DNA from: Xanthomonas fragariae
Lineage (GTDB): Bacteria > Pseudomonadota > Gammaproteobacteria > Xanthomonadales > Xanthomonadaceae
DNA length: 64,000 bases
Direction: 5' to 3'
Assembly: GCF_017603965.1 (NCBI RefSeq)
Contig: NZ_CP071955.1
Location: 992,001-1,056,000, forward strand
Shown in pieces: positions 1 to 64,000 of this stretch. The notes below the pieces were generated by a model, which searched no databases, had not been told where the DNA came from, and worked only from the letters and a program-made list of their open reading frames with translations. Position numbers and translations under genes: made by a program. How positions within the stretch are numbered: the first letter of the stretch is position 1; each line of letters opens with the position of its first letter.

Positions 1-100
1 GCTCTTGCACCCACTCCACCGGAATATTCTGCGTAAAAGTGCTCAGGTCGGAGAAGTTGAACAGGTCGCCAAGGTCGAACAGCTGCTGTTGAAGGGACAC
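1..100 (-). CDS. IS4-family transposase, N-terminal fragment (partial at window edge)
   Basis: Reading the minus strand from a GTG at 100-98 gives 33 residues without a stop, beginning VSLQQQLFDLGDLFNFSDLS and ending IPVEWVQE. This resembles the N-terminal region of IS4-type DDE transposases, in which a short amphipathic start precedes a PVEWVQEAL-like stretch. No good ribosome-binding site precedes the GTG. Instead a strong palindrome lies directly upstream, so translation may be weak by design. The catalytic DDE residues are outside the window. The family call rests on this short stretch plus the IS4-like terminal repeat, and an alternative start cannot be excluded. Confidence 0.5.
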   Translation of the reverse strand, partial: MSLQQQLFDLGDLFNFSDLSTFTQNIPVEWVQE

Positions 101-103
101 AAA

Positions 104-137
104 AAAATCCGATACCAGAGGTCTGGTATCGGATTTT
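104..137. terminator. Perfect 16-bp inverted repeat with A/T flanks inside the IS end
   Basis: AAAATCCGATACCAGA at 104-119 and TCTGGTATCGGATTTT at 122-137 are exact reverse complements separated by two bases. With the flanking A and T runs this is a bidirectional rho-independent terminator shape. It lies between the IS end and the transposase start, so it would stop transcription entering from the host. That protective role is an inference from position. Confidence 0.6.
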
Positions 138-168
138 CGGTGACTATTTGCTTAAGTGAACAGCATTA

Positions 169-669
169 TGGGCATGGCCCGGCGTTTTCGTCTGTGCATC
201 GCGTCCGTTAAGCGTTTCGATGTTTCACGTAACGACGTCGGCCTGCGCTGCCCAATCCGCGTGCGCCTAAGCCACTGCACAGAATGCATCACCGATGCGG
301 CCTGCGGCTGGCTCAGGCCAGACCTTCCGCCTTCAATGCAGCCTGCACATCGGCATCGGCATCGGCATCGGTGTGGGCGTCTCCGGCAAGCCAAGTACGA
401 CCCTGCCGATACGTATCGACGCCTTCGTACAGTGCGGGCCGGCACCACCGTGTGGACGCGCGCTGCGGCGGTCCAAGGCAACGCAAGATTCGTTTGCTTA
501 GACGCAGCAATCGCGGCTTGTGCGTCCATGGGCTGCTGCATGCAGCCTATGCAATGCGTGAGACGTCTCGGCGCGTGTTTATCGATCATCAACGCCGTTG
601 TAGCGCCGATGCATCGCAGACGCACTGGCCTCGTGCGCCCTGCGAGGGAGTCACTGCGACGCGCTGTGC
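169..669. other. Intergenic region with a (CATCGG)4 tandem repeat
   Basis: No reading frame here resembles a protein. The only visible structure is a short CATCGG tandem repeat at about 348-371 and scattered GATCG/GCATCG words. Overlapping open frames on both strands look like composition artefacts of GC-rich DNA. Confidence 0.5.
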
Positions 670-1131
670 TCAGGAGGCGGTGCGCGGACGCAGCTTCTGT
701 ACGCGATAGAACGTGTGGTTGCCAATGATGGCTACTTGATACGCATTGCGCCAGCTCGGGCTTGCAATCGCGCTTGCGGCAAAGTGACTTGCGCCCGGCA
801 CGATTTCCTTGCGCTGCCCGATCGGCAATGCCCAGTTACGTTGCGCTGCCAGCGCCACATCCAATGCCTTGTTCCAGGCATCGTCATTTTTCAGCTGCGT
901 GCCCGGTGACACGATCGTGGGCGCGAACTGCTTGCGCGCGGTGACCACCTGACACACCGAATCGCCCCACAAACCGCTATCAAGACGACGCAACGCAACT
1001 TCGGCAACGGCTTGTTGACCACGCAAGGTCTGGTCACGCGCTTCCAGGTACACGGTCGTACTCAAACACAGCGAATCCGCAGCCGGCTGCGGCAATACGT
1101 GCGACAGCCAAAGTATCCAAACAAGTTTCAT
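670..1131 (-). CDS. SleB-like cell wall hydrolase, exported
   Basis: The 153-residue product begins MKLVWILWLSHVLPQ, a short hydrophobic signal-like segment. It continues into a Hydrolase_2 / SleB-type domain seen in STTVYLEARDQTLRGQQAVA, the VCQVVTARKQFAP stretch and GASHFAA near the end. Family members (spore cortex enzyme SleB and Gram-negative relatives) cleave peptidoglycan glycan strands, with the E of YLEAR as the presumed acid. The start is chosen because AGGAG lies just before the ATG at 1131; a longer frame upstream has no such site. It stands alone, with a large gap on both sides. A periplasmic murein-processing role is family knowledge, not shown here. Confidence 0.8.
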   Translation of the reverse strand: MKLVWILWLSHVLPQPAADSLCLSTTVYLEARDQTLRGQQAVAEVALRRLDSGLWGDSVCQVVTARKQFAPTIVSPGTQLKNDDAWNKALDVALAAQRNWALPIGQRKEIVPGASHFAASAIASPSWRNAYQVAIIGNHTFYRVQKLRPRTAS

Positions 1132-1993
1132 AGAACTCCTTGCTCCGTATGGGCCGATCCGCAGAGCATCCAAGGCGGATGCATCAGTGCAGAGGACTTG
1201 GCGTCATGGGGAGGCGGCCTGCCACGGGTCGCCCGGTCTTCGGCGTAAAGAAGAAACCGCCGCAGGTGCCCACCAGATGGGGTGGACCAAAAAGGTGACG
1301 CAAAGTAGACGGAAATCACATAATCGCGGCTGAATGCGCCAATTTTAAGCTTGCGATCGCTTGCAGCGTTTGGCGTTGCGTGACACCGCACCACGTAATG
1401 CAGCATTGAATCTGCGTCGCATCGATGCGGCGACGGTTGCCTTGCGCCGTATCAAAAACCACAGCGCCACGTATGGGCTTGCGGTGATGCAACGAAAGTG
1501 AGCTTCAACGCGCGACAGCACCACGTGGTGGCTGCTCGCTACGTTTTGTTAGCCGCTCTGAATGGTATGCATGCGGCGTGGTGTCGGCCTATATGCCGCG
1601 GTGTCCGTGACGCAGATGACGTGGTGCTCCGTCGACGCGCAATAGTGCTTCTATGCATACCGTTAAAAGACATTTCGGTAGTGAGAAAGCAAGGGTTCCA
1701 ATCAGTTTCTCATCATCGCGAACATGCAAAGGGGCCAGGTATTAACGTGCCGAAGCAATCAAAGATGCCGCGGCACGTGCGCTGCGGCGACAGGTGTTCC
1801 TTTTGCGAAGTTGCATGGCGCCACTGCGCCAGATACGGTGTCGGCTTGGCGAAGGTCGGTAGCGCCAGCGTCGCGATCACTGCCAGCGGCAACAGTTGAT
1901 CGCGCTGCCACAGCGATGCAGCGGTATGTGCGCCGGCTTTCAGCATCACTCCGATCGCCGTGCCGACCAACAAAGAACGTTTCGAAAAATGTC
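1132..1993. other. Intergenic region with one end of a repeat element
   Basis: This 860-base stretch has no convincing gene. At 1532-1559 it carries a 28-base exact inverted copy of the left end of the repeat element found complete at 16438-16584. A minus-strand frame at about 1713-1993 contains hydrophobic stretches and could be the worn remnant of a membrane protein, but I could not identify it. Confidence 0.5.
1532..1559 (-). repeat. Solo end of the AGAGCGGCTAACAAAACG inverted-repeat element
   Basis: These 28 bases are the exact reverse complement of 16438-16465, including the 18-base terminal repeat and ten adjoining internal bases. No matching second end was recognised upstream within about 150 bases, so this is a degraded or partial copy. 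Confidence 0.75.
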
Positions 1994-5195
<3,202 letters not shown>

Positions 5196-5608
5196 CGGAG
5201 GACTCCTGGTGGGGAGTTCAGGGTGCTTTGTAGCGCAAGTCGCCTGCAACTACCGGCCCCGCAATTCAGCTCAGGCGGGACTTGGCGTTCACCAATATGG
5301 GTTTGGCGCCACGCTACAACTCATGACAACCCGTCTAGTTGGAAGCGTATTCAGCGGCTTGGTTAGGCTACGGTTCATGCGTGTAGAATGTCCGAACTGA
5401 GCGCTCGGTCCTTTCCTTCATCAAACTGTATACGTAGTATCGCGTGGGATTGCGGGGTCTGGTGATTGCTTTCACATGTTATATGACCGTTAACGCGATC
5501 TTCACTGAGCCCGGCTTAATCTGCGCCCCGATGGCTCTTGATGTGACGAGCATCTTTACCAAGAACGACGCCTCTATCGGTTTATCTCCCAAAGAAGGAG
5601 CTGTATAA
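5196..5608. other. Intergenic region upstream of the OmpA-family gene
   Basis: This 413-base divergent spacer between the oxidoreductase and the porin gene is more AT-rich than the flanking genes. It should hold promoters for both. I see the ribosome-binding site AAGGAG at about 5595-5600 but cannot assign -35/-10 boxes with confidence, and no gene is visible. Confidence 0.5.
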
Positions 5609-6706
5609 ATGAACAAGAAAATTCTCACTGCCGCGTTGCTTGGCGGTCTGGCAGTTGCCCAGGCTGCGTCCGCGCAGGAGTTCGATGACCGTTGGTACCT
5701 GACCGGTAGCGCTGGCTTCAACTTCCAGGACAGTGATCGTCTGACCAATGATGCCCCGTTCGTCACCCTGGGTCTGGGCAAGTTCGTCAGCCCGAACTGG
5801 TCGATCGACGGCGAGCTGAACTATCAGAATCCGAATTTCGATGCCAATCAGGATCAGAACTGGAGCCAGTACGGCATCTCGTTCGACCTGCGCCGCCACT
5901 TCATCCAAGAAGGCCGCGGTTGGAACCCCTACTTGCTGTTCGGCCTGGGCTATCAGCGTTCGGAAGAAGAGTTCGACGCAACGCCGAACCCGGTTTCGCC
6001 GGGCCAGCAGAAAAACGGCAACTTTGCCGCCAAGGCTGGTGTCGGTCTGCAAACCACCTTCGACAAGCGCATCGCCGTGCGTGCCGAGTTGGCCTACCGC
6101 GCTGACTTCAACGACCAGAGCGTTGCTGCTCCGCAGGAAGACTGGTTCGGCGACGTGCTGGCCTCGGTCGGCGTCGTGATCCCGTTGGGACCGGCTCCGT
6201 CGACCGCTCCGCCGCCGCCGCCGGCTCCGGTCGCACCGAGCTGTGCAGACCTTGATGAAGACAATGACGGCGTCAACAACTGCGACGACAAATGCCCCGC
6301 TTCGCAGCCTGGCCAGACCATCGGCCCGGACGGCTGCCCGGTTCCTGTGTCGATCGACCTGAAGGGCGTGAACTTCGACTTCAACAAGGCGACCCTGCGT
6401 CCGGACGCTGTGTCGATCCTGACCGAAGCGACCGAGATCCTGAAGCGTTACCCCGACCTGAAGGTCGAGGTTGCTGGTCACACCGACTCGAAGGGTAGCG
6501 ACGCGTACAACCAGAAGCTGTCTGAGCGTCGCGCGACTGCCGTGTACGACTACCTGACCAAGAACGGCGTCGATGCGTCGCGTCTGGTTGGCCCGATCGG
6601 CTACGGCGAGAGCCGTCCGATTGCTCCGAACGCCAACCCGAATGGTTCCGACAATCCGGAAGGCCGCGCGAAGAACCGTCGTACCGAGCTGAACGTCCAG
6701 AACTAA
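5609..6706 (+). CDS. OmpA-family outer membrane porin with peptidoglycan-binding domain
   Basis: The 365-residue protein has a signal peptide ending at about ASA-QE (residue 22). An eight-stranded beta-barrel-like domain spans about 23-195. A Pro-rich linker (APSTAPPPPPAPVAPS) leads to a calcium-binding TSP3-like stretch (DLDEDNDGVNNCDDKCP). A C-terminal OmpA/MotB domain follows, with NFDFNKATLRPDA and VAGHTDSKGSDAYNQKLSERRA. The barrel sits in the outer membrane and the C-terminal domain holds peptidoglycan, as in OprF and OmpA. The start has a strong AAGGAG site, and a clear terminator follows the stop. Codon use is that of a highly expressed gene. Confidence 0.92.
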   Translation: MNKKILTAALLGGLAVAQAASAQEFDDRWYLTGSAGFNFQDSDRLTNDAPFVTLGLGKFVSPNWSIDGELNYQNPNFDANQDQNWSQYGISFDLRRHFIQEGRGWNPYLLFGLGYQRSEEEFDATPNPVSPGQQKNGNFAAKAGVGLQTTFDKRIAVRAELAYRADFNDQSVAAPQEDWFGDVLASVGVVIPLGPAPSTAPPPPPAPVAPSCADLDEDNDGVNNCDDKCPASQPGQTIGPDGCPVPVSIDLKGVNFDFNKATLRPDAVSILTEATEILKRYPDLKVEVAGHTDSKGSDAYNQKLSERRATAVYDYLTKNGVDASRLVGPIGYGESRPIAPNANPNGSDNPEGRAKNRRTELNVQN

Positions 6707-6730
6707 TTGGACCGCTAGTTTGCTGCATAC

Positions 6731-6756
6731 AAAACCCGGCCTTGCGCCGGGTTTTG
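6731..6756 (+). terminator. Rho-independent terminator after the OmpA-family gene
   Basis: AAAACCCGGC and GCCGGGTTTT flank a five-base loop about 25 bases after the porin stop codon, followed by a T-rich run. Confidence 0.85.
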
Positions 6757-6897
6757 TCTTTGTAGAGAACCCAACATGTGTCATCAACCAGCGCCAATCC
6801 TGTCTGTGTTGCCATCCAGGCACGGTTCCGGTTGAAACAGCGTTCATCGCTGCCTACACTCGCCGCGCAATACCACACTCATAATTGGAAGAACCCG

Positions 6898-7410
6898 ATG
6901 CTGCGTACCGCCACGGCAGGATTGCTCTGTTTCGCTTTGATTCCCGCCGCCTACGCCGTTACGAACTGTGCCGGCAGCACGGTGTCCCCGCCGCTGCCGT
7001 TGCCTGCCACCGTCATTGCGCCAGCGGCCGCCGAGTTCTACACCCGCAGCGTGCAACTGGGCATGCCTACCGGCGTGCTGGCGCAGCCTTATAGCAACGA
7101 GCAATCGGTGGATCGCGTGCTGCTGCGTTTGCGTGTGGAAGGCTGTCAGGACCTGACCAAGGTCATTGCGCCTGGCGGCACCGTCAACCCAAACGATCCG
7201 GCCGCCTACAAGGCCACCACCGCGTTCGACAACACGCCGTGGCGCTTCGACATGAGCCAGAACGGCAAGCGCATGACCGCCGAGGAATTCGATGCCTGGA
7301 TGAAGGCGCGCGGAGTGCGCGTGGTCAAGGCACTCCCGGTGGCCGCCCCGGCTCCGGCTGCTGCAACCGCGACACCTGCTGTCGATGCCAAGTCGGTCGA
7401 AAACAAGTAA
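6898..7410 (+). CDS. Hypothetical periplasmic protein
   Basis: The 170-residue product starts MLRTATAGLLCFALIPAAYA, a clear Sec signal peptide. The mature part has no motif I recognise. It contains two cysteines (NCAGS and EGCQDL) that could pair, a central stretch FDNTPWRFDMSQNGKRMTAEEFDAWM, and a low-complexity Ala/Pro/Thr tail. The start at 6898 is preferred because the open frame before it has no signal peptide. It lies 20 bases before the pseudouridine synthase on the same strand. I infer a periplasmic location but no function. Confidence 0.7.
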   Translation: MLRTATAGLLCFALIPAAYAVTNCAGSTVSPPLPLPATVIAPAAAEFYTRSVQLGMPTGVLAQPYSNEQSVDRVLLRLRVEGCQDLTKVIAPGGTVNPNDPAAYKATTAFDNTPWRFDMSQNGKRMTAEEFDAWMKARGVRVVKALPVAAPAPAAATATPAVDAKSVENK

Positions 7411-7429
7411 ACGGCACGGTCGGGACGGC

Positions 7430-8287
7430 ATGACTCGGCGGCCTGCGCCGGCCACGTCCCGGCGATGTCGCCGTGGCCCGCTATCGGCAAGCGCTTCACG
7501 CGCTTCTGGTGCAGGGCCTGCTGCCACTGCGCCACGCTATGGACTGGCGCGCGTGTTGTCCAAGCTTGGTGTATGTTCGCGTACTGAAGCGACGCGCTGG
7601 ATCGCCGAAGGGCGCGTCAGTGTGTCCGCACGCGTGGTGCGCGACCCCGAATTTCCGATCCGCGCAGATCAGCAGTCCAGCATCGCCGTCGATGGGCAGC
7701 CGCTGGCCCAGCCGGCGCGCTGCTATCTAATGCTCAACAAGCCGCGTGGGGTTGTCACCAGCGTGCGCGACGAGCATGGCAGGGACACGGTGTATCGCTG
7801 TTTCGATGGCGCTGGGTTGCCGTGGATCGCCCCGGTCGGGAGGTTGGACAAAGCCAGCGAAGGCTTGCTGCTTTTCAGCAACGACTCGCAATGGGCGGCG
7901 GCGGTGACCGACCCCGCGACCGGGCCGGACAAGACCTATCACGTGCAGATCGATTGCTGCCCGAGTGCAGAGCAGTTGGCGCAATTGCAAAGCGGTGTCA
8001 TCGATCCTGATCCTGATGGCGATCGCACGCTGTTGCGCGCCAAACGGGTCAGTCTGCTACGCGAAGGCGAGCGCAATGCATGGCTGGAGATCGTGCTGGA
8101 TGAAGGCCGCAATCGGCAGATCCGCCGCTTGCTGGCTGCGGCTGAGATCGGCGTGCTGCGCTTGGTGCGGGTGGCGATCGGCGCGCTGGCCATGGGTGAG
8201 TTGGGCAAAGGTGCGTGGCGGATGCTCAGCGCAGAGGACGTTAGGGCGCTGATGTTGGGTCCCGCCAGCGCGCCAGACGTGCGTTGA
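7430..8287 (+). CDS. RsuA/RluB/RluE/RluF-family pseudouridine synthase
   Basis: The 285-residue protein has an Arg-rich tail (1-35), an S4 RNA-binding domain (about 38-75, RVLSKLGVCSRTEATRWIAEGRV) and a catalytic domain. The active-site aspartate is in PVGRLDKASEGLLLFSND (D140). KPRGVVTSVRDEHGR and DEGRNRQIRRLLAA are the other family blocks. The family converts uridine to pseudouridine in 16S or 23S rRNA; which site is modified cannot be told from sequence alone. The ATG at 7430 avoids overlap with the upstream gene. Its last 47 bases overlap the convergent HNH gene. Confidence 0.88.
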   Translation: MTRRPAPATSRRCRRGPLSASASRASGAGPAATAPRYGLARVLSKLGVCSRTEATRWIAEGRVSVSARVVRDPEFPIRADQQSSIAVDGQPLAQPARCYLMLNKPRGVVTSVRDEHGRDTVYRCFDGAGLPWIAPVGRLDKASEGLLLFSNDSQWAAAVTDPATGPDKTYHVQIDCCPSAEQLAQLQSGVIDPDPDGDRTLLRAKRVSLLREGERNAWLEIVLDEGRNRQIRRLLAAAEIGVLRLVRVAIGALAMGELGKGAWRMLSAEDVRALMLGPASAPDVR

Positions 8288-8630
8288 GCAAAGCGCTCAC
8301 CACTTCAAAGGCGCGTGTGTCGCCAGCGCCGTTGGAATCGTGGCGACGGCCTTTGGCGTGATTGCAACCGGCACAGGCCAAGGCGAGATTGCGTGCCGCA
8401 TTCGCATCGTCGCCGACCAGTGCGCAAAGTTCTGCCGCAGCGCGACGGCCGAACCAGGCTTGCGGCACCACGTGTTCCAGCGTGGCGTGTCCAAGCGGTT
8501 CGCCGTCGGCGCGCACCTGCAGGCGCCGACGGCAATGCAGGCAACGCGTATCCCAGTTGCCGTCGAACAAGTGCGCCTGCGCATCGGTCCGCGCCGCCAG
8601 CAGTAGCCGTTGGCGCAGGACCGTGCGCAT
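8241..8630 (-). CDS. Small HNH nuclease-like protein
   Basis: The 129-residue protein has a Cys4 HNH fold signature: CLHC at 30-33, LEHVVPQAWFG (H53) in the middle and CAGCNHAKG at 86-94. This matches the stand-alone HNH family (PF01844-like) of metal-dependent nucleases. Its start overlaps the kbl stop as TGATG at 8632-8628, so translation is probably coupled to kbl. The 3' end overlaps the opposing pseudouridine synthase gene by 47 bases. No partner suggests a defence role and the biological target is unknown. Confidence 0.8.
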   Translation of the reverse strand: MRTVLRQRLLLAARTDAQAHLFDGNWDTRCLHCRRRLQVRADGEPLGHATLEHVVPQAWFGRRAAAELCALVGDDANAARNLALACAGCNHAKGRRHDSNGAGDTRAFEVVSALLNARLARWRDPTSAP

Positions 8631-9838
8631 CAGTCTTTGATGACGTCGAGTTCGTGCCCGATCTTGATGAACGCGGCGATCGCCTGATCCAGGTGTTCAC
8701 GGGTATGCGCGGCACTGATCTGGATGCGGATGCGCGCCTGGCCTTTGGGCACCACCGGGAAGAAGAAACCGATCGCGTAGATGCCTTCTTCCAGCAGGCG
8801 CTCGGCGAACTTTTGCGCCAGCGGTGCGTCGAAAAGCATCACCGGGCTGATCGGATGCACGCCGGGTTTGACGTCGAAGCCGGCGCCGCTCATACGCTCG
8901 CGGAAGTAGCGGGTGTTCTCGACCAACCTGGTGCGCAGCGCGCCGGCGGCTTCCAGCATCTCGAACGCCTTGATGCCGGCGGCCACTACATGCGGCGGCA
9001 GTGAATTGGAAAACAGATAGGGGCGCGAGCGCTGGCGCAGCAGTTCGATTACTTCGCGCTTGGCGGTGGTGAAGCCGCCCAGGGCGCCGCCCATTGCTTT
9101 GCCCAGCGTGCCGGTGAAGATGTCGATCTGGTCCAGCACGCCCTTGACCTCGGCCGAGCCGCGGCCGGTTGCGCCGAGAAAGCCGGTGGCGTGGCATTCG
9201 TCGATATGTACGAGTGCGTTGTACTTGCGCGCCAACGCGGTGATTTCATCCAGCGGGGCGATAAAGCCATCCATCGAGAACACGCCGTCGCTGGTGATCA
9301 GTTTGGTCTTGCAGCCAGCGGCATCGGCGGCCTGCAACTGCGCTTCCAGATCGGCCATATCGCAGTTGGCGTAGCGGAAGCGCTTGGCCTTGCACAGACG
9401 CACGCCATCGATGATCGACGCATGGTTGAGCGCGTCGGAAATGATCGCATCGTGCTCGCCGAGCAGCGGTTCGAACAGGCCGCCGTTGGCGTCGAAACAG
9501 GCCGCGTAGAGAATCGTATCTTCGGTTCCGAAGAAGTTGGCAATGGTGCCTTCGAGCTGTTTATGCAGATCCTGGGTGCCGCAGATGAAGCGCACCGAGG
9601 CCATGCCGAAGCCGTGGGTGTCCAGCGCATCCTTGGCGGCCTGGATGATGTCGGGGTGGTCGGCCAGGCCCAGATAGTTGTTGGCGCACAAGTTGAGCAC
9701 GCTGCGACCATCGGCCAAAGTGATCCGGGCAGACTGCGGGCCGGTGATGATGCGCTCGGACTTGAACAAGCCTTGGGACCGGATCGTTTCCAGTTCGGCG
9801 GCGTAGTGGGCGGTCAGCGCGGCGGGAGCATTGGCCAT
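8630..9838 (-). CDS. kbl: Glycine C-acetyltransferase (2-amino-3-ketobutyrate CoA ligase)
   Basis: The 402-residue PLP enzyme of the alpha-oxoamine synthase family has [13 protein letters not shown], the [15 protein letters not shown] block and the PLP-binding lysine in [11 protein letters not shown] (K247). It cleaves 2-amino-3-ketobutyrate with CoA to glycine and acetyl-CoA, the second step of threonine breakdown. Its partner tdh is in this window at 15128-16162 on the same strand, but six genes on the opposite strand and other DNA separate them. In E. coli kbl and tdh form one operon. Length equals that of known Kbl proteins (about 398). Confidence 0.93.
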
Positions 9839-10011
9839 GTCGATTGCAATAGCAGAAATGAGGAGTAATTCTAATGATCACAGTGGCATACCACTACGTC
9901 ATGCAAAAATCGGCATAAGCGGCGGCGTGGATGTCATTTTACCGGCTGCGTGCCGGTGCGCAGCATGGCATGCTTGCTGTTCAGCTTCGCCCAACCGGCC
10001 AGGAGATTGCT

Positions 10012-11031
10012 GTGCCCCACCCCCGCTTCCGCCTTGTTTCGACCCTCTTATGCAGCTTTCTGGCCCTGGCCGGCACGGCTGCGGCACGCGACATCGGTCT
10101 GCTCAATGTGAGCTACGATCCCACCCGCGAGTTCTATCGCGACTACAACACCGCCTTTGCCGCGCAATGGAAGCAGCAGCATCCGCATGACACGGTCACC
10201 GTAGAGACCTCGCATGGCGGCTCCGGCAAGCAGGCGCGCGCGGTGATCGACGGTATCGAGGCCGATGTGGTGACGCTGGCGTTGGCCTATGACGTGGATG
10301 CGATCGCCGAGAAGGCCAAGCTGATCGACAGCGATTGGGAGACGCGTCTGCCCGACAACAGCGCGCCGTACACCTCGACGATTGTGTTTCTGGTGCGCAA
10401 AGGCAATCCGAAAAACATTCACGACTGGCCGGACCTGCTGCGCTCGGGCGTCTCGGTGGTGACGCCCAACCCCAAGACCTCCGGCGGCGCGCGCTGGAAC
10501 TACCTGGCCGCCTGGGCCTACGCAGACCATATCTTCAAGGGCGACCGCGAGCGCATCGTGCGCTATATGCAGGCATTGTTCCGCAACGTGCCGGTGCTGG
10601 ACACCGGCGCGCGCGGCGCCACCACGACGTTCGCGCAGCGTGGCATTGGCGATGTGCTGCTGGCCTGGGAAAACGAGGCGCTGCTGGCGCGCGAAGAACT
10701 GGGCAAGGACAAGTTCGAGATCGTGGTGCCGAAGCTGTCGATCCTGGCCGAGCCATCGGTGGCGCTGGTCGACAAGAACGTCGACAAACACGGCACCCGC
10801 GACGTGGCCGAAGCCTACCTGCGCTATCTGTACGCGCCGGAAGGCCAGAAGTTGGCGGCCAAGCATTTCTATCGCCCGCGGCATCCGGAATTTGCCGATG
10901 CGGCAGACCTGGCGCGTTTCCCTGACATCAAGCTGGTGACCATCCGGCAAGCGTTCGGGTCATGGGACAAGGCGCAGCAGGAACACTTCACCGACGGTGG
11001 CGTGTTCGATCAGATCCAGGCCAACAAGTAG
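10012..11031 (+). CDS. sbp: Sulfate-binding protein of the sulfate/thiosulfate ABC transporter
   Basis: The 339-residue periplasmic binding protein starts at a GTG with AGGAG six bases upstream. It has a signal peptide ending near AGTAAA. The mature part begins [21 protein letters not shown], and family blocks include [31 protein letters not shown] and [26 protein letters not shown]. It binds sulfate and delivers it to the CysTW permease. It is the first gene of a tight sbp-cysT-cysW-cysA operon, with three bases between its stop and cysT. Whether it prefers sulfate or thiosulfate (Sbp or CysP) is not certain. Confidence 0.92.
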
Positions 11032-11034
11032 GCA

Positions 11035-11904
11035 ATGCAGATGCCGGTTGCACCCCTTGCACCCCATCCAGTGCATTCATTGCGCCGGCGCGTCATGCCA
11101 GGGCTGGGCTTGAGCTTGGGAATCACCTTGACCTGGCTGGGATTGATCGTGCTGATCCCGCTACTGGGTATCTTCCTCAAGACCAGCGGATTGGGCTGGG
11201 ATGGCCTGTGGCGGGTGTGGAGCGAGCCGCGCGTGCTGTCGGCGCTGCGGGTGAGCTTCGGCACCGCGTTCGTGGCTGGCGCCTTCAATGCGGTGATGGG
11301 GACCTGGGTGGCGTGGGTATTCGTGCGCTACAGCTTTCCCGGCAAGCGCTTGTTCGACGCGGTGATCGACCTGCCGTTCGCGTTGCCGACCGCTGTGGCC
11401 GGTATCGCCTTGACTGCGTTGTACGGCGGCAATGGTTGGGTTGGCCGTTGGCTGGAAGCGATCGGCATCAAGGTGGCCTACACCCAACTGGGTATCGTGC
11501 TGGCGCTTGTATTCGTGGGCCTGCCGTTCGTGGTACGGGTGGTGCAGCCGGTGCTGGCCGAGAGCGAGCGCGAACTGGAAGCGGCTGCCGCCACGCTGGG
11601 CGCGTCGCGCTGGCAGACGGTGTGGCGGGTGGTATTGCCGGGACTCTGGCCGGCAGTCTTGACCGGGTTTGCGCTGGCGTTCGCGCGCGGCGTGGGTGAA
11701 TACGGCTCGGTGATCTTCATTGCCGGCAACCTGCCCAACTCCACCGAAATCGCACCGCTGCTGATCACCATCCGGCTGGAAGAATTCGACTACGCTGGCG
11801 CCACCGCAATCGCAGCGGCGATGTTGCTGCTGTCGTTTGTGATCTTGTTGCTGGTCAATACGTTGCAGGCACGCCTGCTGCGCTATCAACGGAGACCCGC
11901 ATGA
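11035..11904 (+). CDS. cysT: Sulfate ABC transporter permease subunit CysT
   Basis: The 289-residue integral membrane protein has about six transmembrane segments. The permease (EAA-type) loop is at [24 protein letters not shown], which docks with the ATPase. Family blocks include [20 protein letters not shown] and [16 protein letters not shown]. It forms a heterodimeric channel with CysW for sulfate uptake. The start at 11035 lies three bases after the sbp stop, and a second in-frame ATG at 11041 is also possible. Its end overlaps cysW by ATGA. Confidence 0.93.
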
Positions 11905-12854
11905 ACGATATTGTTTCGTCGCTGCCCTCCATGCAGCAGACACATGCGGCGACCACGCAAGCGCGCCGCATCACCGACTCGGCTACCAACGAGCCGCGCT
12001 GGGTGCAGTGGCTGATGATTCTGGGCGCATTGGTCTTCTTGCTGGCGTTCCTGCTGCTGCCGCTGGTGCTGGTGTTTGCCGAGGCCTTGCGCGGCGGCTG
12101 GGAGACATTCCTGCGCGCGGTTGTCGACCCGGACGCGTTGTCGGCGATCAAGCTGACCCTGATCGTGACCGCGATCGTGCTGCCGTTGAATCTGGTGTTC
12201 GGCGTGGCGGCGGCGTGGGCGGTGAGCAAGCACCAGTTCGCTGGCAAACGCCTGCTGATCAGCCTGATCGACTTGCCGTTTTCGGTCTCGCCGGTGGTGG
12301 CAGGTTTGATTTTCGTGCTGATCTTCGGCCGCAGCGGCTGGGCGTGGCCGTTGATCGACGAAGGCTGGCACGTGCCGTTACCGTTGCTTGGCGAAACGCT
12401 GATCCAGCTGCCACGGGTCGTGTTTGCGCTGCCGGGGATTGTGCTGGCGACAACCTTCGTGACCTTTCCCTTCATCGCGCGTGAGCTGATGCCGCTGATG
12501 GAGCAGCAGGGCAGCGATGAAGAGCTGGCCGCGCTGAGCCTGGGCGCGAACGGCTGGCAGATGTTCTGGCGGGTGACACTGCCCAATATCCGTTGGGGTC
12601 TGTTGTACGGCGTGCTGTTGTGCGCGGCGCGCGCGATGGGCGAGTTCGGTGCGGTGTCGGTGGTGTCCGGGCATATCCGCGGCCGTACCAATACGCTGCC
12701 GCTGCACGTGGAAATTCTCTACAACGAATACGCCTACAGCGCAGCGTTCGCATGCGCCTCGCTGCTGGCATTGACCGCGCTGCTGACGCTGGCGCTAAAA
12801 ACGTATGTGGAATGGCGGCATGGCGATTCGCTTGCCGCCAACCACCGCCACTGA
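11901..12854 (+). CDS. cysW: Sulfate ABC transporter permease subunit CysW
   Basis: The 317-residue membrane protein has the CysW family blocks [23 protein letters not shown] and [22 protein letters not shown], plus the coupling loop [19 protein letters not shown]. An N-terminal cytoplasmic tail of about 35 residues precedes the first membrane segment. The four-base ATGA overlap with cysT and the short gap to cysA indicate one transcript and coupled translation. Confidence 0.93.
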
Positions 12855-12861
12855 GGTGAAC

Positions 12862-13893
12862 ATGGGCATTCGCATCCACCGCCTGCGCAAGCAGTTCGAC
12901 ACGTTTACCGCGCTGGAAGACATCACCTTGGACGTGCGCCAGGGCGAATTGCTGGCCTTGCTGGGGCCGTCAGGCTCGGGCAAGACTACCTTGCTGCGCA
13001 TCATGGCCGGGCTGGAGCACGCCGATGGCGGGCAGGTGCTGTTCGGCGACGAAGACGCCACTCGCATGAGCGTGCAGTCGCGCCGGGTCGGGTTCGTGTT
13101 CCAGCACTACGCGCTGTTCAAGCACATGGACGCGTTCGAAAACATCGCTTTCGGGTTGCGGGTGCGGCGCGGCAACGAGCGTTGGCCCGAAGCGCGCATC
13201 CGCGCACGCGTCGAGGAATTGCTTGCGCTGGTGCAATTGCAGGGTCTGGAGCAGCGCTATCCCACTCAACTGTCCGGTGGCCAGAGGCAGCGCGTGGCGT
13301 TGGCGCGTGCGCTGGCGATCGAACCGCGCGTGCTGCTGCTGGACGAGCCCTTCGGTGCGCTGGATGCGCAGGTGCGTCGCGACCTGCGCCGCTGGCTGCG
13401 CGAACTGCACGAACGCACAGGCCTGACCACGGTCTTCGTTACTCATGATCAGGAAGAAGCGCTGGAGCTGGCCGACCGGGTGGCGATCCTCAACCATGGC
13501 CGCATTGAGCAACTCGACACCCCGGCGCTGATCTACGACAAGCCGGCCTCGCCGTTCGTGTACTCATTCGTGGGCGCGGTGAACCGCATTCCCGGCCTGC
13601 TGGCGCAGGGTCAGATCCGGGTGGCGGGTCACGTGTTGCCTGCAGCCAGCGCCGCGCTCGCGGCTGGCCCTGTCGAGGTCTACGTACGGCCGGAAGATCT
13701 GGTGCCTGACGCCGCCGGTTGGCCGGCAACGGTGGCCTGGTCGCAGCGCAGCGGGGCGCGCTTGCGCCTGCGCGCAACGCTGCAGCCGGAAGGCAACGAG
13801 GTGGAAGTGGAGCTGCCGGCCTCGGCAGGGAGTTTTCAGCCTGGGCAGCAGTTGCGGCTGGCAGCGCGGCATTACGGCGTCTTTCCGGCGTGA
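12862..13893 (+). CDS. cysA: Sulfate/thiosulfate ABC transporter ATP-binding protein CysA
   Basis: The 343-residue ATPase has Walker [10 protein letters not shown] (about 35-43), Q-loop FVFQHYALF, signature [15 protein letters not shown], Walker [15 protein letters not shown] and the switch histidine in [13 protein letters not shown]-terminal TOBE-like domain (about 240-343) has [10 protein letters not shown]. It powers the CysTW permease. The start MGIRIHRL follows GAGGTG and sits seven bases after cysW. An open frame extends 19 codons upstream into cysW but lacks homology. Confidence 0.93.
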
Positions 13894-14206
13894 TTCAACA
13901 CCAACCGGAGTCGGTATTTGATTGGGGATTGGGAAGTAGAGATCAGGGAGTCGCAAGGCATGCGGCGCCGTTCGCTTTGGCCGTTACAAATCACCCAATC
14001 CCGAATCCCGAATTTAGTGCATCGAGATTCCGCGCAGGCGGTCGATAGGACACAGCCCTGGCACGCACCATCAGTTTCCAAATGATGTGCGCTGGATCAA
14101 GCGAGCGCGACTTTTATGTTGCGCTGCAATGAAAGTTGGACTAATTAAGTCATGGCAGCACCACTTCGCGCCACCCTACCACCCCATCGTTTCCAGGAGA
14201 TGCCCA
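13894..14206. other. Intergenic region with a dispersed-repeat-like inverted pair
   Basis: This 313-base spacer contains GATTGGGGATTGGGAA at about 13920-13935 and the near-complementary CCCAATCCCGAATCCCGA at about 13999-14016. Together they look like a small worn inverted-repeat unit of the sort scattered between Xanthomonas genes. No gene is visible; the ribosome-binding site AGGAG for the next gene is at 14195-14199. Confidence 0.45.
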
Positions 14207-14914
14207 ATGAAGCCGTCCCCACTCGCTTGTTGTCTGTCGTTGTTGTTCGTAGGTGTTGTTCCATTGGCGCAGGCGCAAGACCAAGCAGCGCCCGCCTCGC
14301 CGTTCAGTGGCACCTTTGCGGTGACCAGCGACTATCTGTTCCGCGGTATCTCGCAGACCAATGAAGAGCCCGCGTTTCAGCCCGGATTGACCTACAAGAC
14401 GCCGTTCGGGCTGTACATCGGCACCTGGGCATCCAACGTCGCCGGCGACCCGGATTGGGAAGTGGACGGCTTTGTCGGCTACAACACCGACCTAGGCACC
14501 AATTGGAACTTCGACGTGATGGTCAACCGCTACCAGTTTTTGGGAGCAGCCGCGTCCAGCTATTCCGAGTTGATCACCAAGACCACGTTGCTGAAGACTT
14601 ACAGTCTCACCGTTGCCTACACCAACGATCTGTACGGCACCCAGACCGATGGCTATTACTATGCGCTGGATGCCAACTGGTCGTTGCCGCACGACTTCAC
14701 TTTCGGTGCGCATGCGGGGCACAGCGTTTATACCTCCGTGCTGAGTCAGGTGGACCACGACTACAACGATTTTGGAGTGACCGTGGGCAAGGCCTTCGGT
14801 CCGCTCGGGTTGAGCGTGGGCTATTACGACACCAACAAAGCGGCAGAATTCGGCTTCGGTCGACAGAATTCGCAGAGCCATCTGGTAGCTACTGCGACGG
14901 TCACCTGGCCATAA
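14207..14914 (+). CDS. TorF-family putative porin (Gcw_chp / TIGR02001 type)
   Basis: The 235-residue outer membrane protein has a signal peptide MKPSPLACCLSLLFVGVVPLAQAQ. The mature start shows the diagnostic block of the Gcw_chp family (FAVTSDYLFRGISQTNEEPAFQPGL), followed by alternating aromatic beta-strands (YIGTWASNV, VDGFVGYNTDLG). The start is fixed by AGGAG and the signal peptide. Family members are predicted 10- to 12-strand barrels of unknown solute specificity. It follows the sulfate operon on the same strand after a 313-base gap, so it is probably transcribed separately. Confidence 0.85.
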   Translation: MKPSPLACCLSLLFVGVVPLAQAQDQAAPASPFSGTFAVTSDYLFRGISQTNEEPAFQPGLTYKTPFGLYIGTWASNVAGDPDWEVDGFVGYNTDLGTNWNFDVMVNRYQFLGAAASSYSELITKTTLLKTYSLTVAYTNDLYGTQTDGYYYALDANWSLPHDFTFGAHAGHSVYTSVLSQVDHDYNDFGVTVGKAFGPLGLSVGYYDTNKAAEFGFGRQNSQSHLVATATVTWP

Positions 14915-15080
14915 GGGCGATCCATTGAGAGCGTGCTGACGCCTGCGCTGCTGCGCAGAGCTACCCGCCTGCGCTGCTCGACGACGATGCGGGCCTGTGC
15001 CGCGTCTCTGTTTGTTCGGGCAGCGATACCAGGTGCGTGCGGCCATCATCGCTGACGACGTCGTTGTCGATAATCCAGCG

Positions 15081-15116
15081 GTGAGACACACACAAGGCGC
15101 CTTGTGTGTGTCTCAC
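15081..15116. repeat. Perfect 36-base palindrome between convergent genes
   Basis: GTGAGACACACACAAGGC at 15081-15098 is followed directly by its exact reverse complement at 15099-15116. It lies between the convergent porin and tdh stop codons, 12 bases from the tdh end. A terminator role is plausible, but there is no T-run on either side. Confidence 0.8.
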
Positions 15117-15127
15117 GTGTCGGTTGA

Positions 15128-16162
15128 TCAGTTCCAGCTCAACACGACCTTTCCGGCCTTGCCTTCTTCCATCAGGTCGAAACCCTTTTGGAAATCGTCG
15201 ATCGGCAACTGGTGGGTCAGCACCTTGTGCAGCGGGAAACCCGACAGCACCAGCTGGGTCATCTTGTACCAGGTCTCGTACATCTTGCGGCCGTAGATGC
15301 CTTGCACGGTAAGGCCCTTGAAGATGATCTTGTCCCAATCGCAGCCGGCGCCGCGCGGCATGATGCCGAGCATGGCGATCTTGCCGCCGTGGTACATGCA
15401 GTCGAGCATGTCGTTGAACGCGCGCGGATTGCCGCTCATTTCCAGGCCCACGTCGAAGCCTTCCATGTGCAGGTCGGCCATGACGTGCTTGAGCGAGGTC
15501 TTGGACACGTTGACCACGCGCGTAGCGCCCATGTCGGCGGCCAGCTTGAGGCGGAAGTCGTTAACGTCGGTGACCACCACATTGCGTGCGCCGATGTGCT
15601 TGCAGATACCCGCCGCAATGATCCCGATCGGGCCGGCGCCGGTGATCAGTACGTCCTCGCCAATGACATCGAACTCCAGCGCGCAATGCGCGGCGTTGCC
15701 ATAGGGGTCGAAAAACGCGGCCAGTTCGGACGGAATCTGATCGGTGATCGGCCACAGGTTGCTGGACGGCATCACCATATATTCGGCAAACGCACCGTTG
15801 ATGTTGACGCCGATGCCCACCGTATTGGGGCACAGATGCTGGCGGCCGCCGCGACAGTTGCGGCAATGTCCGCACACGATGTGGCCTTCGGCCGACACCC
15901 GCTGGCCGACTTGGTAACCGGTCACCGCCGAACCGAGCTCGGCCACGCGGCCGACGAACTCATGGCCGATGGTCAGGCCGGGCTTGATTGTGCGTTGGCT
16001 CCACTCGTCCCACCGATAGATATGCAGATCGGTGCCGCAAATCGCGGTCTTTTCCAGCTTGATCAGCACCTCGTTGGGGCCGGGCGTCGGCACGGGGACC
16101 TGTTCCAGCCAGATGCCTTTGTTCGCTTCGCGCTTGACCAGCGCCTTCATCGTCTGCGCCAT
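15128..16162 (-). CDS. tdh: L-threonine 3-dehydrogenase
   Basis: The 344-residue zinc-dependent MDR enzyme has catalytic zinc ligands in ICGTDLH (C42) and GHEF (H67, E68), structural zinc cysteines C97, C100, C103 and C111 ([16 protein letters not shown]), and NAD-binding [11 protein letters not shown]. It oxidises threonine to 2-amino-3-ketobutyrate, which Kbl (8630-9838) then cleaves. The sequence aligns closely with E. coli Tdh (341 residues). The start could be the first Met (16162) or M5; the first is kept. The gene is monocistronic here. Confidence 0.95.
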
Positions 16163-16614
16163 CTTGCCGGACCTGCTGAGTGAAAGTAATTCGACGATTA
16201 TATGCGGGGTGCGCCTCAGAGACCTGCGCTAGCCAGCGATGCCAAACGCGTCGCCGCGCGCCAGGAAGGTGAACCGCCGACTGCCGAATGCAGAGCTAGT
16301 GCCAGAGCCAGTGCCTTCCGTATCCTCACCTCAACTACCGCTGCGTGCCCAGGCCTGCGCTGCGACGCAGGCGCTCCCAGCCCCGCGTCGATGGCGCGCC
16401 GCGCAGTGCCTTTTCGCCCCCGGCAGGAGCGGGACTAAGAGCGGCTAACAAAACGTAGCGAGCAGTCGTCAGGTGGGTGCGGACGGCGCAGCACAGGAAC
16501 GGCAGTGTACGCGTGGTACATGCCGATTCCGAGCACCGGCCGCGCCCGCCTGGCGGTGAGCGCAGTCGTTTTGTTAGCCGCTCTAATACAGTGGCGCTGT
16601 TACGCGCCGATTGC
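16163..16614. other. Intergenic region dominated by a complete repeat element
   Basis: Between tdh and the TonB receptor, 452 bases hold no gene. A complete 147-base inverted-repeat element lies at 16438-16584. Open frames spanning it arise from the element itself. Confidence 0.6.
16438..16584. repeat. Complete 147-bp MITE-like element with 18-bp perfect terminal inverted repeats
   Basis: AGAGCGGCTAACAAAACG at 16438-16455 and its exact reverse complement at 16567-16584 bound a 147-base non-coding unit. Related copies lie at 26144-26280 (near full length), 22423-22472 (one end) and 1532-1559 (one end). Size, terminal repeats and lack of a transposase fit a miniature inverted-repeat transposable element. 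A target duplication is not clear: short TA-rich bases flank both ends. Confidence 0.8.
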
Positions 16615-18960
16615 TCAGAACTTCACATCCAGACTCATGAAGTACTGCCGTGGTGCGCCCACCACCATGGTCTGGTTATAGCCGTCCGGATCGGAGGCCA
16701 CGTAGCCGTTGGTGCCGGTGCTTGCGAAATAGCGTTTGTCGGTGAGGTTGGTGATGTTGAGCGCCAGCGCCACATCGGCCACCCCGCCCACGCGACCGAA
16801 GTCGTAACGCGCGCCCGCATTGAACAACCAATACGAAGGCACCTGCGAATCGTTGAGGAAGGTGATGTAGCGTTTGTCGACATACTTGCCGTCCAGGTCC
16901 AGGCGCAGGTTGCCAAGCTGGTAGCTGGCGCTGGAGGAGAACATCAACGCCGGGATGCCGACCACGTCTTTACCGGAGGTGGCGACCAGGCCGTTGTTGA
17001 GGTAATCGTCCTGATAGCGCGAGCGATTCCACGACAGCGAGTTCAACCAGCTCAGGCCTTCGACCGGGCGCCACATCAAGGCTAGGTCCGCACCGGCGCT
17101 ATGCACGGCGCCGACATTGCTCAGGATCGAGGCGCAGGTCTGCACTGCAGTACACGGCGAAGTGGTCAGCAGGCGGTTGGAGAACTTGGTGAAATAAGCG
17201 TCGGCCGAAAGCTGGAATTGCGCATCCTGCACGCGGTAGCCCACCTGCACGGTCTGCGATTGTTCCGGCTCCAGCGTGGATCGGCTGCGGTTGAAGGCCG
17301 CTTGCGAAGTGGCGAACGGAGTGAAGCCGAATGCGGCGATGTTCTTGCTGTAGGACGCGTAGATGTCCTGGCGATCGTCGAGTTTGTAGTTCACGCCGAC
17401 CTGCGGCAGAAAATGACCTTCGGCGCGAATGCGGCCCTGTGCCAGCGCGGTGGTCGGCACCAGCGATTGCGCGCGCGTGGTGGTGCTGAGCGCCTTTGCG
17501 CCATAATTCAGCGTCAGGCGGTCATCGAGCAGGCGCACGGTGTCCTGCAGGTGCAGCATGCGGGTCTGCGTGGTGTAGCGTTGCAGGAAGTCGCGACGGA
17601 ACGGGGTCTGCGTTTCGTACACGTTATACAGCGAGGTATAGCCCTGGTTACCGAGCGCAAAATAATTGCGCTGCTGCGTGGTACGTGCGTTTTCTGCCCA
17701 CACGCCGGCTTCCAGATCGTGGTTGCCCAACGACCACTTCAATGCGCTGGTGCCGCCGAAACGAGTCAGGCCGTAGTCGGTGGTACGCATCGATACCGGG
17801 ATCTGCGCCGAGGTCGGTACATACGGTGTCGCCCACTGACCTTCGCCACGATTGCCGTGGTAATAACCGGTGGCATCGAGCGTGGCGCCGCCGAACACGA
17901 ACGTGCCTGACAGCCCTGCCAGGTTGTCGCGACGCAAACCGCCGCCAGCGTAGTAACTGGCATCGAGCCAGCTGTAATCGCTGGGCAGGCCGGCTAGCGA
18001 TTGCGGATAGCCGTTGGCCACCCCGCTGGTCGCGCCGGTGGTCTGGTAGGCGCGTGCCATCTGCACCGCGCTCGCCCAATCCGGCTGCAGATAATCGTAG
18101 TCCCAGCCCAGCGCACGCTGGCTGGTCAACGACAGATCCATGTAGTCGTATTCCTTACGGCGCGATGTGTCCAGAAACAGGCTCAAACGGTTGCCGTCGC
18201 CCCATTGGTACACGGTCTTGAGGTTGGCCTGCTCGGACTGCTGGTCGCCAAAGCCTTTCCACTTGTCGGTACTGGCGTTGGCGTAGGACAGGTATGCCGA
18301 CAAGCCATTGCGATCGCCGGTGTCGCCGCGCACGAAAGTGCGTCGTGTGGCATCGCTGCCGACCGTCTGCACCAGCCGCAGGCCGGGCGTGGTCTGCGGA
18401 TCGGCCGAATAAAACTGCATGGTGCCGCCGAGATTGGTGTTGGATGCGGTGCCGAGCGCGCCGGCACCTTGCGCAATTTCCACCGAGCCGAGATTTTCCG
18501 AAATGATGGCGCGGGTGATGTGCAGGCCATTGGTCACGCCGTAGCTCATATTGCCGAGCGGAATGCCGTCGAGCGTGTAACCCAACCGGCTCTGATCGAA
18601 GCCGTGCAACGTCACCTGCGTGGACCATTCGTAGGTGCCGAACGGATCGGCCGACTGGAACTGCACGCCCGGTAGTTTCTCGACTGCCTTGAAGGCGCTG
18701 CTGCCCGGTGTCAACTGCTCGATGTCCTGCCGGCTGATGCGCTGCACCTGACGGGTGCTGCCTTGCGACACCACGTTGATCGCATCCAGTTGGGTAGCGT
18801 TGGTTGCGGTATCGGCACCGGTTGCCTGTGCATCGGCAACCGGTGTGTCGGCAATCGCAACCGGATCGGCAACCGGCGTGGTGGCCTGCGCCATGACGGG
18901 AAGCAGGGCCGCCAGGGCAAGCGCCAGCGGGGTGACGTGAAAGCGACGAGCGGAAGTCAT
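16615..18960 (-). CDS. TonB-dependent outer membrane receptor, probably phosphate-starvation regulated
   Basis: The 781-residue protein has a signal peptide (MTSARRFHVTPLALALAALLPVMAQA), a Thr/Ala-rich spacer, a TonB-box-like LDAINVVSQGST, a plug domain (about 75-190, KLPGVQFQSADPF through GAGALGTASNTNLGGTMQF) and a long 22-strand barrel. The barrel ends in a terminal aromatic residue (SLDVKF), as outer membrane barrels do. The ATG at 18960 is preferred to the upstream frame because AGGA precedes it and the signal peptide starts there. It is divergent from the phospholipase C gene at 19156. Both have a Pho-box-like site in the shared spacer, so uptake of a phosphorylated or lipid-derived compound released by that enzyme is a reasonable inference. 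The substrate is unknown. Confidence 0.88.
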   Translation of the reverse strand: MTSARRFHVTPLALALAALLPVMAQATTPVADPVAIADTPVADAQATGADTATNATQLDAINVVSQGSTRQVQRISRQDIEQLTPGSSAFKAVEKLPGVQFQSADPFGTYEWSTQVTLHGFDQSRLGYTLDGIPLGNMSYGVTNGLHITRAIISENLGSVEIAQGAGALGTASNTNLGGTMQFYSADPQTTPGLRLVQTVGSDATRRTFVRGDTGDRNGLSAYLSYANASTDKWKGFGDQQSEQANLKTVYQWGDGNRLSLFLDTSRRKEYDYMDLSLTSQRALGWDYDYLQPDWASAVQMARAYQTTGATSGVANGYPQSLAGLPSDYSWLDASYYAGGGLRRDNLAGLSGTFVFGGATLDATGYYHGNRGEGQWATPYVPTSAQIPVSMRTTDYGLTRFGGTSALKWSLGNHDLEAGVWAENARTTQQRNYFALGNQGYTSLYNVYETQTPFRRDFLQRYTTQTRMLHLQDTVRLLDDRLTLNYGAKALSTTTRAQSLVPTTALAQGRIRAEGHFLPQVGVNYKLDDRQDIYASYSKNIAAFGFTPFATSQAAFNRSRSTLEPEQSQTVQVGYRVQDAQFQLSADAYFTKFSNRLLTTSPCTAVQTCASILSNVGAVHSAGADLALMWRPVEGLSWLNSLSWNRSRYQDDYLNNGLVATSGKDVVGIPALMFSSSASYQLGNLRLDLDGKYVDKRYITFLNDSQVPSYWLFNAGARYDFGRVGGVADVALALNITNLTDKRYFASTGTNGYVASDPDGYNQTMVVGAPRQYFMSLDVKF

Positions 18961-19042
18961 AGGGGAGTCCTGTTGGGGCACGGCTTGAGAGCGGACGCAC
19001 GGTGCAGAACCGGCGTTTCGTGACGCAGATTGTCAATGAATC

Positions 19043-19060
19043 ATGAAAAATTGATGACGG
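19043..19060 (-). promoter_or_regulatory. Pho-box-like PhoB site for the TonB receptor gene
   Basis: On the minus strand the 18 bases read CCGTCATCAATTTTTCAT. Against the PhoB consensus CTGTCATAWAWCTGTCAY this is 14 of 18, with the two 7-base half-sites in the right 11-base register. It lies 82 bases upstream of the receptor start codon. PhoB control is inferred. Confidence 0.55.
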
Positions 19061-19063
19061 TCA

Positions 19064-19081
19064 CTTTCGCAAAACTGTCGC
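19064..19081 (+). promoter_or_regulatory. Pho-box-like PhoB site for the phospholipase C gene
   Basis: The 18 bases CTTTCGCAAAACTGTCGC match the PhoB consensus CTGTCATAWAWCTGTCAY at 14 of 18 positions, with a very good second half-site (ACTGTC). The site ends 74 bases before the phospholipase start and lies three bases from the opposite-strand site at 19043-19060. Confidence 0.6.
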
Positions 19082-19155
19082 AATCGCCCGCTATACGTGT
19101 TGTCTCCAGCCGCGCTGCGCGGCAACGCACACGCATTCTGGTAGGCCCTGCACCC

Positions 19156-21237
19156 ATGACGTCTTCCCCATCGCGCCGTAATTTCCTCAAGCGCGTCGCC
19201 GCGCTGACCGCTGCCGGCGCCTTGCCGTCCTCGATCGGCCGTGCACTCGCGCTGCCGGCCAACTCGCGTACCGGCACGCTGCGCGACATCGAGCATGTGG
19301 TGATCCTGATGCAGGAAAACCGCTCCTTCGATCATTACTTCGGCGCACTGCGCGGCGTGCGTGGCTTCGGCGACCCGCGCCCGCTACAGTTGCGCGATGG
19401 TCACCCGGTGTGGAGTCAGCCGGCAGCCGATGGTCGCCGCCTGCTGCCATTCGCGTTCGACTCGCAAAACACCTGCGCGCCGTTGATCAAGAGCCTGGAT
19501 CACTCCTGGAAAGCCGGACACGGGCAAGACCCGGCGCGCTGGGCCGAATACGACGCCTGGGTGCCTTACAAGGGTGAATTGACGATGGGCTATTTCCAGC
19601 GTCACGACATTCCGTACTACCACGCACTGGCCGATGCCTTCACCATTTGCGATGGCTATTTCTGCTCGTTGCATGGGCCGACCAATCCCAATCGCATGTA
19701 TCTGTTCACTGGCACCAGCGGCCCGAGCGTGGGAAATGTCGGTGCGCAAGCGGTGACCAATGCCGACGATGGCAACTCCACTGCCGACATGTTGCGCGAC
19801 AAGCCCGGTTATGCCGCGATGGACTGGATGACGTACGCGCAACGTCTGCAGGCCGCGGGTGTGGATTGGCGCGTGTACCAGGAGTACGACAACTTCGGCT
19901 GCAATCCGCTGGCGTATTTTTCGCACTATCGCGATCTGCAACCCAGCGACGAACGCTATCGGCGCGCACGTGCCTGCGTGCCCGGTTCCACTGCAGAGAA
20001 TGCGGCCACCACGCAGGCCGATCATCTGGTCGCCGCAATTGCCGCCGATGTACAAGCCAACCGCTTACCGCAGGTGTCTTGGATCATTCCGCCGACTGCG
20101 TATTGCGAACATCCGGAAGCGCCGCCGGCCTACGGCGAATCGCTGGTCGCGCGTTTGATCGATGCGCTCACCAGCAATCCCGCCGTATGGGCCAAGACCG
20201 CGCTGATCATCAACTACGACGAGAACGACGGCTTCTTCGATCACGTGCCAGCGCCATTACCGGCGCTGGATGCAGGCATGGGCCGCAGCAATGTCGATAC
20301 ACGTGGCGAAGTCTACGAAGGTCTGCCGATCGGGCTGGGCATTCGCGTGCCAATGCTGGTGATCTCGCCGTGGACGCGCGGCGGCTGGGTCAATTCGCAG
20401 GTGTTCGATCACACCTCGGTGCTGCGTTTGCTGGAGCGCCGTTTCGGCGTCGCCGAGCCGAACATCAGCCCATGGCGTCGTGCGGTGAGTGGCGATCTCA
20501 CCAGCGTGTTCGATTTCCGCAATCCCGATGATTCGGCACTGAGCGCATTTCCTGCGATCGCGGACTATCGTGCACGCACTGCGGCTATCGGCAACAAGCC
20601 GTTGCCGGTGCCGCCGATAGCGGCCAGCATGCCGCGGCAAGAACCCGGCCAACGTCCGGCGCGCGCGCTGCCGTACGCCTTGCAGGTGCATGCGCGCGTG
20701 CACAACGAAAACCACGTGCAGTTGCAGTTCGTCAACAGCGGTGCTGCTGCGGCCGCATTCAACGTCTACAGCAGCACTGCAAATGGCGGCCCTTGGTACT
20801 ACACCGTGCTGCCCGGCACGCAGCTGGACGATGTGCCGGTCGGCGCTGCGCACAACGGCAGCTATGCATTGAGCGTGCATGGACCGAATGGATTCCTGCG
20901 CGAATTCGCTGGCGAACTTGCTGCCGCTGCGAGGCAATCGGCGGCGCCGTGGTTGGAGGCGCGGCAGGACGGCGAAGTGTTGGTGCTGGAGATCGGCAAT
21001 GCCGGGCACCAGCCGTGCACGTTGCAATTGCGCGCGCTGGACTACGCGGCTCCGACCGTGCGGTCGTTGCCTCTGGCTGCAGGTCAGCGCGAAACCATCC
21101 GTCTGGCACTGGCCGCAAGCGATCACTGGTATGACGTTGTCCTCGATCAGCCGGGCGCGACATTCCGCCGCCGACTAGCCGGGCATCTGGAAACCGGCAA
21201 GCCTAGCCGCAGCGACCCAGCGTTCGGTCGCGTCTGA
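19156..21237 (+). CDS. Tat-exported phospholipase C / acid phosphoesterase
   Basis: The 693-residue protein has a twin-arginine signal (SRRNFLKRVAALTAAGALP, residues 6-24). A phosphoesterase domain (PF04185) follows, with EHVVILMQENRSFDHYFGALRGVRGF, the substrate-loop HGPTNPNRMYLFTGTSG, and NYDENDGFFDHVPAP carrying metal ligands. Two C-terminal beta domains typical of bacterial phosphocholine phospholipases C (DUF756-like, about 500-690) complete it. It hydrolyses phospholipids or related phosphodiesters outside the cytoplasm. The start at 19156 gives a proper Tat signal; the longer upstream frame runs across the Pho box. Phosphate-limitation control is likely from that site. Plc enzymes of this family can release phosphorylated head groups, fitting the divergent TonB receptor. 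Confidence 0.9.
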   Translation: MTSSPSRRNFLKRVAALTAAGALPSSIGRALALPANSRTGTLRDIEHVVILMQENRSFDHYFGALRGVRGFGDPRPLQLRDGHPVWSQPAADGRRLLPFAFDSQNTCAPLIKSLDHSWKAGHGQDPARWAEYDAWVPYKGELTMGYFQRHDIPYYHALADAFTICDGYFCSLHGPTNPNRMYLFTGTSGPSVGNVGAQAVTNADDGNSTADMLRDKPGYAAMDWMTYAQRLQAAGVDWRVYQEYDNFGCNPLAYFSHYRDLQPSDERYRRARACVPGSTAENAATTQADHLVAAIAADVQANRLPQVSWIIPPTAYCEHPEAPPAYGESLVARLIDALTSNPAVWAKTALIINYDENDGFFDHVPAPLPALDAGMGRSNVDTRGEVYEGLPIGLGIRVPMLVISPWTRGGWVNSQVFDHTSVLRLLERRFGVAEPNISPWRRAVSGDLTSVFDFRNPDDSALSAFPAIADYRARTAAIGNKPLPVPPIAASMPRQEPGQRPARALPYALQVHARVHNENHVQLQFVNSGAAAAAFNVYSSTANGGPWYYTVLPGTQLDDVPVGAAHNGSYALSVHGPNGFLREFAGELAAAARQSAAPWLEARQDGEVLVLEIGNAGHQPCTLQLRALDYAAPTVRSLPLAAGQRETIRLALAASDHWYDVVLDQPGATFRRRLAGHLETGKPSRSDPAFGRV

Positions 21238-21452
21238 GTTGCTGATCCGCCACGTTCGCTTGCGCGGGCATCTGGCTGGCGCAAGCGGCGCGGATGGCCG
21301 CAAGGCAAGGAGGCGGGCGAAAAGCCCGCACCGTTTCGGTCATGCGTCGATAACAGCCATCCAACGCAAACCATGGAGAGCGCGGGGCTGTATCATGCCG
21401 CTCCCGTCTGGCCGCAAGGCACGTCGGTCCCTTCCCAAGGAATCTCTCGCGC

Positions 21453-22097
21453 ATGCGCATCCTGCTTGCTCGTCACGGCGAGACGCCGTGGAACGCCGAA
21501 GGCCGTTACCAGGGCCAGATCGATATCCCGCTGTCGCCGGTCGGCGAAGGCCAGGCCGCTGCGCTCGGCGCACGCCTGCAATCGCTGCAGATCGACCGCG
21601 CGGTGGCATCGCCGCTGTCGCGCGCGCAGGCCACCGCCAAGCTCGCACTCGGCAGCACACGCGCGAGTCTGTTGCAGACCGATGCCGACCTGCAGGAAAT
21701 CGCGCACGGGGAATGGGAAGGCCTGCTGGCCAGCGAGATCAACGACAAAGACCCGGCACGTCTGCGTGCCTGGCACAAAGAACCCGACACTGTGTTGATG
21801 CCTGGCGGCGAATCGTTGCGGCAGGTGCTCGACCGCAGCTGGCGCGGCCTGATGCGCGCGGCCGATGGCCTGGGCGCAGACGAGACCTTGCTGGTGGTCG
21901 CCCACGACGCGGTCAACCGCGTGATCCTGTGCAAGATTCTGGGCCTGCCACTGTCCAAGTTATGGACCTTCCGCCAGGCGCCGACCACGCTCAACCTGCT
22001 CCAAGGCGATGACGTGGATCACCTGGAAGTGGTACGTCTCAATGACTGCGCGCACCACACGCCGTTCTTTGGTGAAGCCAAGCATCGGGCGCTGTAA
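21453..22097 (+). CDS. Histidine phosphatase family protein (phosphoglycerate-mutase-like)
   Basis: The 214-residue protein begins MRILLARHGETPWNAEGRYQGQ, in which RHGET holds the phosphorylated histidine. It also has the second histidine motif VVAHDAVNRVI and the SPLSRAQATA block. This is the branch-1 superfamily, which includes cofactor-dependent phosphoglycerate mutases, GpmB-like and CobC-like phosphatases; the exact substrate is not evident. The upstream spacer (21238-21452) contains only a GC-rich hairpin (GCGGGC/GCCCGC, 21313-21329). Confidence 0.88.
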   Translation: MRILLARHGETPWNAEGRYQGQIDIPLSPVGEGQAAALGARLQSLQIDRAVASPLSRAQATAKLALGSTRASLLQTDADLQEIAHGEWEGLLASEINDKDPARLRAWHKEPDTVLMPGGESLRQVLDRSWRGLMRAADGLGADETLLVVAHDAVNRVILCKILGLPLSKLWTFRQAPTTLNLLQGDDVDHLEVVRLNDCAHHTPFFGEAKHRAL

Positions 22098-22401
22098 GTC
22101 TTCGATCGAAAAAGTGAAGGATCGACCTGTGGCGCGTAAGAGTGATAGCGCCGATATTGCTGGTCGGAAGCGTGCCGAGGGCATTACCGTTTTGGTACGC
22201 ATATCGTCATGAGCGACTGAAGAAAATCACTGGCAAAGGGCTTGCTTGATATGCTCTTGGCGATCTTCGCGATGCCACTGCTATTTGGCTTTATGTGCTG
22301 GCTGTTGCCGGCCAGAGCCAGGCCGTGGATGTACACCCGCATTTGTCGACTCCCCGCAATTTCAGTGCCACAGAGAATGACAAGTCTGCGGTCGATGTTG
22401 A

Positions 22402-22644
22402 TCACGGAACTCGGCGGGTGTTAGAGCGGCTAACAAAACGACTGCGCCGCCGCAAGGCGGGCGCGGCCGATGCAAAGAGCTGGGCGAGGCGGTTTGCCAT
22501 GTTTGGTCGATCAATGTCGGCGATCTGAAGCAGGTAGTGCAGCGGTTTTCTGCGCCACGGGTCCCATTCTCCGGCAAACCTTGCAGCGAACTGATCCGGG
22601 CTGGACGGATCGGTATGGCCCGCGAGCACGCATTGCTGCGCCAT
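22402..22644 (-). pseudogene. Possible gene remnant truncated by a repeat element
   Basis: The 80-codon frame starts MAQQCVLAGHTDPSSPDQF and runs through WDPWRRKPLHYLLQIADIDR, which looks like real protein composition. Its last roughly 20 residues (RSRFVSRSNT...) are encoded by the inverted-repeat element at 22423-22472, and the same peptide appears when the element at 16438-16584 is translated. I interpret it as the 5' part of a gene whose end was replaced by element insertion. The family is unknown. Confidence 0.3.
22423..22472 (+). repeat. Partial copy of the inverted-repeat (MITE-like) element
   Basis: AGAGCGGCTAACAAAACG followed by ACTGCGCCGCC...GGCGGGCGCGGCC matches the reverse complement of the right end of the complete element at 16438-16584 for about 50 bases, then homology stops. 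The other terminus was not found nearby. Confidence 0.7.
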
Positions 22645-22739
22645 CGCTGAGCGCCAGCAGACCCGCGCAGCCCCGAACGCTTTACGCTAAGCGGCGTAGC
22701 GGCAATACTCGCTGACCCGTCCAACCTTAAGTTTTGCCA

Positions 22740-23129
22740 ATGCGCCAGGTTACGTCCGCTTCATCCGCCGCCGCCAAAGCCCAATTGTTGGAAGAGCTGC
22801 GCAAGCTCGAGCAGGAAGAAGCCCAACTGAAATATGCCCAGACGCTGGAAGCTTTCGATCAGGTCATCGAGGTGCTGACGCAGTTCGGCAGCCGTTTCAA
22901 CACAAAGCAGAAATCCCAAATCGCTTCATTGGCCATGACCGGCAAGTCCAGGGGCAAGCTGTCGTCTACTGGCGAAGTCGTGGCCAAGTACTGGATTCCG
23001 CACTCCGGCGAGACCTGGTCTGGGCGTGGCCGCAAACCGCGTGCCTTCAAGGCATGGGAAGGCACCAGTTCTTACAAAGAATGGAAGGCCAATCACCCTG
23101 ACAAGCCCTTCCCGCTGTATCCGGGCTGA
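22740..23129 (+). CDS. H-NS-family histone-like nucleoid protein
   Basis: The 129-residue protein has a coiled-coil N-terminal oligomerisation region (about 8-45, SSAAAKAQLLEELRKLEQEEAQLKYAQTLEAF). The C-terminal H-NS DNA-binding domain carries the AT-hook-like core in ETWSGRGRKPRAFKAW (about 95-110). H-NS proteins silence AT-rich, often acquired, DNA. The ATG at 22740 is preferred to a TTG two codons earlier; neither has a strong ribosome-binding site. It stands alone. Confidence 0.85.
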   Translation: MRQVTSASSAAAKAQLLEELRKLEQEEAQLKYAQTLEAFDQVIEVLTQFGSRFNTKQKSQIASLAMTGKSRGKLSSTGEVVAKYWIPHSGETWSGRGRKPRAFKAWEGTSSYKEWKANHPDKPFPLYPG

Positions 23130-23708
23130 GTTTTTCCGGTTTACAGCTATTTTGGGCAGTCTTGGATCGATAGGGCAATGCGTACAACGCGCTGCAGCGA
23201 ATTTTTAGCGCATCAGGGCTTGAACGATGGTTATTTCTGTGCTTTGAGGGAGCAGGCAGTGGCGGTTGCTCGCGATAGGCGTGCTCTTTACATGCAATAT
23301 CCTGCTTCTCCGGCGGCGTGTGTTTTGCTCGTCGATAAATGCTGATTACTGCATATCGCCGACCTGCATTGTTTTCGAAAGACTGCCGGTTTTATGCGTC
23401 GCACTGTATGCGGAAAGTTTGAGCATTTACGCCATAGACATCACTATTTTGACCAAAATCCGCAGCTTGAATCCATCGATCCGGCAGCATTGTGTCCGAG
23501 GATAGATCCATATCATGGAGTGAATTCAGGACAAGTGCCGTCGATTCAATTGAATGCGCCGCCCGCCCGCCCGCCCGCTCGGTCGTCGGCATTGGCCTGC
23601 GCAAAGCAGTGCTAAGACGAGGCTTCGCTTCCGAGCGATAAAAACGAAAAAGCTCGCTGCCCACCGCCGAACATCGGCAGGCAGCGAGCTTGTTTCACCG
23701 CTCAAGCG
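23130..23708. other. Intergenic region, no gene seen
   Basis: This 579-base stretch has AT-richer patches, a short GCCC tandem run at about 23559-23577 and a terminator for glgX at 23641-23691. Open frames at 23266-23664 have no protein-like features. Confidence 0.5.
23641..23691 (-). terminator. Rho-independent terminator of glgX
   Basis: AAGCTCGCTGCC at 23650-23661 pairs with GGCAGCGAGCTT at 23680-23691. Read on the minus strand the hairpin is followed by TTTTCGTTTT. It lies 18 bases after the glgX stop. Confidence 0.85.
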
Positions 23709-25841
23709 TTACTGATCGCTCTTGCACTCGAACACCGACACGCTGCGCGGCGGCGCCAGGAATTGGCTGGCGCCGGCCGGCATCATGTCCGCTTCCAATG
23801 CTTCGTCGGTCGATAGCACCAGCTTCCAGTGCAGCGGCTCCTCGGAGGAGGGAAGGGTGAAGGTCACACCCTCGTAGTAGGCGTTGATGACGATCAGTAA
23901 GGTCTCGTCATTGGCCAGTTCCTTGACGCCTGAAGTCTGTGCCTTGCCTTCCAGCAGCAAACCCACCGACCGCGCGCCGGCATCGGTCCAGTGCGCATCG
24001 TCCATTTCGGTGCCAACCGGATTGAGCCAGGTGAGATCGCACAGGCCGGCTTCTTGGTTGTATTGCCCATTGAGAAAGCGCCCGCGCGACAAGATCCGAT
24101 AGCGCTTGCGCAACTTGGTCAGCGCCTTGACGAACTCGATCAGACGGCCATCGGTCGGGTCGTTCTCCCAATCCAACCAGGTGATTTCGTTGTCCTGGCA
24201 ATAGGTGTTGTTGTTGCCGCCTTGCGACTGTGCGCGCTCGTCGCCAGCGAGCATCATTGGCGTGCCTTGCGACAACAGCAGCGTGGCGAGCAGATTCTTC
24301 ATCTGCCGCTCGCGGATTTGCAGGATGTCTGCGTTATCGGTCTGGCCTTCTTCGCCGTAGTTGCACGAACCGTCGTTGGACGAACCGTCTCGATTGTCTT
24401 CGCCGTTGTCGATGTTGTGTTTGTCGTTGTAGCTCACCAGATCGCGCAGGGTGAAGCCATCGTGCGCAGTGATGAAGTTGACCGACGCCCACGGACGACG
24501 GCCGCGGCGATCGAACAGATCGGCAGAGCCGGTAAAGCGGGTGGCAAACTCGGCGAGCTTGCCGTTTTCGCCTTTCCAGAATTCGCGCGCATTGTCGCGG
24601 AACTTGTCGTTCCACTCCGACCAACCCGGCGGGAAATGGCCCACTTGGTAGCCGCCAGGGCCGCAGTCCCACGGCTCGGCAATCAGCTTGACCTCCGACA
24701 GCAGCGGGTCCTGATTGCACGCGTCCAGAAAGCCGCCGCGCTGATCGAAACCGCTCGGCTCGCGTCCAAGAATCGTTGCCAGATCGAAGCGGAATCCGTC
24801 TACATGCATTTCGCCCGCCCAGTAGCGCAGCGAATCGTTGACCATCTGGATTACCCGCGAATTGCTCAGATTCAGCGTGTTACCGGTGCCGGTGTCGTTG
24901 ATGTAGTAACGCTTGTCTTCGGCAAGGCGGTAGTAACTTGCGTTGTCGATGCCCTTGAACGACAGCGTCGGGCCCAGCTCGCTGCCTTCGGCGGTGTGGT
25001 TGTAGACCACGTCCAGAATGACTTCCAGTCCCTGCTTGTGCATGGCCTTGACCATGTCGCGGAACTCGTCGCGATGCCCGCTGGCCAGATAGCGTGATTT
25101 CAACGCGAAAAAGCCGATGGTGTTGTAGCCCCAATAATTGCGCAGACCCTTGTCCAGCAGATGTTGGTCGTCCAGATACGCATGCACCGGCAACAATTCG
25201 ACCGCAGTGATGCCCAGATCCTTGATGTATTGCAGCACCTGCGGCTGCGCCAGGCCGGCAAAGGTACCGCGCATAGCTTCCGGCACCTGCGGGTTGCGCA
25301 TGGTGTAGCCGCGTACGTGGGTCTCGTAGATCACCGTTTCGTTCCACGGCTTGAGCAGGCGCGCATCGTCTTCCCAGTCGTAGGTGTCTTCGACCACCAC
25401 GCACTTGGGCATGAACGGCGCGCTGTCGCGCTCGTCGAAGCTGAGATCGCCATCCGGGTGACCCACGGTGTAACCGTAGAGTTCGTCGGCCCACACCAGA
25501 TCGCCATCGAGCTCGCGAGCATAGGGATCCATCAGCAACTTGTTGTGGTTGAAACGGTGGCCTTCGGTCGGCTCGTACGGGCCGTGCACGCGGTAGCCAT
25601 AGCGCTGGCCGGGTCTGGCATCGGGCAAATAACCGTGCCAGATTTCGTTGGTGTATTCGGGAAGATCGATGCGCGTCTCGTTGCCTTGTTCGTCGAACAG
25701 GCACAACTCCACACGCGTGGCATGCGCAGAAAACAGCGCGAAATTAGTGCCTTTGCCGTCGAAAACGGCGCCGCGGGGGGACGGGCGCCCCTGGCGGATG
25801 CGGGAGGGATTGGCATAAGCCGCGCTTGCTGGACGTCGCAT
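23709..25841 (-). CDS. glgX: Glycogen debranching enzyme GlgX
   Basis: The 710-residue GH13 protein has an N-terminal CBM48 domain (about 15-130, RGAVFDGKGTNFALFSAHATRVELCLFD) and an (alpha/beta)8 barrel. The catalytic aspartate is in HVDGFRFDLATILGRE, the acid glutamate in KLIAEPWDCG, and the transition-state HD in NFITAHDGFTLRDLVSYN. It removes limit-dextrin side chains from glycogen. The start MRRPASAAYANPSRIRQGRPSP matches the usual GlgX beginning; 42 upstream codons are not supported. The only other alpha-glucan-related genes in the window are the trehalose genes far downstream. Confidence 0.94.
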   Translation of the reverse strand: MRRPASAAYANPSRIRQGRPSPRGAVFDGKGTNFALFSAHATRVELCLFDEQGNETRIDLPEYTNEIWHGYLPDARPGQRYGYRVHGPYEPTEGHRFNHNKLLMDPYARELDGDLVWADELYGYTVGHPDGDLSFDERDSAPFMPKCVVVEDTYDWEDDARLLKPWNETVIYETHVRGYTMRNPQVPEAMRGTFAGLAQPQVLQYIKDLGITAVELLPVHAYLDDQHLLDKGLRNYWGYNTIGFFALKSRYLASGHRDEFRDMVKAMHKQGLEVILDVVYNHTAEGSELGPTLSFKGIDNASYYRLAEDKRYYINDTGTGNTLNLSNSRVIQMVNDSLRYWAGEMHVDGFRFDLATILGREPSGFDQRGGFLDACNQDPLLSEVKLIAEPWDCGPGGYQVGHFPPGWSEWNDKFRDNAREFWKGENGKLAEFATRFTGSADLFDRRGRRPWASVNFITAHDGFTLRDLVSYNDKHNIDNGEDNRDGSSNDGSCNYGEEGQTDNADILQIRERQMKNLLATLLLSQGTPMMLAGDERAQSQGGNNNTYCQDNEITWLDWENDPTDGRLIEFVKALTKLRKRYRILSRGRFLNGQYNQEAGLCDLTWLNPVGTEMDDAHWTDAGARSVGLLLEGKAQTSGVKELANDETLLIVINAYYEGVTFTLPSSEEPLHWKLVLSTDEALEADMMPAGASQFLAPPRSVSVFECKSDQ

Positions 25842-26454
25842 GTAGAGTCTCGAGTGCGCCGGCACGCCGGCATTAAGGGGGCTCAAGCATTGCGTTTTTG
25901 CCTGTGCAAAACGCGTTACGGTCACAGGGACGCGGTGTGAGGGAGGTGGTCGGGATCGTCGATACACAATGCGTTGGAGCTGTGCATATCAAGCGCGTTG
26001 GCATTGGCACGATCGCGTGGGTGCGCGATGTCGCGCTTGGTTCGTCGCGCATATCAGCACCATTGCGCACGCAACACATTGCGCAAAGCACGCATTCGCT
26101 GCTTGAGCGTCGGGCGGGCGCCCTGCTAGCATCGATCCGGTCAAGAGGGGTTAACAAAACGACTGCGCTCACCACCAAGCGGGCGCGGCCGCTGCTCGGA
26201 ATCGACATTTACCACGCATACACTGCGGTTCCTTACACGCCGTTCGCACCCCCCCGGCGACTGCTCGCTGCATTTTGCCAGGCACACCAAGGCGCTATCG
26301 CTCTTCCATTCCCGGGACCGTTGCATGCCAGTCCGATCGCAGCATACAGAGCAGGATGCTGCCTACGTATACTTTCGGCCTGCAGACGTACGGACTTTGA
26401 TCACTCTGTCATCACACTCCGTCCATGTCCAAGCCGCGCCGTGTACCTGAAGCG
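25842..26454. other. Divergent spacer between glgX and rimK with a repeat element
   Basis: The 613 bases contain the near-complete inverted-repeat element at 26144-26280. No gene is visible; promoters for both divergent genes must lie here but I cannot place them. Confidence 0.5.
26144..26280 (-). repeat. Near-complete MITE-like element, one terminus worn
   Basis: Compared with the reverse complement of 16438-16584, this copy agrees over its whole length with scattered substitutions (for example ACTGCGCTCACC, GTGCTCGGAATCG-like and ACTGCTCGCT blocks). The starting terminus has AGAGGGGTTAACAAAACG, with two changes. The far terminus is cut to CATTTTGCC, so the 18-base repeat is lost there. Confidence 0.75.
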
Positions 26455-27330
26455 ATGAAAATCGCCATTCTTTCCCGCAACAGCAAACTGTATTCGACCC
26501 GCCGGCTCATCGAAGCCGGGCGCAAGCGTGGTCATACCGTGCGCACTCTCGACCCGCTGCGCTGCTACATGCGCATCGCCGCCGACGGCTTCAGCCTGCA
26601 CTACAAGGGCAAGCCCATCACCGGCTTCGATGCGGTGATCCCGCGCATCGGCACTTCGGTTACGCGTTACGCTACCGCGGTGCTGCGCCAGCTCGAATTC
26701 ATGGGCACCTACACGCCGAACCCGTCCGATGCCATCTTGCGTTCACGCGATAAATTGCGTGCGCATCAGTTGCTGGCCGCCCAGGGCATCGACATGCCGG
26801 TGACGGTGTTCGGCGACAACCCTGACGACACCCAGGATTTGTTGTCGATGCTCGGCCCGCCGCCGCATGTGGTGAAGTTGAATGAAGGCGCGCAGGGGGC
26901 TGGCGTGATCCTGACCGAGAAGGCCAGCGCCTCGCGCGGGGTAGTCGAAGCACTGCGCGGGCTCCACGCCAACTTCATCGTCCAGGAGTTTATCGGCGAA
27001 GCTGCGGGCGCGGACCTGCGCTGCTTGGTGGTCGGCGACCGGGTGGTTGCTGCGATGCGCCGCCAGGCCGCAGAAGGCGACTTCCGCTCCAACCTGCACT
27101 TGGGCGGCACCGCAGCAGTGGCCGAAGCCAGCGCGCAGGAACAAGAGGTCGCCGTGCGTTCGGCGCGTGCCTTGGGTCTGGCCGTGGCCGGTGTCGACCT
27201 GATCCGCTCCAAACGCGGCCCGCTGGTGCTGGAGGTCAATTCAACTCCCGGGCTGGAAGGTGTGGAGGGCGTCTGCGGCGTGGATGTGGCCGCGGCCATC
27301 ATCGAGCACTTGGAGCAGTCGGTCCGTTGA
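26455..27330 (+). CDS. rimK: RimK, ribosomal protein S6 glutamate ligase
   Basis: The 291-residue ATP-grasp protein begins [22 protein letters not shown], like E. coli RimK. It has [20 protein letters not shown], the ATP-grasp loop [13 protein letters not shown], and the metal-binding [15 protein letters not shown]. It adds glutamates to the C-terminus of ribosomal protein S6. I take the second Met (26455); ten extra codons upstream are possible but not homologous. A terminator follows at 27444-27476, about 115 bases later. Confidence 0.92.
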
Positions 27331-27443
27331 TCGGGCCGCTACTGTTTTTATCGAAAAATTAACGAAACTCTAATCCTTGCCTCGCTAGCCTCTTCCGACC
27401 GTAGCTCCGCTCTCGGCAGTGACGGTGATCGGGATGAACTTTT

Positions 27444-27476
27444 GGCCCAGGTGCGGTGTCGCACTTGGGCCTTTTT
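27444..27476 (+). terminator. Strong rho-independent terminator downstream of rimK
   Basis: GGCCCAGGTGCG and CGCACTTGGGCC form a 12-base stem (one G-T pair) around GTGT, followed by TTTTT. It may end the rimK transcript or an independent short RNA encoded in the 114-base leader. Confidence 0.85.
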
Positions 27477-27552
27477 ATGGACGGCTTGCCGCCCTCGAGG
27501 TTCGCGTCTACATTCGCCAAATGTTAACAGTCAGGCACAAGGAGGCGTCAGC

Positions 27553-27996
27553 ATGGCAAGGCAAGTGAGCGCGGGGTTGCTCCTGTTCGCGGCGAGTCTT
27601 ACAGCCAGCCATGCCTCGGCGGCGCTGACCCAGGTCGGCAAACCGTTCCAGCCGCAGGCAGAGCAGATGCGGGCCGATTTGAACAAGTGCGAGAAGTGCT
27701 CCGAGAGCAGTCAGCAAGAGCACGCTAAGGTGGCGGCGGCGCTCGCTTCGGAGTGGAGCGGTGTTGGAGGCGCAGCAGGACATCAGTGCACTGTAGCCTG
27801 ACCAGCGCGCAGCCGTCCGCAACGATCAGGAGCCCGTCACCAGAATTTTGACCGAGGCAGGCGAAGATAGCCGGCTGATTGCCTGCGCAAGCGTGCTTTT
27901 GGTTCGCAGATGAGTACGAAGCAGTGCCTGACGGCCGCCCAGCGCCGCCGTCAGACCACTGTGAGGCAAGACGACATTTCTCGGCGCCAGCGCTAA
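27553..27996 (+). pseudogene. Decayed gene for a small secreted protein
   Basis: An ATG at 27553 with GGAGG upstream opens a signal peptide (MARQVSAGLLLFAASLTASHASA) and the sequence ALTQVGKPFQPQAEQM...SSQQEHAKVAAAL. The frame then shifts near 27735-27760. The continuation VLEAQQDISAL is one frame over, hits a TAG at 27794-27796, and runs on as PDQRAAVRNDQ and ILTEAGEDSRLI. A third shift near 27880 leads to GSQMSTKQCLTAAQRRRQ, with a stop at 27994-27996. I recall a Xanthomonas family with this overall order (signal peptide, QAEQ..., AGEDSRLICRR..., MST..C), so this is a broken copy with at least three lesions. The function of the family is not known to me. Confidence 0.7.
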
Positions 27997-28021
27997 AAAC
28001 AGCTTAACAAATGAGGTTCCA

Positions 28022-28699
28022 GTGCGAATTCTAGTCATCGAAGACAACAGCGATATCGCCGCCAATCTGGGCGACTATCTGGAAGACCGCGGCCACACCG
28101 TGGATTTCGCCGCCGACGGCGTGACCGGTCTGCATCTGGCCGTGGTGCACGAGTTCGACGCCATCGTGCTCGATCTCAACCTGCCCGGCATGGACGGCAT
28201 CGAGGTGTGTCGCAAGCTGCGCAACGAAGCGCGCAAGCAGACACCAGTACTGATGCTGACCGCGCGCGACTCGCTGGACAACAAGCTGGCCGGTTTCGAC
28301 TCCGGCGCCGACGACTACCTGATCAAGCCGTTCGCATTGCAGGAAGTGGAAGTGCGGCTCAACGCGCTGTCGCGTCGCGGCAAGGGCGTGCACACGCGGG
28401 TGCTGGAAACCGGCGATCTGGAATACAACCTGGACACGCTGGAAGTGCGCCGCCGCGGCAAGCTGCTGCAGCTCAACCCAACCGCGTTGAAGATCCTGCA
28501 GGCGCTGATGGAAGCCTCGCCGGCCGTGGTCACCCGCCAGGAACTGGAAACCCGCGTGTGGGGAGAAGAACTGCCGGATTCGGACTCGCTACGTGTGCAC
28601 ATCCACGGTCTGCGCGCGGTGGTGGATAAGCCGTTCGACGTACCGATGATCCAGACCCGTCACGGCATCGGCTACCGCATCGCCTCTCCCGATGCCTGA
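28022..28699 (+). CDS. OmpR-family two-component response regulator
   Basis: The 225-residue protein starts at a GTG with GAGG nearby. The receiver domain (1-120) has the acidic pocket ED at 7-8, phospho-acceptor D51 in IVLDLNLPGMDG, the TA motif (LMLTARD) and the lysine in YLIKPFA. The winged-helix domain (about 128-222) has LEVRRRGKLLQLNPTALKILQAL and the recognition/wing region SLRVHIHGLRAVVDKPF...THGIGYRIA-like end. It should pair with the kinase at 29158-30492. Two unusual things lie between them: a small secreted peptide gene and a terminator. The position near rimK and the pil cluster recalls the ColRS/VgrRS-type locus of X. campestris, but I am not sure enough to give a symbol. Confidence 0.9.
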   Translation: MRILVIEDNSDIAANLGDYLEDRGHTVDFAADGVTGLHLAVVHEFDAIVLDLNLPGMDGIEVCRKLRNEARKQTPVLMLTARDSLDNKLAGFDSGADDYLIKPFALQEVEVRLNALSRRGKGVHTRVLETGDLEYNLDTLEVRRRGKLLQLNPTALKILQALMEASPAVVTRQELETRVWGEELPDSDSLRVHIHGLRAVVDKPFDVPMIQTRHGIGYRIASPDA

Positions 28700-28866
28700 C
28701 TGTCGTCCCTCCGGAAACGCGTGTTGTTCGGGTCACATGGTCGACATGGTTCCTGAGGATCGCCGCCTTCTCTATTGGATGGTGTATTTTAAATGAATGG
28801 ATGCAAATATTTTGTATCGAGAGATGGTGGATAGCTGACAAGCGTGTCTGGACGACGGGAGAGTAA

Positions 28867-29055
28867 ATGATGAGGAAGTTATTTGCGGTTGTCATTTTGG
28901 CTGGGCTGACGCTTGGAGCTAGTTCTGCATCTGTCGCCAAATCGGCATGCACCGTTTGCACCTCAACTAGTTACGATTCAGGGTGGCTTGGTACATGGTC
29001 TTTCGACACTGGCTGCCATTCAGTTCCTTCTTGTTCTAACCCATTTCGATGGTAA
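28867..29055 (+). CDS. Small secreted four-cysteine peptide between regulator and sensor genes
   Basis: The 62-codon gene has GGGAG before adjacent ATG codons (28867, 28870). Residues 1-24 (MMRKLFAVVILAGLTLGASSASVA) form a clear Sec signal peptide. The mature peptide of about 37 residues has four cysteines (C28, C31, C50, C56; CTVCTSTSYDSGW...DTGCHSVPSCSNPFRW) and an aromatic C-terminus. A rho-independent terminator follows directly, which supports a real transcript. The surrounding DNA is near 47% GC (counted over 28801-28920) against about 70% in the kinase catalytic half. I know no family for it. A periplasmic or secreted ligand, or a modulator of the adjacent kinase, is an inference from position. 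Confidence 0.65.
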   Translation: MMRKLFAVVILAGLTLGASSASVAKSACTVCTSTSYDSGWLGTWSFDTGCHSVPSCSNPFRW

Positions 29056-29064
29056 CGATTTGCG

Positions 29065-29092
29065 ATAGCGGCCCAATGGGCCGCTATTTTTT
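29065..29092 (+). terminator. Rho-independent terminator after the secreted peptide gene
   Basis: ATAGCGGCCC and GGGCCGCTAT form a 10-base stem around AAT, followed by TTTTTT. It lies ten bases after the peptide stop and 66 bases before the kinase start, so the kinase depends on read-through or its own promoter. Confidence 0.85.
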
Positions 29093-29157
29093 GCGGAGTG
29101 TGACTTGCTGATTCGCGTGATTATCTGCAGTATCGGCATTCCTATGCAGGTCATGCC

Positions 29158-30492
29158 ATGAGGTCCGAATTAGTGGGGCGAATAATCAAAGCCCGTAGCA
29201 GGCGGCGTCTACGCACCCGCATCATACTGTCGTTCTTGTTGTTCGGTACTGGGCTGGTGATTCTGTTTGCGCTTGCGACAGTCTGGGCTAATCGATACAT
29301 CGAAACCAAGATGATCGAGGACGTGATGAATCGCAACATCGAAGTGATGGCGCGGTCGTATGCGGCGAATCCGAATGCGAAGCCCACGCTCCAAGTCGAA
29401 GAGATGTATGCGCGTGCGGTTAATCCAAACGATCCGGAGGCGATGGCGCGGCTTGCGCGAGATTTTCCGGGCTGGGGAAAGATGCAGGAAGGTATCCAGG
29501 GCTACAGTGGGACAGATGAATTCAATAAACCGCTGGTGTACAAGGTTGCAGTGCGAAAAACGCCAAGTGCTTGGTTCTTCCTTGCGTACGATACGACGCG
29601 AGCCAGTGTTGCTCAGGATCGGCTAAGAACTTGGTTGTACATTTCTGTGCTGCTGTTTGGTTTTTTTTCACTGCTGATCGGTCGGTGGTCGGCGTCCAAG
29701 GTCATGCGCCCGGTGTCGGACCTGGCCGCACGCCTGCGCGCCTATCGCGGTGGCACCAGCGAGCCCAAACCGCTAGCCGCGTATTTCCCCGACGACGAAG
29801 TGGGCCAGCTCGCCGAAGCGCTGGACGATTATTCGGCCCGCCTCACCGAGGTCGTGCAGCGCGACCGCGAATTCAACGCCGACGTCAGCCACGAACTGCG
29901 CACCCCGCTGGCGGTCATCCGCGGCGCCACCGAACTGCTGCTCAGCAAGCCCAATCTCGACGAAAAGATGCTGCAACGCCTGCAGCGCATCCAGCGCGCC
30001 GAACTGCAGTGCAGCGACCTCATCGGTTCGCTGCTGCTGCTCTCGCGCAATGAGCGCGTGCAAGGCAGCAGCAACGTCGCCAAGGTGGCCGAACAACTGA
30101 TCGACGCGCACCGCGCACAACTCGGCGGCAAACCGCTGGAACTTCTGCTGGAAGGCGAACGCGACCTGATCATCGACGCACCGGAATCCGCGCTATCGGT
30201 CGCACTCGGCAACCTGATCGGCAACGCCGTCAAATACACCCAGGACGGCCAGGTGCGCGTGCGTGTGCTCAGCGATGCAGTAGAGGTGATCGACTCCGGC
30301 CCGGGCCTGAGCGAAGAGGACGCCGCCAAACTGTTCCAGCGCGGTTACCGCGGCACCCACGCCGGCCACTCGCAAGGCGGCGGCATCGGCCTGTCGATCG
30401 TCAGCCGGCTCTGTGATCTGTACGGCTGGCGCGTCAGCGTGCGACCAGGCCAGGAGCGCGGCGTCATCGCAACACTGGCATTCCATCGCTAA
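29158..30492 (+). CDS. Sensor histidine kinase with an AT-richer sensor half
   Basis: The 444-residue kinase has membrane segments at about 23-43 and 160-175 enclosing a periplasmic sensor of about 115 residues. A HAMP-like linker (180-235) follows, then HisKA with the phospho-histidine in DVSHELRTPLAVIRG (H245). A HATPase domain has an N-box GNLIGNAVKYTQ, G1 VIDSGPGLSEED and G2 GGGIGLSIVSRLC. Base composition changes abruptly near 29690, just after the second membrane segment. Sample lines are 48% GC at 29221-29340 and 72% at 29881-29940. The sensor therefore appears to have a different history from the catalytic core. Partner: the regulator at 28022-28699. Confidence 0.9.
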   Translation: MRSELVGRIIKARSRRRLRTRIILSFLLFGTGLVILFALATVWANRYIETKMIEDVMNRNIEVMARSYAANPNAKPTLQVEEMYARAVNPNDPEAMARLARDFPGWGKMQEGIQGYSGTDEFNKPLVYKVAVRKTPSAWFFLAYDTTRASVAQDRLRTWLYISVLLFGFFSLLIGRWSASKVMRPVSDLAARLRAYRGGTSEPKPLAAYFPDDEVGQLAEALDDYSARLTEVVQRDREFNADVSHELRTPLAVIRGATELLLSKPNLDEKMLQRLQRIQRAELQCSDLIGSLLLLSRNERVQGSSNVAKVAEQLIDAHRAQLGGKPLELLLEGERDLIIDAPESALSVALGNLIGNAVKYTQDGQVRVRVLSDAVEVIDSGPGLSEEDAAKLFQRGYRGTHAGHSQGGGIGLSIVSRLCDLYGWRVSVRPGQERGVIATLAFHR

Positions 30493-30508
30493 CCAACCAC
30501 GCGCGCTT

Positions 30509-30534
30509 TTGTAGGAGCGCACTCGTGCGCGAGG
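30509..30534 (+). repeat. REP-like palindromic element (GTAG + hairpin)
   Basis: TGTAGGAGCGCACTCGTGCGCGA, about 20 bases after the kinase stop, has the GTAG head and the GCGCAC-TC-GTGCGC stem typical of REP sequences of Pseudomonas, Stenotrophomonas and Xanthomonas, which are mobilised by RAYT transposases. Only one copy was seen in the window. Confidence 0.55.
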
Positions 30535-30640
30535 GCTTTACCGGCAATACTTCACCCGGCGATTGGTGGCAGTTCTGGAATCATGAAGCGCACCACCTTC
30601 CGCGACTGTCTCCCACCTTCTACCGCGTCCCTCGACCAGA

Positions 30641-31486
<846 letters not shown>

Positions 31487-31900
31487 TCACTCGTTCATTG
31501 CGAGGGTGCGCGCTCCACCGTCACCACCAATTCGCCCTCGCGCGCCAGTGATCTGCAACTTGCAGCCAACCGCAAACCCCAACTGCTCCAGCCACAGCCC
31601 GCGCAAGCGCACGCTGGGAATGCGCTGGCTGTGCGGCCGGCCCGGTTCTGCATCGTAGAACGCGTAGCCCACCGTGCAGCGCGTGGGGGTGCGCGCCTTG
31701 CGGGGTGGCCGCGGCGGCAGATCGTCCATGCGAGGCTTGGGGCGACGGTCGAAGTCGAGGTTGCCCACGTCGAACGTGGGCGACGGCACCAGCCGCATGG
31801 GCTGCGCGCCCTTCACCGGCGTGGCCGCCCGCTTCGCGGTAGCGGCGGGCTTGGCATTTGATTTGGATCGCTTGGCGCTTGAAGACTGCGCCCGGTTCAT
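31487..31900 (-). CDS. SymE-family toxin with a frameshifted C-terminus
   Basis: The 137-residue product has a variable basic N-terminal tail and a SymE-type domain (PF08845) near the end: IPSVRLRGLWLEQLGFAVGCKLQITGA. From there the frame reads RGRIGGDGG, whereas removing one G from the GGG at 31535-31537 (plus-strand CCC) restores RGELVVTVERAPSQ and a stop at 31495-31497. RGELVVTVE is the expected last beta strand of the AbrB-like SymE fold. The gene thus carries a single-base insertion and may be inactive. SymE proteins are RNA- or nucleoid-acting toxins repressed by antisense RNA in E. coli. The start overlaps a 23-codon upstream frame by ATGA. Confidence 0.7.
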   Translation of the reverse strand: MNRAQSSSAKRSKSNAKPAATAKRAATPVKGAQPMRLVPSPTFDVGNLDFDRRPKPRMDDLPPRPPRKARTPTRCTVGYAFYDAEPGRPHSQRIPSVRLRGLWLEQLGFAVGCKLQITGARGRIGGDGGARTLAMNE

Positions 31901-31968
31901 CGCCTCACCTCCGCCAGCACCATGGAGCGACGACGCCCGCCGACCTGCACTATCGATACATTTGCCAT
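31897..31968 (-). CDS. 23-residue peptide translationally coupled to the SymE-like gene
   Basis: AAAGGAGG lies nine bases before an ATG at 31968 that opens MANVSIVQVGGRRRSMVLAEVRR, then stops in an ATGA overlap with the SymE-like start. The strong ribosome-binding site and the coupling suggest it is translated to feed ribosomes into the toxin frame. A longer frame (from 32118) exists but lacks a ribosome-binding site. No family recognised. Confidence 0.5.
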   Translation of the reverse strand: MANVSIVQVGGRRRSMVLAEVRR

Positions 31969-32272
31969 GACAACGCCTCCTTTGAAGAACAGCCGCCGCC
32001 GCCGGCCGGCGACGGGATGTCGGGAGGTTAGAAACCGTGCATAGTCGGCGGGCGTATTCCTCCCGAAGGAGTGTTGTATTAGCCGCCCTCCCGACGCAGG
32101 CATCGCGTCGGCTTGCACCTGCAGGCAGGCACAAAAAACCCACCGGTTTGACGGAGGTGGGTACCGCTATGCACGGAGTTTCTACGCTCCTTGGGGTAGA
32201 GGTTGCTACTGGCTGTCTAGGATGTCAACTGTGCGCACCAGGACCCGTGACAGAGATGGTATTGCCAGTCGC

Positions 32273-32605
32273 TCACTTTGTCTTCCATTTGTGCCACAGC
32301 CACGGAAATAATACGAACCATTGCAGATAGCCTGCTATGCAGAACGTGAGCCATAGCACGGAGAATCCCACATAATTCGATCCAATAAGATCAAGAAGTG
32401 GCACCCCCAGCTGCTCTTGTAGCAACGCTAGCGATGCAAATAGTCCTGCAACAACAAGGCTGACCGGAAAGGAAAGTAGCATCATTCCATACGTTAAAAA
32501 GATGCCAATATCCGTTGCAGCACCGGGCGTATAGCGAGTCAATGTGATGACGAGCACTGCCACGGAAGATAGAATCCAAACAATCTTCAGAAACTTGGTA
32601 AGCAT
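32273..32605 (-). CDS. Small membrane protein, probable immunity for the displaced Rhs toxin end
   Basis: The 110-residue protein has about three transmembrane segments (LKIVWILSSVAVLVITL, GMMLLSFPVSLVVAGLFASLALL, VGFSVLWLTFCIAGYLQWFVLF) and a basic tail WHKWKTK. The ATG at 32605 is preferred to a TTG two codons upstream. It begins 13 bases after the stop of the displaced Rhs tip, the standard place of an immunity gene. No family recognised. If it is immunity, the partner toxin should act at or from the membrane/periplasm; this is inference. Confidence 0.6.
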   Translation of the reverse strand: MLTKFLKIVWILSSVAVLVITLTRYTPGAATDIGIFLTYGMMLLSFPVSLVVAGLFASLALLQEQLGVPLLDLIGSNYVGFSVLWLTFCIAGYLQWFVLFPWLWHKWKTK

Positions 32606-32617
32606 AATCAACTGACC

Positions 32618-34087
32618 TCACTTCATCTTGCATTTTGTCTGACAGGCACTAAGCGAATCGTCTGACCACTCTTGGCAGTCAACGCCGAACGGAATTCCAT
32701 AGCGTGGACGCGGGCCTGCAAATTTCTTGAGCAAGCATTGCTCAATGCAGGTGTTGTCGGGCTCTTTTTGCTCACACGTTTTCGCGTCGTATTTGTCATT
32801 ACTTGGTTTGCCTGGGCCATTTATCGGGTCGTACCAATTTTGACCGCGTTGATCTTGCCCGCCACATGTATATCCATTTTTGCCATCTTTAATGCACAAG
32901 TATTGGTGATACAGAGGATTGCCAGGAATATCCAATCCAGATCGCTTACCTTTACCGCCAAGTGCATGCAGTGGTTTCGTGCACATGAATGTCTTCAATC
33001 CGAGTGGGTCATTTCCCACCGTAGGCGACCCATCCGCGTAAGAGTAGGGATTGATGCCGCCATCAAGACCAATCGGATCACTCTGCCCATACCGCCCGGT
33101 AGCAGGATCATAGTCCCGGAAGTAGTTCTGATTCAGCCCACTCGCCGCATCGTACCGCTGCCCCGGAAAACGCATATCCAACACCAACGCCGCGCCATCT
33201 CCATCCGGATCCTGATTCGGCGCGGTATTGCCGAATGCTTCGCCCTTCAGGCTCCACGTCCACACCGCCACATCGCGGGTCGGGTCGATCACGACGCGTG
33301 GGCTGCCCAGGTGATCCGGTTCGATGTAATGCAGCTTGTTTGCGTTGGCCAGCAGGCCGACCGGTAGGTCATCCAGCCAGATCGCTTGTTGCTTGGGTGC
33401 TGCATTGCTGTCGTAGTCGCCTAGCCAGTGGCCGGCTTCGTCAAAGAGCGTGTAGGTGTTGCTGGTGCCGAGGGAGCGCTGCACCTGTTCGCCTTTGCCG
33501 TTGTAGCGGTAGTTCATGCTCGCCACGCCGGCGCGGCGGGCCTGGGTCATGCGGCCGCTGGCGTCGTAGGTGTACTGGCGGGCGGCGCCGCCGATGGCGG
33601 TGGTGTTGCCGGTTGTGTCGTAGCTGCGTGCCACGCCGGCGACCGCGCTGAGGCGATGGCTGTCGGCCGGGTAGGCGTAGGCCTGCGTAGTCGCGCCGAC
33701 CTTGGCGCTGCGGCGGTTGCCGGTGGCGTCGTAGCTGTAGCCGTCGATCAGGGTGCCGGTGCCGCCGTCTTTGAGGGTGGTCAGGCGGCCCAGGGCGTCG
33801 TAGCTCAAACCTATCTCCGGCGTCGTGTTGCCGGCTGGCGTGAGTGCGCTGAGGTTGCCAGCCGGGTCGAAACCGAAGCCGACTCCCAGCCCGCCTGGGC
33901 GGGTGTCCTGGATCGCTTGCGGGCGATCATCCAGATCGTACCGGCGAGTGAGCGTGCGACCGTTGCCGTAAGTCCAGCCAGCTGCCGGGCCGAACGGGTA
34001 ATAGCTGGCTTTGCCCAGTAATACCTGACGGCTGCCGCCGACCGGGGTCACGCCCACCTCGGTGGTCTGGCCTTGCGCGTTGCGCAC
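32618..34087 (-). pseudogene. Displaced (orphan) Rhs C-terminal tip with a cysteine-rich toxin end
   Basis: From 34087 to 33069 this is a near-identical copy of 35917-34899 in the large Rhs gene (constant offset of 1830, about 1019 bases, few substitutions, no indels). It encodes the last Rhs repeats and the conserved RYGQSDPIGLDGG/NDPLGL core end. It then diverges into a 125-residue tail (KTFMCTKPLHALGGKGKRSG...) with nine cysteines. There is no start of its own: the open frame begins at an ATG at 34114 inside the upstream immunity gene. Such tips are stored toxin modules that can recombine into the main gene. The tail matches no family I know. Confidence 0.8.
33069..34087 (-). repeat. Rhs core direct repeat, copy 1 (pairs with 34899-35917)
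   Basis: The block aligns base for base with 34899-35917 at a fixed offset of 1830. Examples of identical runs are CCAATCGGATCACTCTGCCC at the low end and GGTGGTCTGGCCTTGCGCGT near the high end. Only scattered single-base changes are seen. Homology stops at TGCGCAC on both copies. Confidence 0.9.
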
Positions 34088-34100
34088 GCACTGATGAGGG

Positions 34101-34340
34101 TCATAGCTCCACAATGCCTCCTCTTCGAATGAGTACTAAATTTAAGTTGGATTGCTCGTGAATTAAACCAGCATCCTCTGTAAGCACCAATACTCCTTTG
34201 CCAAGATATGACCAGTCACGCTCACTGTATCCCTCCGCATAATCTGCCTGGTCGATGATTGCCACTACAGTTCCACGCAGATCAGATCCAAGTGAAACAA
34301 TATCACCTAGAAGAATACTCTCGCCACTTTCATAATTCAT
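34101..34340 (-). CDS. Small acidic protein, probable immunity for the main Rhs toxin
   Basis: The 79-residue protein (MNYESGESILLGDIVSLGSD...) has no signal or membrane segment and is acidic, as cytoplasmic immunity proteins often are. AGGTGA, eight bases before its ATG, overlaps the stop of the large Rhs gene, so the two are translationally coupled. Its last bases abut the displaced Rhs tip. A RGTVVAIIDQADYAEGY...WSYLGKGVLV pattern recalls small immunity-like proteins found behind Rhs toxins, but I cannot name the family. Confidence 0.65.
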   Translation of the reverse strand: MNYESGESILLGDIVSLGSDLRGTVVAIIDQADYAEGYSERDWSYLGKGVLVLTEDAGLIHEQSNLNLVLIRRGGIVEL

Positions 34341-34348
34341 GGCATCAC

Positions 34349-37300
34349 CTAATTCAAAAAATCAGCTATGGGGATGGAGCCAGGGGGAGGCGGTAAGCCG
34401 TTAGAGGCATCGCTGGCTCCAATATTGACCCAGAAGCACTGGCAATTGTTAGGGTTTTGATTTGCACGGTAGAGATTGTAATGATCGCCTGGATAAGGGT
34501 GGTGAGGCTTCGATGGTGGAACCAAATCATGCCTATATCCAATCGTTCCAACGGGTACAGTGAGGCCATTTACTGTTTTGCAGGGAGGACATGGCTTTTC
34601 ATCTGGACAAGCTATGCCAGCTGTTAATCCACCCAGTATCCCGCCTGCGGAGGCTCCTCCCATTCCACCTAATTGTGACCCCGCCACAAATCCAGCTACA
34701 TTTCCTACTATTGGAACTTCGGAGCCGGCCACACCCCCTAAAATACCACCACCCCAGTATCCCACTCCACCGCCGACAACAGAACATGCTGCAATCCAGC
34801 CAGCAGCGCACGCTGGATTAGTTGCCAATCCTAGAGGGTCAATAAGCGAAAGCGGATTGCCTAATGCATAACCATAAGTGCTAATTCCGCCTTCTAATCC
34901 AATCGGATCACTCTGCCCATACCGCCCGGTAGCAGGGTCATAGTCCCGGAAGTAGTTCTGATTCAGTCCGCTCGCGGCATCGTACCGTTGCCCCGGGAAG
35001 CGCATATCCAACACCAACGCCGCGCCATCGCCATCCGGATCCTGATTCGGCGCGGTATTGCCGAATGCTTCGCCCTTCAAGCTCCACGTCCATACCGCCA
35101 CATCGCGGGTTGGGTCGATCACCACGCGTGGGCTGCCCAGGTGATCCGGTTCGATGTAATGCAGCTTGTTCGCGTTGGCCAGCAGGCCGACCGGTAGGTC
35201 ATCCAGCCAGATCGCTTGTTGCTTGGGTGCTGCATTGCTGTCGTAGTCGCCTAGCCAGTGGCCGGCTTCGTCAAAGAGCGTGTAGGTGTTGCTGGTGCCG
35301 AGGAAGCGCTGCACCTGTTCGCCTTTGCCGTTGTAGCGGTAGTTCATGCTCGCCACGCCGGCGCGGCGGGCCTGGGTCATGCGGCCGCTGGTGTCGTAGG
35401 TGTATTGGCGGGCAGCGCCGCCGATGGCGGTGGTGTTGCCGGTTGTGTCGTAGGTGCGTGCCACGCCGGCCACTGCGCTGAGGCGGTGGCTGTCGGTTGG
35501 ATAGGTGTAGAGCTGCGTAGTCGCGCCGACCTTGGCGCTGCGGCGGTTGCCGGTGGCGTCGTAGCTGTAGCCGTCGATCAGGGTGCCGCTGCCGCCGTCT
35601 TTGAGGGCGGTCAGGCGGCCCAAGGCGTCGTAGCTCAAACCTATCTCCGGCGTCGTGTTGCCGGCTGGCGTGAGTGCGCTGAGGTTGCCAGCCGGGTCGA
35701 AACCGAAGCCGACTCCCAGCCCGCCTGGGCGGGTGTCCTGGATCGCTTGCGGGCGATAATCCAGATCGTACCGGCGAGTGAGCGTGCGGCCGTTGCCGTA
35801 AGTCCAGCCAGCTGCCGGGCCGAACGGGTAATAGCTGGCTTTGCTCAGTAATACCTGACGGCTGCCGCCGACCGGGGTCACGCCCACCTCGGTGGTCTGG
35901 CCTTGCGCGTTGCGCACATAATCCACCACTGCGCCATCGGGGTAGGTCATGCGCCGTAGTTGGCCGCCGACGGTGTAGTCGTAGCGCAGCACCAGCGCTT
36001 TGCCGTTGCTGGTCTGCACCTTACGCACCAGATCGCCGAAGCGGTTGTAGCAGTATTGGGTGATGGCGGTGCCGTCCTGCATGTTGGTCAGGCGGCCGAT
36101 GGAGAAGGTCTCGCCGCTGGTACACGCCGTCTGCGTTACGTCGTAGGTGTAGGCGACGTTGAGGCTGGTGGTGGGGTAGATGACCTTGGTCAGGCGATTG
36201 AGGGCGTCGTAGCTGTAGGTCGTGGTGTTGCCGCGTGCATCGGTCTGGGAGGCGCGGTTGCCGGCGCTGTCGTAAGCGTAGCGGGTGACGCCGGTGTCCG
36301 GGCTGGTGAGCTTGGTCAGATCGCCGAAGCCGTTGTAGGCGTATTTGGTGTCCAGGCCCTTGGGGTCGGTGACCTTGGTGAGGTTGTCCAGCGCGTCGTA
36401 GTCGAATTTGGTGTCGGCCTTGATGCCGGCAACGTCCTGCAGCGTGCGTGAGAGGCGATTAAGCGGGTCGTACTCGCTCTGCGTGGCGGTGCCCAGCGCA
36501 TCGGTCACCGCGGTGGTGTTGCCATTGGCGTCATGCCCGAAATCGGTGGGGTCGCCCACCGCACTGGCTTGAGTTTTGAGTTGGCCAAGTTGGTTGTAGA
36601 CACGCGAGAGCGTGCGCTTCAGCGCGCCAGATGCATCGGTGGTGTCTTCCTTGATGCGATTGCCGGCATTGTCCAGCGTGTAATGGACGGTGTTGCCCGC
36701 GTTGTCTGCGATGCCGGTCAGGCGATGCGCCGCATCGTAGGTAAAGGCGGTGAACGCGCCATCGGGCTGGGTGACCTGCTTGACCAAGCCGGTGGGCCAG
36801 TAGTCGATGCGGGTGATGCGGTCGTCGGCTTCGCTGGAGGCATCGGCGCCGCGCACCTTGGTAGCGGTGAGCCAACCGCGCGGGTGGTAGGTGTAGTCGG
36901 TGACGATGCCGTTAGGGTCTTTGATGGACAGCGGGCGGCCGGCGCCGTCGTAGCTTAAATAATTAGTTGCCTGGCCGGAAGGCACAATTACCTGTTTTAA
37001 GTCTCCTTTTCTATAAAGGCAAGATCCTGCCACATTTGTGCATGTTGCGTCGTCGGCAGGATAATACTCGTAGCTTGTTCGGTCAGTGGTCCCGTGCTGC
37101 GGTCCATCTTTAGAGCTAGGTAGCCCTAGCAAAGGACAGGAATTTCCTGCCAGGTTGCAGTATTCGTACGCAATCGACCTGTCTGAAAGACCACTTGCCT
37201 GTTCGGATAGAGAGGTAACTTGACGCCTAGAGTTGTAAGTGTAAATTGATTTTTTCAATAAAATGCCGGAATGGCTGTAGGCTCGCAAGGAAATAGGCGT

Positions 37301-38818
37301 CTTATTTGATTTATCCCAGTCCGTTTCATTGCGACGTTCAAATTTTGATGCGGGGGCTTCTAATCTAGTTTTTTCGTTATTTTCATCATCATACTCGTAT
37401 TGTGTCAGAGTTCCGTTACGCACAATGCTTGCGAGTAGTCCATTTGTGTATTTATAAATAACGGACTTTGGGGTGCACCCATCACATCCGTCACTAAATG
37501 AAGATTCAATCAAGTTTCCATTCTCGAACTTCATTAGCGACTCTCGCCAGCCGCCTGTAGGCTTATTTGCAATCGACTGAAGACTGCCGCCCATGGTTGA
37601 AAAGCTAATGCTAAAGGTGTCGGCACCGTTTGCCAGTCCAGTCTTATAAGCTTTGTCGTTTGCATCATACCAAGTAGATGAAAGCCGATTTCCTGATTCA
37701 TCTATAACCCCAGTCAGCGATCCGGAGCTTGTGTATGGACTGACATAGCCTTCTTCATTGTAGAGGTAAATTTTTTGAAATCCATCTGGATAGGTTACGG
37801 ATCGCAATAGCTTGGAGTCATAGTTAAAGACTATTTTTTCTCCATCAGAAGCAATGATGTGGTCTACTAAGTTGTCGTTGTTGTAATGAAAGGATAACGT
37901 CCGTCCTTGGTCGTCTCGTACATTTTCGAGAAGGCCAGATACAGAATAATTTAGTATTGCAAAACGGCCGGACGCGTTTGAAATCCTCTTAAGTTCCCCT
38001 AGCGATGAGTATTCCTCTTTCTCTCCATTGGTAAGCCTAACAATCCAGTCCGAGGAGTTGGGTAGCTTCTCAAGAATCTCGGAACGCCCAGTATCTGGAA
38101 TCCACATTCCTTCCACCTGGGTGAACTGAATTGCCTGACCATCAGGTCTGGATAGATATGCGATAGGCTTGCCGACAGTCTGTGGCCAAATTAGAGACCG
38201 CCCGTAGGTAAATGTTCTTTTTTCACCGAATATAGAAGAGCGCGCTCCGGCATAGCCAGGATTATAATGAGAGTTATAAGTCCAGGAGAGGTCAAGGAAG
38301 CCACTCGGGGATGATTTTATTTCTTGTATTGTCTCAAACTTATTGCCAGTAATAGCATTGATAGGGTCGCCTAGGCATTGCTCTGGGCATCCTGGCGCCC
38401 CAAGTGATTTTCGTTTTGGTGGAGGCTCAGCGCCGCCAAATGTCAGGTTCGAAAAATGGAATGGAATAGCCTTGATTGTGTTTTGCTCCCAAAACCAACC
38501 TCCGCCAAGTCGACCTTCAGTCGGAGTATTTCCGCCACTCTGCCCGCAGTAATCGGATGTATAGCCATGCTTGTTAGCCAATGCGGCGCACGTCGCAAAT
38601 GCCTCGCCGTATGTTGCGCAGTGTCCCTCATAAACGTAGTGAGTGTTAGATTCGGGAAATAATGAATAAACCTCTTGGGTGCAGGCGGCAGAGGCATTTG
38701 TAGAAAATACGGATGTGGCGATCAAGAAAATCGCGACAACCACTGATCGTAAGTGATGGGTTGAGATGGACTTCTTGATTCTAAAAAAGTGTGTGATGAC
38801 CCCTTGTAGATTTTTCAT
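34349..38818 (-). CDS. Large Rhs/YD-repeat protein with a C-terminal toxin-like module
   Basis: The 1489-residue protein has a signal or membrane anchor at about 22-44 (SVVVAIFLIATSVFSTNASAAC) and a cysteine-containing N-terminal region. DPINAITGNKF starts the YD-repeat shell at about 150; many YxYDxxGRL repeats run to about 1290. The Rhs core end (PGQRYDAASGLNQNYFRDYDPATGRYGQSDPIGL, DPLGL) closes the shell at about 1331. The remaining 158 residues are the variable end: a glycine-zipper hydrophobic stretch (GGGVGYWGGGILGGVAG...), then PCPPCKTVNGLTVPVG and PHHPYPGDHYNLYRANQNP. Codons for about the first 620 residues are near 47% GC, and the rest near 70% in sample lines. No PAAR domain is present, so Sec export rather than type VI delivery is likely. 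Confidence 0.88.
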   Translation of the reverse strand: MKNLQGVITHFFRIKKSISTHHLRSVVVAIFLIATSVFSTNASAACTQEVYSLFPESNTHYVYEGHCATYGEAFATCAALANKHGYTSDYCGQSGGNTPTEGRLGGGWFWEQNTIKAIPFHFSNLTFGGAEPPPKRKSLGAPGCPEQCLGDPINAITGNKFETIQEIKSSPSGFLDLSWTYNSHYNPGYAGARSSIFGEKRTFTYGRSLIWPQTVGKPIAYLSRPDGQAIQFTQVEGMWIPDTGRSEILEKLPNSSDWIVRLTNGEKEEYSSLGELKRISNASGRFAILNYSVSGLLENVRDDQGRTLSFHYNNDNLVDHIIASDGEKIVFNYDSKLLRSVTYPDGFQKIYLYNEEGYVSPYTSSGSLTGVIDESGNRLSSTWYDANDKAYKTGLANGADTFSISFSTMGGSLQSIANKPTGGWRESLMKFENGNLIESSFSDGCDGCTPKSVIYKYTNGLLASIVRNGTLTQYEYDDENNEKTRLEAPASKFERRNETDWDKSNKTPISLRAYSHSGILLKKSIYTYNSRRQVTSLSEQASGLSDRSIAYEYCNLAGNSCPLLGLPSSKDGPQHGTTDRTSYEYYPADDATCTNVAGSCLYRKGDLKQVIVPSGQATNYLSYDGAGRPLSIKDPNGIVTDYTYHPRGWLTATKVRGADASSEADDRITRIDYWPTGLVKQVTQPDGAFTAFTYDAAHRLTGIADNAGNTVHYTLDNAGNRIKEDTTDASGALKRTLSRVYNQLGQLKTQASAVGDPTDFGHDANGNTTAVTDALGTATQSEYDPLNRLSRTLQDVAGIKADTKFDYDALDNLTKVTDPKGLDTKYAYNGFGDLTKLTSPDTGVTRYAYDSAGNRASQTDARGNTTTYSYDALNRLTKVIYPTTSLNVAYTYDVTQTACTSGETFSIGRLTNMQDGTAITQYCYNRFGDLVRKVQTSNGKALVLRYDYTVGGQLRRMTYPDGAVVDYVRNAQGQTTEVGVTPVGGSRQVLLSKASYYPFGPAAGWTYGNGRTLTRRYDLDYRPQAIQDTRPGGLGVGFGFDPAGNLSALTPAGNTTPEIGLSYDALGRLTALKDGGSGTLIDGYSYDATGNRRSAKVGATTQLYTYPTDSHRLSAVAGVARTYDTTGNTTAIGGAARQYTYDTSGRMTQARRAGVASMNYRYNGKGEQVQRFLGTSNTYTLFDEAGHWLGDYDSNAAPKQQAIWLDDLPVGLLANANKLHYIEPDHLGSPRVVIDPTRDVAVWTWSLKGEAFGNTAPNQDPDGDGAALVLDMRFPGQRYDAASGLNQNYFRDYDPATGRYGQSDPIGLEGGISTYGYALGNPLSLIDPLGLATNPACAAGWIAACSVVGGGVGYWGGGILGGVAGSEVPIVGNVAGFVAGSQLGGMGGASAGGILGGLTAGIACPDEKPCPPCKTVNGLTVPVGTIGYRHDLVPPSKPHHPYPGDHYNLYRANQNPNNCQCFWVNIGASDASNGLPPPPGSIPIADFLN
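34899..35917 (-). repeat. Rhs core direct repeat, copy 2 (inside the main Rhs gene)
   Basis: This is the parent or partner copy of 33069-34087. It encodes the last Rhs repeats and the conserved core end just before the toxin-like tail of the main protein. Confidence 0.9.
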
Positions 38819-38955
38819 AGTTCAATCCTTGTAATGATATATTGCTATCTGTCTAGTGTGACACTGTGGGTTTTGCTTAGCTTTGAGGTTGTTTAACGCG
38901 GGGGGGTATTGGTTTGAATTTGAATATATTTATATTCATGCTGCATGATTCTGTG

Positions 38956-39588
38956 TCAGGATTCCAGGGTGGAAGATTTACTTCCTATCGCTGCCGTTCG
39001 AAACTGCATATTTAATCTTCGTGCTTCCACTGCCAGTAGCCCTGGCTGATCACAGTTGCTTACGACATCATCTGCAATGGACAAGCGCTGTTCGCGCGAG
39101 GCCTGAGCGGCAATCATCCGATCAGCAAGTGCTTGTGTGCTGCCGTCGCGCCGCATCAAGCGAGCGCGTTGCAGTGCAACCGGTACATCGACGACAAGGG
39201 TGCGGTCGAGCCAAGGGTAAGTGGCCCGTCCGCCAGCTTCGGCGAGGAGTGGGATCGCCACGATGGCGTACGGGCCTTCGGCGGTCACTGCCGCACGTTG
39301 TAGCTCGGCGCGGATAGCAGGATGAGTAATTGCTTCGAGAGTTCGCCGTTGCATCTGATCGCTGAAGACAATCTGCCGGAGCGCTTGGCGGTTCAATGTT
39401 CCATCCGGCAACAGAATCTCGCGGCCGAAGTGTTCGGCGATGGTGTCAAGGATGGGGCCGGGTGCGACCACTTGCCGTGCAACGACATCGGCATCGATCA
39501 CCGGCACGCCCAGCTTTTCGAATTCAGCGGCAAGTGCGCTCTTGCCGGAGGCGATGCCGCCGGTGAGGCCGACGATGAAGTCGCTCAT
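38956..39588 (-). CDS. coaE: Dephospho-CoA kinase
   Basis: The 210-residue P-loop kinase has Walker A GLTGGIASGKS (about 8-18), VPVIDADVVARQVV, and the lid and specificity blocks ITHPAIRAEL and VDVPVALQRARLMRRDG. It phosphorylates the 3'-hydroxyl of dephospho-CoA, the last step of CoA synthesis. It is the third gene of the pilC-pilD-coaE run, 13 bases after pilD, the same order as in Pseudomonas. Confidence 0.94.
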   Translation of the reverse strand: MSDFIVGLTGGIASGKSALAAEFEKLGVPVIDADVVARQVVAPGPILDTIAEHFGREILLPDGTLNRQALRQIVFSDQMQRRTLEAITHPAIRAELQRAAVTAEGPYAIVAIPLLAEAGGRATYPWLDRTLVVDVPVALQRARLMRRDGSTQALADRMIAAQASREQRLSIADDVVSNCDQPGLLAVEARRLNMQFRTAAIGSKSSTLES

Positions 39589-39601
39589 TGCCGTGCCCCA
39601 G

Positions 39602-40465
39602 TCAACGCAAGCCTGCGAAGTGCAGGTAGCCGTTGATCAGGTCGTTGCCCCAGAAGAACACCACCCAGCCAGCGATGGCCAAGTAGGGACCAAAAGGGAT
39701 AGGGGTGGCGCGGTCGCGGCCTTTGGCCACCAGCCAGATCGAGCCGAGGATGGCGCCGACCAGCGAGGAGATCAGGATGATCGGCAGGATGCCTTTCAAC
39801 CCGCACCAGGCGCCGAGCGCGGCCAGTAGCTTGAAGTCGCCGTGGCCCATGCCTTCCTTGCCGGTAAGCTGCTTGAATAGCCACCACACCGTCCACAGCG
39901 AGACATAGCCGACCGCCGCGCCGAGCAGGGCGGGCTTGGCAGGCATATAGAGGTTGTCCATCGAGCCGACCAGGCCCAGCCACATCAGCGGCAAGGTCAG
40001 TTGGTCCGGCAGCAGCTTGTGGCGCAGGTCGATACCGGACATCGCCACCAGGAAGCAACTCAGCACGATAGCGCCGAAGCCCTGCCAACCGAAGCCGAAG
40101 CGCCAGACGCTGGCCACGCAGAGGATGGAGGTGAGCAACTCCACCAGCGGGTACTGGAGGGAGATCGGTTTGCCGCTGTAGCGCGACTTGCCGCGCAACA
40201 TCAGCCAACTGAAGACCGGGATGTTTTCCCACCACTTGAGCTTGTCGCCGGTGATCGGATCGTGCGAGGGCTCCACCACGATCCCCGGAGGCGGCGGCTC
40301 GTAGATGTCCGGCAGCTCCAGGATCTCGCGCGCATCGCGCCGCCACTGCCACTCCATGCGCTTGGGCAAGCGCAGGATCACCACATTGAGGAAGCTGCCG
40401 ATCAGCAGTCCCAGTCCGGCCGCGGCGGGAAAGCCGAGACCGGGATGCTGGTCGAGAAATGCCAT
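39602..40465 (-). CDS. pilD: Prepilin peptidase / N-methyltransferase PilD (XpsO)
   Basis: The 287-residue membrane protein has about seven to eight transmembrane segments. The aspartate active site is in SGIDLRHKLLPDQLTLP and GMGHGDFKLLAALGAW (GxGD protease motif). It cleaves the leader of type IV pilins and type II pseudopilins and methylates the new N-terminus. The two CxxC pairs found in the cytoplasmic loop of most PilD proteins are absent: that loop reads WWENIPVFSWLMLRGKSRYS. The ATG at 40465 fits homology; 27 upstream codons overlap pilC and are rejected. Both pilins at 42097 and 42582 are its substrates. Confidence 0.93.
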   Translation of the reverse strand: MAFLDQHPGLGFPAAAGLGLLIGSFLNVVILRLPKRMEWQWRRDAREILELPDIYEPPPPGIVVEPSHDPITGDKLKWWENIPVFSWLMLRGKSRYSGKPISLQYPLVELLTSILCVASVWRFGFGWQGFGAIVLSCFLVAMSGIDLRHKLLPDQLTLPLMWLGLVGSMDNLYMPAKPALLGAAVGYVSLWTVWWLFKQLTGKEGMGHGDFKLLAALGAWCGLKGILPIILISSLVGAILGSIWLVAKGRDRATPIPFGPYLAIAGWVVFFWGNDLINGYLHFAGLR

Positions 40466-40472
40466 TACGTCC

Positions 40473-41729
40473 TTATCCAACCACCGAGGCGAGCTTGAAG
40501 ATGGGCAGGTACATGCCGATGACCATGCCACCGACGATGGTACCAATGAACACCATGATCAGGGGTTCGATCAGGCTGCTCAGTGCGTCGACCGCATTGT
40601 TGACTTCCTGCTCGAAGTACTCTGCCACCTTGAACAGCATCGCGTCTAACGCACCAGCCTCTTCGCCGATGGCGGTCATCTGCACCACCATGTGCGGGAA
40701 CAGGTTGACCTGCTTCATCGCCACGTTGACGGGATATCCCACAGATACGTCTTCGCGCATGCGAAGTACCGCTTTCTCATAGACAGAGTTGCCTGTAGCG
40801 CCAGCCACGATGCCGAGTGCCTCAACTAAAGGTACGCCTGCTTTAAATGTCACGGCCGTGGTGCGGGCAAAACGCGCGATAGAGCTGTTGTGCATGACCT
40901 GCCCAATGATCGGCACTTTGAGGATCAGGCGATCCATGCCGTGCTGCATTGCAGGTGAGCGTTTGTAGGCAAAGATGAAGCCCACGACGGCACCGATGGC
41001 AACGAACAGGATCAACCACCACCACGACACCATGAAACGCGACATGTTGACGATCATCTGTGTAAATGCCGGAAGTTCCGCGCCGAAGCCCTTGAAGACA
41101 TCTTCGAATTGCGGCACGACAAAGATCAACAAGATCGCACTGACCAGTAGCGCCACAGCGACTACCATCGCCGGGTAGAACAGCGCCTTCTTGATTTTGC
41201 CTTTCAACGCTTCGATGTTTTCTTTGTAGCTTGCAATTGTGTCGAGCACTGTTTCAAGGACGCCGGCGCCTTCGCCTGCCTTGACCAAATTCCTGTACAA
41301 CTCGTCGAACTGAACGGGATGCTTGCTTACCGCCTCGTGTAGCGACGAGCCTCCCTCGATGTCAGTGCGGATCTGGCCGACCATATTCCGCATACGCGGA
41401 TTTTTCTGGCCACTGCCAATGATTTCAAGTGCGCCGACGATAGGCACGCCCGATTTCATCATGGTTGCCATTTGCCGGCTGAAGAATGAAATATCCTTCG
41501 CTGTAATCTTCTTTCCAGCAGCGCCAAATAAAGGCTTGGGTTTCGCTTTCACTACTGTCGGCGTGATCCCCTGGCGTCGTAGCTCCGCACGTAGCAAGTT
41601 TTGGTTCTTGGAAGTCTGTTCACCCTTCATCTTCACGCCACGCTTGTCGGTTCCCTCCCAGACAAACGTGCTCATCTGTTCGACCTGTGAGGTCGGCTTG
41701 CTCTTGACTGCACTACGCACTGCTGCCAT
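40473..41729 (-). CDS. pilC: Type IV pilus inner membrane platform protein PilC
   Basis: The 418-residue GspF-family protein has two T2SSF domains (about 85-205 and 285-410), with SFFSRQMATMMKSGVPIVGALEII and FARTTAVTFKAGVPLVEALGI. Three transmembrane segments are at about 185-205, 235-255 and 390-410. It couples the PilB and PilT motors to pilus assembly. The start MAAVRSAVKS (41729) is chosen; the open frame reaches 41876 but those 49 codons lack homology. It is divergent from pilA. Confidence 0.93.
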   Translation of the reverse strand: MAAVRSAVKSKPTSQVEQMSTFVWEGTDKRGVKMKGEQTSKNQNLLRAELRRQGITPTVVKAKPKPLFGAAGKKITAKDISFFSRQMATMMKSGVPIVGALEIIGSGQKNPRMRNMVGQIRTDIEGGSSLHEAVSKHPVQFDELYRNLVKAGEGAGVLETVLDTIASYKENIEALKGKIKKALFYPAMVVAVALLVSAILLIFVVPQFEDVFKGFGAELPAFTQMIVNMSRFMVSWWWLILFVAIGAVVGFIFAYKRSPAMQHGMDRLILKVPIIGQVMHNSSIARFARTTAVTFKAGVPLVEALGIVAGATGNSVYEKAVLRMREDVSVGYPVNVAMKQVNLFPHMVVQMTAIGEEAGALDAMLFKVAEYFEQEVNNAVDALSSLIEPLIMVFIGTIVGGMVIGMYLPIFKLASVVG

Positions 41730-42096
41730 ATCAAATCCCCATCCGGCCATCCCCAGGCGGATACAAGCGAGATGGTAGTCGTTTCTGTGTCGCTTGACAC
41801 CCATGCCATCCCGCACTCTGGCTCGTGCTATGTAGGGCTTCGTAGCAGACTGACCTTCCGCGTCACCTAGTGACATGGCGAGACCTGCTTGGTAGTTGGT
41901 CGCAATTCCATAAATTCGCCCGTTTTTCCAGACAAAGATCCTGCATCATCTGCCTCAGGAGACACTTTAAGGCAGGGGCAGCAAACTTGGCATGCATCCT
42001 GCTTGGTCATCCCTGCACGCCGAGGTTGCCGTGCGGCGCAAAATATGTAGTGGCCCGCGGGCAAACACTATTTTCAACAACTCGTAGGGGATACCC
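41730..42096. other. Divergent pilC/pilA regulatory spacer
   Basis: The 367-base spacer separates pilC from pilA and carries the sigma-54 promoter at 41987-42003. No gene is visible. PilR binding sites are expected upstream of the promoter, but I cannot define them by eye. Confidence 0.6.
41987..42003 (+). promoter_or_regulatory. Sigma-54 (-24/-12) promoter of pilA
   Basis: TTGGCATGCATCCTGCT has GG at 41989-41990 and GC at 42001-42002 with ten bases between, the exact spacing of the sigma-54 consensus TGGCACG-N4-TTGCW. It lies 94 bases before the pilA start. PilR, the matching activator, is encoded at 45739-47127. Confidence 0.8.
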
Positions 42097-42507
42097 ATGA
42101 AGAAGCAGAACGGTTTTACGCTGATCGAACTGATGATCGTTATTGCGATCATCGCCATCCTGGCCGCCATCGCGCTGCCGATGTACCAGGACTATGTGGC
42201 CAAGTCGCAGGTGACAGCTGGCCTGGCTGAAATCAATCCTGGCAAGACGCAGTACGAAGTTGCCTTGAACGAAGGCAAGACTGCTATCACCGGTATTGGT
42301 GATTTGGGCCTGCGCTCGCCGACTGAACGCTGTGCCATCACCGAAATCACGACGCTGAGCGCGACAGGTACGATTGTTTGCACCTTGAAGGGTAATACTC
42401 AGGTGAAGGACAAAACTGTCACTCTGACGCGTCGTACGGATGGTACTTGGACCTGCGCGACCACTGCTGCCGCCAAGCATGCGCCGGCAGGCTGCCCGGG
42501 CGTCTAA
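42097..42507 (+). CDS. pilA: Type IV major pilin PilA
   Basis: The 136-residue pilin has a six-residue leader MKKQNG cut before F7. The conserved [22 protein letters not shown] helix with Glu5 follows, and there are cysteines forming the C-terminal D-loop (C near 121 and C near 133; ERCAI and VCTL earlier). AGGGGA precedes the ATG. PilD cleaves and methylates it, and PilB polymerises it. Transcription is from the sigma-54 promoter at 41987. The stretch after the helix is variable between strains. Confidence 0.95.
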
Positions 42508-42526
42508 CGGATACCGGCGCCGCCAG

Positions 42527-42553
42527 AAAGGCCCCGCTACAGGCGGGGCCTTT
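42527..42553 (+). terminator. Hairpin between the two pilin genes
   Basis: AAAGGCCCCGC and GCGGGGCCTTT form an 11-base stem around TACAG, 19 bases after the pilA stop. The T-run is short (TTTCTATAT), so it may act as a partial terminator and give more pilA than downstream mRNA. Confidence 0.75.
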
Positions 42554-42581
42554 CTATATCTAAGAAATTGGAGGGGGCAAT

Positions 42582-42989
42582 ATGTCTGGGCAGAAAGGCT
42601 TTTCTCTAATAGAGTTGATGATTGTCATAGCGATTATTGCCATATTAGCTGCTATAGCATTTCCGGCTTATCAAAGTTCCGTGGCAAAAGCGCAGCTTAC
42701 CGCTGCATTGGCCGAAATAAGGCCAGCGAAAACAACGCTTGAAACGGTGGTGCAGGATGGCAGGGATCCATCGCTCGTTGATAAAAGTTACGTGGGTTTG
42801 ACAGCATCTACCAGGTGTTCCAGCGTCAGTGCGACTCTGGATTCCTCCGGGGTTGGTGAAATTAGTTGTACTCTTCAAGGGTCTTCCCTGGTTTCAGGAC
42901 GTGATTTAAAGTTGAAGCGTTCTGCTGCTGGTCTATGGGCCTGTGACGCCTCTGCTTTTGACCAAAAATATCGCCCTGCTGGTTGTTGA
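42582..42989 (+). CDS. Second type IV pilin (PilA paralogue)
   Basis: The 135-residue pilin has the leader MSGQKG, then [22 protein letters not shown] with Glu5. The globular part ([24 protein letters not shown] near 77, 95, 119 and 134) is only distantly like PilA, and its codons are more AT-rich than those of pilA. GGAGGGGG lies seven bases before the ATG, a very strong ribosome-binding site. Tandem pilA genes of this type occur in Xanthomonas. Whether it forms fibres, caps them or adjusts adhesion is unknown. Confidence 0.92.
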
Positions 42990-43105
42990 GCATGGCTGCA
43001 TCGCTGTATCCACTGACTGACAGACGAAATAGTGGGCTACCGGTTTCAGAGGATTTGACCGACTAGCGTAAGCTAAGGCTGATATCAAAAATCTGTGAGA
43101 AGCTT

Positions 43106-44842
43106 ATGAGCGCGGTCACTTCTGCTAATTTGGTCGGCATTACCGGCATAGCCAGACGCCTAGTTCAGGACGGCGCCTTGGAAGAAACGGTGGCGCGGGT
43201 TGCAATGGACCAGGCTGCGGCAGCTAAGATTCCTCTGCCACAATGGTTTTCAGAGAAAAAGTTGGTTTCGGCTTCACAACTGGCTGCTGCCAACGCAGTC
43301 GAGTTCGGCATGCCGCTGATGGACGTGTCGGTGTTCGACGCTAGCCAGAATGCGGTCAAGCTGGTCAGTGAGGAGTTGCTCCAGAAGTACCAGGTGCTGC
43401 CGCTGTTCAAGCGCGGCAATCGGTTATTCGTGGGGGTGAGCAACCCGACCCAGACCCGGGCGCTGGACGACATCAAGTTCCACACCAATCTGGTGGTGGA
43501 GCCGATCTTGGTCGACGAGGACCAGATCCGTCGCACCCTGGAGCAGTGGCAGGCCAGCAATGCGGCGCTTGGCTCGTCGCTCGGTGACGACGATGAGGGG
43601 ATGGGGGACCTGGACGTGTCGGCCGGGGACGAGGACATGGGCGCCGGCGGGGATTCCGGGGTCGATGCCAAGGGCGACGACACGCCGGTGGTGAAGTTCG
43701 TCAACAAGATGCTGGTGGATGCGATCCGGCGGGGGGCCTCCGACATCCATTTCGAGCCGTATGAAGACGATTACCGGGTGCGGTTGCGGATCGATGGGCT
43801 GCTGAAGAACGTGGCCAAGGCGCCGGTGAAACTGAGCCAGCGCATCGCGGCGCGCTTGAAGGTGATGTCGCAGCTGGACATCGCCGAGAAACGGGTGCCG
43901 CAGGACGGGCGCATCAAGCTCAATCTGTCCAAGACCAAGCAGATCGACTTCCGTGTCAGCACCTTGCCGACCTTGTTCGGCGAGAAGGTGGTGCTGCGTA
44001 TTTTGGACGCTAGCGCGGCCAAGCTGGGCATCGAGAAGTTGGGCTATGAGGCGGATCAGCAGAAGCTGTTCCTGGATGCGATCCACAAGCCGTACGGCAT
44101 GGTGCTGGTGACCGGGCCGACCGGTTCGGGCAAGACGGTGTCGTTGTATACGGCGCTGGGCATCCTCAACGATGAGACGCGCAATATCTCCACGGCCGAG
44201 GATCCGGTGGAAATCCGCTTGCCGGGCGTGAACCAGGTGCAGCAGAACGTCAAGCGGGGCATGACGTTTGCGGCGGCGTTGCGGTCGTTTCTGCGCCAGG
44301 ATCCGGACATCATCATGGTCGGCGAAATCCGCGACCTGGAAACGGCCGAGATTGCGATCAAGGCGGCGCAGACCGGCCACATGGTGTTGTCGACGTTGCA
44401 CACCAACGATGCGCCGCAGACCATTGCGCGTCTGATGAACATGGGCATTGCGCCGTACAACATTACCTCATCGGTGACGTTGGTCATTGCACAGCGTCTG
44501 GCGCGGCGGTTGTGCAACAACTGCAAGCGCAAGTCGACGTTGCCCGAGCACGCATTGCTTGCGGAAGGATTCACCGCAGAGCAGGTGGCTGCAGGTATCG
44601 AACTATATGAGGCGGTGGGCTGCGACGAGTGCACCGCAGGCTATAAGGGCCGTACCGGTATTTACCAGGTGATGCCGATGACCGAAGAGATCGGCGCGAT
44701 CGTGCTGGAAGGCGGCAATGCAATGCAGATCGCCGAGGCGGCGCAGAGTATCGGCATCAAAGATCTGCGGCAATCGGCGCTGATCAAGGCGGCGCATGGG
44801 GTGACCAGCCTGGCCGAGATCAATCGGGTGACGAAGGATTGA
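43106..44842 (+). CDS. pilB: Type IV pilus assembly ATPase PilB
   Basis: The 578-residue GspE-family ATPase has an N-terminal T2SSE_N domain (about 30-145), an acidic linker (DDDEGMGDLDVSAGDEDMGAGG, about 165-190), and the motor with Walker A VTGPTGSGKTVSLYT (about 333-345). The Asp box is ISTAEDPVEIRLPGVNQ, Walker B is DPDIIMVGEIRD and the His box is MVLSTLHTNDAP. The tetracysteine zinc site is LCNNCKRKS...GCDECTAGYKGRTG. It powers pilus extension with PilC. The acidic linker is unusual enough to be useful for strain typing. Confidence 0.95.
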   Translation: MSAVTSANLVGITGIARRLVQDGALEETVARVAMDQAAAAKIPLPQWFSEKKLVSASQLAAANAVEFGMPLMDVSVFDASQNAVKLVSEELLQKYQVLPLFKRGNRLFVGVSNPTQTRALDDIKFHTNLVVEPILVDEDQIRRTLEQWQASNAALGSSLGDDDEGMGDLDVSAGDEDMGAGGDSGVDAKGDDTPVVKFVNKMLVDAIRRGASDIHFEPYEDDYRVRLRIDGLLKNVAKAPVKLSQRIAARLKVMSQLDIAEKRVPQDGRIKLNLSKTKQIDFRVSTLPTLFGEKVVLRILDASAAKLGIEKLGYEADQQKLFLDAIHKPYGMVLVTGPTGSGKTVSLYTALGILNDETRNISTAEDPVEIRLPGVNQVQQNVKRGMTFAAALRSFLRQDPDIIMVGEIRDLETAEIAIKAAQTGHMVLSTLHTNDAPQTIARLMNMGIAPYNITSSVTLVIAQRLARRLCNNCKRKSTLPEHALLAEGFTAEQVAAGIELYEAVGCDECTAGYKGRTGIYQVMPMTEEIGAIVLEGGNAMQIAEAAQSIGIKDLRQSALIKAAHGVTSLAEINRVTKD

Positions 44843-44888
44843 GTCGCCTCAGTTGTCAGTGTGATCGACCAAGAGTTCTTCGGTCTCA

Positions 44889-45485
44889 TTAGAGCTCTTC
44901 GATCTCACCGACGCACGTATCGAACAGGTGGGTTAGCGGCCTGTAGTCACATGAAACGGCTGCGATGCAGGCTGCGATCCATGGTTCGGCGTAGACGCGC
45001 TTCCAGGAGACTGCCAGCCCGTTGAGCAGTAACCAGTGTTCGAAGAAAAGCCGCTGTGTGCGGCCGTTGCCTTCGCGGAACGGGTGAATCATATTGAGCT
45101 CGCCGTAGAGCTCCGCGATCAGGCGCATCTGTGCCGAGCGCGGCAGAGCGGCTAGATCGGTGGAGTTCAACTGGTTGAACAATTGATTTGCTTCGGGCTC
45201 TATGCGGCTAGCGATGCAGAATCGCGTGGCGCCTTTGGCGATATCCACGGTTCTGAGGCACCCAGCCCAATCGTAGACTTCGTCGAACAGTTGGCGATGC
45301 AGGTTACGCAGGTAATCGAGATCGAAAGGCGGTGCGCCAATCTCTATGGATTCCACTGCAGTTGCGGCGAAGTCCGCTTCCGCCACTTCCAAAGTATCAG
45401 GGTCAACAATGTTGAGCTTGTTTTTTAGGACGGCAGTGCCGGGATAACACGTGGGGTCGGCAGAGACCGCGTACTTGCCTTTCAT
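44889..45485 (-). CDS. Fic-domain AMP-transferase toxin (VbhT/FicT-like)
   Basis: The 198-residue protein has the Fic active site HPFREGNGRTQR (residues about 134-145), which uses ATP to add AMP to a target hydroxyl. In this class the targets include DNA gyrase and topoisomerase IV subunits. The N-terminal TCYPGTAVLKNKLNIVD is typical of small class I Fic proteins. It overlaps the antitoxin stop by four bases. It lies between pilB and pilR on the pilR strand, which interrupts the usual pilB-pilR order. Confidence 0.9.
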   Translation of the reverse strand: MKGKYAVSADPTCYPGTAVLKNKLNIVDPDTLEVAEADFAATAVESIEIGAPPFDLDYLRNLHRQLFDEVYDWAGCLRTVDIAKGATRFCIASRIEPEANQLFNQLNSTDLAALPRSAQMRLIAELYGELNMIHPFREGNGRTQRLFFEHWLLLNGLAVSWKRVYAEPWIAACIAAVSCDYRPLTHLFDTCVGEIEEL

Positions 45486-45664
45486 CCTTGGCGCGAGGAG
45501 GCCATGTATTTCTTACGCAGTGTTTCTTTGCTGGGCAACGGAGCTTGACTGTTTGCGGCTGTTGCGGTGGTTTTAATGCCTTCCAATCGTTGACTGGCGG
45601 CAAAGTTGTCCCTGCGGGTGGCGCGATAGTGCTCGACAACGGTCTCAAGCCTGGACTTTTTCAT
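45482..45664 (-). CDS. VbhA/FicA-type antitoxin of the Fic module
   Basis: The 60-residue helical protein starts at an ATG at 45664. It contains SQRLEG in NFAASQRLEGIKTT (about 21-34), which matches the class I inhibitory motif (S/T)xxxE(G/N), whose glutamate blocks ATP gamma-phosphate binding in the Fic partner. The stop overlaps the Fic start as ATGA. A very long frame on the same strand passes through it but is a shadow of pilR. Confidence 0.85.
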   Translation of the reverse strand: MKKSRLETVVEHYRATRRDNFAASQRLEGIKTTATAANSQAPLPSKETLRKKYMASSRQG

Positions 45665-45738
45665 GACGACTTCTCTGAACACGTGGCTGTCCCAATTATA
45701 CCCGGACGGGCTAGGGCGAGATTTGTTGTGCCCCAACC

Positions 45739-47127
45739 TCACTCCATCCCCAACTTCTTGAGCTTGTAGCGCAGCGCGCGGAACGTAATGCCCAGTTGCG
45801 CGGCGGTCTTGGTCTTGTTCCAGCGATTTTCTTCCAGGGCTTTCTTGATCGCGGCGCGTTCCAGTTGCTCGATGTAGGACGGTAGCGCAGAGGCGGCGGG
45901 GTCGATGTCGACGACGGCTTCGCGCGGTTCGACAGCGGCGCTGCCAGGGGGGGCGGCGAGACGATGGCCGCCGTGGGCGGGCAGGCGCAGGTCGCTGGCA
46001 TTGATCTGGTCGGCTTCGGCCAGGGCCAGGGCGCGTTCGAGGATGTTTTCCAGCTCGCGGACGTTGCCGGGGAAGCCGTAGTGGTCGAGCGCATCGAGTG
46101 CGGATTGGGTCAGTAGCGGAATCGGGCGGCCATGGCCATGCGCCAGGCGCGCGATGATGGCGGCGGCCAGTTGCGGGAGGTCGCCACCGCGTTCGCGCAG
46201 CGGTGGAACCCGCAGTTCGATGACGTTGATGCGGTAGTACAGGTCGTGACGAAAACGGCCGTCGGAAACCAGGTCGCCGAGATCCTTGTGCGTGGCCGAG
46301 AGGATGCGCACGTCCACCAGCATTTCGCTGGATGCGCCGACCGGGCGCACCGATTTTTCCTGGATCGCGCGCAGCAGTTTGACCTGCATCTGCAGCGGCA
46401 ACTCGGCCACTTCGTCCAGAAACAGTGTGCCGCCATGCGCGGCCTGGAACAGGCCCGGCGTGTCGGCATGCGCCCCGGTGAAGCTGCCCTTCTTGTGGCC
46501 GAAGAATTCGCTCTCCATCAGTTCGGCGGGAATGGCGCCGCAGTTGACCGGGACGAACGGCCCGGCCGCGCGTGCTCCTTGTTCGTGGATGGTGCGTGCG
46601 ACCAGTTCCTTGCCCACGCCCGATTCGCCGACGATGTAGACCGGTGCCTGGCTGCGGGCGACCTTGCCGATGGTGGCGCGCAGGCTTTCCATCGCGCTGG
46701 AGTCGCCGAGCAGGCGGCTGGCCTGTTCCGGCCGTGGCGGGGCGGGGCGGTCGCGGTTGTTCAATTCCAGCGCGTGCTTGACCAGGCCGCGCAGCACGCT
46801 GATGTCCACCGGCTTGCTGACGAAGTCGAACGCGCCGGCCTTCAGGGCTTCCACTGCCAGATCCATGCTGCCGAACGCGGTGATCATCGCCACCGGGGTC
46901 TGCGGATAGCGCTTGGCGATCTCGGTGACCAGTTCGATCCCGTTGCCGTCGGGCAGACGCATGTCGGTCAGGCACAGGTCGTAGGGATTGTTGGCCAGCA
47001 GCTCGCGCGCTTCGGCCAGGTTGGCGGCGGTGCTGATACGCAAGCCCATGCGGCCGAGAGTGAGAACAAGCAACTCGCGGATATCACGCTCGTCATCGAC
47101 AACCAGGGCACTTTTGGGTTCGCTCAT
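45739..47127 (-). CDS. pilR: Type IV pilus response regulator PilR (sigma-54 activator)
   Basis: The 462-residue NtrC-family regulator has a receiver domain (1-120; phospho-acceptor D in LCLTDMRLPDG). An AAA+ domain (about 140-375) has Walker A VGESGVGKELVARTIH, the sigma-54 contact loop GSFTGA, and Walker B HGGTLFLDEVAELP. A C-terminal Fis-type helix-turn-helix (about 420-462; NRWNKTKTAAQLGITFRALRYKL) binds DNA. It activates pilA from the sigma-54 promoter at 41987. MSEPKSALVVDDERD is the true start; 59 upstream codons are not homologous. Confidence 0.95.
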   Translation of the reverse strand: MSEPKSALVVDDERDIRELLVLTLGRMGLRISTAANLAEARELLANNPYDLCLTDMRLPDGNGIELVTEIAKRYPQTPVAMITAFGSMDLAVEALKAGAFDFVSKPVDISVLRGLVKHALELNNRDRPAPPRPEQASRLLGDSSAMESLRATIGKVARSQAPVYIVGESGVGKELVARTIHEQGARAAGPFVPVNCGAIPAELMESEFFGHKKGSFTGAHADTPGLFQAAHGGTLFLDEVAELPLQMQVKLLRAIQEKSVRPVGASSEMLVDVRILSATHKDLGDLVSDGRFRHDLYYRINVIELRVPPLRERGGDLPQLAAAIIARLAHGHGRPIPLLTQSALDALDHYGFPGNVRELENILERALALAEADQINASDLRLPAHGGHRLAAPPGSAAVEPREAVVDIDPAASALPSYIEQLERAAIKKALEENRWNKTKTAAQLGITFRALRYKLKKLGME

Positions 47128-47415
47128 GTTGCGCACGATAGCCCAGCGTGACGACAGTGGACAATTGTCGGTCGGGTTCGGGCGCAACGCTTCACTCGGT
47201 CGCCAGCGCGTCAACAGGGCGGTGCTGTAGCAGGTCACGCACTTGTCGGCGGCACGCCTTTGCTGCGAGGCGTGAGGAGGACAGCGCGCCGCGTTGCATC
47301 GCACTGCGCTCGGCTGGGGTCAACGAGGTGCAGATCTGTGCATGCCTACGGGGCATCGCCCTGGGCAGAAGACCTGTGGCGTCACGTGTTGTTGGCTACG
47401 GGATAGCGACTGGCG
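47128..47415. other. Spacer between pilR and pilS, no gene seen
   Basis: The 288-base gap between the two genes on the same strand has no supported gene. It is larger than expected for a tightly coupled two-component pair and may hold a separate pilR promoter. Confidence 0.45.
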
Positions 47416-49029
47416 CTAGCTCTTCCCAAGCAACCCATTCGGTCGTTGCAACACGATCCGGAAACACGCACCGCCCCCCGGCACCGAGACGTAATCCAGT
47501 TGCGCCTGGTTGGCGCGGCACAGCTCCTGAGCGATATACAGGCCCAGTCCGGTGCCATGCTCGGAGGTGGTGTAGAACGGGCGGAACAGTTGCGCGGCCA
47601 CCGCCTCCGGAATGCCGGGGCCGCGGTCGACCACATCGATCACCGCCATGCGCTCCCGATGTTCGACACGTAGCTTCACCCGCGCCGGCTCGTCCATGCC
47701 CCGGCCATATTTGAGCGCGTTGTGGACCAGCGTAGTCAGGATCTGATGGAGATGCTTGGGGTCGATCAAGGCATGCACCGAGCTGCCCTGGATGCTGGCT
47801 TCCAGGATGTCTGTCTCCATCGACATGGTCTGCCGATATTCGACCACGAAGCGACGTACGAACGCGGCCAGATCCAGATTCTCCGGGCTCGCGCGCTCGC
47901 GGCGGGCCAGCCCGAGCACGCTTTCGACGATGCCGTTGGTGCGCTGGCATTGCTGGTTGATGATCTGCAGCAGGCGGCGGTCGGCAGCGCCGATGTCCGG
48001 CGATTCTTCCAGCAGCTGCGAGGCGTAACTGATCGCGGTCAGCGGGTTGCGGATCTCGTGCGCCAAGCTGGCCGAGAAGCGGCCCATCGCCGACAGGGTC
48101 AGTGATTCGGCGCGGCGCGAGACCACGGTGGCGTCGTCCAGAAATACCAGCGCCAGGTCGCTGTCGGCCAGCAGGCGCACGAAACGTGGTTGCACTTCCG
48201 GGCGGTCGGAACCGAGTTGCAGCGGAGCTTCTTCCTGGTGCCAGCCGCTGCGCCAGCGTTGCAGGCGCAACGCCAGTTCCGGCGTGAGAGCGGCCAGCGA
48301 CAGGTCGGCCGGGGCGTTGCGCTGGTCGCCATCGCCGAGCAGTGCCAGCGCCGCTTCGTTGGCCAGGGTGATGGTGTTGTGCGTATCGACCACCAGCACG
48401 CCGGTACGCAGGCGGCGGATGATCAACTCGTTGATCTCGTACAGATTGGCGACCTGCGCCCCGCGTTGTTCGGCCAGCACCTGATTGTTGCGCGCGCGCG
48501 AGGCGATCTGCTGGCAGATGTAGGCCACTGCCACATAGCTGGTGGCGAACATCGCCAGCTCGGCCAGTGGGCGGGTGGTGCCGTCCTCAAGCAGGGTCCA
48601 CAGGTATTCGAGCACGATGGCGGCGCTGGCGAGCACCGCAATGCTCATGCCGTAGCGCAGCCGCAGCAGGATCGAGGCAGCGGCGACATTGAACAGCAGC
48701 ATCATCGCGATGCCGGCGCTGGCGCCGGGCAGGGCGTGCGTGGCCAGGGTGGCGGCGAGGATGTCGGCCAGCACCGAACAGAATACGGTGGTGGTCAGCC
48801 GACGCTCGCTGCGGCCCCAGAACAGCAGCGGCACGGCCATGCATAGGTAGCCGATCGCGACCCCGGCGGCCAGGCGCGGATAACGCGGGTCGGGAATGGC
48901 ATCGGACAACGGGCTGAACACCAACGCGGCGATCAGGCCGGCCACCAACAGCCGGTACAGCGAAAAGAAATACAGCTCGCGCTGCGGCGCGGACTGGATC
49001 CGGTCGATAAGCGATGTGCTGGATGCCAA
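47416..49029 (-). CDS. pilS: Type IV pilus sensor histidine kinase PilS
   Basis: The roughly 537-residue kinase has six membrane segments in the first 185 residues (LYRLLVAGLIAALVFSP onward), a PAS-like region (about 210-315), and HisKA with the phospho-histidine in FSASLAHEIRNPLTAISYASQ. The HATPase has TTLVHNALKYGRG, VDRGPGIPE and GTGLGLYIAQEL. PilS senses pilin in the membrane and phosphorylates PilR. The frame is open to 49176, but no ATG fits. A TTG at 49029 with GGGGA upstream starts LASSTSLIDRIQSAPQREL and is my choice; the start is uncertain. Confidence 0.9.
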   Translation of the reverse strand: MASSTSLIDRIQSAPQRELYFFSLYRLLVAGLIAALVFSPLSDAIPDPRYPRLAAGVAIGYLCMAVPLLFWGRSERRLTTTVFCSVLADILAATLATHALPGASAGIAMMLLFNVAAASILLRLRYGMSIAVLASAAIVLEYLWTLLEDGTTRPLAELAMFATSYVAVAYICQQIASRARNNQVLAEQRGAQVANLYEINELIIRRLRTGVLVVDTHNTITLANEAALALLGDGDQRNAPADLSLAALTPELALRLQRWRSGWHQEEAPLQLGSDRPEVQPRFVRLLADSDLALVFLDDATVVSRRAESLTLSAMGRFSASLAHEIRNPLTAISYASQLLEESPDIGAADRRLLQIINQQCQRTNGIVESVLGLARRERASPENLDLAAFVRRFVVEYRQTMSMETDILEASIQGSSVHALIDPKHLHQILTTLVHNALKYGRGMDEPARVKLRVEHRERMAVIDVVDRGPGIPEAVAAQLFRPFYTTSEHGTGLGLYIAQELCRANQAQLDYVSVPGGGACFRIVLQRPNGLLGKS

Positions 49030-49261
49030 ACGCGATTCCCCGCTGGAACAAGCCGCGAGTATAGGCAGGTACGGCGCGCATCCGCCGCGCGTGCGCAGTG
49101 TCCGGCGGTGCGCATGCGCGGCGATCTGGGGGCCAATCCGGTCGGCTTTTGCGCCGCACGACGTGGTCGGCCACAATAGGCGGCCCGTTCGCGTCTCATG
49201 ACGCGCCGCCTAGGCGGTCTGCGTTGCAGGTAGCGGTCGTTTCCTTTTCCCACGGTGACGC

Positions 49262-50431
49262 ATGAATTTCCACGAATACCAGTCAAAACAGCTGCTTGCC
49301 GAGTACGGCATCCCCGTCCCGACCGGCAAGGTCGCAGCGACCCCGGATGAAGCGGTTGAAGTCGCCAATTCCCTGGGCAAGGGCCCCTGGATGGTGAAAG
49401 CGCAGATCCACGCGGGCGGCCGCGGTAAGGCTGGCGGCGTCAAGTTCTGCAAGACCACCGACGAGGTGAAGGCCGCAGCAGCCAAGATGCTCGGCACCAA
49501 GATGTCCACCTACCAGACCGCCGGCGTGGAGCTGCCGATCAACCTGGTGCTGGTGACCACCGCCGGTGAGATCGTCAAGGAGCTGTACCTGTCGATCCTG
49601 GTCGACCGTGGCACCAAGACCATCACCTACATCGCCTCGTCCGAGGGTGGTGTGGAGATCGAGCAGGTCGCCGCCGAGACGCCGGAGCTGATCCATTCGC
49701 TCAATGTCGATTTCGTCGAAGGCGTGCAGGGCTACCACGGCCGCGATTTCGGCTTCAAGCTCGGCCTCAACGCCAAGCAGGCCGGCCAGTTCGCCAGCAT
49801 CATGGTCAACCTGTATCGCCTGTTCAACGAAAAGGATCTGGCGCTGGTTGAAATCAACCCGCTGGCGATCCTGGACGACGGCAACCTGTACGCGCTGGAC
49901 GGCAAGTTCGACAGCGACGATAACTCTGCATTCCGTCAGAAGCAGCTGATCGCCATGCGCGACAAGACGCAGGAAGACGAGACCGAAGTGACCGCGTCGG
50001 AGTTGGACATCAACTACGTCACCATGGACGGCAACATCGGTTGCATGGTCAACGGCGCAGGCCTGGCCATGGCCACCATGGACGTCATCAAGCTCAATGG
50101 CGGCGAGCCGGCGAACTTCCTGGACGTAGGCGGCGGTGCCAACAAGCAGCGCGTCATCGAAGCGTTCAAACTGATCCTGTCTTCGGACAAGGTCGAAGGC
50201 ATCTTCGTCAACATCTTCGGCGGCATTGTCCGCTGCGACATGATTGCCGAGGGCATCATCGCGGCAGTCAAGGAAGTGGGCGTCAAGGTTCCGGTCGTGG
50301 TGCGCCTGGAAGGCACCAACGTGGAAGAAGGCAAGCAGCTGCTGCGCGATAGCGGCATGGCCATCATCCCGGCCGACAACATCAACGACGGCGCCAAGAA
50401 GGTCGTCGAAGCTGTCAAGAACGCCGCCTGA
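49262..50431 (+). CDS. sucC: Succinate-CoA ligase (ADP-forming) subunit beta
   Basis: The 389-residue ATP-grasp protein begins [20 protein letters not shown]. It has [20 protein letters not shown], the metal-binding [12 protein letters not shown], and the CoA-side [19 protein letters not shown] and [19 protein letters not shown] blocks. With SucD it converts succinyl-CoA to succinate, making ATP in the TCA cycle. It is separated from sucD by 176 bases containing GC-rich hairpins, unlike the tight E. coli pair. Confidence 0.96.
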
Positions 50432-50607
50432 TTCCCCCCGGCCTCGGATCGCCGACAGGCCGCCGCTGTCGCTCCCTTGCGTCAAGGGGGCAGGCACTCC
50501 GCGTAGCGGAGGGACGGGGGTCCTGGAGGAACGCAGCGCGGACATCGGCTCACGCTGGTTCCGATGCGTCCGAAGCCGGCCCAACACATTACGAAGGACT
50601 CAACGAA

Positions 50608-51483
50608 ATGTCCGTTTTGATCAACAAGAACACCAAGGTGATCGTGCAGGGCTTTACCGGCCAGCAGGGCACCTTCCACGCCACTCAGATGATCGAGTAC
50701 GGCACCCAGGTCGTCGGCGGCGTGACGCCGGGCAAGGGCGGCACCACGCATATCGACCTGCCGGTGTTCAACACCGTGGCCGATGCCGTGCAGAGCACCG
50801 GCGCCGATGCATCGGTGATCTACGTGCCGCCGCCGTATGCGGCCGATGCGATCCTGGAAGCGGCTGCGGCCGGTATCAAGGTCATCGTGTGCATCACCGA
50901 GGGCATCCCGGTGCTGGACATGCTGCGCGTCAAGAACGTGCTGACCCGTTCGCATCCGCAGACCGTGCTGATCGGGCCGAACTGCCCCGGCGTGATCACC
51001 CCGGGCGAGTGCAAGATCGGCATCATGCCGGGCCACATCCACAAGCCGGGCAAGATCGGCATCGTGTCGCGCTCGGGCACGCTGACTTATGAAGCGGTCA
51101 AGCAGACCACCGAAGTCGGCCTGGGCCAGTCCACGTGCATTGGTATCGGTGGCGACCCGATCAACGGCCTGAACTTCGTCGACTGCCTCAAGCTGTTCAA
51201 CGAAGACCCGCAGACCGAAGGCATCATCATGGTCGGCGAAATCGGCGGCGACGCCGAGGAAGCCGGTGCCGAGTACATCAAACAGTTCGTGAACAAGCCG
51301 GTTGTCGGTTTCATTGCCGGCGCCTCGGCTCCGGCCGGCAAGCGCATGGGCCATGCCGGTGCGATCGCATCGGGCGGCAAGGGCACCGCCGAAGGCAAGT
51401 TTGCTGCGATGGAGGCTGCTGGCGTCAAGACCGTCCGTTCGCCGGGCGATCTGGGTGCCGCGATTGCTGCGCTGGTGAAGTAA
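50608..51483 (+). CDS. sucD: Succinate-CoA ligase (ADP-forming) subunit alpha
   Basis: The 291-residue protein has the CoA-binding Rossmann fold ([22 protein letters not shown], near 12-33), [20 protein letters not shown], and the phospho-histidine in [20 protein letters not shown]. It is the partner of SucC. A terminator follows at 51516-51542. Confidence 0.96.
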
Positions 51484-51515
51484 GCACGCATCGCGCGCAA
51501 GCGTGTGCGTAGGAG

Positions 51516-51542
51516 AGGCCGCCTTCTGGCGGCCTTTTTTTG
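51516..51542 (+). terminator. Rho-independent terminator of sucCD
   Basis: AGGCCGCC and GGCGGCCT form a stem around TTCT, followed by a run of T, about 32 bases after the sucD stop. Confidence 0.88.
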
Positions 51543-51613
51543 GCTCGCGTTGCCCTCATCCGCCCTTCGGGCAGCTTCTTCCGCAGGCGGGAGAAGAGCA
51601 GGCGGGAGAAGAG

Positions 51614-51970
51614 ATGGTGCGCGTGAGTTGCGATGTCGCGTTCGAGCAACGGCAACACCAGCAGCAGTTGTGCATGAGCGCGTTGAGGCGCTGCCTCCAG
51701 AAATTTCCGGCTCTGGTATCGCCTGCGCGATTGGCGTCTGTTGGTTTCAAGTTTCGGCGGCAATGCCCGATCGGGCCCTACATCGCAGATTCCGCCTGCC
51801 TGAGGCCAGTGTTGGTCGTCGAGTCCGATGGCAGTCAGCACCTGGACGTCTGCTTCGATGCCGCGCACGGTCTACCTGCGCCGGGAAGGCTTTGAGTTGC
51901 TGCGCTTCTGGAATAATGACGTGCTGATGCGCACCGACGTCGTGTGTGACGCAATTGCGCGACGTCGGTG
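51614..51970 (+). pseudogene. Decayed DUF559 (restriction-endonuclease-like) gene
   Basis: Pieces of a DUF559 protein appear in successive frames. GFKFRRQ-like and CPIGPYIADSACLRPVLVVESDGSQHLDVCFDA lie in one frame. TVYLRREGFELLRFWNNDVLMRTDVVCDAIARR lies in another after a shift near 51862-51866. Upstream, LRCRVRATATPA and ALRRCLQKFPAL are in yet other frames. The family core (PIGPYIADF...ELDG.QH...R...L...GF.VLRFWN.EV) is therefore present but broken at several points. DUF559 proteins are short PD-(D/E)XK-like (Vsr-type) proteins of mostly unknown role. Confidence 0.75.
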
Positions 51971-52032
51971 CGTTGCCCGCTTTTCTTTCTTTCCTGCCAG
52001 CATCCAGCAGGAACCTGCAAAAGGCCGCTGAT

Positions 52033-53673
52033 ATGTCCCAAACCCTCCGCATCGCCATGGCTCAATTCGACTTCCCGGTCGGCGCCGTGGCGCACAATAC
52101 CGATCGCATCATCGCGTTCATTTCGGCGGCGCGTGACGAGTTCGACGCGGACATCGTGCTGTTTCCCGAGTTGGCCATCAGTGGCTATCCGCCGGAAGAT
52201 CTGCTGCTGCGGCCTGGGTTTCTCGCGCATTGCCAAGAAGCACTGGCGCGCATCGCGGCCAGCACGCGCGGCATTGTGGCGGTGGTCGGTTGGCCGCAGA
52301 GCGCCGCCAGCGTGGTCTATAACGCGGCCAGCGTATTGCGCGACGGGCGCATCGAGGTCACCTACCGCAAGCGCGAATTGCCCAATTACGCAGTGTTCGA
52401 CGAGCGCCGCTATTTCGACGTCGATCCGGATGGCAGGAGCTGTGTGGTCACGATCCAGGGCGTGCAGGTGGGCGTGGTGATCTGCGAAGACCTGTGGTTT
52501 GCCGAGCCGCTAGCCAAGACCGTGCAGGCCGGCGCCGAGCTGGTGCTCGTGCCTAACGCCTCGCCGTACGAGCGAGGCAAGCATGCGCAACGCGATGCCT
52601 TGCTGGCCGAGCGCACGCGCCAGAGCGGGGCGGCAATCGCTTATCTCAACGTGGTCGGCGGGCAGGATGCATTGGTGTTCGATGGTGCATCGGTGGTGGC
52701 CGATGGCGACGGCACCGTGCATCCGGCCGCCTCGGCGTTTGTGGACCAGTGGCTGGTGGTGGACTACGCTGCCGGCGAGCGCAGCTTCACGCCGGTGATG
52801 TGGGTGGACGATGGCGATGAGAGCATGGACGCGCTGGCTTGGCGCGCGGTGGTGCGCGGGCTGCAGGACTATTGCCGCAAGAACGGCTTCAGCAAGGTCT
52901 GGCTGGGTTTGTCCGGCGGAATCGACTCGGCGCTGGTGTTGGCGATGGCAGTCGATGCGCTGGGTGGCGACAACGTCACCGCCGTGCGCCTGCCATCGCG
53001 CTACACCGCAGACTTGTCCAACGATCTGGCCGACGAGCAATGTCGCGCGTTGGGCGTCAAGCTGGAAACCATCGCGATCGAGCCGGCCTTCGAAGGGTTG
53101 CTCGCCGCGCTGGGGCCGATGTTCGATGGCACCCAGCCGGACATCACCGAAGAAAACCTGCAGTCGCGCAGCCGTGGAGTGATCCTGATGGCGCTGTCCA
53201 ACAAGTTCGGCGGGCTGTTGCTGACCACCGGTAACAAGAGCGAGTACGCGGTGGGCTACGCCACCATCTACGGCGATATGTGCGGTGGCTACGCACCGCT
53301 CAAGGATTTGTACAAGACGGAGGTGTTCGGCCTGGCCAAGTGGCGCAACACCGTGGGCGGCGCGCCGGTGATTCCGCCTGCAGTCATCGCGCGCGCGCCC
53401 TCGGCCGAGTTGCGCGACAACCAGACCGACCAGGATTCGCTGCCGCCGTACGATGTGCTCGACGGAATTTTGTATCGCTATGTCGATCAGGAGCAGTCGC
53501 GCGAGGACATCGTCGCCGCCGGCTACGCGGCCGACACGGTCGAGCAGGTACTGCGGCTGGTACGGCTCAACGAGTGGAAGCGCCATCAGTCCGCACCGGG
53601 ACCCAAGGTGTCGCGACGCGCATTCGGTCGCGAGCGGCGCTATCCGATCACCAATGGGTATTGTGGCCAGTAG
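52033..53673 (+). CDS. nadE: Glutamine-dependent NAD+ synthetase
   Basis: The 546-residue two-domain enzyme has an N-terminal nitrilase-fold glutaminase (about 1-260) with the catalytic Glu in VLFPELAISGYPPEDLLLRP, Lys in TYRKRELPNYAVFDERRYF and Cys in GVVICEDLWF. The C-terminal synthetase (about 280-546) has the PP-loop LGLSGGIDSALVLAMAVDALG and TTGNKSEYAVGYATIYGDM. It makes NAD+ from deamido-NAD, taking ammonia from glutamine. The ATG at 52033 is chosen; upstream codons overlap the DUF559 remnant. Confidence 0.95.
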   Translation: MSQTLRIAMAQFDFPVGAVAHNTDRIIAFISAARDEFDADIVLFPELAISGYPPEDLLLRPGFLAHCQEALARIAASTRGIVAVVGWPQSAASVVYNAASVLRDGRIEVTYRKRELPNYAVFDERRYFDVDPDGRSCVVTIQGVQVGVVICEDLWFAEPLAKTVQAGAELVLVPNASPYERGKHAQRDALLAERTRQSGAAIAYLNVVGGQDALVFDGASVVADGDGTVHPAASAFVDQWLVVDYAAGERSFTPVMWVDDGDESMDALAWRAVVRGLQDYCRKNGFSKVWLGLSGGIDSALVLAMAVDALGGDNVTAVRLPSRYTADLSNDLADEQCRALGVKLETIAIEPAFEGLLAALGPMFDGTQPDITEENLQSRSRGVILMALSNKFGGLLLTTGNKSEYAVGYATIYGDMCGGYAPLKDLYKTEVFGLAKWRNTVGGAPVIPPAVIARAPSAELRDNQTDQDSLPPYDVLDGILYRYVDQEQSREDIVAAGYAADTVEQVLRLVRLNEWKRHQSAPGPKVSRRAFGRERRYPITNGYCGQ

Positions 53674-53786
53674 CGCAATAAGTTAAGGCGACAGACACAC
53701 GGCATCGGCGCAACGACATTGGATCGCATCCTCCAGGCAACGCCTGCACCGCGGAGCTCGCGCCGAACATCCACTAGTCACGAAAT

Positions 53787-53812
53787 AAAAAAGGGGCCTT
53801 TCGGCCCCTTTA
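53787..53812. terminator. Bidirectional terminator between nadE and bamD
   Basis: AAAAGGGGCC and GGCCCCTTT pair around TTTC with A-rich and T-rich flanks. It lies between convergent nadE and bamD and can serve both. Confidence 0.88.
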
Positions 53813-53840
53813 TGTGTTCAGCTCAGCGTCGACTGAAATC

Positions 53841-54722
53841 TCAATCGCGATTCATCTGCGCATTGCGCTGGCCGCTCGCGGCAGATTTCTCGCCAGCAAA
53901 CGGGTTGAGCTTGCGCAGCGCCCACGGATACTTCGGCCAGTCGCCGGTCAGCCAAGGGTGCTGCGGGCTATTGAGCTCCAGTACGCGGCGTGCGTCTGCG
54001 GCCAGGGTCTTGTTGCCCAGGCGCGTGTAGGCCTCGGCCAGCACGGCGACGGCGTCGTACTGGTACGCGCTCTGCGGGTAGGTTTCCAGCAAGTAGTTGG
54101 CACGGCCGGCTGCCGATACCCAGGCATCGCGACGTAGGTAGTACAACGCGTTGTCCAGTTCGTGCTGGGCGAAGATGTCGCGTAGCTCGATCATCCGTTT
54201 GCGCGCATCTGCCGCGTAACGGCTGTTCGGGTAGCGGTCGGTAACGGTGTTGAAGTCGTTGTAGGCCTGCTGCGGCGACGACAGGTCGCGACGGCTCGGA
54301 TCCAGCGACCACACGCGGCGCAGGAACACCGTGTCGCGGTTGCTGTTGGCCAGCCCACGCAGGTAGTACAGATACGAGATGTTGCGATGGGTTGGGTAAG
54401 TACGGATGAAGCGATCCACGCTGGACACCGTATCGTCGTGCTTGCCAGCCTTGTACTGGGCGTAGGCGGTTTCGATCATCGCCTGCTCGGTGTACGGGCC
54501 ATAGGGGTACTGGGCGATGAGGCGCTTGAAGCTGGCTTCGGCACCGGCCCAGTTGCCTTTCTCCATCAACCCATGGCCCTTGCCGTAGAGCTGCTCGACC
54601 GGCATGCCCTCGTCGGGATTTTTGTCCTTGGTGCCGCGGTGGCAGCCGGTGACGACGAACGCCATGACCAGCATGAGGGCGATGAGGCGCGCAGGCGCGT
54701 AAAACGTGGACCGTCGGATCAT
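53841..54722 (-). CDS. bamD: Outer membrane assembly lipoprotein BamD
   Basis: The 293-residue lipoprotein has a signal ending in the lipobox VVTGC (Cys27) and five TPR-like repeats (about 40-245), including PVEQLYGKGHGLMEKGNWAGAEASFKRLIAQYPYGPYTEQA and YPNSRYAADARKRMIEL. A roughly 45-residue C-terminal tail follows. BamD is the essential lipoprotein of the BAM complex that folds barrel proteins such as the OmpA and TonB proteins in this window. It is divergent from rluD, as in other gamma-proteobacteria. Confidence 0.94.
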   Translation of the reverse strand: MIRRSTFYAPARLIALMLVMAFVVTGCHRGTKDKNPDEGMPVEQLYGKGHGLMEKGNWAGAEASFKRLIAQYPYGPYTEQAMIETAYAQYKAGKHDDTVSSVDRFIRTYPTHRNISYLYYLRGLANSNRDTVFLRRVWSLDPSRRDLSSPQQAYNDFNTVTDRYPNSRYAADARKRMIELRDIFAQHELDNALYYLRRDAWVSAAGRANYLLETYPQSAYQYDAVAVLAEAYTRLGNKTLAADARRVLELNSPQHPWLTGDWPKYPWALRKLNPFAGEKSAASGQRNAQMNRD

Positions 54723-54842
54723 GGGTCTGGGCAGGACGCATCAGGAAAACCAGAGCGCGATGATAGCCTAGTGGCCTGTCCGGCGACTGACTTCCGCCGT
54801 CCAGGCCGCCAAATTCCCGCTTTTGCCTGAGTGTCCGTGTCC

Positions 54843-55838
54843 ATGTCCGACCCATCTGCCCAATCCCTCGCCCCGTCCATCCGCCAGGCCATCGTGCCCG
54901 ACAGCGCCGCAGGACGCCGTTTCGACGCGGTGCTGGCCGAGTTGTTCCCCGAATTCTCGCGCTCGCGGCTGTCGGAGTGGATCAAGTCCGGCGATGCGCT
55001 GTTGGATGGCGAAATGGCGCGTCCGCGCGACACCTTGCGCGGCGGCGAGAGCGTACAGGTGCAGGTGGTGCTGGAAACCCAGACCCACGCCGCGCCGCAG
55101 GACATCGCGTTGAACGTGTTGTACGAAGACGACCAGGTGCTGGTGATCGACAAGCCCGCGGGTCTGGTGGTGCATCCGGGCGCTGGCAATCCGGACGGCA
55201 CTCTGGTCAACGCCTTGCTGTTCCGCGACCCGGCGCTGTCGGCCGTGCCGCGCGCTGGCGTGGTGCATCGCCTGGACAAGGACACCAGCGGCGTGATGGT
55301 GGTCGCACGCACCCTGCAGGCGCAGACCGCGCTGGTGGAGCAGCTGTCCGCACGCGACGTGCATCGCCAGTATCTGGCAGTCGTGGTGGGAGCGCTGGTG
55401 TCCGGTGGCACCGCCAATGCGCCGATCGACCGCCACCCGCGCGATCGCCTGAAGATGGCAGTGCGCGATGATGGCCGCGATGCAGTCACCCATTACCGCC
55501 TGCGCGAGCGCTTCCGCGCGCACACTGCGCTGGAATGCCGCCTGGAAACCGGGCGTACCCATCAGATCCGCGTGCATATGGCGCACCTGAAATCGCCGAT
55601 TGTCGGCGACCCGCTGTACGGTGGCGCGCTCAAGCTGCCCAAGGGCGCCACCGACGAACTGGTGCACGAGCTGCGCACCTTCAAGCGTCAGGCGCTGCAT
55701 GCCGAAACGCTGGAGTTCCTGCATCCGGTGAGCGGCGAGCCGGTGCGCGTCAGCGCGCCGGTGCCTGCCGACCTGCAGCGGCTGATGACCGCGCTGCGCG
55801 AGGACGGTGCGCACGCAGCCGAGCTGGCGCGCCGCTGA
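54843..55838 (+). CDS. rluD: 23S rRNA pseudouridine synthase RluD
   Basis: The 331-residue protein has an N-terminal S4 domain (about 15-80, [26 protein letters not shown]) and a catalytic domain with [15 protein letters not shown], the active aspartate in [19 protein letters not shown], and [26 protein letters not shown]. RluD modifies U1911, U1915 and U1917 in helix 69 of 23S rRNA. GTG codons at 54831 and 54837 are alternative starts; I use the ATG at 54843. pgeF follows 13 bases after the stop. Confidence 0.93.
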
Positions 55839-55851
55839 GGTGACGCTCGCC

Positions 55852-56652
55852 ATGCCTTTCATCCTGTCGGCCAATTGGCCGGCGCCGCCGCGTATCCGCG
55901 CCCTGACCACGCTGCGCTACGGCCTGGGCGAATCGCTGGCGCCGTTCGATACGCTCAACCTCGGCAACTGCAGTAGTGCAGAGGGCGATGTGCCCGCGCG
56001 GGTGGCGCGTAACCGAGCGCTGTTGGTCGAGGCGTTGGCACTGCCGAGCACGCCACACTGGCTGCGTCAGGTGCATGGTGTGGAGGTAGTGCGCGTCGAG
56101 GCACCACCAGTTGCCGCCTGCACACGCGATGGCGTGGTAAATGTCGCGCTGGATGCGCAAGAACCTGTCGCCGATGCGGCCGTAGCTGATGTGCCCGGTG
56201 TGGTACTGGCGATCCTTACCGCCGATTGTCTGCCGGTGGTGCTCGCCGCCATCGATGGCAGCGAGGTAGCCGCCGCGCACGCCGGTTGGCGTGGGTTGGC
56301 CGATGGCATGCTGGAGCGCAGCGTCGCCGCCATGCGCACGCCGCCGCAGCACGTGGTGGCGTGGTTAGGGCCGGCAGCGGGGCCGCAGGTGTACGAAATC
56401 GGCGAGGAGGTGTTCAACGCTTTCCTCGCGCACGATACGCAAGCGCAAGCTGCGTTTGTCGCGACCTGTCCGGGACATTGGTTGGTGGATTTGTATGCGC
56501 TGGCACGTCAGCGTTTGCAGCATGCCGGTGTGCCGATGAGCGCTATCCACGGGGGTGGCCTATGCACCATTTCCGATCCACAACGCTTCTTCTCGCATCG
56601 CCGCGATCGCCGCAGCGGACGCATGGCCACACTGGCCTGGATCGCGCCTTGA
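55852..56652 (+). CDS. pgeF: Multicopper-polyphenol-oxidase-fold protein PgeF (YfiH)
   Basis: The 266-residue Cu-oxidase_4 family protein has RQVHGVEVVRVEA, the metal-site LAILTADCLPVVLAA and VAAAHAGWRGLADGMLE, a WLGPAAGPQVYEIGEEV block, and the C-terminal HGGGLCTISDPQRFFSHRRDRRSGRMA. E. coli YfiH corrects peptidoglycan precursors with L-Ser instead of L-Ala, or removes such errors (amidase/editing role). It follows rluD as in E. coli. The ATG at 55852 is preceded by GAGGTGACG. Confidence 0.92.
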   Translation: MPFILSANWPAPPRIRALTTLRYGLGESLAPFDTLNLGNCSSAEGDVPARVARNRALLVEALALPSTPHWLRQVHGVEVVRVEAPPVAACTRDGVVNVALDAQEPVADAAVADVPGVVLAILTADCLPVVLAAIDGSEVAAAHAGWRGLADGMLERSVAAMRTPPQHVVAWLGPAAGPQVYEIGEEVFNAFLAHDTQAQAAFVATCPGHWLVDLYALARQRLQHAGVPMSAIHGGGLCTISDPQRFFSHRRDRRSGRMATLAWIAP

Positions 56653-56927
56653 GCACGCCGCTCTAAGGACCACCGTTCCAAGCTGCGCGCCCGATACACC
56701 GGAAATACCCAAAATCCGAACGGACGAGCGAAATTGCCGCTTGTGCCGGAGCGCAGACGATGAAGACTTCTCGCCACCACGTGCAGCGGTACCCTGGTCC
56801 GGTGCGAGGCGCCAGCTTCGCACCGTGAATGAGCCACTGTCCCGGTAGGAGAAGGGAAGGGCATGTCTCGGTGCGCCGGTGTGACTTCATCGCGCTGGAT
56901 TGCGTCAAACAACCCGTCGACATCAAC

Positions 56928-58295
56928 TCATATATCTGCAAGCGCTTGCAGATAGCGTTGACGCCAGTGATTGATGTTGTTCTTGCGCAGGTGATCCATC
57001 ATCGCCCGCCAGCGCTCGATGCGCGTCGCCAACGGCATGCTCGCTGCCGTGGCGATCGCATCGGCCACGCCGTCCAGGTCATGCGGATTGACCAGCAATG
57101 CCTCTTTCATTTCATCGGCCGCACCTGCCAACAGCGAGAGCACCAGCACGCCCGGGTTCGCAGGATCCTGCGCGGCCACGAACTCCTTGGCGACCAAATT
57201 CATGCCATCGCGTAATGGCGTCACCAGGCCAACTGCGGCCGCACGATAAAAACCGGTCAATGTGGCGTGGCTGAAGTTCTGATTGACGTAGCGCAGCGGC
57301 GTCCAATCCGGCTCGGCGTGCCCACCGTTGATGTGGCCGGCGATCTGCTCCAGCTGCCCGCGTAGTTGGCGATATTCGTTGACGTCGCCGCGCGACACCG
57401 GTGCGATCTGCAGATAGGTCAGGCTGCCGGATTGATCCGGGTAACGCTCCAGATAGCGCTCGAAACCCTGGAAGCGCTCCGGCAATCCTTTGGAATAATC
57501 CAGCCGGTCCACGCCGATCGCCAACTGGCGGCCACGCAAACTTTCGCGTAGATCGCGCACCGCCTGCTTGCCGACCGAGGCCTTGGCCTGATTGGCGATC
57601 AGATCGGTATCGATGCCGATCGGAAAGGCCGCAGCGCTGAAACGACGCCCGCCCGGGCCTTCGACGAGATCGCCTTCCAGAATGCGGCCACCGCCGAACA
57701 GACGCACATACGCCTTGAAACGCTCGGCATCGCGCTGGGTCTGGAAGCCGACCAGATCGTAGGCATAGAAGGTGCTGAACAAGCGCGCATGATCGGGCAT
57801 GGCCTGCATCAAGTCGGCCGAGGGCATCGGTACGTGCAGGAAAAAGCCCATCTTGCAGCCCACACCCAGCTCGCGCAGCATCGTGCCCAGCGGAATCATG
57901 TGGTAATCGTGGATCCACAGCGTGTCGCTATCTTTGAGCAATGGCGCCAGCTTCTGGGCGAACAGCCGGTTGACGCGCATATAGCCTTCGCGGGTGGCGC
58001 GGTCGTAATCGACCAGATCCAGACGGAAGTGCAGCAGCGGCCACAGCGTACGATTGGCGAAGCCGTTGTAGTACGAATCCATGTCGCGCTTGTTGAGGTC
58101 CATGGTGACGAACTTGATGTCGCCTTCGGTCTGTTCGTGCATGCCGCCGCTATCGCCGCGTACGGTCTTGCCACTCCAGCCGAACCACATACCGCCGCGC
58201 TCCTTGAGCGCTGCCAACAAGCCAACCGCCAGACCGCCGGCACGGTTCTCGCCGGGCACTGCAACGCGATTGGATACCACCACCAAACGACTCAT
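56928..58295 (-). CDS. otsA: Trehalose-6-phosphate synthase OtsA
   Basis: The 455-residue GT20 protein starts [14 protein letters not shown] and has [23 protein letters not shown] (N-terminal glycine loop), [36 protein letters not shown], and [17 protein letters not shown] (donor site). It joins UDP-glucose (or another NDP-glucose) to glucose 6-phosphate. Its start overlaps the GH15 gene stop by four bases. It is the last gene of the otsB-GH15-otsA operon. Trehalose protects against osmotic and drying stress. Confidence 0.95.
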
Positions 58296-60070
58296 GACGC
58301 CTCCTGCCAGCTCCGCGACAAGCGCATCGCTGCAATGATCAACCCCACATGCGAATAGGTCTGAGGGAAATTTCCCCAGGCTTCGCCGTCTTCAAACGAT
58401 AGATCCTCCGATAGCAAGCCGAGGTGATTGCGGCGCAAGAGAATGCGCTCGAACAATTCACGCGCCTCGTCCTTGCGACCGATCGCGGCCAGCGCGTCGA
58501 TGTACCAGAATGTGCAGATGGTGAAGCTGGTTTCCGGCTCACCGAAGTCATCCGGCGCGATGTAGCGATACAGCGCATCGCCATGCTTGAGCACGCGACC
58601 GACCGCTTCCACGGTGCGCATGAAGCGGCTGTCGTCGTTGGCGACGATGCCGATATCGGCCAGCAACAGCAGCGATGCATCCAGACGGTGGCCACCGAGC
58701 GTATCGGTGAAGTGGCCGTGTTCTTCGCTCCAGGCTTCAGACAACACGCGCTCGCGAATGCTGTCGGCGCGTTCGCGCCAATACACGCTGCGCTCGGGCA
58801 GGACAAGCCGGTCGGCGATCTTGGACAGGCGATCGCAGGCCGCCCAGCACATCGCGGCGGTATAGGTATGCACTTCGGCGCGGCCGCGGAATTCCCACAG
58901 GCCGGCATCGGGCACATTGTGCAGCGCGTATGCGCGCTCGCCCAATGGCTCCAGACGGCGGAAGGTGTCCGCATCGCCTGGATCCTTCAAACGCAGATCG
59001 AAGAACAGTTGCGTGGAGGCCAGCACCACGCTGCCGTAGACGTCGTGCTGCTGCTGGATCCAGGCCAGGTTGCCACGCCGCACCGGGCCCATACCCCGAT
59101 AGCCCTTCATCGTGTCGACTTCGTGCTCTTCCAGCTGCGATTCGAAACCGATACCGTACAGCGGTTGCAGGGTGCCGTCGCTGGTGGCGATATTGAAGAT
59201 GTAGCCGATGAATTGCTCCATCGTACGCGTAGCGCCGAGCCGGTTGAGCGCACGCACCACAAACCCCGCATCGCGCAACCAGCAATAACGGTAATCCCAA
59301 TTGCGCGGCGTATTCGGCGCTTCCGGAATCGAAGTGGTCATCGCGGCGATGATCGCGCCGCTGTCTTCGTACTGGCACAACTTGAGCGTGATCGCACTGC
59401 GGATCACAGCGTCCTGCCAGTCCAAGGGGATCGACAGATAACGCACCCATTCGCGCCAATATTCTTCGGTGCGTTCCTGCGCTTCCTGCACATAGCCGCT
59501 GAGAGAGCGAGTCAGTGATTCATCGACGCCCAACACCAGATTCACCGGGTGGCTGAGTACGAACGGCAAACCGTCACGCACGAACCGCACCGGTACATCG
59601 GTGGTCAGGCGCAGGGTGAATTCCGGCAACATCCAACGGATGTGATTGCTGCCCCAGGTGGTATCGGGGGTACGGCCACCCCAATCGGCCAGCGGGCGTG
59701 CGCGCACCACGATGCGCGGGTTGCCAGCCAGGGGGCGAATCTGCCGGATGATGCTCACCGGCCGATAGAAACGGCCGTTATTGCGCCAGCGCGGTGCGAA
59801 GTCGATGACTTCCACTTCGCCACCGTGGCGATCGCGCAAGACGGTGCGCAGCACTGCGGTATTGGGTAGGTAGTGTTGCTCGCTGCCGACGAAATCTTCC
59901 AGCTCCACGGCAAAGTCCCCACCTTCGCCCTTGGGCGAAAGCAACGAGCAGAACGCCGGGTCGCCGTCGAAGGCCGGCAGGCAACTCCACACCACATGTG
60001 CCTGCCGATCGACCAATGCACCGAAGCTGCAGTTGCCTATAACGCCCAGATCCAGGTTTGGCTTGGTCAT
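58292..60070 (-). CDS. GH15 glycoside hydrolase (glucoamylase / trehalase type) in the trehalose operon
   Basis: The 592-residue protein begins MTKPNLDLGVIGNCSFGALVD. An N-terminal beta-sandwich (about 1-220) precedes the (alpha/alpha)6 barrel, with NWDYRYCWLRDAGFVVRALNRLG, QGLW/FEFRGRAEVHTY-like region and LSEAWSEEHGHFTDTLGGHRLDASLLLL holding the catalytic acid/base pair. GH15 includes glucoamylases, dextran dextrinases and actinobacterial trehalases. The location between otsA and otsB makes a trehalase or trehalose-related hydrolase the most likely role. It overlaps otsA by ATGA and starts 45 bases after the otsB stop. Confidence 0.88.
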   Translation of the reverse strand: MTKPNLDLGVIGNCSFGALVDRQAHVVWSCLPAFDGDPAFCSLLSPKGEGGDFAVELEDFVGSEQHYLPNTAVLRTVLRDRHGGEVEVIDFAPRWRNNGRFYRPVSIIRQIRPLAGNPRIVVRARPLADWGGRTPDTTWGSNHIRWMLPEFTLRLTTDVPVRFVRDGLPFVLSHPVNLVLGVDESLTRSLSGYVQEAQERTEEYWREWVRYLSIPLDWQDAVIRSAITLKLCQYEDSGAIIAAMTTSIPEAPNTPRNWDYRYCWLRDAGFVVRALNRLGATRTMEQFIGYIFNIATSDGTLQPLYGIGFESQLEEHEVDTMKGYRGMGPVRRGNLAWIQQQHDVYGSVVLASTQLFFDLRLKDPGDADTFRRLEPLGERAYALHNVPDAGLWEFRGRAEVHTYTAAMCWAACDRLSKIADRLVLPERSVYWRERADSIRERVLSEAWSEEHGHFTDTLGGHRLDASLLLLADIGIVANDDSRFMRTVEAVGRVLKHGDALYRYIAPDDFGEPETSFTICTFWYIDALAAIGRKDEARELFERILLRRNHLGLLSEDLSFEDGEAWGNFPQTYSHVGLIIAAMRLSRSWQEAS

Positions 60071-60115
60071 GGAGTGCGGACGATCCTATGTAAGACGAGA
60101 GGAGGCGCGCTGCGA

Positions 60116-60874
60116 TCAAAGGCTGCGCGCGTTTTGCTGTAACCATGCATGCACATCCGCCGTGCCATCGACGCGGAAATGTGCGCTGGTCTGTGTGCGA
60201 TTGCCGACCAGCACACTCCAACCGCCGAGACGATTTGCCGCTGCGAAGCCGAATTCGTCGGTGAGATCGTCGCCGACGAACACCGGCGTGCGGCCGGCGA
60301 ATGCGCCGTGCTGCATCAGTTGTTCGACCGCCACGCCTTTGTTGCTGCCTTGCGGGACGAATTCGACTACGTGATCGCCAGGTTGCAGGCGATAGCCGGA
60401 GAGTTGGGCGATCTCCTGCTGCGCGAAGGCGAGGACGTCGGGGCCGGCGTGCGGTTGTGCGCGCCAATGCAGTGCGACGCTGACGCCTTTGTCTTCCACC
60501 AGCACGCCAGGGTGCTGGTGCGTGAGCTCTGCGGCGCGTCGATGCAAACCATGCAGCCGCTCGGAGGTGTCTTGCGGCATCGCGACACCTGCAGCGATAT
60601 CGCTGCGCAGTTCGTGTCCATGCAAGCCTGCCGCTGGGAGCAGCAGGGGAGCGAACACTGCGTCCAGTTGCGATAGCGCTCGTCCGCTGACCAATGCGAC
60701 TGCGCCGTTGAGGCGATCGCTCAAGCGCCCGATGGCCTCGCGGACATCGGGCAATAGCCGCACTGCCTCGGGGCTGTCGGCGAAGTCGATAAGAGTGCCG
60801 TCCACGTCCAGAAACAATGCACAGGCATCGTCCAGCAATGGCGGCGACGGAAGGGGGGAGTGCACGTCTGCCAT
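60116..60874 (-). CDS. otsB: Trehalose-6-phosphate phosphatase OtsB
   Basis: The 252-residue HAD phosphatase has motif I LFLDVDGTLIDFA (nucleophile Asp), motif II ALVSGRALSQLDAVF, and the C-terminal VEFVPQGSNKGVAVEQLM and PVFVGDDLTDEFGFAAAN (metal-binding aspartates). It removes phosphate from trehalose 6-phosphate. It is the first gene of the operon. Start 60874 is preferred from homology; the upstream 60875-61003 spacer must hold the promoter. Confidence 0.94.
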   Translation of the reverse strand: MADVHSPLPSPPLLDDACALFLDVDGTLIDFADSPEAVRLLPDVREAIGRLSDRLNGAVALVSGRALSQLDAVFAPLLLPAAGLHGHELRSDIAAGVAMPQDTSERLHGLHRRAAELTHQHPGVLVEDKGVSVALHWRAQPHAGPDVLAFAQQEIAQLSGYRLQPGDHVVEFVPQGSNKGVAVEQLMQHGAFAGRTPVFVGDDLTDEFGFAAANRLGGWSVLVGNRTQTSAHFRVDGTADVHAWLQQNARSL

Positions 60875-61003
60875 CGCGCCAGTGTGCGCAATCGAGTGTG
60901 AGATTCAGGTTATGGAACGGCAGGCAATGAAGAGCTTGAAATGGGGGATTGGCCATAAAAGCCGGCTCTTTCCAATTCCCACTGGCGGCTCTCCATCCCG
61001 GCT

Positions 61004-63439
61004 TCAGAACGTGTACCGCACTCGCCCGTACCAGTACGCGCCGTTGCTGCCGATCGGCGAAAGCACGTCATAGGGCAGGTTGCCGAAGTACGCGATGTCG
61101 TCGATGGAGCGGTCCGAATAGTTGTCCAGGATATTCTGCCCGCCAATCGCCAGTGTCCATTGGTTGCCCAGGTGGTACTCGGCTTCCAGGTCGAGCTGCC
61201 ATTGCGCGCCGTAGGTCTGGCGCGGCACGAAACCGCCGCCGAAGTCGAACACGCGCGTGGCGCTGCCGTAGCGGTTGACGCGGGTCTGCAGCGTCCAGTA
61301 TGCGTTGTTCCAGTTGGCCGCCAACGCCGCACGCGTGCGCGGCGCGGCATCGGTGAGCGTGTTGCTCTCCTGAACGCCGAACAGCACGTACTCCGGGTCC
61401 AGTGCGAGCAATTGCGCCGGGGTGGCGATAACGTTCTTCAACTCGGTCTTGGCGTAGCTGTAGGTGCCGGTCAGCAGCAGGTCGCCGCCGAAGATGTATT
61501 GGCGCCAGTTGGCGACCAGCTCGGCGCCGCGCGTGCGAGTGTCGGCAGCGTTGAGGAAATAGCTGGCGCTCTGCACGCCTGTAACGCCGAAGTTCTGCTG
61601 CACGAAGTCGGTGAGGCTGTCGCCGGTGATGTCTTCGGATAGCGCAATGCGGTCGTCGATATCGATCTGGAAGATGTCCAGCGACAGGTCGAAGTGATCG
61701 CCTAGCTGGCTGGTGAAGCCCAGGCTGTAGTTGAGCGATGTTTCCGGTTTCAGATCGGTGGCGCCGAGCGCGCGCGCGATCGGGTTGTTGACCGACAGCA
61801 GGCGGCCCTGGGTGAGGCGACCGGCCGCATCGTAGCCGGTGGAGGTGGCTTCATAGCCGATCTGGCTGAGCGAGGGCGCACGCACGTTGCTGGAGACGGC
61901 GCCACGCAGCGCGAACGCCTGTGCGAGCGCGTAGCGCGCGGCCAGCTTGCCAGTCCACTGGCTGCCGAAGTCCTGGTAATGCTCGTAGCGGCCGGCCAGG
62001 TCGGTGGAGAACTTGGTGCCGAACTGGCTGGAGACGTTGGCGTAGGCGCTGGCGACATTGCGCGACAGGTCGGCTTCGTCCTGCGGGGTGAGGCCGCCGC
62101 CGGCCTGCGAACCGGTCGGGCGATCGGTGAACGGGCCGGCGGCGGCGCTGGCCGGGTCGCCGGCATGGGTGCGGTATTGCTCACGGCGGAATTCGGCGCC
62201 GGTGCCGAAGGTATGGGTGGCGCCGGCTGCGGCGAATACGCGGGTCAGATCCAGATTGCCCACAGTCTGCGCAAACGCAAAATCGCCGGTCTTGAAGCGA
62301 GTGGTGCTGCCCGGGCCGAGCGAGGCGTTGAGCGAATTGCGTAGCCGGTAGGTGAAGTCGTTGCGGCCATCATTGACGCTGGCGTCGTAGTCCCAGTTGC
62401 CCAACTGCCCGCGTGCACCGGCCACGACCTGCAGATCGCGATTTTCGCCTTCCGAAATGGGGCGATAGCCGTTGGGGTAGATCTCGCGCCAGTTGGCGCT
62501 GCCATCCGGGTAACGGAAGTAGTTGGCGCCTTCGGTGTCGCGCTGGTTGTAGGTGCCGAACGCGTAGAACTCGCCGCTGTGGCTGAAGGGAATCTTGGTG
62601 TTGAGCCAAGCGTTCAGGCCCTTGGTGGCGCCATCGCCGAGCACATAATTGCGCTGGCCGGCCAGCGCCAGATTGGCCGGGGTCTGCTCTTCGAACGGCG
62701 GAATCCGATCGAAGCCGGCGCGGTTGGTCGCCTCGCGACTCTTCAGTTCCAGGCCCACCTTAAAGAAGCTGCCGTCATCGCCGAGCAGGGTGCCGACCTT
62801 GGCGCTGGCATAGCTGGTCTGGCCATCGGTGATGCGGCGGTTGATCGGCTCCACATCGGTGTTGTAGGCGCCGAAGCTGGCATCCAGCTCGCCGCGTGCG
62901 GGGTTGTCGTCCAGGATCACGTTGATGACGCCTGCGATCGCATCCGAGCCGTACTGCGCACCCGCGCCGTCGCGCAGCACTTCGATGCGCTTGATCGCGT
63001 TGATCGGGATGGAATTGAAATCCACCGGCGTGGTGCCCCTGCCGATCTTGCTGTCGGTATTGACCAGCGCGGAGGTATGCCGGCGCTTGCCGTTGACCAG
63101 CACCAGCACTTGATCGGGCGAGAGTCCGCGCAACTGTGCGGCGCGGATGTGGTCGGCGCCGCCGGAGTTGGACTGGCGCGGGATATTGAACGACGGCAAC
63201 AGCGCCTGCAGCGCGCTGCCGAGTTCGCCGTTGACCACGCCGGCCTTGCGGATGTCCTCGGCGGTGAGCACGTCCACCGGCACGGTCGATTCCAGCAACG
63301 TGCGGTCGCTGGCACGGGTGCCGGTGACGATCACGGTGTCCAGCGTGGTGGCGCCTGGGGCGGCCTGCTGTGCCTGCGCGTTGGCGCTCAACACGGTGGC
63401 GATGGTCATGCCGATAGCCGTAAGGGTGGGGCTAGTCAT
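61004..63439 (-). CDS. TonB-dependent outer membrane receptor
   Basis: The 811-residue protein has a short signal (about 1-24, ending SANAQAQ), the TonB box LDTVIVTGTR, a plug domain (about 45-160, including GGADHIRAAQLRGLSPDQVLVLVNGKRRH and RIEVLRDGAGAQYGSDAIAGVINV) and a 22-strand barrel ending in VRYTF. AGGAGAG lies five bases before the ATG. It is separated from otsB by 129 bases on the same strand. The substrate is not clear; no enzyme or regulator partner is adjacent. It is unlike the receptor at 16615-18960 in plug and barrel sequence. Confidence 0.9.
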   Translation of the reverse strand: MTSPTLTAIGMTIATVLSANAQAQQAAPGATTLDTVIVTGTRASDRTLLESTVPVDVLTAEDIRKAGVVNGELGSALQALLPSFNIPRQSNSGGADHIRAAQLRGLSPDQVLVLVNGKRRHTSALVNTDSKIGRGTTPVDFNSIPINAIKRIEVLRDGAGAQYGSDAIAGVINVILDDNPARGELDASFGAYNTDVEPINRRITDGQTSYASAKVGTLLGDDGSFFKVGLELKSREATNRAGFDRIPPFEEQTPANLALAGQRNYVLGDGATKGLNAWLNTKIPFSHSGEFYAFGTYNQRDTEGANYFRYPDGSANWREIYPNGYRPISEGENRDLQVVAGARGQLGNWDYDASVNDGRNDFTYRLRNSLNASLGPGSTTRFKTGDFAFAQTVGNLDLTRVFAAAGATHTFGTGAEFRREQYRTHAGDPASAAAGPFTDRPTGSQAGGGLTPQDEADLSRNVASAYANVSSQFGTKFSTDLAGRYEHYQDFGSQWTGKLAARYALAQAFALRGAVSSNVRAPSLSQIGYEATSTGYDAAGRLTQGRLLSVNNPIARALGATDLKPETSLNYSLGFTSQLGDHFDLSLDIFQIDIDDRIALSEDITGDSLTDFVQQNFGVTGVQSASYFLNAADTRTRGAELVANWRQYIFGGDLLLTGTYSYAKTELKNVIATPAQLLALDPEYVLFGVQESNTLTDAAPRTRAALAANWNNAYWTLQTRVNRYGSATRVFDFGGGFVPRQTYGAQWQLDLEAEYHLGNQWTLAIGGQNILDNYSDRSIDDIAYFGNLPYDVLSPIGSNGAYWYGRVRYTF

Positions 63440-63641
63440 GCTCTCTCCTGCAATTGCAAACGCGCCGCGCGGTGGGCATCCGGCCGGGCTGGGGCGCTAA
63501 AGGGTCCAAGTATCCTCATCACCCGGATTAGGAAGAGATTATCGCCTCGTTCAGGCAAGCGCGAGATGGCACAGTATGCACGCCGGCATCAGCTGATGCC
63601 GGGCCTGCATGCACCCGCTACAGACCCGTCATGGAGAAGTC
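63440..63641. other. Divergent spacer between TonB receptor and DUF3574 gene
   Basis: This 202-base spacer has no gene; it should hold promoters for both flanking genes. The ribosome-binding site GGAG at 63633-63636 precedes the next start. Confidence 0.45.
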
Positions 63642-64000
63642 GATGAAGGTGTTGCCGTCCTGCCTGCTTGCCGCCACGTTGGCTTTGTCCGCCTGCGCTA
63701 CCATGCCCGGCGCCGCACCGACATCGGCCACCGCCAGCCTGCAAGGCGATGCGGCACGACCGGCCGCGGCGCATGGCTGGGTGCGCAGCGAGCTGTACTT
63801 TGGCGTGGGCGAGGAAACCGGCCCGGCCGATCGCCCGCAGACCCGTACCATCGACGAAACCCAATGGCGTGCCTTTCTGGACAAGGAAGTGACCCCGCGC
63901 TTCCCGGACGGGTTGAGCGTCTTCGATGCCTACGGCCAGTGGCTGTTTCGCGGCGCCAAGGAGCCGAACCGGCTCGGCACCAAGGTGCTGGTGATCCTGC
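63642..64000 (+). CDS. DUF3574-type lipoprotein, 5' part (runs off window end)
   Basis: The ATG at 63642 with GGAG six bases upstream opens MKVLPSCLLAATLALSACAT, a lipoprotein signal with lipobox LSAC. The mature part has WVRSELYFGVGEE, TQWRAFLDKEVTPRFPDGLSVFDAYGQW, the typical DUF3574 sequence. The frame is open to the end of the window (119 codons), so the C-terminus is missing. DUF3574 proteins are small periplasmic or membrane-anchored proteins of unknown role. Confidence 0.85.

What the first reader, a model, noticed from the sequence alone, without database searches (positions are those of the whole stretch)
28022..30492. Secreted four-cysteine micro-peptide encoded between a response regulator and its kinase, with an apparently exchanged sensor half
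Seen directly: an intact regulator gene, then a 62-codon gene with a strong ribosome-binding site, signal peptide and four cysteines, then its own terminator, then a kinase. Lines I counted are 47-48% GC from 28801 to about 29340, against 72% in the kinase catalytic half, and the change falls near 29690, right after the second membrane segment. The simplest reading is that peptide and sensor domain arrived or recombined as one block while regulator and catalytic core stayed. That is what one expects if the peptide is the ligand, or a dedicated modulator, of the sensor, giving a strain-specific peptide-receptor pair. I know of no described family for the peptide. The system call is inference.
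Basis: partly seen in the sequence, partly recalled or inferred. Interest (0 to 1): 0.78.

Follow-up and report, generated by a model that had tools for sequence, protein, structure and literature searches.

The report
Swapped sensor cassette with secreted peptide
In a Xanthomonas bacterium, a stretch of DNA about 1,000 bases long has replaced the sensing half of the iron and virulence sensor VgrS and brought in a tiny, apparently secreted four-cysteine protein; the same swap turns up in four other relatives, so this sensor is apparently re-tooled by gene exchange, and the little protein may help to control it.

Summary
Window 28700 to about 29690 is an AT-rich block in the vgrR-vgrS (colR-colS) two-component locus: a leader repeat, a 4-Cys peptide gene (59-62 codons), a covarying terminator and the kinase's sensor half. 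Regulator and kinase core are native: mostly 90-96% DNA identity to X. hortorum/X. populi, against 53-65% in the sensor. Five of 395 family genomes carry this sensor type; the sensors form one clade, but the kinase cores lie in five places (AU p = 2.9e-9). One genome keeps the sensor but has lost the mature peptide; another has peptide and terminator with its native, unrelated sensor; the nearest sister sensors have no peptide. Yet every convincing peptide hit in genomes lies between vgrR and vgrS, and the peptide is under purifying selection. The new sensor lacks the Fe3+-binding ExxE and has a changed residue at the Prc cleavage site. Best reading: an exchangeable input module whose peptide modulates VgrS-VgrR. 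The exchange is shown; the peptide's action is inferred (about 0.45).

The parts
28022..28699 (+). Response regulator, VgrR (ColR) orthologue, GTG start; native to the host lineage
   Evidence: Pfam Response_reg + Trans_reg_C; 98.7% identical to X. populi and 99.1% to X. hortorum at protein level; DNA profile
28700..29690 (+). Exchanged AT-rich cassette: leader, peptide gene, terminator, spacer, sensor half of the kinase (right edge approximate)
   Evidence: DNA identity profile, trees, GC
28797..28821 (+). Inverted repeat / candidate RNA hairpin in the leader of the peptide gene
   Evidence: 58 of 65 cells pair (89.2%), 3 of 11 pairs changed on both sides (27 of 500 shuffles reach that), 15 of 500 shuffles reach the covariation score; six sequences only: suggestive
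28867..29055 (+). Four-cysteine peptide gene, exported by the look of its N-terminus (start conserved in relatives: 28870); mature part about residues 25-62
   Evidence: Relatives in X. oryzae, X. cucurbitae, X. albilineans, Stenotrophomonas sp. MMGLT7, a metagenome and G237; dN < dS in 6 of 6 pairs of four sequences
29064..29092 (+). Intrinsic terminator between peptide gene and kinase
   Evidence: 66 of 66 cells paired over six loci, 4 of 11 pairs changed on both sides
29093..29157 (+). Spacer upstream of the kinase, presumably holding its promoter (inferred)
   Evidence: Alignable in the five cassette loci
29158..30492 (+). Sensor histidine kinase, VgrS (ColS) orthologue, hybrid: foreign sensor half, native HAMP/HisKA/HATPase half
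   Evidence: Pfam HisKA, HATPase_c, HAMP below its cut-off; per-segment identity
29287..29631 (+). Periplasmic sensor (residues 44-158), predicted PDC/Cache-like fold, no ExxE at the VgrS Fe3+ site
   Evidence: AlphaFold2 pLDDT 80.3, VIA-align (Foldseek alone gave no match at E <= 0.001), alignment, motif position from PMC5231390
29691..30492 (+). Native HAMP and kinase core
   Evidence: 98-99% protein identity to X. hortorum/X. populi; tree

Best explanation
The locus is VgrR-VgrS with an exchanged input module. Homologous recombination between the conserved end of vgrR and the conserved TM2/HAMP region of vgrS replaced the native junction and sensor with an AT-rich cassette: leader repeat, 4-Cys peptide gene, terminator, new kinase leader and new PDC-like sensor. 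The cassette now sits in five lineages that the kinase core keeps apart, so at least four transfers are needed if one of them is the source (exchange shown, route inferred). The new sensor lacks the ExxE that binds Fe3+ in Xcc VgrS and has Arg instead of Gln after the Prc-cleaved Ala, so the kinase's known inputs should be altered (sequence shown, effect inferred). The terminator should separate transcription of regulator plus peptide from the kinase, which form one operon in Xcc (inferred). The peptide is most likely exported, stabilised by disulfides or a metal, and tunes VgrS from the periplasmic side as an accessory modulator, in the way small proteins such as MgrB act on PhoQ, rather than being a lineage-specific pheromone (inferred).
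For: Block and edges. Sensor one clade (100/97), core five places, AU p = 2.9e-9: (50 of the 81 kinases aligned). Sensor dS below core dS in 8 of 10 cassette pairs (all but L036-L038 and L038-L117). Peptide gene in the vgrR-vgrS gap in all 5 cassette loci (4 intact, 1 truncated); no peptide match at E < 0.01 in the other 74 named loci, whose gaps are 2-26 nt. Profile search of 395 family genomes: 8 hits, of which the 6 convincing ones lie in that gap; 1 of 369 class genomes hits, the window's own; of 398 order genomes 3 hit, none convincing beyond the window's own (only the best 16-17 candidates per genome were scored). Selection on the mature peptide. Terminator covariation. VgrS identity: the NRNIDFFA peptide and E43-E46 numbering fit the alignments. 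PDC-like sensor fold.
Against: Same sensor without mature peptide in G239; peptide with an unrelated sensor in G237; peptide-less sister sensors in G169/G148. Sensor exchange also occurs without a peptide. Adjacent genes co-transfer by linkage alone. Loss of a strict ExxE is not unique to the cassette: of 12 cassette-less Xanthomonas sensors, 8 read EQPE, 2 EQPD and 2 DFPE. No direct evidence of expression, export or binding. The peptide model is poor (pLDDT 63.6).
Confidence: 0.45

Rival explanations
1. The peptide is an output, not an input: a VgrR-controlled periplasmic or secreted effector (metal-binding, redox or antimicrobial) that sits beside its regulator and hitch-hikes with the sensor.
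For: Peptide and sensor are separable: G239 lost the mature peptide, G237 has the peptide with a native sensor. The peptide gene follows vgrR directly and is cut off from the kinase by a terminator. Four conserved Cys.
Against: It stays in the vgrR-vgrS gap in all six loci across genera; an effector could sit elsewhere. No other gene conserved with it was seen in the gap.
Confidence: 0.3
2. Strict peptide-receptor allele pair: the peptide is the cognate ligand of the cassette sensor, and the pair spreads as a unit like Gram-positive pherotype cassettes.
For: All five cassette-sensor loci carry the peptide gene, 4 intact; one clade of the sensor type; five acceptor lineages.
Against: G239, G237 and the peptide-less sister sensors G169/G148. 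Identity to the window is 62-82% for the intact peptides against 88-96% for the sensors of the same loci, which does not suggest tight co-diversification (a weak argument).
Confidence: 0.12
3. The small ORF is mainly a leader: leader repeat, short ORF and terminator set how much kinase is made (attenuation or secretion monitoring), and the mature peptide is dispensable.
For: Terminator stem 8 nt after the stop codon here and 13-15 nt in the five relatives; covarying leader repeat; C-terminal NPF nearly conserved; G239 dispenses with the mature part.
Against: Of 17 invariant positions over seven peptides, 12 lie in the mature part, among them the four Cys. In the five relatives the stem starts 13-15 nt beyond the stop codon, outside a terminating ribosome as I recall its footprint; a search of the window alone for a perfect alternative pairing of the stem of 6 nt or more reported none.
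Confidence: 0.1

Closest known systems
VgrR-VgrS (ColR-ColS, XC1049-XC1050) of Xanthomonas campestris pv. campestris
   Same: Orthologous locus by kinase motif numbering and sequence of congeners; same kind of regulator and kinase core
   Different: Xcc vgrRS is a bicistronic operon (PMC5231390, passages); here a peptide gene and terminator intervene, the ExxE iron site is replaced and the sensor half is foreign. The Xcc sequence itself was not fetched
VgrS of X. oryzae pv. oryzae with a substituted periplasmic segment (Stewart and Ronald 2021, PMC8306577)
   Same: Its Figure 2 legend reports a conserved sequence substitution in Xoo VgrS that removes ExxE; the Xoo sensor P0003 is of the cassette type (91% identity over 97% of residues 1-175), and one X. 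oryzae genome encodes the peptide (P0001; its place in that genome was not seen)
   Different: The passages and section read there do not mention the peptide, the terminator, other species with the substitution or recombination
[quoted passage not shown]
   Different: No sequence relation was tested or claimed; MgrB is a membrane protein of the PhoP regulon; the peptide here looks exported and lies between regulator and kinase
Gram-positive pherotype cassettes (com, agr; recalled, from no call)
   Same: Signal gene and receptor sensor exchanged together as an allele beside a conserved signalling core
   Different: Here the partners are separable and no peptide processing or export gene was seen in the gap

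Membership tests
VgrR-VgrS two-component system | OmpR-type regulator plus HAMP-HisKA-HATPase kinase in one locus, orthologous to other Xanthomonas | tested here: met
   (HAMP below its cut-off); regulator 98.7-99.6% (L057 aligned over 151 residues only) and kinase core 94-99% identical to cassette-less loci of the X. campestris/axonopodis/arboricola group
VgrR-VgrS two-component system | Fe3+-binding ExxE at VgrS residues 43-46 | tested here: not met
   DFPG at that position in 5 of 5 cassette sensors; EQPE in 8, EQPD in 2 and DFPE in 2 of 12 cassette-less Xanthomonas sensors; motif and numbering from PMC5231390
VgrR-VgrS two-component system | regulator and kinase adjacent in one operon | tested here: not met
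   458 bp between them, with a covarying terminator; transcription itself not tested
[quoted passage not shown]
   By inspection of the alignment only; no signal-peptide predictor was run
[quoted passage not shown]
   Needs complex prediction or biochemistry
Peptide pheromone/receptor allele pair | peptide and sensor always occur as matched pairs | tested here: not met
   G239 and G237
Mobile or phage-borne peptide gene | relatives on plasmids or phages | tested here: inconclusive
   No match in 72,556 plasmid and 50,697 phage records; absence in these collections only

The most novel reading that the evidence does not exclude
VgrS is a kinase whose periplasmic input is traded as an allele across Lysobacteraceae, and one traded allele carries its own secreted four-cysteine signalling or metal-presenting peptide of an undescribed family. 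The swap would turn an iron-sensing virulence regulator into a peptide-gated one, a Gram-negative counterpart of exchangeable peptide/receptor cassettes.
Probability: 0.3. Interest if true: 0.85.

Novelty: new variant of a known kind. Interest (0 to 1): 0.62.

Why it matters
VgrR-VgrS controls iron response, osmostress response and virulence in Xanthomonas (PMC5231390, PMC6237974; passages), and the published sensing mechanism (Fe3+ at ExxE, cleavage by Prc) comes from a species with the ancestral type of sensor. Species with the exchanged sensor, X. oryzae pv. oryzae among them by protein sequence, lack that iron site. The cassette probably accounts for the substitution noted for Xoo VgrS, supplies a conserved, mostly unannotated peptide as a candidate partner, and offers natural experiments: sensor without mature peptide (G239) and peptide with another sensor (G237).

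Tried and rejected
RaxR-RaxH as the identity of the locus was rejected: raxR-raxH overlap and lie in the gcvP-minCDE region (PMC8306577, passages), whereas this locus follows rimK and matches VgrS numbering. Plasmid or phage origin: no match. Weak peptide hits in G060, G052 and G879 lie within or antisense to long frames that read, by eye, as other genes and were taken as chance. Rfam gave only two sub-threshold matches on the gap. Peptide structure: pLDDT 63.6, hairpin-like, no Foldseek match better than E = 4.6, profile against PDB chains only E = 1.3 and 4.6; not used as evidence. Sensor: profile against PDB chains none at E <= 1, Foldseek none at E <= 0.001; the PDC/Cache call rests on the VIA second look. 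The VgrR binding motif could not be checked before the peptide gene: its sequence is not in the passages read, and five motif terms do not occur in PMC6004745. Searches scored only the best 16-17 candidates per genome, so weak peptide relatives may be missed; one search scored all candidates of 20 genomes of G239's genus and hit 2 (G239, G250). L113 and L114 (27-31% identity, other groups) were dropped before the counts. Trees used 50 of 81 aligned kinases. The second sensor class tested was picked after seeing the sensor tree and alignment. The Fisher values ignore kinship and are not used.

Full report
WHAT IS THERE. The window holds rimK, then a GTG-started OmpR-family regulator (28022-28699), a 62-codon ORF (28867-29055), a hairpin with a T-run, and a HAMP-HisKA-HATPase kinase (29158-30492). 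GC is 63.4% in the regulator, 48.1% in the peptide gene, 52.9% in 29158-29690 and 66.3% beyond.

WHICH SYSTEM. Most cassette-less Xanthomonas relatives of the kinase begin their sensor MNRNIDAFAQ. The Xcc VgrS peptide cut off by the protease Prc is NRNIDFFA, between Ala9 and Gln10 (PMC6237974, passages), and the Fe3+-binding ExxE is E43-E46 (PMC5231390, passages). Counting from that Met, 10 of the 12 cassette-less Xanthomonas sensors have EQPE (8) or EQPD (2) at 43-46. The locus is therefore VgrR-VgrS, also called ColR-ColS. It is not RaxR-RaxH, which lies elsewhere (PMC8306577). The kinase core places the window beside X. hortorum and X. populi. A 4.1-Mb genome would suit X. fragariae, which is recalled and was not tested.

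THE EXCHANGED BLOCK. Against X. populi and two X. hortorum loci the regulator and kinase core are mostly 90-96% identical in DNA (85-98% per 100-base bin), the sensor 53-65%, and most of the 458-bp gap is absent; identity jumps near 28700 and near 29690. Against X. cucurbitae and X. albilineans the sensor is 86-95%, mostly above the core (70-93%). Of 77 named loci plus the window, 4 have a long gap with the peptide gene (window, X. cucurbitae, X. albilineans, Stenotrophomonas sp. MMGLT7; 459-482 nt by the measure, which counts the stop codon). The other 74 have gaps of 2-26 nt and no peptide match at E < 0.01 (two unrelated loci were dropped). In 395 family genomes the sensor identity is split: 5 at 88-100%, two at 65% and 60%, all others listed at 54% or less (14 genomes had no match). 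Four of the five are the loci just named; the fifth is G239. On 50 of the 81 aligned kinases the five cassette sensors form one clade (100/97), whereas the kinase core puts them in five places; forcing one clade costs 286 log units, AU p = 2.9e-9. Third-position GC is 53-66% in the five cassette sensors against 81-93% in their own cores and 78-94% in seven other sensors. The block is thus of common, AT-richer origin and sits in five separate host lineages: at least four transfers, if one of the five is the source.

THE PEPTIDE. Relatives: X. oryzae (P0001, 59 aa), X. cucurbitae, X. albilineans, Stenotrophomonas, a metagenome (P0123) and genome G237. Seventeen positions are invariant over seven sequences, including the four Cys, G39, W40, G42 and W44 of the mature part. 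dN is below dS in 6 of 6 pairs of four sequences. No Pfam family, and no NCBIfam family above its cut-off, matches. The search of 5.8 billion proteins found 1 relative with one sequence and 3 with a profile, that one included. A signal-like N-terminus is seen by inspection only.

TERMINATOR AND LEADER. The terminator pairs in 66 of 66 cells over six loci, with 4 of 11 pairs changed on both sides; 2 of 500 shuffles reach that. In Xcc vgrR and vgrS share one transcript (PMC5231390), so the cassette should uncouple them; this is inferred. A repeat at 28797-28821 upstream of the peptide covaries weakly (3 of 11 pairs; 27 of 500 shuffles reach that); six sequences cannot settle it.

RESULTS AGAINST A STRICT PAIR. 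G239 (sensor 94%) has an internal deletion of the peptide gene that removes the mature part and leaves about 25 codons. G237, of another genus, has peptide and terminator between vgrR and vgrS, yet its sensor is 32% identical to the window's and 76-81% to six congeners without peptide; 1 of 25 genomes of that genus has it. The sister sensors G169 and G148 have vgrR and vgrS adjacent (8 and -1 nt) and no peptide. A second sensor class (NLxxSW, 5 of the 50 rows) also changes lineages, four changes on the core tree and AU p = 1.5e-46, without any peptide; it was picked after the sensor tree was seen. Sensor exchange in VgrS is thus more general than the peptide, and linkage alone could explain their co-transfer.

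MECHANISM. Shown: exchange of the block, conservation of peptide and terminator, loss of ExxE. Inferred: export, uncoupled transcription, and modulation of VgrS by the peptide. I give the modulator reading about 0.45, a hitch-hiking VgrR output 0.3, a strict cognate ligand 0.12 and a leader device 0.1.

KNOWN AND NEW. Stewart and Ronald (PMC8306577; abstract, outline, passages with the Figure 2 legend, and section 3.2 seen) reported the substituted segment in Xoo VgrS; the Xoo protein P0003 suggests that it is this cassette sensor. In the parts read they do not mention the peptide. I found no paper on the peptide, the terminator or the multi-species exchange in my searches (listings); most subscription papers are not held, and the Xoo ColRS study of 2012 could not be opened.

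Noticed in passing
L067, L068, L092, L095, L098 (VgrS sensor): A second VgrS sensor class (NLxxSW motif) is scattered over unrelated lineages, so sensor exchange in this kinase looks general.
   Followed up: partly
L117 (G239), peptide gene upstream of the kinase: Internal deletion removing the mature peptide, with leader, terminator and cassette sensor present: a natural strain without mature peptide.
   Followed up: yes
L153 (G237), about 4871-5472: About 600 bp of AT-rich gap with peptide and terminator beside a native sensor; by eye, a stretch near the kinase start (GTGCCGGCCTTGCCAT) resembles the cassette spacer.
   Followed up: partly
window 28797-28821: Near-palindromic repeat upstream of the peptide gene, kept in six loci with some compensatory changes: RNA hairpin or operator.
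   Followed up: partly
window 27553-27801: Small ORF upstream of vgrR with a signal-like start and three cysteines; not analysed.
   Followed up: no
window 30641-31419, minus strand: By reading, a DUF1778-like and an acetyltransferase-like gene in tandem that look like a TacA-TacT type toxin-antitoxin pair (names recalled, not searched).
   Followed up: no
window 32618-34114, minus strand: ORF with Rhs-type repeats and a divergent C-terminal tail (by reading).
   Followed up: no
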